NCBI GenBank assembly: GCA_022749845.1
Contig: JAKIWX010000004.1
Location: 1 to 44,691 of the forward strand
Reading direction: 5' to 3'
Length of the DNA: 44,691 bases
From: Thermoplasmata archaeon
Lineage (GTDB): Archaea; Thermoplasmatota; Thermoplasmata; Lutacidiplasmatales; UBA184
Shown here: positions 1-44,691 of the stretch, one piece after another
Layout: every line of letters starts with the position of its first letter
How positions within the stretch are numbered: position 1 is the stretch's first letter
Notes under the pieces: generated by a model
The model's database searches: none
Seen by the model: only the letters and a program-made list of their open reading frames with translations
Told to the model about the DNA's origin: nothing
Program-made: the position numbers and the translations under genes

Positions 1-1
1 A

Positions 2-742
2 GCGAACGCCGCCGCCTACAACGCCGCGGGAGTGAAGGCCATCTTCCAGGGAGGGGAGGCGGCCTCGGTCGCCGAGGCTTCCTTCAACGCGGCGTCCAAT
101 TTTGAGACCGCTCGGGGGAAGAGGAGCCTCCGCGTCGTCTCCTGCAACACGACCGGGATCGCTCGAGCCGCCGCCCTCCTTCGGGGAAAGTACGGAGTTT
201 CCGAGTGGGAGGCGACGATTGTCCGGCGGGCGGCCGACCCCTCCGAGAGCGACCGTGGGCCCATCAACGGGATCCTTCCGAACTTCAAGCTCCCCTCCCA
301 CCACGGCCCGGACGTGAAAACCATCTTCCCGGACCTTCGGATCTCGACCCTCGCCGTCGTGGTCCCGACGACCCTCATGCACATCCATGTGAACCACGTC
401 CGTCTTGAGCGCCCGCCGTCGACCGTGGGGGAGGTGGTCGAGGCGTTCCGCTCGACTCGCCGGTTCCATCTCTTCCGGCGCTGGGAACAGGTCGCCGGTA
501 CCCCCCAGGTCATGGAGTACGCGCGCGACCGCGGTGGGCGGAGGCCGGACATGATGGAGAACGTACTGTGGGAGGAGGGCATCTCGCTCCAAGGAAACGA
601 GCTCCGGTTCTTCCAGGCGATCCACCAGGAATCGATCGTGGTGCCAGAGAACGTGGACGCGGTTCGGGCGATGTTCGAGCTTGCGCCGGATGCGGCTACG
701 TCCATGGCACGGACGGACGAACACCTCGCGAGCGCGCGCTGA
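2..742 (+). CDS. gap: Type II (archaeal) glyceraldehyde-3-phosphate dehydrogenase, C-terminal part (5' end outside window)
   Basis: Frame is open from the window edge; motifs VSCNTTG, VVVPTTLMHIHVNHV and MMENVLWEEGISL are typical of archaeal GAPDH. Confidence 0.85.
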   Translation, partial: ANAAAYNAAGVKAIFQGGEAASVAEASFNAASNFETARGKRSLRVVSCNTTGIARAAALLRGKYGVSEWEATIVRRAADPSESDRGPINGILPNFKLPSHHGPDVKTIFPDLRISTLAVVVPTTLMHIHVNHVRLERPPSTVGEVVEAFRSTRRFHLFRRWEQVAGTPQVMEYARDRGGRRPDMMENVLWEEGISLQGNELRFFQAIHQESIVVPENVDAVRAMFELAPDAATSMARTDEHLASAR

Positions 743-1000
743 CCATCGGGTACCGCCCGGATAGGAAGCATCGAACCCCACGGGAGTTCCGTCTCCGCCG
801 GATCGGGCAGAACTAAGGAGCTACTTCGGCATCTCGGCGTCGACGGCGGGGAGGAATCAACTCTACTTGTTGGATTCATTCCGAGACCCTTGGGCCGCGG
901 CGTCCTCCCCCGGGATGCTGCCCTGGCCGTGGGTCCCGGCCGGGGGCGTGGTCTCTTGAGGCGGAGAAGACCCTAGCTGGGGGCCGACTGCTCGCTCAGC

Positions 1001-1798
1001 TCAGCTTAGGCGTCGCGCGTAGTACCAATAGCTAATCATCCGGCCCTCTGCGGAAGCCGAGCGGTCCACAGCGGCCACTGAAGCTCCAGCGTTCGCAAGG
1101 CAGGCCGCTAGAATCTTGGGCGGTGTCCAGTAGACTTCCCAAGTAGTCCCGAGTTGCCTTCCCAGGGGCCTGCGCAAGCGCCCTAAGTAGCGATGCAGCA
1201 CACTCACTAGTGCTGGGGGGAAGGCGCGTAGCCAGCGGACAGTGGTATCGCCGTGAGCCTGGAACACAATGGTTCCCCCCGGAGCTGTAACTCGAACGAG
1301 TTCCCTGATGTAGCGTTCCTGGAGCCATCGAGGGAAGTGTTGGAGCACAAAGACCGAAAACGTCAACGAAAACCTTCCGCTTTCGAAGAGACGCAAGTCG
1401 GGGAACTCGGTGGTCGTGAAGGCGCAACGAGATCCGCGACGATTCAGCTCTCGCGCGAGCACGGCCATCGCTGGGGACTGGTCTAGACCGACTACCGACT
1501 CGAAGCACGAGGCCAGAGCTTGAGCTACCCGACCGGGACCGCAGCCAAAGTCCAGCGCTTCCCCTCCCTCGAACCGAAGTCCTAACTGGACTGCGCGGTC
1601 TCGCGCTTCGTCGACTATCTTCTCTCCCGACAGTAGGAACCTCTCGACGCTTGCACCCCTGGAGCCAGAGCCGAAGGGGCCGACCGCCCACTCGCGCGCA
1701 CTAGTGCCGAGCGCTAGCCACTCCCGGGTGATTCGACGGAAAGCGCGGAGCTGCCGTGGGGGGAGAGGGGCATCGACGGATCTCCAGTTCCGAACCAC
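1001..1798 (-). CDS. Class I SAM-dependent methyltransferase
   Basis: ALDFGCGPGRVAQALASCFESVVGLDQSPAM (SAM motif I) and FSLTFSVFVLQHFP / RVTAPGGTIVFQAHG; likely GTG start at 1798, because the longer 416-aa ORF has an unconvincing N-terminus. Confidence 0.75.
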   Translation of the reverse strand: MVRNWRSVDAPLPPRQLRAFRRITREWLALGTSAREWAVGPFGSGSRGASVERFLLSGEKIVDEARDRAVQLGLRFEGGEALDFGCGPGRVAQALASCFESVVGLDQSPAMAVLARELNRRGSRCAFTTTEFPDLRLFESGRFSLTFSVFVLQHFPRWLQERYIRELVRVTAPGGTIVFQAHGDTTVRWLRAFPPALVSVLHRYLGRLRRPLGRQLGTTWEVYWTPPKILAACLANAGASVAAVDRSASAEGRMISYWYYARRLS

Positions 1799-2203
1799 AC
1801 CCGATTGAATGCGACTTTGACCATAGTCCTGGCGATTCTGTGGAAACAGGACCACCAGCCCGCTCAGCGGGATCGGGCCTAGATCGGAGCATTTCTCACG
1901 CCGTTCGCGGAGCGGCGTCATCAGACAACGCGAGCTGGGGGAGTCGATCACGTACTGGCCGCAACCTGTCCAAGCTCCGGAGCGAGTAGCCAGGAACCAG
2001 TGAAGCGCCTGACAGCGTCCGGTTGCGGGCTCGAAGCTAGGAACGGTCGTCGGGCTCGCTCGGTCGGCCGAACTGCCCTCAGCATGTGAGCCGCTAGCAG
2101 GAGCCCAGGCAGACCCGATTCCGTCACCCGGCCCCCGAGGAGAGGACCGGTTACCTACCGAGCCACCGGTATGCTCCCAAAGCCCCCGACGTCGATATTT
2201 CAA

Positions 2204-2209
2204 TATACC
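2204..2209 (+). promoter_or_regulatory. Candidate archaeal TATA box for the surface-protein gene
   Basis: AT-rich tatacc in GC-rich DNA, ~33 nt upstream of ATG 2237. Confidence 0.45.
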
Positions 2210-2236
2210 TTGACTTAGGCTCATCGACGGGCCCCC

Positions 2237-5191
2237 ATGAGCAACATTCACGAGCCTCCGCGTGCGTGGCGAACTCTGACCCGCTCACCCGCACACCTCG
2301 GAGCTGTCCTTGCCGTGGTCGTGACGGGAATGCTCCTCCTCTCCTCCGGCCCCTCGGCCCAGGGAAGCTCCTCGCTCCGCCCTGGGGCCGTGCGGGACGC
2401 GCCCCTCTCGACAGCCCGTTCGCCGGCCGATACCCCCCACGCCTCCCCGGCCCACTACGCTCCCCCCTCGAGCTTCGTCGGCCCCTTCAACGGCACGCGC
2501 TTCAACGCGAGCTGGGACGAGATCGCTGGGGTCGGCGGAAGCACGTCGTGGGAGGTCGTGGACCCGTCGACCCACACCGTCTATGGATCGAACATCCTCG
2601 GTGGGTTCGTGAGCGCTTGGTCGGAGATGACCGGGCAGCTCTTGCGCGAATCCCCTGTCCTAGTCCACTCTCAGGGTGGCAGCGAGCTCGCCGGCCTCGC
2701 GATCGACCCGGCCCACCACCGTCTGTGGACGGCTGGACTAGAGGGAGGGGGCGGCGGGACGCTCACCATGCTCAACGAGACGACGCTCGTGCCCATCCTC
2801 AACGTATCGCTTCCAAACACGTACCACTCTCTCCCGGAATTCCTCAGCTACGACCCGTCTACCTTGAGCCTGTACGCCCGCGATCAGGGTCATGGGAACG
2901 TGACCTCCTTCAACGCCGCCACCTTGACCTTACAGAACAGCTGGGTCTGCGGCCCGTGCCAGGTGTGGCCCCAGACCCTCCTTCCCGCGCAGAATCTGCT
3001 TCTCGTACCGACCGGTGGACAGAACCTAAGCGTGCTGAACGCCTCGACGCTGCTGCTCGTCCGCAACCTCACCGACCCCATCCCGACCTTCGGGTCGACC
3101 ACCGCGGACTACGACCCGCTGTCTGGGCTCGTGTGGGTGGCGAACAAGAGCACCGCCTCCACCCCCATGGCAGAGTTCAACCTCGCCACGGGCTCGTACG
3201 TCGGCCCAATCGGGACAGGAGTACCCGCCAGTTTCGACATGGTCTACGACCCCCACAGCAACGTATTCGCGGTCGATGGAAGGGTGACCCCCCTCACATT
3301 GACCACGTACAACGCGACGACGGGGAGCGTGGTGGGGCACTACAGCCGCCCCGACCTTCCCCTACTGTCCGAGGCCTTCATGCTCGCCTTGGACCCCAGC
3401 ACGGACGGCGTCGTCGTAGGTTCGTTCGAAGGGAGTCTCGCCGTCGTCCTTTCCCTACCGACCCTGTCGGTCGTGGGCTCGGCCCCGGAGTTCGCCCTGG
3501 AGGGCACCACCTCGGCCTCCGACCCGGCGGCGGGCCTGTACTACTCGCTGGGGATTGCCCCCAGCGACCTCGTCGCGCGCCACTGGTCCAACGGCTCGAT
3601 CGCGTGGACCGAGACCCTCTCGAACCAGTTTTCGGTATCCCTCTTCGGCATGGCGGCGGACCCGGGTCTCGATCGGTTGTACGTGTCCAACGGAACCCTC
3701 CCCGGGTTCGAGGTGCTCAACGCGACCACGGGCGCGCCCGTTGGCGCTATCCCTCTCGCCCCCACCTTCAGCTTCTCCTATGTGACCATCGACTCGGTCC
3801 ACCACTGGCTCTACGCCGTGAACGGCTCGGGAAACGTCACTGTCGTCAGTACCCAATCCGGCATCCCGATCGGCACGGTGACGGCCCCGCTCGGTGCGAC
3901 GTGCGGGGGTGCCGCGGTGGCGGACAGCGTCACGGAGAGCGCCTACGTGCAGAACTGCACGAGCGCCACCGGCACGATCTACAGCATTAACGGGAGCTCG
4001 GCGACCCTCGGGCCCCGCCAGTGGCATATCGGGGGGAACCTGAACGGTGGACTGGCACTCGACCCGGTGCGTCAGATGCTCTACGTGGGAGGGGGCCTTC
4101 CGTACAACGTGACGGTGATACCGGTGCGCACTGCGGGCCCACCCTCCATGTTCCTCACGGGGGGCCAGGCGCCGGGCTACCTCGCGGTAGACCCTAACGC
4201 CGGCCTCGTCATTCTTTCCAACGTCAGTTCGGCGCACGCCTCCGTCTACAGCACCGCCACCCAGACCTTCCTGGGGACGATCCCCGTGCGACTCTCCTTG
4301 GGCGCGCTTGCGAACCCATCCGACGGCGCGTTCGTCATCAACCAGGCGCTCGACGGCTCCAACGTGCTCGTGCGCCCGCTCACGATCCCCGACGCTCCCA
4401 CCGCGCTCACCCTGGTCGCCGGGAACACCACCCTCTCGGCCTCCTGGAGCGCGGTCGGCGCCGCGGGTGCTGGTAACGCGACGATCACCGGATACACCGC
4501 CTCGCTCGGGTCGAGCGGGACCGGGCCGTGGACCGCGAACCTTTCCGTGAGCCAACCCAATGCGACCTTCACCCACCTCAACGACGGGACCACGTACTTC
4601 GTGACGGTCACCTCGCACACCGTGGCGGGGACGAGCCCGCCCGCCCCTCCCGCCTCCGCCGTGCCCGTCGGCGTACCCTACCCGCCGACCGCGGTCGCGG
4701 CCACCACGACCGGCAGCTCCTCGCTCCGGGTGAGCTGGAACGCGCCGTCCTCGACCGACGGCGCGCCGGTCCGCAACTACACGGTCGATTTCGCCACGAG
4801 CAGCGCGGGGCCGTGGACTGCCCTGAGCGCCGGCACAGCGCTCAACGTGAGCCTCACGGGACTCAAGGCGTCGACGAACTACACCGTGTTCGTCACGGCG
4901 TGGAATTCGGTCGGGGCCGGCAACGCGAGCGCCCGTGCGACGGCCAGCACCTCGGCGCCCGCGTCCACCAGCTCCTCGCCCCTCGGTGGCTGGCTCCTCT
5001 GGGCGGTCCTTGCCTTGGTGGCGTTGGTCGCGGTGGTCGCAGCGGTCCTGCTGCTCCGCCGGCGACCGAAGGGCCCGCCTCCCGGCTCGCCCGCACCCGG
5101 GAGCGCGGGCGGTGCTCCTGCTACGAGCTACGAGAACGTCCCGCCGGGCGTGGCGGGACCCCCACCGGGCGCTCCGCCGCCCGCCGCGTAG
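2237..5191 (+). CDS. Secreted, membrane-anchored surface protein: beta-propeller (YVTN-like) repeats, two fibronectin type III domains, C-terminal TM
   Basis: N-terminal hydrophobic segment LGAVLAVVVTGMLLLSSG, many N-x-S/T sequons, FnIII motifs (PDAPTALTLVAG..ASWSA; PYPPTAVAATTTGSSSLRVSWNAP), C-terminal TM LLWAVLALVALVAVVAAVLLLRRR. Confidence 0.8.
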   Translation: MSNIHEPPRAWRTLTRSPAHLGAVLAVVVTGMLLLSSGPSAQGSSSLRPGAVRDAPLSTARSPADTPHASPAHYAPPSSFVGPFNGTRFNASWDEIAGVGGSTSWEVVDPSTHTVYGSNILGGFVSAWSEMTGQLLRESPVLVHSQGGSELAGLAIDPAHHRLWTAGLEGGGGGTLTMLNETTLVPILNVSLPNTYHSLPEFLSYDPSTLSLYARDQGHGNVTSFNAATLTLQNSWVCGPCQVWPQTLLPAQNLLLVPTGGQNLSVLNASTLLLVRNLTDPIPTFGSTTADYDPLSGLVWVANKSTASTPMAEFNLATGSYVGPIGTGVPASFDMVYDPHSNVFAVDGRVTPLTLTTYNATTGSVVGHYSRPDLPLLSEAFMLALDPSTDGVVVGSFEGSLAVVLSLPTLSVVGSAPEFALEGTTSASDPAAGLYYSLGIAPSDLVARHWSNGSIAWTETLSNQFSVSLFGMAADPGLDRLYVSNGTLPGFEVLNATTGAPVGAIPLAPTFSFSYVTIDSVHHWLYAVNGSGNVTVVSTQSGIPIGTVTAPLGATCGGAAVADSVTESAYVQNCTSATGTIYSINGSSATLGPRQWHIGGNLNGGLALDPVRQMLYVGGGLPYNVTVIPVRTAGPPSMFLTGGQAPGYLAVDPNAGLVILSNVSSAHASVYSTATQTFLGTIPVRLSLGALANPSDGAFVINQALDGSNVLVRPLTIPDAPTALTLVAGNTTLSASWSAVGAAGAGNATITGYTASLGSSGTGPWTANLSVSQPNATFTHLNDGTTYFVTVTSHTVAGTSPPAPPASAVPVGVPYPPTAVAATTTGSSSLRVSWNAPSSTDGAPVRNYTVDFATSSAGPWTALSAGTALNVSLTGLKASTNYTVFVTAWNSVGAGNASARATASTSAPASTSSSPLGGWLLWAVLALVALVAVVAAVLLLRRRPKGPPPGSPAPGSAGGAPATSYENVPPGVAGPPPGAPPPAA

Positions 5192-5232
5192 GCCCGGCGT
5201 TGTGCGCCTCGGGCTTCGCCTCGCAAGGATGA

Positions 5233-5238
5233 TATAGG
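5233..5238 (+). promoter_or_regulatory. Candidate TATA box for rpo7
   Basis: tatagg 28 nt upstream of ATG 5261. Confidence 0.45.
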
Positions 5239-5260
5239 TCATCTCGGTCGGCGGCGCGCG

Positions 5261-5932
5261 ATGTATTATCTCGACGAACGGCGGGACGTGGTCCGCATCC
5301 CGCCCGACCGTCTCGGGCTCAAGCTGGAGACCGCCATCTCCGAGCTCGCCCAGCAGCAGTTCGAGGGCAAGCTCGTCGACGGCCAGAACCTCACGGTCAC
5401 GATCCAGGACGTGAAGCCGCTCGGCGAGGGCCACATCATCCACGGGGACGGCGGCGTCTACCAGGAGGTCGAGTACCGCGCCCTCCTCTTCCGACCCGAG
5501 CTCCAGGAGGTCGTCGAGGGGGCCGTCGTCGAGATTCGGAAGTTCGGTGCGTTCGTGCGGTTCGGCCCGCTCGACGGACTCCTCCACGTCTCCCAGATCA
5601 TGGACGATCGCGTGAACATCGACGAGCACAACCAGCGGCTCGTCGGCGTCGAAACGAAGCGCGACCTCAAGGTCGGCTACAAGGTCCGCGCCCGGATCGT
5701 CTCCCTCTCGCTCTCCGAGATCTCGCCCCGCGACAGCCGCATCGGCCTCACCATGCGCCAGCCCGGGCTCGGCCGGCTCGAGTGGATCGTCGAGGCGCAC
5801 AAGAAGGCGGAGGAGAAGTCCGGCAAGAAGCCTGCCGGCAAGAAGGAGGCCGCCCCCGCCAAGCCCGCGGTGAAGCCGCCGACGAAGCCGGTGGCGAAGC
5901 CCGCCGCAGCTACGGGGAGTGCCGCCGCATGA
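5261..5932 (+). CDS. rpo7: DNA-directed RNA polymerase subunit Rpo7 (RpoE1/E') with Lys/Ala/Pro-rich C-terminal tail
   Basis: MYYLDERRDVVRIPPDRLG..., S1-like KFGAFVRFGPLDGLLHVSQIMDD; followed by spt4. Confidence 0.92.
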   Translation: MYYLDERRDVVRIPPDRLGLKLETAISELAQQQFEGKLVDGQNLTVTIQDVKPLGEGHIIHGDGGVYQEVEYRALLFRPELQEVVEGAVVEIRKFGAFVRFGPLDGLLHVSQIMDDRVNIDEHNQRLVGVETKRDLKVGYKVRARIVSLSLSEISPRDSRIGLTMRQPGLGRLEWIVEAHKKAEEKSGKKPAGKKEAAPAKPAVKPPTKPVAKPAAATGSAAA

Positions 5933-6114
5933 TGAGCCTCAAGGCCTGCAAGAACTGCCACACCGTCACGGACCTTGCGAAGTGCCCGAAGTGCGGGGGC
6001 GAGACCTCGCGGGAGTGGCAAGGCTACCTCCTCGTCATCGACCCCGACAAGTCAGAGATCGCCCGGAAGCTCGGAATCCATGCCGCGGGCCGGTACGCGC
6101 TCCGGGTCAAGTGA
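5929..6114 (+). CDS. spt4: Transcription elongation factor Spt4 (RpoE2)
   Basis: KACKNCHTVTDLAKCPKCGGETSREWQGYLLVIDPDKSEIARKLGI; Zn-ribbon; ATGA overlap with rpo7. Confidence 0.9.
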   Translation: MMSLKACKNCHTVTDLAKCPKCGGETSREWQGYLLVIDPDKSEIARKLGIHAAGRYALRVK

Positions 6115-6637
6115 GGAGCGCGTCTGGGTCGTCCCCGAGGCGCTCCGGCCGACCCTCGCGGAACGGTACGGCCCGGTGTTCTCGGGGAAGGAAGCCGAGG
6201 ACCGCATCCGCCACCTCGGCATCTTCGGCAGCTGCGGCGATCGCGTGACCGCGCTCGCGCTTGCCGTTGGGAACCCCCCGCTCGTGGGGATCGTGGACTA
6301 CACGACGCGGCGGCACGAGGCGATTCCGAAGTCGGCGTTCTCGGCGCTCCGGTCGCGCCGCGTGGTCCAGGTGAAGAACCCCGCCGGCACCCTGACCGAG
6401 TCGCTGCGCCGCGCCGTGCGCGAGCTCCTGCTCGCGGGAGGCGGGCTCATCGAAGTCGACGGCGAGGAGGATCTAGGGTCGCTCGCTCTCGTCGAAGCGC
6501 TCCCGCTCGGGGCCACAGTTATATACGGTATCCCGGGTGCGGGGGTCTCGTTTGTTACGGTGGATGCCGTCGCGAAAGAGCACGTGCGGGCGCTCGTTGC
6601 GCAGATGGAACTGAGGAGGGTAGGGCGTGGAAGTTAA
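6080..6637 (+). CDS. GTP-dependent dephospho-CoA kinase (DUF359)
   Basis: DUF359 hallmarks: GSCGDRVTALAL, PLVGIVDYTTRR, VKNPAGTL, IEVDGEEDLGSLALVEALPLGATVIYGIPGAG. Confidence 0.88.
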   Translation: MPRAGTRSGSSEERVWVVPEALRPTLAERYGPVFSGKEAEDRIRHLGIFGSCGDRVTALALAVGNPPLVGIVDYTTRRHEAIPKSAFSALRSRRVVQVKNPAGTLTESLRRAVRELLLAGGGLIEVDGEEDLGSLALVEALPLGATVIYGIPGAGVSFVTVDAVAKEHVRALVAQMELRRVGRGS

Positions 6638-7163
6638 GGTGCTCGAGGAGCGAAAGAATCCGCTCCTGAAGCGCACCGAACTTCTGTTCGAAGTGGCCCA
6701 TCCTGGTGGCGCTAGCCCGCGCCGTTCCGAGGTCCAGGGGGAGCTCGCGAAGCAGCTCAAGGTACCGAAGGAGCGTCTCATCGTCGAATCGATGCACGCG
6801 CGCTTCGGCATCGCCCAAACGCGCGGGGAGGCACTCGTCTACGCCACGAATGAGGCCCGCGACCGCGTCACGCGCGAGCACATCCTAATTCGAAACGGGC
6901 TCAAGGAGAAGAAGTCGGCCACTCCTCCCACACCGGAAGCCGCTCCGACGGCCCCCGAGCCAGCTGCAGCCGCGAAACCCGAGACGAAGCCCGAGCCCGC
7001 GCCCGAGGTGAAGGCCGAGAAGCCGGCCGAGCCGAAGTCGGAGGCAAGCCACGCTCCCAAGGCCGAGAAGAAAGGGGAGAAGAAGGGCGAGAAGAGGGCC
7101 GACGCAAAGGCCGAGGGCAAGCCCGATACCAAGGCATCTCCAAAGCCTCCGAAGGAGACGTAA
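6627..7163 (+). CDS. rps24e: 30S ribosomal protein S24e with long K/A/P/E-rich C-terminal extension
   Basis: MEVKVLEERKNPLLKRTELLFEVAHPG...; the extension begins after ~RNGLKEKK. Confidence 0.9.
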   Translation: MEVKVLEERKNPLLKRTELLFEVAHPGGASPRRSEVQGELAKQLKVPKERLIVESMHARFGIAQTRGEALVYATNEARDRVTREHILIRNGLKEKKSATPPTPEAAPTAPEPAAAAKPETKPEPAPEVKAEKPAEPKSEASHAPKAEKKGEKKGEKRADAKAEGKPDTKASPKPPKET

Positions 7164-7165
7164 CG

Positions 7166-7459
7166 ATGGGCAAGGCCCGCGTCGACTTCTACGCAGCGAA
7201 GGGGGAGACGCTCACCCGCACGCACCGTAGCTGTCCGAAGTGCGGCCCCGGCATCTTCCTAGCCGAACATGCTTCGCGCCGGTCCTGCGGCCGGTGCGGC
7301 TACATGGAGTCGAAGGCGGAAACCAAGACCGAGATTAAGGCCGAGACCAAGGTCGAGGGGAAGCCGCCCGTTCCCAAGGGCAAGCCTACCCCGAAGTCGG
7401 GATCGGCCCCGACCCCTCTGGCGCCCAAGTCCAGTGCACCCCCATCGCCCCCCGCCTAG
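7166..7459 (+). CDS. rps27ae: 30S ribosomal protein S27ae with K/A/P/E-rich C-terminal extension
   Basis: Zn-ribbon CPKCGPGIFLAEHASRRSCGRCGY, immediately after rps24e. Confidence 0.9.
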   Translation: MGKARVDFYAAKGETLTRTHRSCPKCGPGIFLAEHASRRSCGRCGYMESKAETKTEIKAETKVEGKPPVPKGKPTPKSGSAPTPLAPKSSAPPSPPA

Positions 7460-7569
7460 TCGGGATCAGGGGAGCTCAGTCCCCGCAAGGATCTCCCAAA
7501 CATCGCCGACGGGACTCGGACCTCCGCAATCCTTACCTTTCTCGCAGATTGCGAGCGCCGCCGAGAGTC

Positions 7570-7643
7570 GGGCCCGTAGTATAGCTTGGATATCACAGAG
7601 GCCTCCGGAGCCTCGAACCCGGGTTCGAATCCCGGCGGGCCCG
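7570..7643 (+). tRNA. tRNA-Arg(CCG)
   Basis: 7-bp acceptor GGGCCCG/CGGGCCC, anticodon stem GAGGC/GCCTC with loop CTCCGGA, T-arm CCGGG-TTCGAAT-CCCGG, discriminator G; no intron. Confidence 0.93.
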
Positions 7644-7644
7644 T
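7630..7644 (+). repeat. tRNA-Arg 3'-end direct repeat, copy 0 (parent, inside the tRNA)
   Basis: tcccggcgggcccgt. Confidence 0.8.
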
Positions 7645-8056
7645 ACACCCTACAATAGAACAAGCGGATCTGTCACCCGGCCGGGTCGGTCGACCATACC
7701 CGCTCCGGTCTAGCCGGCCACACGCACGGAGGGCGATGAACCGCGGGTCCGGGGCACTACCTCGTGGTCGGCCCCCTCAAACTTCGATGGTTGGCCAGGG
7801 CCCACCCTGTTGCCCTGTCCCAAGGCTGGATTTTCCCCCCTCAACCATATTTGGCGTGAACCCCGACCGGGAAGCGCTCCGGAGGGGGGTTTATCAGGGA
7901 AGGGATCGCGCGGCCTAAACACTTCAACCCGCCGTGGGGGGGGCGCCAGCACCGAGGGCGGTCGACGAGTCGTTCGCTCCGCTCCGACCGCGGGAGGGCG
8001 GTGGCCCATTCTCGCCGAGTAAGCTCATCCCTCCGGATCAACTGAGGGCATTCCGA

Positions 8057-11000
8057 ATGGCCGAGTCCTCCCAGCCCGTCCTCTTCCAGAGCGGTCGGTA
8101 TGTCATTCACAAGAAGCTGGGAGAAGGCGGGAAAGGGATCGTCTACAAGGCGCTGGACACCCAGCTCGACCGCGTCGTGGCCATCAAACTGCTCAAAATC
8201 GAGGGTCTCGACGAGGAAGCGCTGCAACGGTTCCGGAACGAGGCCCAACTCGCCGCACGGCTCACACACGCGAACATCGTGGCCGTCTACGACATCGGTG
8301 CCGAAGCCGGACGCCCGTTCCAGGTGATGGAGCTCGTCGATGGCCAGAGCCTGCGAGGTCTGCTCAGCTCCAGCCAGGGACCGCTCGCCTTCCCTCGCGC
8401 GCTCGAAATCGCACGGGACGTCGCCCGAGCGCTCGCCTTCGCCCACGGCAAGGGGGTGCTCCACCGGGACGTGAAACCGGAGAACATCATGCTGGCGTCC
8501 GACGGCACCGTGAAGCTGATGGACTTCGGTCTGGCCCGCGCCTTCGACCGACCGAGGCTCACCGCGCCGGGCACGATGGTCGGAACGCCTTCCTACATGG
8601 CGCCCGAAAACGCCTTGGGAAAAGAGTCGGACGAACGCTCCGACCTCTACTCGCTGGGGGCGGTCTTCTACGAGATGGCCACGGGCCGGCCCCTGTTCCG
8701 CTCAGAGGATTCGCTCAAGGTGATCTACAGTCACATCCACGACGAGCCGGCGCTCCCCTCTCGGGTCAATCCCCGACTGCCGACCGCCGTGGACCACGTC
8801 CTCCTCCGGCTCCTCGCGAAGAACCCAGGGGAACGATACGCCTCGGCCGGCGACCTGGAACGGGCGCTCACGGCAATCGGGAAAGTGTCACTCCCCCCCG
8901 AGAGCGTCGAGCCCCCAGGCCCGACGAGTACCACCCTCTCCCCGCTCCCGCACCAGGCAACTCCGGAGGGGCAGCGGATCCCGACGCCAGAAATCGGGCG
9001 CTCCCTGCCCCTGGTCGGACGGGAGGCGGAGGTGGCGAGCCTCAAAGGGTTCGTGGACCAGGTGCTGCGCGGCGACGGAGTGACGGTGCTGATCGCCGGG
9101 GAGGCCGGCATCGGGAAGAGCCGGGTCACGGACGAGATGCGTTCCTACGCCGTCCTTCGCGGACTCAGGACTCTCGTCGGACACTGCCACGAACGTGAGC
9201 GCAGCGCGCCGTACTACCCGTGGATCCAGATGATCCGTGCGTTTGTGGCCGACGCACCCGCGGCCGAGGTGGCCCGACTGTGCGGACCGAACGCGGCCGA
9301 CTTGGCCAAACTCGTCCCGGAGATCGGCGAGAAGGTCCGACTGGTCGCTCCCTCGGAGGCTCCGGACTCGCCCGAATCTCAGCGACTGCGCATGTTCGAC
9401 GCCGTCACTCGGTTCTTCGTCGAGGCATCGCAGCAATCCCCTCTCCTCCTCGATGTCTGCGACCTACATTCGGGGGATTCGGCGTCGGTCGAACTGTTTC
9501 GCCACTTCGCCCGGGGCCTCCCGAGGCACTTCCTCCTGCTCGTCGCCACCTACCGGGACGTCGAAATCGAGGAGGGCAGCACCGTCGCCCGCGTCTTGGA
9601 CGACCTCCACCGAGAGCGACTCAGCCACGTCGTGGCGCTAAAGCGACTATCGAGGGCGGAGGTCGAGCGGATGATCGGGGCGCTCTTCGACCAACCGGTC
9701 ACCCCGGAATTCCTCGACAAGGTCTACGAGCGAACGGGAGGGAACCCGTTCTTTGTGGAGGAGGTGCTTCGCTCGCTGGTCGAGGAAGGGATCCTGTTCC
9801 GGGTCGGCGACCGGTGGGAGCGCAAGTCGATCTCGGAAGTGAGTATTCCTTCCAGCGTGCGCGCGGTAGTGGCGCGAAGGCTGGAGCGTCTCAGCGACGC
9901 GACGCAGACCTTGCTGCGGGTGGCGGCCATCCTGGGGAACGAATTCACCTCGGAGGCGCTCGAGGAGACGAGCGGGGTGAACGAAGGTCGCGTCGTCGAG
10001 GCCATCGAACAGGGGCTGCGCCATCGCCTGCTCCGTGAGGAACGTCTCAGCGCCGGCCGAGTCGCCTACCGCTTCACCGACCCCCAGGTGCGCGACGTAC
10101 TGTACGACCAGACCTCGAGCATCCGTCGGCGTCGCTACCACCGACGGGCCGCCGAGGTCCTGGAAAGGTCGGCCGGCGCCCGGGCGGAGCAGGTCGCCGG
10201 GGAGCTGGCCCATCACTACCTGCTCGGCGGAGCGGTCGAGCAGTCGTTCCGATACTCGGGCCTCGCCGCCCGCCGCGCCGCCCGAATCTACGCGCACGAG
10301 GAAGCGATCCACCACTATCAGACCGCGCTCGAGCTGATGGACGAACTCCATCCGCCCGCGGAAGCGACCGAAAGCGAACCGGTTTCAGAACGCGCCCGGT
10401 TGCACGCGGAGCTCTCGATGGAACAGACCTTCCTGGGTCAGTGGGCCGGCGCGGAGACCAATGCGAACGCCGCCGCCCGGCTCTTTGAACGGGTCGGCGA
10501 CCGAGCGGCGGCGGGGCTGAGCCTCCTTCACGCCGGAGAGATCATCTACTTCGAGCTGCATCGGGGAGAGGAAGGACTCGCCAAGCTACTGCAGGCGCGC
10601 ACCATCCTCGAGAACGAGCCGGAGAACCGGTCGCACGCGGAACTCTGCTTGAGCCTCGGCTACATCGCCGAGAACACCGAAGCCCCCCAGCTGCCGTCCA
10701 GTCGGGCGCTGATGGAACGGGCCCTCGCGATCGCCCGCGCGACGGGCTCGGTCGACGTCGAGGTCCGGACCCTGGTCGCTCTGACCGGACTCGAACCGCT
10801 CTCGGACGCCGACCGAGTACGCAGCGGTCTGGCCAGCGCATTGGCGCTCGCTCAGAAGGCCGACAGCACGGAGGGCCCGTTCGTACTCCACAGCCTCGCC
10901 TGGGTCCAGCTGGTGATGGAGGGAGATTCCACCGCGGCGCTCGGAACGATCGACGAAGGATTGCGCTGGAGCCGCCGGACCCGGGACCGGACCTCGGAGG

Positions 11001-11779
11001 CGAGCTTCGAGGGGACCCTCCTTCCGGCCGCCCTGACGATCAGCGGCGAGCTCGACCGCGCCGAAGCGAACCTCGCGACCCGACGTGCGAGCGGTGCCGA
11101 GCCCTCGGGCTGGACCGACCTCGTCGAATCGAGAATCGCTCTGACCCGGGGGGACCTGGACCGAGCGGCCGCTCTGCTGGACCGCTGGAGAAAGGCGACC
11201 CCACCGGGGGCTCGTTGGCACGACCGACTCTGGCAGGGGTACCTCGAAGGCGAACTCGAGGAGGAGCGGGGGGACTCTGTGCGAGCGCTAGCCGTGATGG
11301 AACCCGCGATCCGGCTCGCCGAACAGAAGGGGTATCCGGCGTTTCGGGCGTTGGTCTACAGCCTCCTGCTCGCCCGGGCGATTCAGGTGACCCTTCGGCT
11401 GGGAGAGGTGGGGGAGGCAGGGGAGGCGGAACGCCGGGTCGCGTCGTACCGGGAGCCTCTCGACCGGATCGCGCTTCAGATCCCGAATGCGGCCACCGAA
11501 GCGCTTGCCCTGCGGTCCCGTGGCATCTGGGAGAATCATCGGGGCGAGACTCGCGAGGCGATCCAAACGCTCGAGGCATCGGTCGCGCGGTGGAGGCAAA
11601 CCCGATGGCCTCACGAGCTCGGAGAGACCCTCTACTCGCTGGGCACGGCCTACCACAAGGCCGGAGACCGTGCCGGCGCTGCCCGCGCGTTTAACGAGGC
11701 GTTGGACGTTTTCACGCGGCTCAAGGCGAGGCGGGACATTGAACGGGTACTCGGGCGCAAAGCGCTCCTGCAGGCCTAG
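8057..11779 (+). CDS. PknK-like Ser/Thr protein kinase fused to AAA-type ATPase and TPR-like repeats
   Basis: Kinase LGEGGKGIVYKA, VAIK, HRDVKPEN, DFG, APE; ATPase VGREAE, Walker A AGEAGIGKS; helical repeats to the C-terminus. ATG at 8057 is in frame with the kinase domain. Confidence 0.88.
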   Translation: MAESSQPVLFQSGRYVIHKKLGEGGKGIVYKALDTQLDRVVAIKLLKIEGLDEEALQRFRNEAQLAARLTHANIVAVYDIGAEAGRPFQVMELVDGQSLRGLLSSSQGPLAFPRALEIARDVARALAFAHGKGVLHRDVKPENIMLASDGTVKLMDFGLARAFDRPRLTAPGTMVGTPSYMAPENALGKESDERSDLYSLGAVFYEMATGRPLFRSEDSLKVIYSHIHDEPALPSRVNPRLPTAVDHVLLRLLAKNPGERYASAGDLERALTAIGKVSLPPESVEPPGPTSTTLSPLPHQATPEGQRIPTPEIGRSLPLVGREAEVASLKGFVDQVLRGDGVTVLIAGEAGIGKSRVTDEMRSYAVLRGLRTLVGHCHERERSAPYYPWIQMIRAFVADAPAAEVARLCGPNAADLAKLVPEIGEKVRLVAPSEAPDSPESQRLRMFDAVTRFFVEASQQSPLLLDVCDLHSGDSASVELFRHFARGLPRHFLLLVATYRDVEIEEGSTVARVLDDLHRERLSHVVALKRLSRAEVERMIGALFDQPVTPEFLDKVYERTGGNPFFVEEVLRSLVEEGILFRVGDRWERKSISEVSIPSSVRAVVARRLERLSDATQTLLRVAAILGNEFTSEALEETSGVNEGRVVEAIEQGLRHRLLREERLSAGRVAYRFTDPQVRDVLYDQTSSIRRRRYHRRAAEVLERSAGARAEQVAGELAHHYLLGGAVEQSFRYSGLAARRAARIYAHEEAIHHYQTALELMDELHPPAEATESEPVSERARLHAELSMEQTFLGQWAGAETNANAAARLFERVGDRAAAGLSLLHAGEIIYFELHRGEEGLAKLLQARTILENEPENRSHAELCLSLGYIAENTEAPQLPSSRALMERALAIARATGSVDVEVRTLVALTGLEPLSDADRVRSGLASALALAQKADSTEGPFVLHSLAWVQLVMEGDSTAALGTIDEGLRWSRRTRDRTSEASFEGTLLPAALTISGELDRAEANLATRRASGAEPSGWTDLVESRIALTRGDLDRAAALLDRWRKATPPGARWHDRLWQGYLEGELEEERGDSVRALAVMEPAIRLAEQKGYPAFRALVYSLLLARAIQVTLRLGEVGEAGEAERRVASYREPLDRIALQIPNAATEALALRSRGIWENHRGETREAIQTLEASVARWRQTRWPHELGETLYSLGTAYHKAGDRAGAARAFNEALDVFTRLKARRDIERVLGRKALLQA

Positions 11780-11854
11780 GGCAGGCCCTTCTCGGATCGT
11801 CCATCGCCGCCGTACCGGCCGGCGCTCGCGGGGCAAGCGCCCCCGGTTCACGGC

Positions 11855-12241
11855 ATGTTTAACTATGCTCCTCACCTGAACACCGACGTGCCGCAATTCG
11901 CGATCGTCTTCCCCGTCCTCCCCGGAAAACGGGAGGCGCTCCGAACGTTCCTTCAGGAGCTCTCGGGGCCCCGATATGCGGAGTACGACGCGTCGTCGAA
12001 GCGGTGGGGGTTCGAGAAGGACACCTGGTTCCTGCAGACCACCCCTCAGGGGGTTCTGGTCATCTACTACGGGGAAGGCGTGGACATTCCGAAGGCCATG
12101 CGAGACTGGGCGTCGGGCCGAGACCCGTTCGACGTCTGGATGAAGCACCAGTTGAAGGAGATCACTGGCATCGACTTCAACCAGCCCTCGGACGCCCCCT
12201 GGCCGGAGCAGATTCACCGCTACGGCTTCGACGATCGCTGA
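11855..12241 (+). CDS. Small conserved protein, possibly DUF6176-like
   Basis: FPVLPGKREALRTFLQELSG...WGFEKDTWFLQTTPQGVLVIYYGEG; dimeric alpha/beta-barrel-like pattern recalled from family knowledge. Confidence 0.55.
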   Translation: MFNYAPHLNTDVPQFAIVFPVLPGKREALRTFLQELSGPRYAEYDASSKRWGFEKDTWFLQTTPQGVLVIYYGEGVDIPKAMRDWASGRDPFDVWMKHQLKEITGIDFNQPSDAPWPEQIHRYGFDDR

Positions 12242-12309
12242 GTGTTCGGCGGCGCGACCTCCCAGATAGCCCGACGCAACTTGGCCGCGGCGGCGACCCG
12301 GGCGGTGGT

Positions 12310-12630
12310 TCAGCCCCGACCACTCACGCTAACGGAGGTCCAACCGCTGCTATGGATGCACACCGAGCTCCCAGCGTAGTTCGCCGAGATCGTGACGGAG
12401 CCGACCGTGTCGTCGAACGTCTGCCAAGCCAGGGAGCACTGGCCGGAGCTGAGGGTGCAGACTCCGTGACTCGTGAAGGTCCCGAGCCCGGCGGCCAAGA
12501 GGCGGATCTTTCCCTTCGGGACATTCGAGCTGCTGCTTAGGTTCGCGACCTTGGTAGCGCAGGTCGTATTCGCAGGGACGGTGAGGCTCGTGGCCCTGCA
12601 GGAGACTGAGGTGCGGTCACACTCGATGCG
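12310..12630 (-). pseudogene. C-terminal remnant of an Ig-like-domain surface protein (no start codon or upstream part)
   Basis: Minus-strand translation ...TSVSCRATSLTVPANTTCATKVANLSSSSNVPKGKIRLLAAGLGTFTSHGVCTLSSGQCSLAWQTFDDTVGSVTISANYAGSSVCIHSSGWTSVSVSGRG* fits the Cys-containing bacterial/archaeal Ig-like repeat pattern. Confidence 0.55.
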
Positions 12631-12690
12631 ATCTCCCGCGGCCTTCCCTTGCCGTGAGAACGAATCTCACCACCCAATGCTTCGAGCGGG

Positions 12691-12705
12691 TCCCGGCGGG
12701 CCCGT
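12691..12705 (+). repeat. tRNA-Arg 3'-end direct repeat, copy A
   Basis: tcccggcgggcccgt, 15/15 identity to 7630-7644, with ttcga upstream. Confidence 0.8.
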
Positions 12706-12757
12706 GTTCCTTCTCCTCCCGGACCTCGAATTGGCGGGCCGGGTAGACTGGCACAAT

Positions 12758-12763
12758 TATATG
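12758..12763 (+). promoter_or_regulatory. Candidate TATA box of the toxin-antitoxin operon
   Basis: ttatat 27 nt upstream of ATG 12785. Confidence 0.45.
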
Positions 12764-12784
12764 GCCAATTGGCATGGCGCGGGG

Positions 12785-13003
12785 ATGAACTCCGACACGA
12801 GTCCGACCACTATCACTGTCCCTGAGTTCGTACGCCGTGCGCTCAAGAAGTACAAGACCCCCGGGAAGACGTACGGGGACGTCATTCTGGAGTTCATCGA
12901 GGAGTACCCCTCGGCCGAGTTCCTCGCGGAAATGGAACGGAGGCTTCGAGAGGAGAAGCGGTACCCGATGGAGCAGGTACTTCGCGAAGCTGGCCTCGAG
13001 TAG
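12785..13003 (+). CDS. Putative antitoxin (RelB/VapB or DUF7557-like)
   Basis: MNSDTSPTTITVPEFVRRALKKYKTPGKTYGDVILEFIEEYPSAEFLAEMERRLREEKRYPMEQVLREAGLE, directly upstream of a RelE/ParE-type gene. Confidence 0.65.
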   Translation: MNSDTSPTTITVPEFVRRALKKYKTPGKTYGDVILEFIEEYPSAEFLAEMERRLREEKRYPMEQVLREAGLE

Positions 13004-13008
13004 AGGCG

Positions 13009-13290
13009 GTGCCGGACTATCGGATTGAGGCGACGGAATCGGCTCGCCGCGAATTCCTGCGACTGCCGCCCGACGTGCAGATTTCATTCCGCTCCGGTTT
13101 CCTCCTCATCGGAAAGAGTCCCTTCAGGCGACGGGCGGGTCTTGACCTCCACCAACTCAAAGGAGGGCGGGGTCTGTGGACGATGAGGGTCCGTTCCTGG
13201 CGCGGGCTGTACCGGGCGGATGGACTCAACGTCATCTTTGTTGCTTTTCGGCCGCGCGCTTCTGCCTACCGAGATCTGGCCTCGATCTGA
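13009..13290 (+). CDS. RelE/ParE-superfamily toxin
   Basis: YRIEATESARREFLRLPPDVQ...LHQLKGGRGLWTMRVRSWRGLYRADGLNVIFVAFRPRASAYRDL; GTG start 5 nt after the antitoxin. Confidence 0.72.
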   Translation: MPDYRIEATESARREFLRLPPDVQISFRSGFLLIGKSPFRRRAGLDLHQLKGGRGLWTMRVRSWRGLYRADGLNVIFVAFRPRASAYRDLASI

Positions 13291-13480
13291 TCCGGGCGGG
13301 GGCGCCGGTCTCGGCCCCCCGAACTGCCCCCGGGTCAGCTGGAACCCCGAAGATGGTCGCTTCCCCGCTGGAGGTCTCGGCCCTTCCAACGGACCCCCGC
13401 TTCTTCCCTCTCTCTACCGATTCTTCCGACCGCCTCGCTCGTCGATAGCACGAGTCCAGATGCCCCACCCTTTCGGCGGC

Positions 13481-13495
13481 TCCCGGCGGGCCCGT
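13481..13495 (+). repeat. tRNA-Arg 3'-end direct repeat, copy B
   Basis: tcccggcgggcccgt, 15/15 identity to 7630-7644. Confidence 0.8.
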
Positions 13496-13779
13496 CTAAC
13501 ACTTCGTCTACGTTTCCTGACGGGCCGAGCGGACGATTCGGAGTTCGGAAGGAGCGGGGCGATGACCCGGACGCTGCCACCGATCGAGCGCTCCTCAGGA
13601 GGGAACTGGCGGCTTGAATCCCCTCGGAAGTGTGTCGATTCCGTTCCTATTCGTACCCGGGCCCGAATACGTGGTCCGTGGATGGAGGGGAGCCCGCCCC
13701 CGATGGTGGGGACCCGAGGCGGCCACCGCGAGATGCGATCTCGATCGACCCCATAGATAGCTTTCCGAAAAGGAGATGC

Positions 13780-14364
13780 ATGAGCTCGACTCCGATGAGG
13801 ACGGGATCGATGGACGAGAACGACGAGCTGCCGGAACTTGTCCTGCCGATGGAGTCTCGAGACAATTGCCGTGGATCGCCTTCGGCACAGTATTCCCTTG
13901 TGGAGTATGGCGACTACCTGGCTCCCCACTCCCGGCACGTGCGAGTCGCGGTGATCGAACTGGTCCAGGAGCTGGGGAACCACCTCTGCTTCGTCTTCCG
14001 TAACTTCCCCCAGCCGGGCCTCCACCCGCTCTCCCGACCGGCCGCGGAGGCCGCCGAAGCCGCCGGTCTTCAGGGGAAGTTCTGGCTGATGCACGACCGA
14101 CTCTTTTCCCGACAGGATGAGCTTTCGGGCGAGGTGATTCGGGAGATCGCGCGTGGGCTTCCGGTCGAGATGAAACGCTTCGAGCGAGACCTTTCCTCCG
14201 GGGCTGCCGCACGACGTGTGGAGGAGGACCTAGAGAGCGCGGAAGGGGCGGGGGTAGGCGCCGCCCCGACCTTCTTCGTCAACGGGAGGCTCCGTGTAGG
14301 ACAGTACGAGTTTCTCCCGTTGCTGAAAGCTCTGAAGGGGTCCCGGGCCGAGGATACCTCGTAA
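13780..14364 (+). CDS. DsbA-like thioredoxin-fold protein lacking the CxxC active site
   Basis: SLVEYGDYLAPHSRHVRVAVIELVQELGNHLCFVFRNFPQPGLHPLSRPAAEAAEAAGLQGKFWLMHDRLFS...GVGAAPTFFVNGRL; AAGGAG Shine-Dalgarno upstream of ATG 13780. Confidence 0.78.
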   Translation: MSSTPMRTGSMDENDELPELVLPMESRDNCRGSPSAQYSLVEYGDYLAPHSRHVRVAVIELVQELGNHLCFVFRNFPQPGLHPLSRPAAEAAEAAGLQGKFWLMHDRLFSRQDELSGEVIREIARGLPVEMKRFERDLSSGAAARRVEEDLESAEGAGVGAAPTFFVNGRLRVGQYEFLPLLKALKGSRAEDTS

Positions 14365-14490
14365 GGCACGAGCGCGGCTCCAGAAAACGAGGGCAGGCCC
14401 GCTTGGGGATCCCATCGAGGAGGTGCCCAATGAACGACGATACGACAGAGGCCCTTCCAACGAATCTGTTCGAGTGACGGGCCATTCGAG

Positions 14491-14504
14491 TCCCGGCGGG
14501 CCGT
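14491..14504 (+). repeat. tRNA-Arg 3'-end direct repeat, copy C (1-nt deletion)
   Basis: ttcgag-tcccggcgggcc-gt matches the tRNA T-loop, T-stem and acceptor (ttcgaa-tcccggcgggcccgt). Confidence 0.7.
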
Positions 14505-14567
14505 TCATCGAAACATGGGCGCACTCCCCGACAGACTCTGTCCTGTCCGGCGTTGGGGGTCTCGGCG

Positions 14568-15350
14568 TTACCGCGCGTGCTCCTGGAGGAACGGGAGGGC
14601 ATGGGGGAGCGCCAGATCGCTGCGATAGAACACGCCGAGGTGTCCGACGCCCGGAATCCGCACCATGCGGGCCGTCGGCAGCGCCTGGACGGTCCGTTCC
14701 GTCTCCCGATTCAGATCCTCCTTCTCCCCTGTCAACAGCAAGATGGGGCACCGTGTGCGCTCGAGGACCGCGCGCGGTCCGGGCCAAGCCAGCCAAGCGA
14801 CCCCGTCCAGAGCGTGCATGAGCGGGTCCCCCGACCGAACGTTCTCGTCGATCGCGTCGGGGAACCGGTCGTTCTCGGCGGCCATCCGCGCGTCCACCTC
14901 GTGACGAACCCCACCGCGGGCGACATCCAGCTCGACCTCCGAGCGCTCGTCGACCGGGGGAAGTTCGTTCAAGTTTCGGAGCCGAAGCCCACCGGTGCCC
15001 ACGAGGGCTCGCAGACGGGTAGGGTGAGCTCCGCCGAATGCGATACCCACGAGAATGCCGCTAGAGTACCCCCAGAAGGCCGAGGACTCCTCGCCGACAT
15101 CGTCGAGAACGGCCCGTACATCCTCCACGAACCATTCCATGCGGTGCGCCTCGACGGTGGTGGGACGGTCGCTCCTCCCTCGCCCACGCTGGTCGATGAG
15201 GATCGTCCGGTATCCCCTCAGACCTTCGACGTATCCCGCGTGGCGCCAGATGGAGAGGTCGCCTCCCGCACCCGTGTGAACGACGACGGCCGGACCATCG
15301 CCTTCGACCTCGTAGTGGATCCGCACTCCTCCGTCGGAGACGCTCGGCAT
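14568..15350 (-). CDS. Alpha/beta hydrolase
   Basis: IHYEVEGDGPAVVVHTGAGGDLSIWRHAGYVEGL..DQRGRGRSDRP..GYSSG nucleophile elbow..CPILLLTGEKED..IPGVGHLGVFY. Confidence 0.85.
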   Translation of the reverse strand: MPSVSDGGVRIHYEVEGDGPAVVVHTGAGGDLSIWRHAGYVEGLRGYRTILIDQRGRGRSDRPTTVEAHRMEWFVEDVRAVLDDVGEESSAFWGYSSGILVGIAFGGAHPTRLRALVGTGGLRLRNLNELPPVDERSEVELDVARGGVRHEVDARMAAENDRFPDAIDENVRSGDPLMHALDGVAWLAWPGPRAVLERTRCPILLLTGEKEDLNRETERTVQALPTARMVRIPGVGHLGVFYRSDLALPHALPFLQEHAR

Positions 15351-15439
15351 CGAGCTGCAACCCCCGCCTCGGCGCCCGCGGACGCCGAGACTGCCTTCGG
15401 GAGAAGACGCAGCATCATCAGGTTTCGGAACGCGCGGAG

Positions 15440-16237
15440 TCAGGGCGGAGCGTAGGCGCAGCCGGAGGCCGGGGCAGGGCAGTCGGAGGCGACCGCCGGT
15501 TTCGCGACCGCGCTCAGGAAGAAGGAGTAGGGGAAGCTGGGCGGGAACGACGTCGAGCTCCCCACGTAGCGCCCCTGGACGTCGAAGTACGAGCGGAAGG
15601 CGGCTTGGCCCTGACAGTTCGTGCCGCATCCGTCGCAGACCTCGGGATTCGAGCTGTCCGCCTGGGGATCGACCGTCATCTCCGCGAGCTCATGGCTCAC
15701 CGCTTCCGCGTACACATCCTGCGCGTCGTCGACCGTCAGGCCGACGCCGAGGAGATTCACGAAGCTGTAGGGAATCGAGGAGCGACCGTGGTAGCCGAGC
15801 ACTCCGATGCCTCCGCTCTCCTTCGCGTCCCTATTCACCACGCCGGGAGGGTTCAACACGAGGATCGCTGCGTTCGGGCCGAGGGACGCAGCTTGCGTCA
15901 TCGCGTCGACCCACTGTTGGAGTTGTGCGTCGGCGTAGCTCCCCCCGGTCACGGTGACGGACCGCCGCGGGAGCGGGTTCCCAACCGTCACGGCGGCCGC
16001 ACCGTACTGCCGCGCGTAGGCAGAGACCGGAGACGCAGCCCGCAGCAGGTAGGCTTGCACGGTGGCGAGGTCGGCGGGCGCGAGCGACCACGGGCCGCCG
16101 GCTCCCGTGAACTCTAGGTCGGCAAGGTACACCGTACCCTGGAAGAGCCCAGTTGCCGGGGCGGCGACCGCCGGGAGCGTCGCGGCGGAGCGCTGCGCGC
16201 GCTTCCACCGCCGAGTGACGCAAATGCGCCCGCTCAT
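15440..16237 (-). CDS. Putative secreted metallopeptidase-like protein (HExxE motif)
   Basis: VYAEAVSHELAEMTVDPQADSSNPEVCDGCGTNC; start uncertain. Confidence 0.5.
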   Translation of the reverse strand: MSGRICVTRRWKRAQRSAATLPAVAAPATGLFQGTVYLADLEFTGAGGPWSLAPADLATVQAYLLRAASPVSAYARQYGAAAVTVGNPLPRRSVTVTGGSYADAQLQQWVDAMTQAASLGPNAAILVLNPPGVVNRDAKESGGIGVLGYHGRSSIPYSFVNLLGVGLTVDDAQDVYAEAVSHELAEMTVDPQADSSNPEVCDGCGTNCQGQAAFRSYFDVQGRYVGSSTSFPPSFPYSFFLSAVAKPAVASDCPAPASGCAYAPP

Positions 16238-16313
16238 GGGCGACTCAAGGCGGATACTCGTGGTCCCCGGCCGCTCGACGATCCCACCGCCGGGCCGGGG
16301 GTACCCGCCATGC

Positions 16314-17366
16314 TCAGATCGCCGCGAACGGGCGGGGAGGCGAGGAAAGATCGAACGCCTCGACAAAGTCGTTCGCGGCAGCGTCGCGGGTGGAGAGCGG
16401 TGCGAGGCCGAAGCGCGTCTCGATGAACTTCAGGATCGAGGTGTGGTCGTTCACGACGTGGTCGATGAAGCCGTTTCGCGCGTACGGGGAGACGACGAGG
16501 CACGGTACGCGGAAGCCGTAGCCGAAGGCGTCGACGGCGGGGGGCGCCACGTGGTCGTAGAATCCCCCGAAATCATCCCAGGTGACGAAGACCGCGACGC
16601 CGGGCCAGTACGGGCTGGTCCCCAGCGCGTTCACGACATCCGTGGCGACCGAGTCCTGGCCCGCCTGGACGTTCTGCGGCGGATGCTCGGTGCCGCCGGG
16701 CGCTCCGATGATCCAGCTGACCGAGGGGAGCGCGCCGCTCCTCAGGTCCGCGGAGAACTGACGGGCCGTGGCGAACTTGGACTTCGCCGCAGGGTGGTCC
16801 TGGATGTACGCGAACCGCTCAAGCCACGTGGTGAATCCGTAGACCTTCCAGGAGACACCCACCGCGTCCAGGCTCTGAAAGACGGGGGGGAACGGGAGCC
16901 GCGCCGGTACCCGGTCGTCCCGAAGTCCTCCGCAGTTCCCAGCGACGAGGAAGAGGTGGTTCGGCGCGCTCTCCGTCATCGCCGAGGTGAAGTACCGGTC
17001 GCAGAGCACGTAGCGGTCGGCCGCAGCCCAGTAGTGAGGGAGGTCGGATCCATCGAAGTAGGCCATCGTGGTCGGGCTCCCCTCGGAGTACACGAACCCG
17101 TCCATCGCTCCCGAGTTGAAGTCGGCATGCGCCGAGTTCCAGTTGTGGTTCAGGTCGACGGGCTTGAGGGTCGGGCTGTGCGACGGCGCTACGGTGGGCG
17201 GACCGCCCGCGACGGCCGGCACTCGGATTCCTTTCCCGGCGGTGCCGTCGCCCCGCGCGTACGTGCCGAAGTAGTTGTCGTAGGTGTGGTTCTCCTGCAG
17301 CACCACCACTACCCGGTCGATCGGGGAAGGTGGACTCGGGGACGCAGGGCCGAGGCGCGCGGGCAT
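16314..17366 (-). CDS. Phosphoesterase / phospholipase C family (PF04185-like)
   Basis: [24 protein letters not shown]...[14 protein letters not shown]...[17 protein letters not shown]...[36 protein letters not shown]. Confidence 0.88.
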
Positions 17367-17475
17367 CCAATCCCTCGTACCAGCTCCATCGCACAAGTAC
17401 CTGTTGGGCACCGAACGAAGTCGGGAGTTCGCCCGCGTCCGCACGCCGTATGTAGCATCTCGCGCTCGACGTTGT

Positions 17476-18042
17476 GTGGTCGCGGCGGAGCAATACGACG
17501 AGACGCTCACCGGCCGGATCCGGGACGGGGTGGCGACGATTGAGGCGACGCCGGAAGCCAGCCGCGAGACGATGCGGGAGGCGCTAGAAAGGGTTGAGAG
17601 GCGCGTTCGGGCGCTGCTCCCGAGCCTAGAGGTCGAACGCGTTCTCTCGTTGCTCCACCCCGCCGCCCCGCCGGGAGAGCCTCGCGCCGATCGAGTCACC
17701 CCAAGCCGTGGCACCGACCCATTCTCGCGGTCTGCGTCCGAGATGTTGGTGCTCAGCGGTCAGCTCGACACGGTGGGGGACCCAGCCCAAGCACTCACCA
17801 TCGGGGAGCATGTCGCCCGACGCGCCCACGAACTCGGGCGGACCCTCGACCGGATGCTGTCAGCCCTCGACTCGGGGGAACTACTCTCGAAACCGCTCCA
17901 CCAGCTGCTCGCCTACGCGAGCGAACTCATCCGGAACGCCATCGCTCGCATTCGGCAGTTTGCGGCCGCGCTCGGGGTGACGTCGGTTGCGATCACTCTC
18001 GCGAGCCTGCCTCCGGAGTTCTCGATAACCTTCACCTTCTGA
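17476..18042 (+). CDS. Hypothetical helical protein
   Basis: In-frame GTG at 17476 after divergent gene; heptad-like [26 protein letters not shown]; no recognised family. Confidence 0.45.
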
Positions 18043-18220
18043 TCGGAGCACCCGCTCCCGGCTGGAACCCTTCTCGAGCTGGGTAGGAGTTGGGACGGTG
18101 CTGAAGGGTTGACCCTGCGTCGGGGCAGAAACTGCGCCGGCAGGTATTATCGCCCGGAAGCAGCTATCCGCGCCGGACCGCCGTGCTCGATGTGGGCCCG
18201 GGGCCAAGGAGTTACGAACG

Positions 18221-20407
18221 ATGGGAGAACAGCGAGTAGCCCGAGACGCCGGTCACCTTGCCCGCGGCTTAGGGAGGACCAGCCTGATCGTCTTCGTCCT
18301 AGCAGTGGTCGTCACCTCTTCCGCGCTTGTCACCGTGAGTTTGAGCCGATTCCCTGCGGCCCGACTCGTGGGCCAACAGGCGAGGTCCGGATCCCCGGTA
18401 TCCTCCTCCGAGCTGGCGAGCGCTGCGAGCTCCTTGGCGCTGGGCGGCGGCCCTGCCTCCGGCACGAGCTGGAGCTGCTCAACTTCGCAGGGTAGTGGTT
18501 CCTACTCCTGCAGCCCGCCCCGACCTACCCTGCCCCCGGCCTCGAGCGGTTCGCACAACGTTGTCAACACGCTCCCGGACTGGACCCGGCAGGCTCTGTT
18601 CCCTCCGAGCCGTGATTTCGCGGCCATGACCTACGATGCCGCCGACAAGTATGTCGTCCTGTTCGGGGGATCGAACGGCTCCTTCCTCGGGGACACCTGG
18701 AGCTTCAACGGCTTCTGGACGCACCTAACGCCAGCCACCTCACCCTCCAACCGCTCGGCGGCGGCCTTCGCGTACGACTACAAAGACGGCTACGCGCTCC
18801 TCTTCGGCGGGCTCGGCGGATCCGGCCGGCTCGGGGACACGTGGAAGTTCCTCCACGGCGCGTGGACCCATCTCATCCCTGTGCTCTCGCCGCCCGCGCT
18901 CGACAACGCGAGCATGGTCTGGGACACGAACGACTCCTACCTCCTCCTCTTCGGAGGCTCCCTCTCGAGTTCGACGGTCTCGGGCCAGACCTGGAGCTTC
19001 GTTTCGGGGGCGTGGACCCAGCGCGTCCCGTCCACGAGCCCCGCGGCCCGCCAGAATCTCCAGCTCGGCTACGACAACACGAACGGTTGGGTGGTCCTCT
19101 TCGCCGGCGAGACGAGCGGGGGCGGGGTCTTCTCGGACACCTGGAACTACACGCGGGGCCACTGGACCCAGTTGCACCCGAGCAAGAGTCCGACCGCCGT
19201 CTTCGGGGGCAGCTTTACGAACGACTCTGCGGACGGCTACCTTCTGCTCTTCGGCGGAAGGAACTCGGCGAACCACAACCAGGGCTCGACCTGGAGCTTC
19301 GTCAACGTCTCGTGGACCCAGCAGACGCCCGCCGTGCCCCCGAGCGCTCGGGCGTTCGCGGGCGCGGCCTTCCTCAAGACCTCGAACAAGGTCGTGCTGA
19401 TCGGCGGGCTGCGGGTAGCCGCCCTGAACGACACCTGGACCTACCACGCGAACGTGTGGACGCACCTCTCCACCTCCGGACCGTCGCCGCGTGCGGCGTT
19501 CCAAATGGCCTACGACGAAGCGGATGGGTACGTGCTGCTGTTCGGAGGCGCCCAGCTTCACGGATTCACGACCACCACGTTCGGGGACACCTGGGCCTAC
19601 TCCCACGGTCATTGGAGCCAGCTCAAGCCGGCCGTTTCCCCCATGGCACGGATCGGCGGTGCGATGACCTACGACCAAGGGGACGGGTACATCGTGCTGT
19701 TCGGAGGCCAGGTCCTCGTGAAGAACTCGAACATTCTCGTGAACGACACCTGGACCTTCGTCGGCGGCAAGTGGACGCAGGATATCACGAGCTTCGCGCC
19801 GAACCCTCGGGACATTCCGGGGCTCACGTACGACGCGGCCGACGGGTACGTCCTGCTGTTCGGAGGCCTGGGGTACGGCGGGAACGCGACCGAGCAAGTG
19901 ACGCTCAACGACAGCTGGACGTTCTCCGCCGGGATCTGGACCGTCCTAACGCCGCACGCCTGTACTTCCTGTGGCCCCGCCCCGTCGGGACGCGCTGGGG
20001 CAGCCATGGTGTACGATCCCTGGGACGGCTACGTCCTGCTGTTCGGAGGCGAGAACCTGTCTAAACCGATTCTGGGCACCTTTGCCGAGATCTCGGACAC
20101 CTGGACCTTCAGCGCCGGGGTCTGGACGAACATCACCACGACCGCGGGGACTCCTCCGGGCCCGCGCGCGGCCGCCGGGGTGGCGTACGACGGGCTCGAC
20201 GGCTACGTCCTCATCTTCGGCGGAACTCCGGGGTCGGGGGTGTCGCTCTCCGACACCTGGAGCTTCGTGGGAGGGACCTGGACCCAGCTATTCCCCGCCC
20301 ACAATCCCGGCCCAGACTACCTTGGTGGGGCAGCGTTCGATGCGACGGACCACACGATGCTCTACCTGAACGGGATCTCGTTTGCGGGAGGAACCTGGCT
20401 GTACTGA
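18221..20407 (+). CDS. Secreted Kelch-repeat surface protein
   Basis: ~11 copies of a GDTWSFxxGxWTxLxPxxSPxxRxxAxMxYDxxDGYVLLFGG unit; N-terminal hydrophobic segment TSLIVFVLAVVVTSSALVTVSL. Confidence 0.85.
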   Translation: MGEQRVARDAGHLARGLGRTSLIVFVLAVVVTSSALVTVSLSRFPAARLVGQQARSGSPVSSSELASAASSLALGGGPASGTSWSCSTSQGSGSYSCSPPRPTLPPASSGSHNVVNTLPDWTRQALFPPSRDFAAMTYDAADKYVVLFGGSNGSFLGDTWSFNGFWTHLTPATSPSNRSAAAFAYDYKDGYALLFGGLGGSGRLGDTWKFLHGAWTHLIPVLSPPALDNASMVWDTNDSYLLLFGGSLSSSTVSGQTWSFVSGAWTQRVPSTSPAARQNLQLGYDNTNGWVVLFAGETSGGGVFSDTWNYTRGHWTQLHPSKSPTAVFGGSFTNDSADGYLLLFGGRNSANHNQGSTWSFVNVSWTQQTPAVPPSARAFAGAAFLKTSNKVVLIGGLRVAALNDTWTYHANVWTHLSTSGPSPRAAFQMAYDEADGYVLLFGGAQLHGFTTTTFGDTWAYSHGHWSQLKPAVSPMARIGGAMTYDQGDGYIVLFGGQVLVKNSNILVNDTWTFVGGKWTQDITSFAPNPRDIPGLTYDAADGYVLLFGGLGYGGNATEQVTLNDSWTFSAGIWTVLTPHACTSCGPAPSGRAGAAMVYDPWDGYVLLFGGENLSKPILGTFAEISDTWTFSAGVWTNITTTAGTPPGPRAAAGVAYDGLDGYVLIFGGTPGSGVSLSDTWSFVGGTWTQLFPAHNPGPDYLGGAAFDATDHTMLYLNGISFAGGTWLY

Positions 20408-20418
20408 CGGCGGCCCTC

Positions 20419-20631
20419 GTGCTCCGCCGGGGGGGCGAAGCCCCCTCGACGCGCCGGCTAGCTTTCCGTGTTCGCGACTTGGATGCGCTGGTGATCCAAC
20501 TGCGCGACGAGGAGATGAACGTGAAGCCGGAGCCAAGGAAGATCCCCAAGGGTCGATTCGCCCTGCTCGCCGATCCGGGGGGAAACCCCTTCGAGCTCCG
20601 GTGGCCCGCGGTTACGGGCGCCTCCGAGTGA
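20419..20631 (+). pseudogene. Truncated VOC/glyoxalase-family protein (C-terminal half only)
   Basis: LAFRVRDLDALVIQLRDEEMNVKPEPRKIPKGRFALLADPGGNPFELRWP matches the second half of a VOC module; the first half is missing. Confidence 0.5.
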
Positions 20632-20655
20632 GTCTACGAGCGGCCACCGCGAAGG

Positions 20656-20660
20656 TATAT
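20656..20660 (+). promoter_or_regulatory. Candidate TATA box for the YHS mini-protein
   Basis: tatat 28 nt upstream of ATG 20684. Confidence 0.45.
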
Positions 20661-20683
20661 CGAATTGGGTGGTCCGCGCACCG

Positions 20684-20830
20684 ATGAAGGCCAGGGATCC
20701 TGTCTGCGGAATGATGGTCGAGGAATCCAGCGCGGCCGCGCGAGGAACCTACGGCGGACAAACCGTCTACTTCTGCTCGACCGCCTGTCAGAGAACCTAC
20801 GAGAAGTCCCATCCGCCCAGGTCCAACTAG
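20684..20830 (+). CDS. 48-aa YHS-domain (TRASH-like) metal-binding mini-protein
   Basis: Manual translation MKARDPVCGMMVEESSAAARGTYGGQTVYFCSTACQRTYEKSHPPRSN*; below the ORF-track cutoff; directly upstream of a metal ATPase with the same domain. Confidence 0.8.
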   Translation: MKARDPVCGMMVEESSAAARGTYGGQTVYFCSTACQRTYEKSHPPRSN

Positions 20831-20878
20831 GTTTCCCTTCTCCCTTCCCATAGCCCCGGCGAAAGAGGAGTTGTCGCC

Positions 20879-22996
20879 GTGGCGACCGACCCGATCTGCG
20901 GGATGTTCGTCGACGAACGCTCGGCGGAGTTGCGGCTCGTTCGCGAGAACCGGACCTACTACTTTTGCTCGAGCCATTGTCTCGAGGAGTTCTCCCGGCC
21001 CGAGCTCGAGCTTGCGCGGCTGCGCAGGAAGCTTCTGGTCGCCTGGCCCCTCGCCGTCGCGGTCGTCGCTCTCACCTACGGACAGCCGTTCCGAGGGTGG
21101 CCGTGGGTCGCCCTCCTCCTCGCCGGCGTGGTCCAATTCTACCCGGGCCTCCAGTTCTACCGGAGCTCCTGGGAGGCGATCCGAGGCCGCAACTGGAACA
21201 TGGACCTGCTCATCGCCGTCGGGACTACAACGGCCTTCGTCTACAGCGCGCTGACCCTCCTCCCCGCTACGCACCTGCCCTCCGCGATCTACTTCGACGC
21301 CTCGGCCGTCATCGTCACCCTCATCCTCACCGGCACCTACCTCGAGCATCTGACGCGGGAGCGCGCCGCGGGCGCGCTCCGAAGGCTAGGCGAGCTGCTC
21401 CCGGCGCGGGCGAGCGTCCTCCGCGACGGGGTGGAGGTCGAGCTCCCCCTCGACGTCGTGCAGGTAGGTGACCAGGTCCGAGTTCGCCCCGGCGGCCGCT
21501 TCCCCGTGGACGGGATCGTGCTCGAGGGCCGGTCCACGGTGAGCGAGGCCGTGCTGACGGGGGAAAGCCTGCCGGTCACCAAGGCGCCGGGCTCCGCGAT
21601 CCTCGCCGGGAGCGTGAACGGGGATGGCCTCCTGCTTGCGAAGGCGACACGGGTGGGGGCCGACACGGCCCTCGCCGAGATCGGCCGGCTCGTGACCGAG
21701 GCGGAGACGAGCCGCGTCCCCCTTCAGCAGCTCGCGGACCGGATCGCGGCGGCGTTCGTCCCTCTCGTACTCCTGCTCGGGGTCGCCACGGGCCTCCTTT
21801 GGGCCCTCCTAGGCGCTGGCCTCACCGTCGCGCTCCTCGCCTTCGTTTCGGTCGTGATCATCGCCTGTCCGTGCGCGTTCGGGATCGCCACACCCGCCGC
21901 CATCGTCGTGGGCACCGGACGGGCCGCGGAGGAGGGGATCCTGTTCAAGGGACGGGACTCCCTCGAGGCAGCCAGCCGCGTGGACCTCGTCCTCTCCGAC
22001 AAGACCGGCACCCTCACCCGCGGGGTGCCGAGCCTTTCGGAGGCGGTTCCGGCGTCGGGGGTATCTGTCGAAGAGCTCCTCGTGCTAGCCGGCGCGCTCG
22101 AGGCGGGCTCCGAACACCCGCTCGCCCGAGCCGTCCTGCGAGCCACTTCCGGCCGTGGACTCGTACTTCCACCGGCCCGCGAGGTCCGAGCCGAACCCGG
22201 CCGAGGGATTCGAGGGGTGGTCGACGGTCACGAGGCGGCCGTGCTCAGCGAGGTCGCGGCGCGGGAGGCAGGAGTGGAGCTCGCCGAGCTCCAGCCGGCC
22301 CTACGTCGGCTAGCCGCCGCAGGTCAGGCGTGCTCCGTCGTGCTCCGCGGAGGTAGGCCGCTCGGCGTACTGGGGCTCCGTGATGAGGTCGCTCCGGGAG
22401 CGCGCGATGGGGTCCAGTCGCTCCTCGCGGACGGGATCCCCGTGGTGATGGTGACGGGAGACAACGAGGCAGCCGCGACGGCCGTGGCCGTCGAGGTCGG
22501 CATCTCCGAGGTGCATGCGGGAATGACCCCCGGCGCGAAACTCGCCCTGATCCGCGAGTTCCAGGCCGCGGGGCGGACGGTCGCCTTCGTCGGGGATGGG
22601 ATCAACGATGCACCCGCGCTCGCGGCGGCGAACCTGGGTATCGCGATCGGCGCTGGCACCGAGGTGGCCCGCGAAGCGGGGGGCGTGATTCTGCTGCGCT
22701 CGGACTTCCGCAGTGTGGCCCTCGCGCTCCGTCTCGGAAGGCGCACGGTCCGCAAGGTCCGTGGAAACCTCACGTGGGCGATCGGCTACAACGCCGTGCT
22801 CCTCCCGGTGGCGATGGGCGCTTTCGTACCCCTCCTCGGAGTTCGGATCTTCGGAGCGCTCCCGATCGTGGGCGCCCTCGCGATGGCCTTCTCCTCGACG
22901 ACCGTCGTTCTCAACTCCCTCTCCCTCCGCCACGTGAGCCTTGCCGGCGGCGCGAGAAGCAGGGCGCACGGGCGCCACCCAGTTCAGACCAGGTAG
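20879..22996 (+). CDS. Heavy-metal (probably Cu+) translocating P1B-type ATPase with N-terminal YHS domain
   Basis: DPICGMFVDERSAELRLVRENRTYYFCSSHCLEEF; TGES; CPC motif ACPCAFGIATPAA; DKTGTLT; SEHPLARAV; GDGINDAPAL. Confidence 0.9.
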   Translation: MATDPICGMFVDERSAELRLVRENRTYYFCSSHCLEEFSRPELELARLRRKLLVAWPLAVAVVALTYGQPFRGWPWVALLLAGVVQFYPGLQFYRSSWEAIRGRNWNMDLLIAVGTTTAFVYSALTLLPATHLPSAIYFDASAVIVTLILTGTYLEHLTRERAAGALRRLGELLPARASVLRDGVEVELPLDVVQVGDQVRVRPGGRFPVDGIVLEGRSTVSEAVLTGESLPVTKAPGSAILAGSVNGDGLLLAKATRVGADTALAEIGRLVTEAETSRVPLQQLADRIAAAFVPLVLLLGVATGLLWALLGAGLTVALLAFVSVVIIACPCAFGIATPAAIVVGTGRAAEEGILFKGRDSLEAASRVDLVLSDKTGTLTRGVPSLSEAVPASGVSVEELLVLAGALEAGSEHPLARAVLRATSGRGLVLPPAREVRAEPGRGIRGVVDGHEAAVLSEVAAREAGVELAELQPALRRLAAAGQACSVVLRGGRPLGVLGLRDEVAPGARDGVQSLLADGIPVVMVTGDNEAAATAVAVEVGISEVHAGMTPGAKLALIREFQAAGRTVAFVGDGINDAPALAAANLGIAIGAGTEVAREAGGVILLRSDFRSVALALRLGRRTVRKVRGNLTWAIGYNAVLLPVAMGAFVPLLGVRIFGALPIVGALAMAFSSTTVVLNSLSLRHVSLAGGARSRAHGRHPVQTR

Positions 22997-23553
22997 GGGA
23001 GGATTCGCTTCGTCTGCCGTTCGTAAGCCCGATACTCTTCGCCGAGCCGGGCTTCGAGAAGCCGCTCCTCCACGCGAATGCGGTAGCCGAAGACGAGCCC
23101 CGAGACCCCGAGGAGGAGCACAACTCCCTCCCAGGAACCGCCCGCGATGCCGAGGCCGACGATACTGAGCAGCACGCCCGTGTAGGATGGATGCCGGACG
23201 AGGCGGTACGGACCGCTCCGGACGACACGATGGTCCTCTAGGACACGGACGGAGGTACTGAAGTACCGGCCGAGCACGGCGATCGCCCACTGCCGCACCG
23301 CGATCCCGAGGAAAGTAATCCCCATCCCCAGGTAGACGGCGAACAGCGGGAAGGTCGCAAGACCGAACCGGGCGAACTCGAACACCGCCGTGACCGAAAT
23401 GAGGATGCCGAGCACGATTACCAGCCGGGAGCCGCGGTCCGACCGGTACGCCTCGGTGCCGTTGCTGCGACGGAGGGCTGGGATCAGGTAAGCGCCGAGG
23501 AGCTCACTCACGATCCACCCCACGTACGCGACGTCGAACAGGAGCGTGGGCAC
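22984..23553 (-). CDS. Isoprenylcysteine carboxyl methyltransferase-family membrane protein
   Basis: RQWAIAVLGRYFSTSVRVLEDHRVVRSGPYRLVRHPSYTGVLLSIVGLGIA...YRIRVEERLLEARLGEEYRAYERQTKRILPYLV; GTG 23553 or an upstream start; 3' end overlaps the ATPase convergently. Confidence 0.8.
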   Translation of the reverse strand: MPTLLFDVAYVGWIVSELLGAYLIPALRRSNGTEAYRSDRGSRLVIVLGILISVTAVFEFARFGLATFPLFAVYLGMGITFLGIAVRQWAIAVLGRYFSTSVRVLEDHRVVRSGPYRLVRHPSYTGVLLSIVGLGIAGGSWEGVVLLLGVSGLVFGYRIRVEERLLEARLGEEYRAYERQTKRILPYLV

Positions 23554-23684
23554 GCCCCCGTAGTTGACACCCGAAGCCACCTCGGAGCGAGCGAGTCGGC
23601 GCGGTAATCGTTTGCCCAGGCTGGGCGCGGCTACGACGTGGGATCTCCCGTCCTCCGGCGTTTGGGATCCCGCTGAACCCACGT

Positions 23685-24188
23685 GTGCGGCACCCTCCAG
23701 ACAGGGCACGGCGGGTCCGCTACCGATATTTGCGGTGGCTCCGTCCGCGCGTCGTGGTGTTCCTCGTCGACAAGGGCGGCGTGTTCGATGCCCCGGTGGA
23801 GGAGGTCTGGATGTACCTTGCCTCAGGGGAGGAGCACTCCCAGGCGCACCTTCACGAGGCGGTCCGAAGGGTAGCTCACAGCCCGAACTCGCTTACCTAC
23901 TCCTGGGAGCAGCGCTTCGATGGCGAGCCGGTCCGCTTTGCGATGCGGTCGACCAGCTTCGCTCCGGTGGGAATCGCCTACGAGGTCCTCGAGGGCCCCT
24001 TCACCGGCTCGAGCTTCTTTGTGTACTATGCTCCCAGGGGGGACCGCACCAGCGTGACGGTCGTCGGCGAGTTTCTCTCCCCCACGATCCCGCCCTCGCA
24101 TGTTGCCGCGGCCGTCGAACGATTCCTCGCCCTGGAGTTTGAGCAGGACGGCGCGGCGATTCGGAACCGGAGCCATCGGGCCAAGTAG
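23685..24188 (+). CDS. SRPBCC/START-like protein
   Basis: FDAPVEEVWMYLASGEEHSQAHLHEAV...; alpha/beta helix-grip pattern; start uncertain. Confidence 0.5.
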   Translation: MRHPPDRARRVRYRYLRWLRPRVVVFLVDKGGVFDAPVEEVWMYLASGEEHSQAHLHEAVRRVAHSPNSLTYSWEQRFDGEPVRFAMRSTSFAPVGIAYEVLEGPFTGSSFFVYYAPRGDRTSVTVVGEFLSPTIPPSHVAAAVERFLALEFEQDGAAIRNRSHRAK

Positions 24189-24285
24189 TCCGAACGTAAC
24201 GCGAAAGGGCGACGCCTGCGCTCTCCTTCCCCCCGGGGGATTCCGAACACCCGTCGCCGGCGGCACGACAAATGTTCAAGTAACC

Positions 24286-24714
24286 GTGACCGCTAGTTCC
24301 CCCGCCGTGCCTTCCGCACCAGCCCGCACCGGAGTGCCCGCCCACCCCAGCGAGCCGTCGGGCAGCTCCGAAACGCAGCAGCTGGTCGACCGGATCACCA
24401 GCGAGCTCGACCTGCTCTCCCGCAACGTCGACATCTTGGAGCAGCTCAGCAGCAGCCCGCCGATGGGGATCATCCGGCTCGGGGAGGCGCTTCACCTGCC
24501 CATCCACAAAGTGCGATACTCCCTGCACCTGCTCGAGCGCGAGGGCGTAATCCAACCGTCCGCCGACGGTGCCGTGGTCACCGAGCGTGCGAAGGAGTTT
24601 TGGGAGTCCCTCGACCGCTCGCTCGAGCGCATGAACGAGACAATCCGCCACCTGAAAGAGCGGGCGGCCGAGTACAACCGCCGGTCGACGGGGCCGGGCC
24701 GGAAAGGCTATTAG
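24286..24714 (+). CDS. Winged-helix transcriptional regulator with C-terminal coiled coil
   Basis: LEQLSSSPPMGIIRLGEALHLPIHKVRYSLHLLEREGVIQPSADGAVVTERAKEFWESLDRSLERMNETIRHLKER; GTG start. Confidence 0.68.
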   Translation: MTASSPAVPSAPARTGVPAHPSEPSGSSETQQLVDRITSELDLLSRNVDILEQLSSSPPMGIIRLGEALHLPIHKVRYSLHLLEREGVIQPSADGAVVTERAKEFWESLDRSLERMNETIRHLKERAAEYNRRSTGPGRKGY

Positions 24715-24740
24715 CGGCCCCCTCGCATGGCGCGCCCGGT

Positions 24741-24841
24741 GCCGCCGTAGCTCAGTGGCAGAGCGATCGGCTGTTAACCGAAAGGTCAGCGGTTCAAAGG
24801 GGCTGGAGCCCGCTCCGGCCCGGAGATTCCGCTCGGCGGCG
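24741..24841 (+). tRNA. tRNA-Asn(GTT) containing a putative T-loop intron
   Basis: Acceptor GCCGCCG/CGGCGGC, D-arm GCTC/GAGC, anticodon loop CTGTTAA, T-stem AGCGG/CCGCT separated by 36 nt instead of 7. Confidence 0.85.
24798..24826 (+). other. Putative noncanonical tRNA intron (29 nt; boundaries +/-2 nt)
   Basis: Removal restores a T-loop of TTCAATT or TTCAAAT; the intron folds as GGGCTGGAG-CCCG-CTCCGGCCC, flanked by a short TTC/GGA helix and two unpaired segments (relaxed BHB-like). Confidence 0.75.
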
Positions 24842-24854
24842 CCTCCTGGCCGAG

Positions 24855-24927
24855 GGGCCCGTAGCTTAGTGGTTAGAGCGACCGGCTCATAACCGGTCGG
24901 TCGGCGGTTCGAGTCCGCCCGGGCCCA
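24855..24927 (+). tRNA. tRNA with CAT anticodon (elongator Met or Ile2)
   Basis: GGGCCCG/CGGGCCC acceptor, GCTT/GAGC, ACCGG-CTCATAA-CCGGT, GGCGG-TTCGAGT-CCGCC, A73. Confidence 0.92.
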
Positions 24928-25084
24928 ATTCGGGACTCGAGGTGTTGGTCAAACGAGCGCGACCCCCTTCACGGGATTGAGAAGTTGACCGAAACCGCTG
25001 CGAGCGCTAGCTTTGGCCTCGCAATCGCGTGCGTCACACCCATCGAAATGAGATTCTCCCACTACTCTCCTATCTACGTACTAT

Positions 25085-25098
25085 TTTAGTACCCTAAA
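25085..25098 (+). promoter_or_regulatory. Operator-like box 1
   Basis: TTTAGTACCCTAAA, inverted-repeat arms TTTAG/CTAAA. Confidence 0.6.
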
Positions 25099-25116
25099 AA
25101 TTGAGATAGTGTCTTG

Positions 25117-25130
25117 TTTAGTATTCTAAA
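25117..25130 (+). promoter_or_regulatory. Operator-like box 2
   Basis: TTTAGTATTCTAAA, 32 bp from box 1. Confidence 0.6.
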
Positions 25131-25170
25131 AATGTTATGACTTAAGTATCTCGGGTCCCTCTCCCTGACC

Positions 25171-25419
25171 ATGTGCGTCACCCAACCCACCTCATTCGGA
25201 CCCGAACAGCTCCTGATCGGACAGCACCTGCGCGACCTCCGGCCGAACACTGGCCTTGAGCACTACCTACGGGATGAGTATCCCTCCGTGGCCCCGGACT
25301 GGGTGCTCCGCTTGGGACTCCTCCGAAAGCGATCTCGCTCCACGAGCCGCGCGCGGCTGCGCTCGGTCTGGAACACGCTCTTCCGTCGGCGGATCCCCGC
25401 GCACACGGCAATCGCCTAG
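25171..25419 (+). CDS. Hypothetical 82-aa protein
   Basis: ORF from ATG following the AT-rich island and operator-like boxes; no recognised family. Confidence 0.4.
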   Translation: MCVTQPTSFGPEQLLIGQHLRDLRPNTGLEHYLRDEYPSVAPDWVLRLGLLRKRSRSTSRARLRSVWNTLFRRRIPAHTAIA

Positions 25420-25453
25420 GCGTTTCCCGCGCGAGTTCGGCGGCCTTCCGGGA

Positions 25454-25702
25454 TCAGCGGCGGGCTACGCTCTTGCGCTGCACCTCTTCGGCCAGGGCAC
25501 CGGGCAGCCATCCTCGGGAGCCGACAATGGTCCGTCGAGCGGGTTCGACCACTAGCGCAGTCCCTCGGACCGACGCTTGGAGCTCCTGGCCGTCGACCCA
25601 ACCAAGCTCGCGAATGCCCTTCGGCGGTACGCTCAGGACCCAGCGGTAGTAGGTCTTGCCCTCGTAGACCCGGTTGACTACCTTGTGCAGGCGCATGACC
25701 AT
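25454..25702 (-). CDS. AbrB/SpoVT-like DNA-binding protein
   Basis: YYRWVLSVPPKGIRELGWVDGQELQASVRGTALVVEP matches the SpoVT-AbrB swapped-hairpin pattern. Confidence 0.65.
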   Translation of the reverse strand: MVMRLHKVVNRVYEGKTYYRWVLSVPPKGIRELGWVDGQELQASVRGTALVVEPARRTIVGSRGWLPGALAEEVQRKSVARR

Positions 25703-25723
25703 CCCTTCGAGGCGAGCGACATA

Positions 25724-25737
25724 TTTAGAGTACTAAG
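25724..25737 (-). promoter_or_regulatory. Operator-like box 3
   Basis: Minus strand CTTAGTACTCTAAA, just upstream of the AbrB-like gene. Confidence 0.6.
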
Positions 25738-25748
25738 CTAATTCAGAT

Positions 25749-25755
25749 TATATAC
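25749..25755 (+). promoter_or_regulatory. Candidate TATA box of the aminopeptidase gene
   Basis: tatatac ~30 nt upstream of ATG 25779. Confidence 0.45.
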
Positions 25756-25778
25756 CTCAATTCCTCCTAGGTTCCCCG

Positions 25779-26900
25779 ATGCTGCCGAGCTACCCCGAGT
25801 CGACCATGCGGGCGCTGGCTCGCAACATCCTGACGAACACCCTTCGCATGAAGCGGGGCGAGAACCTCTTCATCGATACTTGGAGTGCAACGCTCCCCTG
25901 GGCGCAGTCGTTCGTACTCGAGGCGCGGATCCTCGGGGCCCGACCGATGCTCACGCTCGAGGACGAAGAGACCTACTGGAAAAGCGTCAAGGAGGCGCCT
26001 GCGGCGCACGTCGCCCAGGTCGGGAGCCACGACTGGGCCGCGCTCAAAGCCTCGCATGCATACATGTACTTCTATGGGCCCCTCGACGTCGAGCGGATGG
26101 ACTCGCTCCCCAACTCGGTCAAGAATCGGCTCTACGCAAACGACAACGAGTGGTTCCGCCTCGTCGAGAAACTCGGCATCCGGGTGGCCCGCTGGGACCT
26201 GGGTCGCACGAGCGAGGCCGTGGCCCGCCGGTATGGGATCTCCCTGGCGCAGTGGCGGGGGGAGCTCGTGGAAGCCGGGTCGCTTGACCCACGGCCGTTG
26301 CAGAAGGATGGCCAGCGGATCGCCGAGGCGATGCGGCGAGGTCGCGAGCTGCGCATCACACACCCGAACGGAACGGACCTCACCCTCCGGCTGGCTCGCC
26401 GGACGCCGCGCGTGGACGACGGTGTGATCGACCCGGCCGATGTCCGATCGGGTAACATCTTTTCGGTGATCCCGAGCGGAGTCACCTCCACCTCGGTGGA
26501 CGAGGGCTTCGCGGAAGGGACGGTCGTCTCGAACATGGTCGGGGCGATGTTCGTGCACGGCGAGGAGTTGATGCTCGCCGGTGCCGAGTGGACCTTCCGT
26601 CGGGGTCGCCTCGAAAAGTACACCCACACGAGCGGCGGCGACGCCTTCCGTTCGGCCTTCTCCAAGCTCGGTCCGGGTAAGGACCGGCCCGGGCTCGTTT
26701 CGGTGGGGCTCAACCCGGCCATCCACTCGATTCCCCTGCTCTTCGATCAGGAACGAGGGATCATCTCGGTCACCGTTGGTCGCAACTCCCAGGTTGGGGG
26801 CCGGACGCGCACGCCCCACTTCACCGCCTACTCGTCGATCCGAGGGGGGTCCCTCGCCATCGACGGTCGCCCGTACGTCGAGGCCGGCGAGCTCGTCTAG
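25779..26900 (+). CDS. Aminopeptidase T (M29)-like protein
   Basis: ARNILTNTLRMKRGENLFIDTW...HPNGTDLTLRLARRTPRVDDG...HSIPLLFDQERGIISVTVG; overall M29-like layout. Confidence 0.65.
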   Translation: MLPSYPESTMRALARNILTNTLRMKRGENLFIDTWSATLPWAQSFVLEARILGARPMLTLEDEETYWKSVKEAPAAHVAQVGSHDWAALKASHAYMYFYGPLDVERMDSLPNSVKNRLYANDNEWFRLVEKLGIRVARWDLGRTSEAVARRYGISLAQWRGELVEAGSLDPRPLQKDGQRIAEAMRRGRELRITHPNGTDLTLRLARRTPRVDDGVIDPADVRSGNIFSVIPSGVTSTSVDEGFAEGTVVSNMVGAMFVHGEELMLAGAEWTFRRGRLEKYTHTSGGDAFRSAFSKLGPGKDRPGLVSVGLNPAIHSIPLLFDQERGIISVTVGRNSQVGGRTRTPHFTAYSSIRGGSLAIDGRPYVEAGELV

Positions 26901-26950
26901 GGCCTGCGACCGGGCCGGTCCGACCCGGCCGTCCCGTCCGACGGAGGGAG

Positions 26951-26957
26951 TATAAAG
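26951..26957 (+). promoter_or_regulatory. Candidate TATA box for amt
   Basis: tataaag upstream of ATG 27010. Confidence 0.5.
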
Positions 26958-27009
26958 GGCGAGTTCGCGTCGAATCCGGTCGGAGCTACCGCCCGCAAGG
27001 CAATCTCGA

Positions 27010-28287
27010 ATGGACCCGATCTCCCTCGTGAACAATCTGTGGGTGCTGATCGCCGCCCTTCTCGTGTTCACGATGACGATCGCCGTTGGCTTCCTCGAGG
27101 TAGGGGAGCTCGGCGAGGGGCTCTGGTCGAGCCTCCTCAAGACGATGATCATCACCTCTTCGGGCCTCTTCTTCATGGCGCTCGTCGGGTTCAACACCGC
27201 GTTCGCCCCGACCGTCCTGCACGGGTTCATCGGTAACCCAACCTACAACGGTCTCTTCCTGGGAGGCCTCGACCCCTCGACCTCGCTCGGCGTCTGGTGG
27301 TCGCAGAACCCGGCCCACGCCAACACCGGACTCTACGTCGGGACCTACTTCCTGTTCGAGGTCGCCTTTGCGACCGTCACGCTCGCGCTCGTCGGGGTGG
27401 TGATGCTCCGGAAGGTGAAGCTCATGGCGTTCGCACTGTTCACCATCCCCTACTTCGTCCTCATCTGGAACCTCCCGGCGGCGTGGATCTGGAATCCGCA
27501 GGGGTGGCTCGCCTCGATGGGCATGGTCGATTTCGCCGGAGGTCTCGTCGTCCACGCCGCGGCGGGCGCTGCCGGCCTCGCGTTCCTCGTGCAGATCTGG
27601 CGCGAAGAACGCGCGCGGGGGCTCAAGGAGAGTCCGCAGGCGCAGACGAAGATCGTCCCAACGTGGCTCACCCTGGCTGCGTTGCTCCTCTGGGTGGGCT
27701 GGTTCGGGTTCAATCCGGGGAGCGTCCTGCAACTCAACGCCGAGGTCCCTGTCGTGGTGATGACCACCTTCCTCGCGGCCGCAACGGCGATGTTGTCGAC
27801 GCTGGGCTGCCAGTTCCTGCTTACGCGCACCGACACGGGGCCCCTCTGGGCCGTGAACGGGATCCTGATGGGCCTCATTGTCATCACCCCCCTCGCGGGG
27901 TTCGTGAGCCCGGCGAGTGCGGTCGTCCTCGGACTGATGTGCGGTCCGCTCTTCATCGCGGGAGAACGCTACGTCGCGAAGCTCCAGTGGTGCACCGATC
28001 CCGTGGGGCTGCTTCCAGGCCACTTGCTGGGCGGACTCTTCGGCGTGGGGATGATCGCCTTCTTCACCCAGACCCAATTCGCGACCCTCTCGGGGGCGCC
28101 GTCGAGCCTTCCGAACGGGCTCCTGTACGGCGGGGGCATGCCGGCGATTCACCAGCTAGGGATCGAGCTGTTCGGCATCGTGGCGGTCATGGCGACGGTG
28201 TTCGCGCTGTCGTTCCTCTCCGTGTGGGTCATCTCGAAAGGAATGCGCGGCATCACCCAGGTCGAGCCCGATCGCGCGTCCACGTAA
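27010..28287 (+). CDS. amt: Ammonium transporter (Amt/Mep/Rh family)
   Basis: MVDFAGGLVVHAAAGAAGLA and DPVGLLPGHLLGGLFGVG supply the twin His; GWFGFNPGSVLQLNAE. Confidence 0.9.
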   Translation: MDPISLVNNLWVLIAALLVFTMTIAVGFLEVGELGEGLWSSLLKTMIITSSGLFFMALVGFNTAFAPTVLHGFIGNPTYNGLFLGGLDPSTSLGVWWSQNPAHANTGLYVGTYFLFEVAFATVTLALVGVVMLRKVKLMAFALFTIPYFVLIWNLPAAWIWNPQGWLASMGMVDFAGGLVVHAAAGAAGLAFLVQIWREERARGLKESPQAQTKIVPTWLTLAALLLWVGWFGFNPGSVLQLNAEVPVVVMTTFLAAATAMLSTLGCQFLLTRTDTGPLWAVNGILMGLIVITPLAGFVSPASAVVLGLMCGPLFIAGERYVAKLQWCTDPVGLLPGHLLGGLFGVGMIAFFTQTQFATLSGAPSSLPNGLLYGGGMPAIHQLGIELFGIVAVMATVFALSFLSVWVISKGMRGITQVEPDRAST

Positions 28288-28316
28288 ACACGGCCGGTCC
28301 GGCCTCCTGCAACCTA

Positions 28317-29129
28317 CTAAAGACGTAGTAACTTCCTTCTCAGCTGGAGCACCCACACTCGCGCAGCCGTTCCGACGGCCGGGAAGATGGCGAGGACCCA
28401 GAGGAGCCAGACCCAGTAGTTGATGTGCGTGAAGAAGTCGAGCGTGGAACCGCTCGCGCAGCTCGGGCCGGAGTGGAGGGCGACGGTGCACGCCACTGGG
28501 ACGGGGGCATGCCACACGAACGGGAGAAGCCAGAGCGCGCTCACCCCGAGCGCGAGCACTAGGTTCCGGAGGTCCCGACGCCAAAGATAGTATCCGGCTA
28601 CAAGGAGATTCGCGAACTGCTTCGTTCCGAGAGCGAGCCACTCCGCGAATCGCCCGGGTACTCCCGAGAGCGAAACGAACGCGAGAGTGAGGAGGAGGAG
28701 GCTCGGGAAATCGTTGTACCCGTTCGCAGCAAGGAGCGCCGGATACGGGCTGCCCAACACTAGCAGCGCCCACGGCCGGGCCCGAACGAGGTAGAGAATC
28801 GCGCCCCAGCAGAGTGTCGTCGTCGCGGTGTACGCGACCCACGGGATGGCCAGGAAAGGGAGGAGAGGAAGGTAGACGAAGTAAGAGTGGGAGGTGTACG
28901 GCGCGCAGGCGACGAGGACCGAACTCGTGGGGCCCGAGCACTGGGTGTAGGTGAACACGAGGAGGGTCGTGTAAGGATTCTTCCCAGCTAGGATGAGTCC
29001 GGCGTACCGTGGGGTGGTGAACGGCTCGTCGGTGGACCCGCCGAAGAGACCGGTGGTGAGGACAAGACCGGCCAGCGCGAACGAGAAGAGCAGCAGCCAT
29101 CGCAGGTTCCTCCATTCGAGCCCTCCCAA
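28317..29129 (-). CDS. Polytopic membrane protein (DUF2029/GT87-like)
   Basis: Multiple hydrophobic spans; GKNPYTTLLVFTYT, YVYLPLLPFLAIPWVAY; the frame stays open upstream to ~29345 with two more TM-like segments. Confidence 0.6.
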   Translation of the reverse strand: MGGLEWRNLRWLLLFSFALAGLVLTTGLFGGSTDEPFTTPRYAGLILAGKNPYTTLLVFTYTQCSGPTSSVLVACAPYTSHSYFVYLPLLPFLAIPWVAYTATTTLCWGAILYLVRARPWALLVLGSPYPALLAANGYNDFPSLLLLTLAFVSLSGVPGRFAEWLALGTKQFANLLVAGYYLWRRDLRNLVLALGVSALWLLPFVWHAPVPVACTVALHSGPSCASGSTLDFFTHINYWVWLLWVLAIFPAVGTAARVWVLQLRRKLLRL

Positions 29130-29453
29130 CCGACGAGCGAGGTACGGGTAGGAGACCGCACCGCCGGCTACGAGGAGCGAGGCGACGACGAGGTACCTGC
29201 TGCCCGTGATCCAATCGAGGGGCGCGTACAGGATCGCCGGCAGGAATCCGACGCCCAGCAGAGCGAGGAGGAGACCGAACCGGCGCGTCCGATCCGCAGG
29301 ATTGGATGCCGTAACCGAACCGGCACGGCTCTGTACGGATAAGCGCTGGGAGAATCCTCAGGTCCGGCCGCTCCCGCCGTAAGGAGCCGGCACCCCCGAC
29401 GGGGAATCACGACAGCAACGGTATAGCCTCGGCCGTTTGGACGCTCGGAGAGC

Positions 29454-30593
29454 ATGGTCGTCACGGTCGCCGTGCCCACAGAGACGTCTACCGGGGAGCG
29501 CCGAGTGGCGAGCGTCCCCGACGTCGTCGCGAAGCTGACGAAGGCCGGGATCGGTGTCCGGGTGCAGTCGGGAGCCGGCGAGCGGGCCTACCTCACGGAT
29601 GCGTCCTTCCAGGCCGCGGGGGCGGTTCTCGTCGAGGGGACCTCCGGTCTCTATTCCGGTGCTCAGGTTGTGCTCAGAGTCAACCCTCCGAGCCCGGAGG
29701 AGGTTCAGTTGATGGACCCCGAGACGATCGTCGTGGGGTTCCTCGGGCCCGGCAAGAACCTCCCCACGGTTAGGGCGATGCTTGATCGCAAGCTCACGGC
29801 CTTCGCCCTGGAGCTCGTGCCGCGGATCACCCGGGCCCAAGGGATGGACGCCCTGTCCTCGCAGGCCACGGTGGCGGGGTACGCCTCGACGCTCCTGGCG
29901 GCCAGCGAATCTGCCAAGTTCTTTCCCATGCTCACGACCGCGGCGGGAACCATTCGACCCTCTCGGGTCCTCATCCTGGGCGCCGGGGTTGCCGGCCTCA
30001 CGGCGATCGCGACCGCCCGTAGGCTGGGCGCGACGGTCGAAGCGTACGACGTCCGGCGGGCGGCCGGGGAACAAGTCCGAAGCTTGGGAGCGAAGTTCCT
30101 CGAGCTCGCCATTAACGCCGAAGGGACCGGAGGGTACGCTCGCGAGCTCACCCCCGAGGAGAAAGCGCAGGAGAGCGTCATGGTCTCGAAGGCCGTGGCG
30201 GAGGCGGACGTCGTGATCACGACGGCCAACGTGCCGGGACGGAGAGCGCCCCGGCTCGTCACGAAGGAGACGGTTGCCACCATGCGCCCGGGGGCGGTGA
30301 TCGTGGATCTCGCCGCCGAGAGCGGTGGGAACTGCGAACTCACCCGTGCCGGCGAGACGATCATTGACCACGGGGTGAAGATCGTGGGTCCGCTCAACCT
30401 GCCCAGCCGCGTTCCGACGCACGCGAGCCAAATGTATGCGAAGAACCTCCAGTCATTCCTGGAACTGCTCATCAGCCGGGACGGAGCCCTCGTCACAGAC
30501 TACACCGACGAGATCCTGGCGGCGAGCTGCCTCGTGAGGAACGGGGAAGTGCGGCACCAAGGCACGCGCGAAGCGCTGGATGCTCGGGCATGA
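29454..30593 (+). CDS. pntA: Proton-translocating NAD(P) transhydrogenase, alpha subunit part 1
   Basis: MVVTVAVPTETSTGERRVASVPDVVAKLTKAGIGVRVQSGAGERAYLTDASF..., Rossmann VLILGAGVAGLTAIATARRLGATVEAYDVR. Confidence 0.92.
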   Translation: MVVTVAVPTETSTGERRVASVPDVVAKLTKAGIGVRVQSGAGERAYLTDASFQAAGAVLVEGTSGLYSGAQVVLRVNPPSPEEVQLMDPETIVVGFLGPGKNLPTVRAMLDRKLTAFALELVPRITRAQGMDALSSQATVAGYASTLLAASESAKFFPMLTTAAGTIRPSRVLILGAGVAGLTAIATARRLGATVEAYDVRRAAGEQVRSLGAKFLELAINAEGTGGYARELTPEEKAQESVMVSKAVAEADVVITTANVPGRRAPRLVTKETVATMRPGAVIVDLAAESGGNCELTRAGETIIDHGVKIVGPLNLPSRVPTHASQMYAKNLQSFLELLISRDGALVTDYTDEILAASCLVRNGEVRHQGTREALDARA

Positions 30594-30892
30594 TCAGCGA
30601 ACTCTGGACAGCCGTGTTCATCGCCATGCTCGCCGCGTTCACCGGCTACGAGGTGATCAGCCGGGTCCCGGTCATCCTTCATACGCCGCTCATGAGCGGC
30701 TCGAACTTCGTCCACGGCGTCGTCCTCGTCGGGGCCCTCGTGGCCCTCGGGTTCGCTTCCAACTGGCCCGAGAGGGCCCTCGGTTTCGTCGCGGTCGTCC
30801 TCGCCGCGGCCAACGTCACCGGCGGCTACGTGGTGACCGAGCGTATCCTCCAGATGTTCGACCGCTCCGGCAAGAAGCCGAAGGGGGGTTGA
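30590..30892 (+). CDS. NAD(P) transhydrogenase alpha subunit part 2 (TM)
   Basis: FIAMLAAFTGYEVISRVPVILHTPLMSGSNFVHGVVLVGALV; ATGA overlap with the upstream gene. Confidence 0.9.
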   Translation: MISELWTAVFIAMLAAFTGYEVISRVPVILHTPLMSGSNFVHGVVLVGALVALGFASNWPERALGFVAVVLAAANVTGGYVVTERILQMFDRSGKKPKGG

Positions 30893-32287
30893 ATGGTCGA
30901 TGTCAACGACGCCATCGAGGCGGTCTACGTCGTCACCGCAGCGTTCTTCATCCTGGGACTCCACCGGATGAGCCACCCCACGACCGCGAGGAGCGGGATC
31001 GTGTGGGCCGGCTGCGCAATGTTCGCGGCAGTGGCCATCACCTTCCTCACCCCGGAACTGTTCGCGAACGGTTTCACGAACCTTGGCCTCATGGGCCTCG
31101 GAATCGCGCTGGGCGGGGGCCTCGGGTACCTCGCAGCGGTCCGGGTTGCGATGACCGACATGCCCCAGATGGTCGCCATCTACAACGGGATGGGCGGTGG
31201 CGCGGCGGCCGCGATCGCAGCGATTGCGCTGCTCGCCGGCGTTGGCACCGGTGAGGCATCGCTCGCCGTAACGGGTGGGCTCATCGGGGCGGTCTCTTTC
31301 GCCGGGAGCCTCATCGCGTTTCTGAAGCTCCAGGGCTGGATGCGCCAGAAGCCGATCACGTATCCTGGTCAGCAGCCGACCAACCTGTTGGTGCTCGCGC
31401 TCGCCCTTGCCTTCGGCGTGCTTCTCCTCTGGCGTCCCCTCGCGCTGCCGTTCCCCGGAGGAAGCTACCTCCCCGCGTTTTTCCTCTTCGCGCTCGGGTT
31501 CGGGTTTCTCATGACCCTCCCGATCGGGGGGGCCGACATGCCGGTGGTCATCTCGATGTACAACGCGCTCACGGGGCTCGCGGTGGGCCTCGACGGCTTC
31601 GCGCTGACGAACTACGCGATGGTCGTGGGGGGAGTGATCGTGGGTGCGGCCGGCACGCTGCTCACGGTCGTGATGGCGCGGGCCATGAATCGCTCGATCT
31701 CGAACGTCCTGTTCGGAGCCTTCGGCGCTACCGAAGAGGCGTCCGGGGCGGTTCAGGGTACGATGAAGTCGATTGACGCCGAGGACGCGGCGGTCCTCCT
31801 CGCCTACGCCAACAAGGTCGTGATCGCCCCCGGGTACGGGATGGCAGTCGCTCAGGCGCAACACAAGGTGAAGGAACTGATGGACCAACTCGAGGCGAAA
31901 GGGGTCCAAGTGAAGTTCGCGATCCACCCGGTCGCCGGGCGGATGCCCGGTCACATGAACGTCTTACTCGCGGAGGCGGGTGTGCCGTACGACCACCTCA
32001 ACGATCGGGACGAGATCAACCCAGAGTTTGCCAGCTCGGACGTCGTGGTCGTCATCGGGGCGAACGATGTCGTCAATCCCGCGGCCCGACGCCAGGGGAG
32101 CCCCCTCTACGGCATGCCTATCCTCGACGTGGATGCCGCAAAGAATGTGCTCGTCCTTAAGCGGGGGCAAGGACGCGGGTTCGCGGGAGTCGAGAACGAC
32201 CTGTTCTACAACGAGAACGCGCGCATGGTTTACGGCGATGCCCAGGAGACCGTAGGAAAGATAGTCCAGGCCCTCAAGAAGCTCTAA
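30893..32287 (+). CDS. pntB: NAD(P) transhydrogenase beta subunit
   Basis: ADMPVVISMYNALTGLAVGLDGF...VIAPGYGMAVAQAQHKVKELMDQLEAKGVQVKFAIHPVAGRMPGHMNVLLAEA. Confidence 0.93.
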   Translation: MVDVNDAIEAVYVVTAAFFILGLHRMSHPTTARSGIVWAGCAMFAAVAITFLTPELFANGFTNLGLMGLGIALGGGLGYLAAVRVAMTDMPQMVAIYNGMGGGAAAAIAAIALLAGVGTGEASLAVTGGLIGAVSFAGSLIAFLKLQGWMRQKPITYPGQQPTNLLVLALALAFGVLLLWRPLALPFPGGSYLPAFFLFALGFGFLMTLPIGGADMPVVISMYNALTGLAVGLDGFALTNYAMVVGGVIVGAAGTLLTVVMARAMNRSISNVLFGAFGATEEASGAVQGTMKSIDAEDAAVLLAYANKVVIAPGYGMAVAQAQHKVKELMDQLEAKGVQVKFAIHPVAGRMPGHMNVLLAEAGVPYDHLNDRDEINPEFASSDVVVVIGANDVVNPAARRQGSPLYGMPILDVDAAKNVLVLKRGQGRGFAGVENDLFYNENARMVYGDAQETVGKIVQALKKL

Positions 32288-32347
32288 GCAGGGACCGGGT
32301 TAGCGAGCTACCCTCTCGGGCTCCGTCGCACCGCTCGATCCAAGACC

Positions 32348-33298
32348 ATGCTCGCGAGGCCGATAGGGGAGGCTCCGAGCACGATGATCCGCATGGACAG
32401 CTGCCCCGTGTGTGGGTCCTCGGCGCGGAGTACGGTTTGCTACTGCCCCGATCCGAGGAATCCCCAGACGAGGCGCTTCACTCTTGTGCGCTGCGAAGCC
32501 TGTGGGGTCGGTTACCTTGCCGAAGTTCCTCCCCCCCGCGAGCTCCGTGGGTACTATCCGGTCGACTACCGCGCTTACTCTGCCGGTTCGAGCCTCTCCT
32601 CGAAGGTGCTTACCCGCCTCATCGGGTTGTCCCAAGGACGGGAGTTCGGTTCGACGCTCGGGTTACCCCTGTTGGACCCGGTCCGGGAGAAAACAGAGTT
32701 CCTCGACGTAGGCATCGGCGGTGGCGCGCTCGCGATGAAGATGCGAGGCCGGGGCTGGAGGGTGTTCGGGCTCGATTTCACTCCCTCGCTCACCGCGCCG
32801 GCCGCGAAAGATGAGATTAGGTTCGTCGTGGGGAACGCCGCTCGTACCCCGTTTCGGGACGGTTCCTTCGATCTGATACTCGCGAGCCATGTACTTGAGC
32901 ACCTGCACGATCCGATCGCCGCCCTGAGGGAGTACGACCGCCTGCTCCGACCCGGGGGTAGGCTTGTGGTCGGGGTTCCCAACTTCGACTCGTACCCCTC
33001 TCGGGCCTTCGGCCGCGCTACGTACGCCTTTCTGGATGTCCCGCGACACCTCGTGTTCTTCAACCTCCCCGGCCTGCGCCGCGCGATCGGGAACGCCGGG
33101 CTCGGGGTGGACGGGATGCGTGCGGTCCCGTTCCCTGCGTTGCTGCCAACAGTCCTTCTCAAGCTGGGCGTTCGCCCGGAGCTCCTGGATCACGGTGCCC
33201 TGAGAGCGGCTGTAAGCTCGTTATCGCTCCCACTTGATCTCCTCACCCAGCGCGGAGATCAGGGATGCAACCTGGTCGCGATCGCGACGAAGCTCTGA
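32348..33298 (+). CDS. Class I SAM methyltransferase with N-terminal Zn-binding motif
   Basis: CPVCGSS..CEACGVGY; LDVGIGGGALAMKMRGRGWRVFGLDF; LILASHVLEHLHDP; start could be the later ATG near 32384. Confidence 0.82.
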   Translation: MLARPIGEAPSTMIRMDSCPVCGSSARSTVCYCPDPRNPQTRRFTLVRCEACGVGYLAEVPPPRELRGYYPVDYRAYSAGSSLSSKVLTRLIGLSQGREFGSTLGLPLLDPVREKTEFLDVGIGGGALAMKMRGRGWRVFGLDFTPSLTAPAAKDEIRFVVGNAARTPFRDGSFDLILASHVLEHLHDPIAALREYDRLLRPGGRLVVGVPNFDSYPSRAFGRATYAFLDVPRHLVFFNLPGLRRAIGNAGLGVDGMRAVPFPALLPTVLLKLGVRPELLDHGALRAAVSSLSLPLDLLTQRGDQGCNLVAIATKL

Positions 33299-33415
33299 GC
33301 GGACCGTCCCGACCTGTGTACTAGGGGAGGCGACGGACACCATCGCGTTGGAGTACCGGCGGAACGATCCGATTCGACGCAACCGCGGGACGCCCGAGGG
33401 CAGACGGAGGTCGGC

Positions 33416-34294
33416 CTACCGAGGAGATTCCCCGAACGGCTGGGGGTAGCTACCGGGCCAGAAGGAAGCAAGAAAGCCATGGAACGCGAATCGAATGCTC
33501 TGCCTGCGCGAGGTGCCTCCCAGGAGATTCATCATGACCAAGTAGCTCGCAACCAGAAGCGCCTTTGCTGTCCCGTAGCGCCGGAAAACGCGAATCCCGT
33601 TCCGACATACGAAGTAGAGTCGTGGCGGGTCCAGGTAGTGGAATGTCTGGGCACCGCGCAGGGTCTCCCTTCCCTCCTGGTGGTCGATGAACGCGTGACG
33701 AAGGATGTAGATCGGAAAGCCTAGCCGCCGAGACCGATGACAGAAGTCGACATCGACGTAGTAGAGAAACAGCTCCTCGTCGAACGGGACCCGCTCGAGT
33801 AGTCTTCGGCTGACGATGCTGCCGCTGGTGATGACGCTCTTGGCCAGCGCGGGACCTCGCGAATGGTTGTACGGCCGAGTCCGGTTGAACCGATGCTCGA
33901 GATAGTTGAACGCGATGATACCCGCCTCGGCGACGCGCGGGATCTGCTCGAGCTCTCCGGCCAGAGTCGAGAAGGCCCCCTCGGAGAACATGGTGTCCTG
34001 ATCGAGGGTCAGTATCCATCGAGTGGAGGTGTTGCGGAGGCAGGCGGCAACTCCCTCGTTAAGCGCCCGGCCGATCCCGAAATTCGCACGTAGGGCGAGC
34101 AGCAGATGTGCCGGTGCTTCTTGGGGTTGGGACTCGATGATTTTCCTAATATAGTCGACGTTCGCACTCCCGTTGTCGACCACGACGTGAAGATCTACCT
34201 TGCCCCGGAGCTGTTCGAGCTGGGTTCTGAGTCTCCCGTCATCGAGGCTAGGATTGAAAGTTACGGTGACGGCGCACAGGCCCTCGAGGTGCAT
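33416..34294 (-). CDS. Family 2 glycosyltransferase (rhamnosyltransferase-like)
   Basis: CAVTVTFNPSLDDGRL..VVDNGSANV..ANFGIGRALNEGVAACLR..ILTLDQDTMFSEG. Confidence 0.85.
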   Translation of the reverse strand: MHLEGLCAVTVTFNPSLDDGRLRTQLEQLRGKVDLHVVVDNGSANVDYIRKIIESQPQEAPAHLLLALRANFGIGRALNEGVAACLRNTSTRWILTLDQDTMFSEGAFSTLAGELEQIPRVAEAGIIAFNYLEHRFNRTRPYNHSRGPALAKSVITSGSIVSRRLLERVPFDEELFLYYVDVDFCHRSRRLGFPIYILRHAFIDHQEGRETLRGAQTFHYLDPPRLYFVCRNGIRVFRRYGTAKALLVASYLVMMNLLGGTSRRQSIRFAFHGFLASFWPGSYPQPFGESPR

Positions 34295-34551
34295 GGGGGA
34301 GAGCAAAGAAGATGAGGGGTTTGAGGTCGACGCAGGCCCGTGGGTACCCATTCGACCCGAGCCCGTTTGAATGATAGCGAGCCCCCGGCGTATCCCTCCA
34401 ATGAACCGGTGGACTGGGAGAGGCGCCCCAGGTTCATTGTCCCGTCAACCCGCGTCCTGGTACCGATCCGGCGCGGGCCCATTGCGCCGCGCCTACCTCG
34501 CGGTACGATGCTTGTGGGACAGCCCCCCCAGACTACCGGGGAGATAGTTCC

Positions 34552-35679
34552 GTGAAGGTCATCGCGTTCTATTTACCGCAGTTCCACGAGATCCCCGAGA
34601 ACGACCGGTGGTGGGGACAAGGCTTCACCGAGTGGACCAATACGCGGCGGTCCAAGCCCCTCTTTCCCGGGCACTATCAACCCCGCGAGCCTCTGGGAGA
34701 CAACTACTACTCGCTGCTGGACCCGAACACCCAGGAGTGGCAGGCGCGGCTCGCGGCCGAGTACGGGGTGGATGCGTTCTGCTACTACCATTACTGGTTC
34801 AACGGCGAGCGGCTCCTGGAGCGTCCGTTCGAGACCATGCTCGAATCTGGCAGGCCCGACTTTCCCTTCTGCCTGAGCTGGGCAAATGAACCTTGGTCTC
34901 GGGCTTGGAACGGTCGACGGCGCGACATCATCGCGCCTCAGTCGTACGGTGGAGAAGCGGAGTGGGACCGTCATTTCGAGTACCTCGCTCGAGCGTTCCG
35001 CGACCCACGGTATGTCCGTGTAGAGGGGAAACCCCTGTTCATCATCTATCGGCCCTCCCATTTCCGACAATGCGCGGAGATGGTCGAACATTGGCGCAGG
35101 TTGGCGTCGAAGGACGGGTTCGAGGGCCTCTACCTCCTTCATGTCCTGAACACCTTTGAGCGCCGGGTCGTGAACGGCTTCGACGGCGTCATCGAGCTCG
35201 AACCGACGTACACCATCTCGCACGGCATGCCGATCGGCTGGAAGGTGCGACGCTACGCCCGTGCGATTGCCCGGGTCCTAACCCAGCGATCACCGCGGCT
35301 CGAGCGCCGGTTCCTGGACCGTGTGGATTACGATCAGGTGTGGCAGCGGATTCTCGCGCGGGATCCGACCCGGAACCGGGTACGGACCTACCTCGGAGCC
35401 TTTCCGGATTGGGACAACTCGCCCCGGCGCCAAGATCGGGGGACCGTCTTCGAGAATTCTAGTCCTTCCAGCTTCCAGAACTATGTGCGGTCCCAGCTGA
35501 AGCGAAGCGACAACGGCCGGGAGGATGACCTCCTCTTCGTCAACGCGTGGAACGAATGGGCCGAGGGCGCCTATCTCGAACCCGACAAGAAGCACGCTTA
35601 CGGCTACCTCGAAGCTCTACGTCTCGCGAGGGGCGCACCACCGGCCGTTTCAGCACAGAGTTCTACTCCTCCCGGATGA
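34552..35679 (+). CDS. WbsX-like glycan biosynthesis protein (GH99-like domain)
   Basis: MKVIAFYLPQFHEIPENDRWWGQGFTEWTNTRRSKPLFPGHYQPREPLGDNYYSLLDP..FVNAWNEWAEGAYLEPDKKHAYGYLEAL. Confidence 0.9.
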   Translation: MKVIAFYLPQFHEIPENDRWWGQGFTEWTNTRRSKPLFPGHYQPREPLGDNYYSLLDPNTQEWQARLAAEYGVDAFCYYHYWFNGERLLERPFETMLESGRPDFPFCLSWANEPWSRAWNGRRRDIIAPQSYGGEAEWDRHFEYLARAFRDPRYVRVEGKPLFIIYRPSHFRQCAEMVEHWRRLASKDGFEGLYLLHVLNTFERRVVNGFDGVIELEPTYTISHGMPIGWKVRRYARAIARVLTQRSPRLERRFLDRVDYDQVWQRILARDPTRNRVRTYLGAFPDWDNSPRRQDRGTVFENSSPSSFQNYVRSQLKRSDNGREDDLLFVNAWNEWAEGAYLEPDKKHAYGYLEALRLARGAPPAVSAQSSTPPG

Positions 35680-38369
35680 TGTCGGGAGGAACCGTTCCGG
35701 CAGCGCCTCCCGGAAACCCTCCGGGACAGCCCCCCGAAGTCACCCAACGATTCCTTCGCTGGTCCGAGATCGCCTTTGCCCTCGAGAATCTCCCCTTCCT
35801 GTTCCTCTTCTACGACGCCTTCAACCTCAACGACTCGCTCTACTCCACAAGCCTGCTCTACTTCGGCCTCACGCCGTACGACCCGAACCACGGGGCCACG
35901 ATCCTCGTCGGCTACCCCCTTCTGCCGTACAACCTCGGCATGCTGGGCGCTTACTCTGCCTCAGCGTACAGTCTGCTCGCGACCGCTGTCTTCCTGAAGC
36001 TTCTCGCGCTCGCAGCCACCTACCTCGCAGCCCGCCTCTTGCTCCGGATCGCGCTGCGGGAACGCTGCACGAATTGGCGAGCGATCTATCTCACCTTCCT
36101 GCTGAACCCGTTCCTCCTTCTGGTCAACGTCATCTGGATCGAGACGGACATCTTCGTCATCCTTGCCCTGCTGGTCGCGTTCTACTTCTACCACTACGGA
36201 TGGCATCGTTCCGGCGATCTTCTCGCCCTGGCGTGTGGACTCACCGCGCTCCTGTGGGCGGGGTTCAGCTACTTCGCTCCGCTCCTCCTAGTACCGACCC
36301 TCGTCGTCTACGGCTCGACGCTCAAGCGGCGGCTCTCCTCATTCGCGCTGGTGGCTGCGATGGGCGCACTGTTCGCCGTTCCATTTCTCGTGTTCCAGTT
36401 CAGCTCCTTCACGATCCTGGGGGTCACCGGCAAAGGAGCCACCAACCCATATTCGCTCCTCCAGCTGGTGGTCCCTCTCGGAGCTACGATTCCGGCGATC
36501 GTCTCGCGTGGAACCCTCGTCCTCGTTGGGATTGCCTCGGTGGCGTTGCCCTTCGTCCTTCAGCGACGGGGCATCCACGCGTCGGTCTGTCTCCTGACCG
36601 TCTTCGCCTTCGCCTTGCTGGCGACTCCCTCCGCGGTCCAAGGGGACAACTTTGTCATCCTCACCGGGCTCATTCCGCTAGCGTTGATTTTCACTCCCGG
36701 AGTGAGGATCTCGGTGGCGAGGATCTTCGCACTGGAGCTCTTCCTGCTCCCGCTCATGTGGATCGTCCAAATGTTCAACGGGCCCGGCCAGGTCACCGGG
36801 GTCTACTACTGGGCCTTCTTCGTCCTGCATCAGAACGTCGACCTCTTCCAGCCGCTCGGCGGGACCGTCGTCTGGCGGCTTTCCATCGTCCTCGTGGGCG
36901 TTCTCCTCACCGGCACGGTGGGCTATCTGCTGCGAAGCCAGGTGATCTCGAATCGGGCCGCGACCCCGGCCCCGGTCCCTGCGAGCTCGGCCGACGTGGG
37001 GCGGAGGCTCCGCTCCCCGCTCGAGTCCCTTGCCGTCTCAAGGCGGAGGGCGCTCGGAGTGTGCCTCATCGCGATACTGATCGCCGCCCCCGTGGTGGGT
37101 TGGGCCAGCACTCGTTCGGGATTCTCGTTCGACTCCGAGGGGGGCTTTCCCTCGCAGCTCTTCTTCACCCACGACTACGACGCGCCCTCCGACTATCTGC
37201 AACCCGCCGCGAACACCTTTTCGCTGGATCCCGGGACCGGCAGCCTGGTGATTGGCTCTTCCTCGCCGAGCCTGGGATTCATCCGCACGTTCCAGGGCCA
37301 ACAGTTCGACCTCCGGATGACGGTACGCCTGCTCGATCCGAGCACCCTGAGCATTGGATCGCCCGTGACGGTCGTCAACGCCTCTGGCTTGGAGGCAGGA
37401 TTCTCCAACGAACGGGACCTGCCCGCGAGCCTGAGCCCGCTCGTCCCGGTGGCGAGCACGGGGTTCACCTCCGTGGTGAACCCGAACCCGCTCCTCACCA
37501 ACGTGACCACGGCGTACCAAACCAACGGAAGCGGCGTGTCCGTGTACACGCTCGTTCCGTCCGCAATGCCCGGCACCACCCTCGCGTTCGCCGGAGAATT
37601 GAGTCGCGACGCGAGTTCGCAGACCGTACTATGGACCGTCTCGAACCACGGCATCGTCGTGTTGGAGGCGTACTTGGTCGGTCAGGCGTTCTACCTGGGC
37701 GCGTTCACGCAGGGGAAATGGACCTTCGCCTCGAGGAACCTCGGTTTCAGTTTCGGGAGTTGGTTCTACTCGGGCTTCTCCGTCGACCCGGTCGGCAGCA
37801 GCCTGCACGCGTGGATCAACGGCGTGACGCTTGGCCTCACGGGGGTGTGGAACGCGACGGACGACACGACGCTCAATTATGGCAAGTTCTCCCCGAGCGC
37901 TGCGAACGATGGAAAGTTCGCCTTCATCGGAAACCTCACGGCACTCTACGCGCAGCCCACGGCCGACCTGAAGTACGCCACCACCGCCTTCATGGACCCG
38001 GCCCCGCTAGCGCCGCTCGCGACCCTCCTCCTAGGTTCCGTCGCCCAGATCAACTACTCGGGATCTCCCTTCTCCTCTGTCCTGAGCGTGGACGGTGTAG
38101 CGAGCCGCTCGACCGCTCCGGACCCGGAGATTCAGTTCGGCAAGATCACGGATAGTGGGGCTGCGTTGCAGTTCCAGTTCGAACGCGTCGATATCTCCTC
38201 AGCCCCTCCCGTCGGCGGGACCTTCTGGTTCCTCCTAGAGTTCGCCGTCTCCTTTCCCGCAGTCCCCTTTGTCCTGTTCGCGACACGCCCCTCGGCGCGT
38301 CCGACAGAGCTCGGCACCGGCCCGAGCGCGGTCGAGGACCACGGGGCCAACCCACCCGCGGTTCAGTAG
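35676..38369 (+). CDS. Large polytopic membrane protein (ArnT/DUF2029-like) fused to extracytoplasmic LamG/ConA-like domain
   Basis: ~12 hydrophobic spans, then SLGFIRTFQGQQFDLRMTVRLLDPS.. and SLHAWINGVTLGLTGVWNATDD; ATGA overlap with wbsX-like gene. Confidence 0.65.
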   Translation: MMSGGTVPAAPPGNPPGQPPEVTQRFLRWSEIAFALENLPFLFLFYDAFNLNDSLYSTSLLYFGLTPYDPNHGATILVGYPLLPYNLGMLGAYSASAYSLLATAVFLKLLALAATYLAARLLLRIALRERCTNWRAIYLTFLLNPFLLLVNVIWIETDIFVILALLVAFYFYHYGWHRSGDLLALACGLTALLWAGFSYFAPLLLVPTLVVYGSTLKRRLSSFALVAAMGALFAVPFLVFQFSSFTILGVTGKGATNPYSLLQLVVPLGATIPAIVSRGTLVLVGIASVALPFVLQRRGIHASVCLLTVFAFALLATPSAVQGDNFVILTGLIPLALIFTPGVRISVARIFALELFLLPLMWIVQMFNGPGQVTGVYYWAFFVLHQNVDLFQPLGGTVVWRLSIVLVGVLLTGTVGYLLRSQVISNRAATPAPVPASSADVGRRLRSPLESLAVSRRRALGVCLIAILIAAPVVGWASTRSGFSFDSEGGFPSQLFFTHDYDAPSDYLQPAANTFSLDPGTGSLVIGSSSPSLGFIRTFQGQQFDLRMTVRLLDPSTLSIGSPVTVVNASGLEAGFSNERDLPASLSPLVPVASTGFTSVVNPNPLLTNVTTAYQTNGSGVSVYTLVPSAMPGTTLAFAGELSRDASSQTVLWTVSNHGIVVLEAYLVGQAFYLGAFTQGKWTFASRNLGFSFGSWFYSGFSVDPVGSSLHAWINGVTLGLTGVWNATDDTTLNYGKFSPSAANDGKFAFIGNLTALYAQPTADLKYATTAFMDPAPLAPLATLLLGSVAQINYSGSPFSSVLSVDGVASRSTAPDPEIQFGKITDSGAALQFQFERVDISSAPPVGGTFWFLLEFAVSFPAVPFVLFATRPSARPTELGTGPSAVEDHGANPPAVQ

Positions 38370-38595
38370 AAGGTCGCGCCGCCTCGCGGGAAGGCGGTGG
38401 AGAAACTAGGGAACGGGTGGCGGGCCGCACCAGGGGGAAGCCGTCGTGGGTCAGGTCGCGAATCCCAAGGGGTAGTCAACCGAATCTTGGTGCGGAAAGG
38501 AGCTCCCTAGGCCTCCTAACTTTGTCGCGGGCACGGAGGAACTTGCAGCCGCTTGTCTCTGGTGCGGCAGGAGCCGCCCGGGCGAGGGGTTGGCG

Positions 38596-39732
38596 TTACG
38601 AGGGCGGCCGAAGGGACTCCCGGCTGCGTCGTCGTCCTCGAGGTACGGCGAATCCGACGGCGTAGGCGACGTCCGCCATCCAGCCGATTCCCCCCATCGT
38701 CGCTAGCTCCCGGCCCCGGAGTCGGTACGATTTCCTCTCCCGAATGCCTCGGAGGGTCAGCTGAGCCCATCTCGCTACAGGGGGAACTCCGATGACGAGT
38801 AGGGCGAAGGGGGCCCGAGTCCAGAGGTAGAGCCCAACTCCAACCAAGGCCAAGAAGATCCAGAGCACCCCGCTCATTCTATTCACGAACCGGGGATCCA
38901 CAGAAGCTCCCGGGGCGCGGCGCAGCGCACCGAACCGAGTGGTCGCCAGGACCTGCCGCATCTGTCTCCCGTACGAGGCGTCCTTCCGAAGATGGGTTCG
39001 CAGTCCGCCGGACGCGCCCAACATGATGGTGAATCGGAGCTCCGGGTCGCGCACGACCCGGTACTGCGTTTGTCTTAGTCGCCAAGCCAACACCTGGTCC
39101 TCTCCACCCTCCTCGAGCCGAGTATCGAATCCGCCCAGCTGAAGAAGCGCGCTCCGGCGAAACATGTCGCACTTGTTCTCGGAGAAGAGCGTGTAGCGAC
39201 CCCTACCCTGTTCGGCCGCCGTGGTGTCCATGGCGTGGTGCCGGAGCACCCAGAACTCGCGCTCGAGGGGGTCCATCCGCTCTACGTTGTGGATTGGCGA
39301 GCCGACCGCCGAGATCACCACCGGGTTGTCGAAATGACGGGCCGCACGGGCGAGCCAGTCGCTGCCCACGAGGGAGCAGTCCTGGTGCAGGACGAGCACA
39401 AGTTCCCCCTCCGCAGTTCGCACGCCTTCGTTGAGCGTCGAGGCTAGCCCCGCATTCTCACCGTGCGGGACGAGGCGAGCTCCCGGCGTCGACTTCGCGA
39501 TCTCCACGAGAAGAGCCGAGCTTCCGTCGGTGCTGCCATCGTCGATGAGCAGGATCTCGCCGGGAGGTGGGAGTTGGGAGGCCACAGAGGCGACGGCGCG
39601 CCGGATGGAATGCTCTCCGTTGTAGACGGGTAGGAGGACCGAGACGCTTGGCGGGGCAGCTGCGGCGGCCCGTTCGGGGTGGGCGACAGAGGAGGAAACC
39701 GAGGCCGCTGGCGAGGAGGTGGGTGGGCTCAT
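38596..39732 (-). CDS. Family 2 glycosyltransferase with C-terminal TM segments
   Basis: VSVLLPVYNGEHSIRRAVASV..LLIDDGSTDGSSALL..NEGVRTAEGELVLVLHQDCSLVG. Confidence 0.87.
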   Translation of the reverse strand: MSPPTSSPAASVSSSVAHPERAAAAAPPSVSVLLPVYNGEHSIRRAVASVASQLPPPGEILLIDDGSTDGSSALLVEIAKSTPGARLVPHGENAGLASTLNEGVRTAEGELVLVLHQDCSLVGSDWLARAARHFDNPVVISAVGSPIHNVERMDPLEREFWVLRHHAMDTTAAEQGRGRYTLFSENKCDMFRRSALLQLGGFDTRLEEGGEDQVLAWRLRQTQYRVVRDPELRFTIMLGASGGLRTHLRKDASYGRQMRQVLATTRFGALRRAPGASVDPRFVNRMSGVLWIFLALVGVGLYLWTRAPFALLVIGVPPVARWAQLTLRGIRERKSYRLRGRELATMGGIGWMADVAYAVGFAVPRGRRRSRESLRPPS

Positions 39733-39855
39733 GGTTCGACGACCATCCTCCCTGGCTCAGGCGGGCCAACTGCCGCACGGACGTGGTCGGTATGGCGGAG
39801 AACCGCGCCCTTGCTGACGGCGAGGTTTGGCACGGTGGGGTTCAAGTCGGCGCGG

Positions 39856-40743
39856 TCATTCCTGGCGCTGGGAGCGCAGGGTGTCGGGCCGGCCGAGCCG
39901 GCCGAACTCCCGTTCGGGAGAGGGGAGCGCGTACTCTGGAGCTTGGAACAGACCCCGATTCCTGGACGGGATGCGGGCCTTGAGCCGAAGCAGCCCCGCC
40001 CCGTGGAGAAGTACGTCGGCCAGGAGCCGACCAAAGCTCGTGCGGGTCGCTTTCCTCTCCACCCATTCGACGGGAACCTCCTTGATGCCGAATCCGTCGG
40101 CGTGGGCGAGCACGAGGATCTCGGTGTCCCAGAACCAGGAGTCCTCCGTCGTCTGGTCGAGGAGTTGGCGAACCGCTCGCGCGTTGAAGGCCTTGAGTCC
40201 GCATTGATGGTCCCGGATCGACTCCGAGAACGCGACGCGGACGAGCCAGTTGTAGGCTCGAGAGACGAGGAAACGCAGCGGGGGGCGGTGCACGCGGCTG
40301 CCGTCCATGTATCGGGAACCCGTGACAACATCCCAACCGTTCGCCACCTCCCGGACGACCGTCGCGAGGGGCTCCGAGCCACTCGCGAGGTCGGCGTCCG
40401 TGAAGCAGTAGATGTCGGCCTCTTGGCGGGACCATAGCTCGCGTAACGCCTTGCCCCGGCCCAGAGCGTGCGGCCACTCCTGTACAATGATCTCCGGAAA
40501 GAGCGAAGGCAGCTCCTCCAACAGTGCCTTGGTTCCGTCAGTGGACCCGTCTTCGGCGATCGCGAGCTGATAGCTGAATCCGGAGGAGTCGAACGCTGCC
40601 TTCAGCGCCCGGATTGTCGGGACAAGTCGGGCGGCCTCGTTCCGGACAGGGATGGTGACGAGAACCCGCGGAGCGCTGGCCCGGGGCATCCCTCTGGCTC
40701 TGTGGGGTTCCTCGGAAACAGACTCCGCGGCCCCCGTATCCAT
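39856..40743 (-). CDS. Dolichol-phosphate glycosyltransferase-like GT2
   Basis: VLVTIPVRNEAARLVPTIRALKAAF..LAIAEDGSTDGTKALLEEL..DIYCFTDADLASGSEPL..GSRYMDGSRVHRPPLRFLVSRAYNWLVR. Confidence 0.85.
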   Translation of the reverse strand: MDTGAAESVSEEPHRARGMPRASAPRVLVTIPVRNEAARLVPTIRALKAAFDSSGFSYQLAIAEDGSTDGTKALLEELPSLFPEIIVQEWPHALGRGKALRELWSRQEADIYCFTDADLASGSEPLATVVREVANGWDVVTGSRYMDGSRVHRPPLRFLVSRAYNWLVRVAFSESIRDHQCGLKAFNARAVRQLLDQTTEDSWFWDTEILVLAHADGFGIKEVPVEWVERKATRTSFGRLLADVLLHGAGLLRLKARIPSRNRGLFQAPEYALPSPEREFGRLGRPDTLRSQRQE

Positions 40744-41232
40744 GCCGGTCCAGTGCCCTAGGGAGGTCGGCGTGTCGGAAACCAGAGAACCCGCCGACAC
40801 TGCCTGAACTCCGCTCCGGAACCGAGCGGCTGACGAGCCCGGAAAAGACACTGGCCACGCCCGTGTCGTTCCGTCCGCCATTGAACCCGGCTACGCAACA
40901 ATGGACTTGACACCCCTCATATGACTTGTGGTTCACACGACTGAGGGTGGAGCGTTCGAAGACCCTCCATCTCCGCCGTCACCGGGGACCCCCTCGTGGA
41001 TGCACCGAGACTCGGCGAGCTGGGGCAGATTCGATCCGTTGCGCCTCGCTGGGCAAGGGGATCACCTCCACGGTGTCTCAGTTGCGCCGCGGCGCGACTG
41101 CTCCGGAAGGCTTTTCCACCGGTTCTCGCCTCGGCGCTCAGTGACTCACGCTCCTCGAGTCCGCTCCGATCGGACGCGCGGCGGTCCCCGGAGAGAGCTT
41201 CAAATCCTAGCCATCTCCGGCGGCCCTCCCTG

Positions 41233-42723
41233 ATGGCCACTGGGAGCACTCCGACCGACCCTGCGCCGCCGCTCCGCAGCGAGGGTAGGCGGCGACGGCT
41301 GCTCCGGGCGATGCGCGAGGGGGTCCAGCTTTCCCTGCTGCTTGGTCCCCTCGAACGACTGGCACGAACCTCGCACCGCCGCTGGCTCCTGGTCGTACTC
41401 CTCACCGGAACGGGGCTACGCCTACTTCTCGCACCGCTCACGAGCCAATACGACCCCGCGATCTTCGGCGAGAGCTCGGCCACGATGGCGATGGGTGGGG
41501 GACCGTACACCTATCTCATCGTCTATCCGACCGATTGGGTCCTCGTCCTGAATCTGATCGGGAGGACCGCCGCCCTCTTCCTACCCGCGAACGCACTCGT
41601 GGCGGCCCCCGCCGCCGTCCTCACGCTCGGATTGACGCTCGGCGGGCTCGAGCCCACCTCCTATCCGGTACCTCTCGTCGCGCTGCTCGAGAAGGGCATC
41701 GTACTCCTCTTTGACGTCGCGATGGCGGGGCTCCTCTACAGCATCGTCCAGGAGTGGAGCGGGGACCGCCTCAAAGCGCGCCTCGTGTTCGCCGCTTGGT
41801 TCCTCAACCCGTTTGTCGTCATCGAGAGCGGAATACACGGCGCCTTCGACGTGATCCCGACGTTTTTCGTGGTCGCCGCGTTCTATCTCTGGTACCACGA
41901 CCGCCCACTTTCTGCCGGGGCGGCGTTCGGGCTCGGGGTGATGGTGAAGGTCTACCCGCTGCTTCTCCTACCTTTGTTCGTCGCGGCGCTCCTCGCGCGC
42001 CGCGACCTAGCCCCGGTGCGGCGGGCGATGAGCGCGTTGTGGTTCGGGCTCGGCACGGCGGGGATCGTCGCCCTCTCGCTCTGGCCACCCGGGATACTCC
42101 AACAGTACCTGCAGATCGTGGGGACCGGCCCCTCGGTGGGCGAGTCGCACGGGGGCTTCGGCCCTTGGTCCCTGTCCGCGTTTCCCGGGCTCGGGGGATG
42201 GAGACGCTGGCTGTTCCTAAACACGGCCCCCGTCGCGCTCATCTCGGCCGCGATCGCCTTCGGCCTCGTGACTCTCTTCGCGATCTACTATGCACGGCGG
42301 GCAGGGGCCGGGAACTGGCACGCGCCCCTCACATACGCAGCGGTCGGCTCCGTTTTCGCGATCCTTCTCAGCTTCTCGGTCACCCAGCCCCAATACCTGC
42401 TCTGGATCCTGCCGTGGCTCCTCCTCGCGGCGGTCGTGGAACGGAGGTTTCGCACGGTCGCGGCTGCCCTCACGCTCGGCGGCTCCACGTTCTACGTCGT
42501 GGGTTTGGCGGGGCCGCTCTACCTAGCGCAGCCCACGGCGATTTTCACCCATTGGATCTCCTTCTCCCTCATCGACGCCGCTGTGCTGGGCTCTCCGATC
42601 TACGCGCCGTGGGTCGAGCTCGTCACCACGGTGAGCGTCTTCCTGCTCCTCACCTACGCGGCGCTCCAAGCCCTGCGACGACTGCGCAGGCCGACCGCTG
42701 GAGGTGTCCGCGTTGCGGCTTGA
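41233..42723 (+). CDS. Polytopic mannosyltransferase-like membrane protein
   Basis: YDPAIFGESSATMAMGGGPYTYLIVYPTDW..NPFVVIESGIHGAFDVIPTFFVVAAFYLWYHDRPLSAGAAFGLGVMVKVYPLLLLPLF..QPQYLLWILPWLL. Confidence 0.72.
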   Translation: MATGSTPTDPAPPLRSEGRRRRLLRAMREGVQLSLLLGPLERLARTSHRRWLLVVLLTGTGLRLLLAPLTSQYDPAIFGESSATMAMGGGPYTYLIVYPTDWVLVLNLIGRTAALFLPANALVAAPAAVLTLGLTLGGLEPTSYPVPLVALLEKGIVLLFDVAMAGLLYSIVQEWSGDRLKARLVFAAWFLNPFVVIESGIHGAFDVIPTFFVVAAFYLWYHDRPLSAGAAFGLGVMVKVYPLLLLPLFVAALLARRDLAPVRRAMSALWFGLGTAGIVALSLWPPGILQQYLQIVGTGPSVGESHGGFGPWSLSAFPGLGGWRRWLFLNTAPVALISAAIAFGLVTLFAIYYARRAGAGNWHAPLTYAAVGSVFAILLSFSVTQPQYLLWILPWLLLAAVVERRFRTVAAALTLGGSTFYVVGLAGPLYLAQPTAIFTHWISFSLIDAAVLGSPIYAPWVELVTTVSVFLLLTYAALQALRRLRRPTAGGVRVAA

Positions 42724-43771
42724 GCCGGTCCGGCTCCTCCAGGCGGTGATCGTCGTCTTCGTAGCAGCGCTCCTCCTTTCGGAAGGGCTTCTGTACGCGC
42801 CGGGCGCGCGCCCGCGGCTGACCGTCGAGCAGAGCTTCCACGACCTGGGCAGCGGCCGCGTGGCGCTGTTCACGAACGCTACCGGGAGCTTCGACGCGAA
42901 CCTCGCCCAGTCGGTGTTCGCCGTGGCGCAGCCCACTCCACCGACGGATGTGTACTACTACTACGACGCGAACTACCCGGTCTCCTTCTCCTCCATTGCC
43001 GACTGGTTCGGCCTCACCCAGCACCTGAGCGTCGTCGCTTCGGCGCGAGGCCTCCCGTTCAACCTCACCCTGGTGGACGCGGTGGGACTCGCGGGAGTGC
43101 TCCGTCAACCCCCCCGAGCGAACACCGTGCTGATTGTCGCCTCGGGGGTGCTGCCCGACACCGTCTACACGGCGCAGAGCGACCTCCTCGCTCCCTGGAT
43201 CCGGCTTGGCGGAACCCTGGTCTGGGCGGGCGACACGGTGGGAAGGTACGAAGGAACCCCCATCGCGCCGGGCGCGACCTTCGGGAAGCTTCTCCCGGTG
43301 CCCAACGGCTCAGCCCGGTTCCTGTCGGGGATCCATCTTGGGGGAACGGGGATTGTCTACTCGAACCGTTCGGTGTTCTCGGACGCCGTCTACCTCGCCT
43401 ACCCATACGCAATTGCCGGCGGAGCGTTCCGGACGAGCGACGTCCTGGCGGCGAACGGTCGGGTGCTCGGCTTCCTCGATGGCGCCTGGACGAACTGGGC
43501 GGCGTTCCCGATCGGCCAAGGAACGCTGGTCGACCTCGCGGCGCCGGGCTACGACGTCGTGCGCCTCTCCTTCTCGCTCGTGAACTTGCTCCAGTCGGGA
43601 GCGTGGTCTCCGACGAACACGCTCGAGGGCGCCTCGGCGTTCAGCGTTGCCTCGAACTCACCGTTCTCCTCGGTCGCGCTCCTCGCTGCCCCCGGAGCGG
43701 GCTTGCATCTCTGCGCTTTTTCGGTCGAGGTCGATTATCTCGCCCCGTTCGCCGCGCGCAGCTGCGCCTAG
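42704..43771 (+). CDS. Membrane-anchored extracytoplasmic protein of unknown function
   Basis: N-terminal TM LLQAVIVVFVAALLLSEGLL; alternating strand/helix body ANTVLIVASGVLPDTVYTAQSDLLAPWIRLGGTLVWAGD; overlaps upstream gene by 20 nt. Confidence 0.6.
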   Translation: MSALRLEPVRLLQAVIVVFVAALLLSEGLLYAPGARPRLTVEQSFHDLGSGRVALFTNATGSFDANLAQSVFAVAQPTPPTDVYYYYDANYPVSFSSIADWFGLTQHLSVVASARGLPFNLTLVDAVGLAGVLRQPPRANTVLIVASGVLPDTVYTAQSDLLAPWIRLGGTLVWAGDTVGRYEGTPIAPGATFGKLLPVPNGSARFLSGIHLGGTGIVYSNRSVFSDAVYLAYPYAIAGGAFRTSDVLAANGRVLGFLDGAWTNWAAFPIGQGTLVDLAAPGYDVVRLSFSLVNLLQSGAWSPTNTLEGASAFSVASNSPFSSVALLAAPGAGLHLCAFSVEVDYLAPFAARSCA

Positions 43772-43785
43772 CGGAGGGGGGTGGC

Positions 43786-44691
43786 TCACGCGGCGAGTTG
43801 CTTCGCCGTGCGATAGAGTCGCACCGCCAGGCTCGGGGAGGCCACGTACAGGCCCGCAAGCGGAACGACCGCTGGATAGGTACGCACTTCGAGGGTCGAG
43901 GAGAGCCTTAGGAGATCGAGCCAGAGACGTGCGACTCGAGCTCGCCCGCGGCTAGCACCGCGGAGCTCGGCGATCGCCTCCTCGAGCGCGATGGACCCCT
44001 GCACGTACCGAACGACCGAGGCGTCCTCCGACCTCCGCGCGACGTCGAGGAGCACGCGGCGGACGGCGAGATTGCGTTCCGAGAGTCGGCGCAGCCGTTC
44101 GAACTCCTCGGCGGTCGGTCGCGAGGCGCTCGACGCACTCTCGGGGTGCAGCCGGAGCTCGGTGAGGGGGCGGTCGTCAAGGAGGAGGGAACCGGAGGAG
44201 CTGAGCGCGGCCACGAAGAGAAACTGGTCGACGAGGAGGTCCGTTTGCGCGAGCGCCGCGGCCCACGGTTCGAGCATGGTCCGGCGAACCGAGATCGAGC
44301 TGTTGTTGTACCCGGGAAAGAGGCCACGTAGGTTCGAGAGGTCTCCACGCGGGGTCCGGGGGGGCACGAGCACCCGCCCGACCCGCGAGGTCCGGACCAC
44401 GGCGTCCCGACGGAAGTAGGGTGGCTCGAGCGGTCGGCCCGCCTCGTCGATCGCCCGGAAACTGTTGTGGTAGTAGTTGAGATCGGGGTCGGAATCGAAC
44501 CGATCCAACACCTCGGCGAGCTTGGTGGGAGCGAACCGGTCGTCGTCCTCGAGGAACACCAGGACCTCGCCACGGGCCGCTGCGAGGCCCGTCGCGGCCT
44601 TCCGACCGAGCTCGGGGCCCTCGCTTTCGAGGAACCGCGCCGACCTCCCCTCCAGGAGCCGAGATCGTTCGGGCTCGGGAAGTGATCCCAC
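43786..44691 (-). CDS. Family 2 glycosyltransferase, N-terminus outside window
   Basis: GRKAATGLAAARGEVLVFLEDDDRFAPTKLAEVLDRFDSDPDLNYYHNSFRAIDE; the first beta-alpha unit is missing at the window edge. Confidence 0.75.
   Translation of the reverse strand: MGSLPEPERSRLLEGRSARFLESEGPELGRKAATGLAAARGEVLVFLEDDDRFAPTKLAEVLDRFDSDPDLNYYHNSFRAIDEAGRPLEPPYFRRDAVVRTSRVGRVLVPPRTPRGDLSNLRGLFPGYNNSSISVRRTMLEPWAAALAQTDLLVDQFLFVAALSSSGSLLLDDRPLTELRLHPESASSASRPTAEEFERLRRLSERNLAVRRVLLDVARRSEDASVVRYVQGSIALEEAIAELRGASRGRARVARLWLDLLRLSSTLEVRTYPAVVPLAGLYVASPSLAVRLYRTAKQLAA

What the first reader, a model, noticed from the sequence alone, without database searches (positions are those of the whole stretch)
24741..24841. 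tRNA-Asn(GTT) with a putative 29-nt intron inside the T-loop
The cloverleaf is good except that T-stem halves AGCGG and CCGCT are 36 nt apart. Removing 29 nt gives a consensus loop TTCAATT or TTCAAAT (junction ~58/59 or 59/60). The insert forms a 9-bp hairpin (GGGCTGGAG/CTCCGGCCC), then a 3-bp TTC/GGA helix flanked by 4-nt unpaired segments AAAG and GATT; symmetric cleavage there excises exactly 29 nt. T-arm introns are known mainly from Thermoproteales-type archaea, and relaxed BHB motifs usually need a broad-specificity splicing endonuclease, so this is unexpected in a euryarchaeal-type genome and easily missed by annotation.
Basis: partly seen in the sequence, partly recalled or inferred. 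Interest (0 to 1): 0.85.

Follow-up and report, generated by a model that had tools for sequence, protein, structure and literature searches.

The report
Lineage-wide introns in archaeal tRNA T-loops
This archaeal asparagine tRNA gene is interrupted by a small intron inside its T-loop, and so are at least eleven other tRNA genes in the same genome, in a branch of archaea that reviews describe as having introns only next to the anticodon.

Summary
Window 24741-24841 is tRNA-Asn(GUU) with a 29-nt insert (24799-24827) in the T-loop. Excision at 59/60 restores TTCAAAT and a normal tRNA. The same insert occurs in every parsed tRNA-Asn of its GTDB family (74 distinct sequences, 28-35 nt; Thermoplasmatota, including Candidatus Lutacidiplasma). 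Its inner helix covaries strongly, so it is not a pseudogene. A covariance model finds 12 tRNA genes with a 59/60 T-loop intron in this genome (Asn, Lys, Arg, Gly, Glu, Asp, His, Gln, Leu, three Ser), and 6-15 hits in each of 37 family genomes; other families of the class have 0-5. No second tRNA-Asn was found. The genome has one splicing endonuclease, alpha'2 type, without the crenarchaeal (CSL) or ARMAN (ASL) loop tied to broad specificity, and one RtcB ligase. Position 59/60 in the 7-nt T-loop is geometrically the same as 37/38 in the 7-nt anticodon loop, which is my explanation of how an alpha'2 enzyme can cut it. T-loop introns at 59/60 are a known kind. New, as far as I could search, are the lineage, scale and enzyme type. 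Splicing is inferred, not observed.

The parts
24741..24798 (+). 5' exon of tRNA-Asn(GUU), tRNA positions 1-59 (anticodon GTT at 24773-24775)
   Evidence: Read; spliced form recognised by ARAGORN as tRNA-Asn(gtt), unspliced form not
24799..24827 (+). 29-nt T-loop intron between tRNA positions 59 and 60
   Evidence: Boundaries set by the conserved bulges of 74 orthologues; covariance model R1 hit at 24788-24833, 49.0 bits
24800..24821 (+). Inner helix h' of the BHB: GGGCTGGAG (24800-24808) / CTCCGGCCC (24813-24821), loop CCCG
   Evidence: Covaries across relatives; present in the MFE fold
24793..24828 (+). Interrupted T-loop. Central helix T54 T55 C56 (24793-24795) with G24825, A24824, G24823; A57.G24822 mismatch; bulges AA|G (24797-24799) and AT|T (24826-24828)
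   Evidence: Register from the family alignment
24828..24841 (+). 3' exon: T60, T-stem CCGCT, acceptor CGGCGGC, discriminator G
24855..24927 (+). Neighbouring intron-free tRNA-Met(CAT); the Asn-Met pair is syntenic in several relatives
   Evidence: ARAGORN and Rfam; close spacing of the two hits in relatives

Best explanation
24799-24827 is a BHB-type archaeal tRNA intron at position 59/60 of the only tRNA-Asn gene found in a Lutacidiplasmatales-type archaeon (Thermoplasmatota). In the pre-tRNA the T-stem is the outer helix. The first four T-loop bases (54-57) pair with the 3' part of the intron as the central helix, and the intron's own hairpin is the inner helix. Two 3-nt bulges hold the cuts: 58-59|intron and intron|60. 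The single alpha'2-type EndA cuts both and RtcB joins the exons, giving a consensus T-loop. Because a 7-nt T-loop and a 7-nt anticodon loop are alike, 59/60 is the same geometry as the canonical 37/38, so an alpha'2 enzyme needs only a displaced near-canonical BHB. It is one of at least 12 such introns in this genome. Shown: anatomy, conservation, covariation, restored tRNA, single EndA type, RtcB. Inferred: cleavage, ligation and which enzyme does it.
For: 74 distinct orthologous inserts at one site; all spliced loops are TTCGAAT, TTCAAAT, TTCGAAC or TTCAATT. Compensatory changes in all 7 inner-helix pairs and 4 of 5 T-stem pairs. 12 full cloverleafs with T-loop introns in this genome. In all 12, C56 pairs with G and T54 and T55 pair with A or G; G57 faces C (4 genes), A57 faces G (7) or T (1), never C. 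ARAGORN of 12 spliced forms with the right anticodon, against 2 of 12 unspliced. No second Asn gene. One alpha'2 EndA and one RtcB. PMC8707768 reports the homodimeric EndA of Ferroplasma cutting mini-BHB substrates at 30 C and BHB introns being placed in a 7-nt hairpin loop of an mRNA; it also states that homodimeric forms can cleave BHL-like motifs.
Against: No RNA data. The window's central helix has only 3 of 4 standard pairs, and alpha'2 enzymes of A. fulgidus and T. acidophilum are listed as narrow in specificity (PMC6379350; PMC12397907). The unconstrained MFE fold is not the cloverleaf (-49.6 against -45.1 kcal/mol), although the intron hairpin is in both. The assembly is 88.5% complete, so a missing second tRNA-Asn or second EndA subunit cannot be fully excluded.
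Confidence: 0.93

Rival explanations
1. A pseudogene: an inactive tRNA-Asn gene with an insertion, with the functional copy elsewhere.
For: Some archaeal tRNAs do have dead copies; the assembly is 88.5% complete.
Against: No other GTT tRNA pattern in the genome. Acceptor and T-stem are perfect. The insert is kept at the same site with compensating changes in 74 distinct orthologues, and no intron-free tRNA-Asn was seen in the family. Relatives with 5-7 contigs and at least 93% completeness (G010, G027, G029) give one tRNA-Asn hit each.
Confidence: 0.02
2. The insert stays in the mature tRNA as an expanded T-loop (a structural variant, not an intron).
For: No transcript data exclude it; the inner hairpin is stable.
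Against: It would break the T54-A58 and 18/55, 19/56 tertiary contacts in a dozen tRNAs at once (established tRNA structure). The insert has BHB bulges and the base facing position 57 follows position 57, which an expanded loop would not need. Excision restores the consensus loop in every case.
Confidence: 0.02
3. A true intron, but cut by a broad-specificity enzyme that was not found (an extra EndA subunit in the missing part of the genome or too divergent for Pfam).
For: Noncanonical introns elsewhere go with (alpha-beta)2 or epsilon2 enzymes (PMC4033280; PMC12397907); 7 of 12 introns here have the A57.G mismatch.
Against: 59 of 61 genomes of the class, 35 of 37 in this family, show two tRNA_int_endo matches and no more, nearly always in one reading frame. 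Nothing resembling a second EndA gene was found.
Confidence: 0.05

Closest known systems
Noncanonical tRNA introns of Thermoproteales and other Crenarchaeota, including position 59/60 (PMC4090602)
   Same: Short BHB introns, same 59/60 site, several tRNA genes per genome, some tRNAs with two introns.
   Different: Those genomes have (alpha-beta)2 EndA with the crenarchaeal loop; here a Thermoplasmatota lineage with a single alpha'2 EndA and no such loop.
Intron-rich Asgard soil genomes, Atabeyarchaeia and Freyarchaeia (PMC11291895)
   Same: tRNA genes widely interrupted at noncanonical positions, in soil archaea outside the Thermoproteales.
   Different: Different phylum; 92-95% of tRNA genes there, about a third here for the T-loop alone. 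The passages I read give no site-by-site or EndA analysis to compare.
ARMAN-1/2 tRNA introns with epsilon2 EndA (PMC12397907, PMC4033280)
   Same: Archaea outside Crenarchaeota with introns beyond 37/38.
   Different: ARMAN EndA is a three-unit protein with the ASL carrying Y160/K161; the EndA here aligns without that insertion.
Canonical 37/38 introns of Euryarchaeota cut by alpha'2 EndA (A. fulgidus, T. acidophilum, Ferroplasma)
   Same: Same enzyme type; same geometry (stem, four loop bases, two exon bases, cut, last loop base).
   Different: Here the motif sits on the T-arm, often with a mismatched fourth central pair.

Membership tests
Archaeal BHB tRNA intron (noncanonical position, 59/60) | Interrupts an otherwise complete tRNA gene; removal restores a consensus tRNA | tested here: met
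   12 of 12 spliced forms called with the right anticodon; Asn loop becomes TTCAAAT
Archaeal BHB tRNA intron (noncanonical position, 59/60) | hBHBh' organisation with two 3-nt bulges around the cuts | tested here: met
   outer and inner helices covary; bulges AA|N and NN|T (60 is C in a few orthologues)
Archaeal BHB tRNA intron (noncanonical position, 59/60) | Strictly canonical 4-bp central helix | tested here: not met
   Window gene has 3 of 4 standard pairs (A57.G); 27 of 74 orthologues have 4 of 4. Relaxed motifs are part of the known family, so this is not a defining feature of the wider family.
Archaeal BHB tRNA intron (noncanonical position, 59/60) | Genome encodes EndA and an RtcB ligase | tested here: met
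Archaeal BHB tRNA intron (noncanonical position, 59/60) | Excised in vivo | not testable with these tools
   No transcriptome available
alpha'2-type EndA (narrow specificity class) | Two EndA units fused in one chain, catalytic triad in the second only | tested here: met
   triad (Tyr of KYG, His of HARYL, Lys of VRK) in unit 2 only; full-length match to A. fulgidus 1R0V/2GJW; fold match to 2GJW with TM 0.87 normalised on the target, AlphaFold2 pLDDT 92
alpha'2-type EndA (narrow specificity class) | Cuts only canonical BHB substrates | not testable with these tools
   Needs in-vitro assay of the recombinant enzyme
Broad-specificity EndA ((alpha-beta)2 or epsilon2) | CSL or ASL insertion next to the active site | tested here: not met
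   Profile aligns without gap to wild-type A. fulgidus at this hairpin but needs an insertion against the CSL chimera 3P1Y and ARMAN-2 4FZ2; tight beta-hairpins 30-38 and 212-221 in the model
tRNA pseudogene | Degenerate stems or a second intact copy | tested here: not met
   Stems intact apart from A27-A43; no second copy

The most novel reading that the evidence does not exclude
A Thermoplasmatota family has expanded T-loop (and some D-loop) introns to about a third of its tRNA genes while keeping one alpha'2 EndA without a CSL or ASL. That enzyme would process displaced BHB motifs with a mismatched central pair, so the accepted link between noncanonical introns and loop-bearing broad-specificity endonucleases would not be general.
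Probability: 0.6. Interest if true: 0.72.

Novelty: new member of a known kind. Interest (0 to 1): 0.62.

Why it matters
Reviews state that Euryarchaeota with alpha4 or alpha2 EndA have few tRNA introns, one per gene, with a BHB at 37/38 (PMC4090602), and that diversified introns co-evolved with CSL- or ASL-bearing enzymes (PMC12397907). Here an alpha'2 lineage carries about 12 T-loop introns per genome. That makes the co-evolution model directly testable: one recombinant enzyme against T-arm substrates with 4/4 or 3/4 central pairs. It also warns that tRNA inventories of these acid-soil archaea will look incomplete when ARAGORN or plain Rfam is used.

Tried and rejected
First relatives pattern was mis-spaced and found nothing even in the own genome; redone. 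A junction at 58/59 was rejected on comparative grounds. Pseudogene and retained-insert readings rejected as above. The idea that the lineage must carry a broad-specificity EndA was tested and not supported. Look-ups of two papers cited by PMC6379350 (PMC3241643 and PMC5829648) failed, not held, and the supplementary tables of tRNAscan-SE 2.0 could not be read, so a prior listing of some Thermoplasmata T-loop introns there cannot be excluded. Three of the 30 outgroup model hits fetched (L280, L286, L287) did not parse as T-loop-intron tRNAs and are not counted. A first T-arm alignment (A1) held a mistyped Arg row and was replaced by A2.

Full report
What is there. Window 24741-24841 holds a tRNA-Asn(GUU) gene whose T-loop is 36 nt long. 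Rfam recovers only a broken tRNA at 24741-24794 with 34.9 bits and ARAGORN reports nothing there. The window is contig C94 of a 1.83-Mb, 159-contig assembly, 88.5% complete. Named records carrying the same tRNA-Asn are almost all Thermoplasmata MAGs, including Candidatus Lutacidiplasma silvani AcS3-62 (L092) and AcS5-34 (L125), the latter with T-arm and intron identical to the window's. NCBI places that genus in Lutacidiplasmatales, Thermoplasmatota. I therefore take the window to be from this order.

Is it conserved? A pattern for the Asn body was found in 84 of 103 genomes of the same GTDB family. I parsed 74 distinct intron-bearing T-arms, with introns of 28-35 nt. In the parsed set the only normal 7-nt loops belonged to other lineages (L013-L017 of another family of the class; L068 and L081 from records labelled Rhodospirillaceae and Alphaproteobacteria). 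Bases 58-59 are AA in 73 of 74; the next base varies; base 60 is T or C. Spliced loops are TTCGAAT (44), TTCAAAT (23), TTCGAAC (6) and TTCAATT (1). This fixes the junction at 59/60. The inner helix pairs at 85.5% with its own 3' arm, against a mean of 60% and a maximum of 65% over 1000 swaps of 3' arms among orthologues, and 38-51% when shifted. On a 27-sequence alignment that adds Lys, Arg, Gly and Ala T-arms, 90.5% of designated cells pair, against 66% in shuffles and 33-60% in slid versions. All seven inner pairs and four of five T-stem pairs show changes on both sides.

The BHB. With the T-stem as outer helix, bases 54-57 pair with four bases of the intron's 3' part, leaving 3-nt bulges. 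In 27 of 74 Asn orthologues all four central pairs are standard, in 37 three, in 10 two. In the window they are U54.G, U55-A, C56-G and an A57.G mismatch. This is the same geometry as the canonical 37/38 intron: in both 7-nt loops the first four bases form the central helix, bases five and six plus one intron base form the 5' bulge, and two intron bases plus base seven form the 3' bulge. That equivalence is my inference from the layout.

The rest of the genome. A covariance model of the T-arm plus intron (R1) found 12 strong hits in the own genome, and every one sits in a cloverleaf with 7 acceptor and 5 T-stem pairs: Lys-UUU, Asn-GUU, Arg-UCU, Gly-UCC, Glu-CUC, Ser-GCU, Asp-GUC, His-GUG, Gln-CUG, Leu-UAG, Ser-GGA and Ser-CGA. 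About 38 tRNA loci are known from this assembly (28 Rfam hits plus 10 found only with R1), so about a third carry a T-loop intron. In all 12, C56 pairs with G, T54 and T55 pair with A or G, and the base facing position 57 follows it: G57 faces C (4), A57 faces G (7) or T (1). ARAGORN recognises 12 of 12 after excision with the right anticodon and 2 of 12 before. Lys-UUU and Leu-UAG also have a D-loop intron. None of the typed intron-free tRNAs duplicates one of these twelve anticodons.

Distribution. Each of the 37 family genomes searched has 6-15 R1 hits at E <= 1. Thirty-eight genomes of other families of the class have 0-5 at E <= 0.5, and 27 of the 30 outgroup loci fetched parse as T-loop-intron tRNAs, many of them Lys-UUU or Arg, nearly all with 4 of 4 central pairs. 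The likely history (inference) is an older T-loop intron in tRNA-Lys and a few others, followed by expansion and loosening of the central helix in this family. tRNA-Asn in the sister families has an anticodon-loop intron only (G037, G039) or an anticodon-loop intron plus a short T-loop insert (G038).

The enzymes. One EndA gene was found. It is a two-unit chain matching A. fulgidus EndA full length, with the catalytic Tyr, His and Lys in the second unit. 59 of 61 genomes of the class give two domain matches and no more, nearly always in one frame. AlphaFold2 gives pLDDT 92, and the best PDB folds are the M. kandleri subunit fusion and A. fulgidus EndA. The CSL was engineered into A. fulgidus EndA in 3P1Y and the ASL is in ARMAN-2 4FZ2. 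The family profile aligns at that site without a gap to wild-type A. fulgidus, but not to those two. So the enzyme is alpha'2 without either loop. RtcB is present.

How it fits what is known. Position 59/60 is listed among known noncanonical archaeal sites, and the same review says Euryarchaeota with alpha4 or alpha2 enzymes have only canonical-position introns (PMC4090602). Alpha'2 enzymes are listed as narrow (PMC6379350) and limited to canonical BHB (PMC12397907). Against this, PMC8707768 reports that the homodimeric EndA of Ferroplasma, a Thermoplasmata member, cuts mini-BHB substrates at 30 C, places BHB introns in a 7-nt hairpin loop of an mRNA, and states that homodimeric forms cut BHL-like motifs. 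So an alpha'2 enzyme acting on a displaced BHB is plausible. Intron-rich tRNAs outside Crenarchaeota are already known from Asgard soil genomes (PMC11291895). The Lutacidiplasmatales genome paper used tRNAscan-SE and has no occurrence of the word intron in its text (PMC9287336). My literature searches found no report of T-loop introns in Thermoplasmatota, but only open-licence full texts were searchable and the supplements were not.

Verdict. A real, conserved 59/60 intron; a new member of a known kind. It is interesting because of the lineage, the number of genes and the enzyme type. Splicing is inferred.

Noticed in passing
L244:1420-1559 (G000:C85, around 3393-3532) and L253:1409-1556 (G000:C149, around 33348-33495): tRNA-Lys(UUU) and tRNA-Leu(UAG) each carry a D-loop intron besides the T-loop intron, with perfect or near-perfect BHB (GTAGG/CCTGC; GGCC/GGCC); the Lys double intron is shared by sister families.
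   Followed up: partly
L194 (G038), L192 and L193 (G037, G039): tRNA-Asn of sister families: anticodon-loop intron plus a short T-loop insert in G038, anticodon-loop intron alone in G037 and G039.
   Followed up: partly
L199 (G003:C7:9492-9768); L175 (G000:C3): A tRNA-Met(CAU) with an apparent D-arm intron (CAGGA/TCCTG helix with AAA bulges) in G003, and a similar ARAGORN call in the own genome.
   Followed up: no
window 25075-25145: AT-rich stretch in a GC-rich genome just downstream of tRNA-Met, with two copies of a TTTAGTAnnCTAAAAAT-like element; function not examined.
   Followed up: no
L096 (JAKBKR010000004.1) and L137 (DAIDCO010000094.1): MAG records titled 'bacterium' carry the archaeal intron-bearing tRNA-Asn, so the record titles look wrong.
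   Followed up: no
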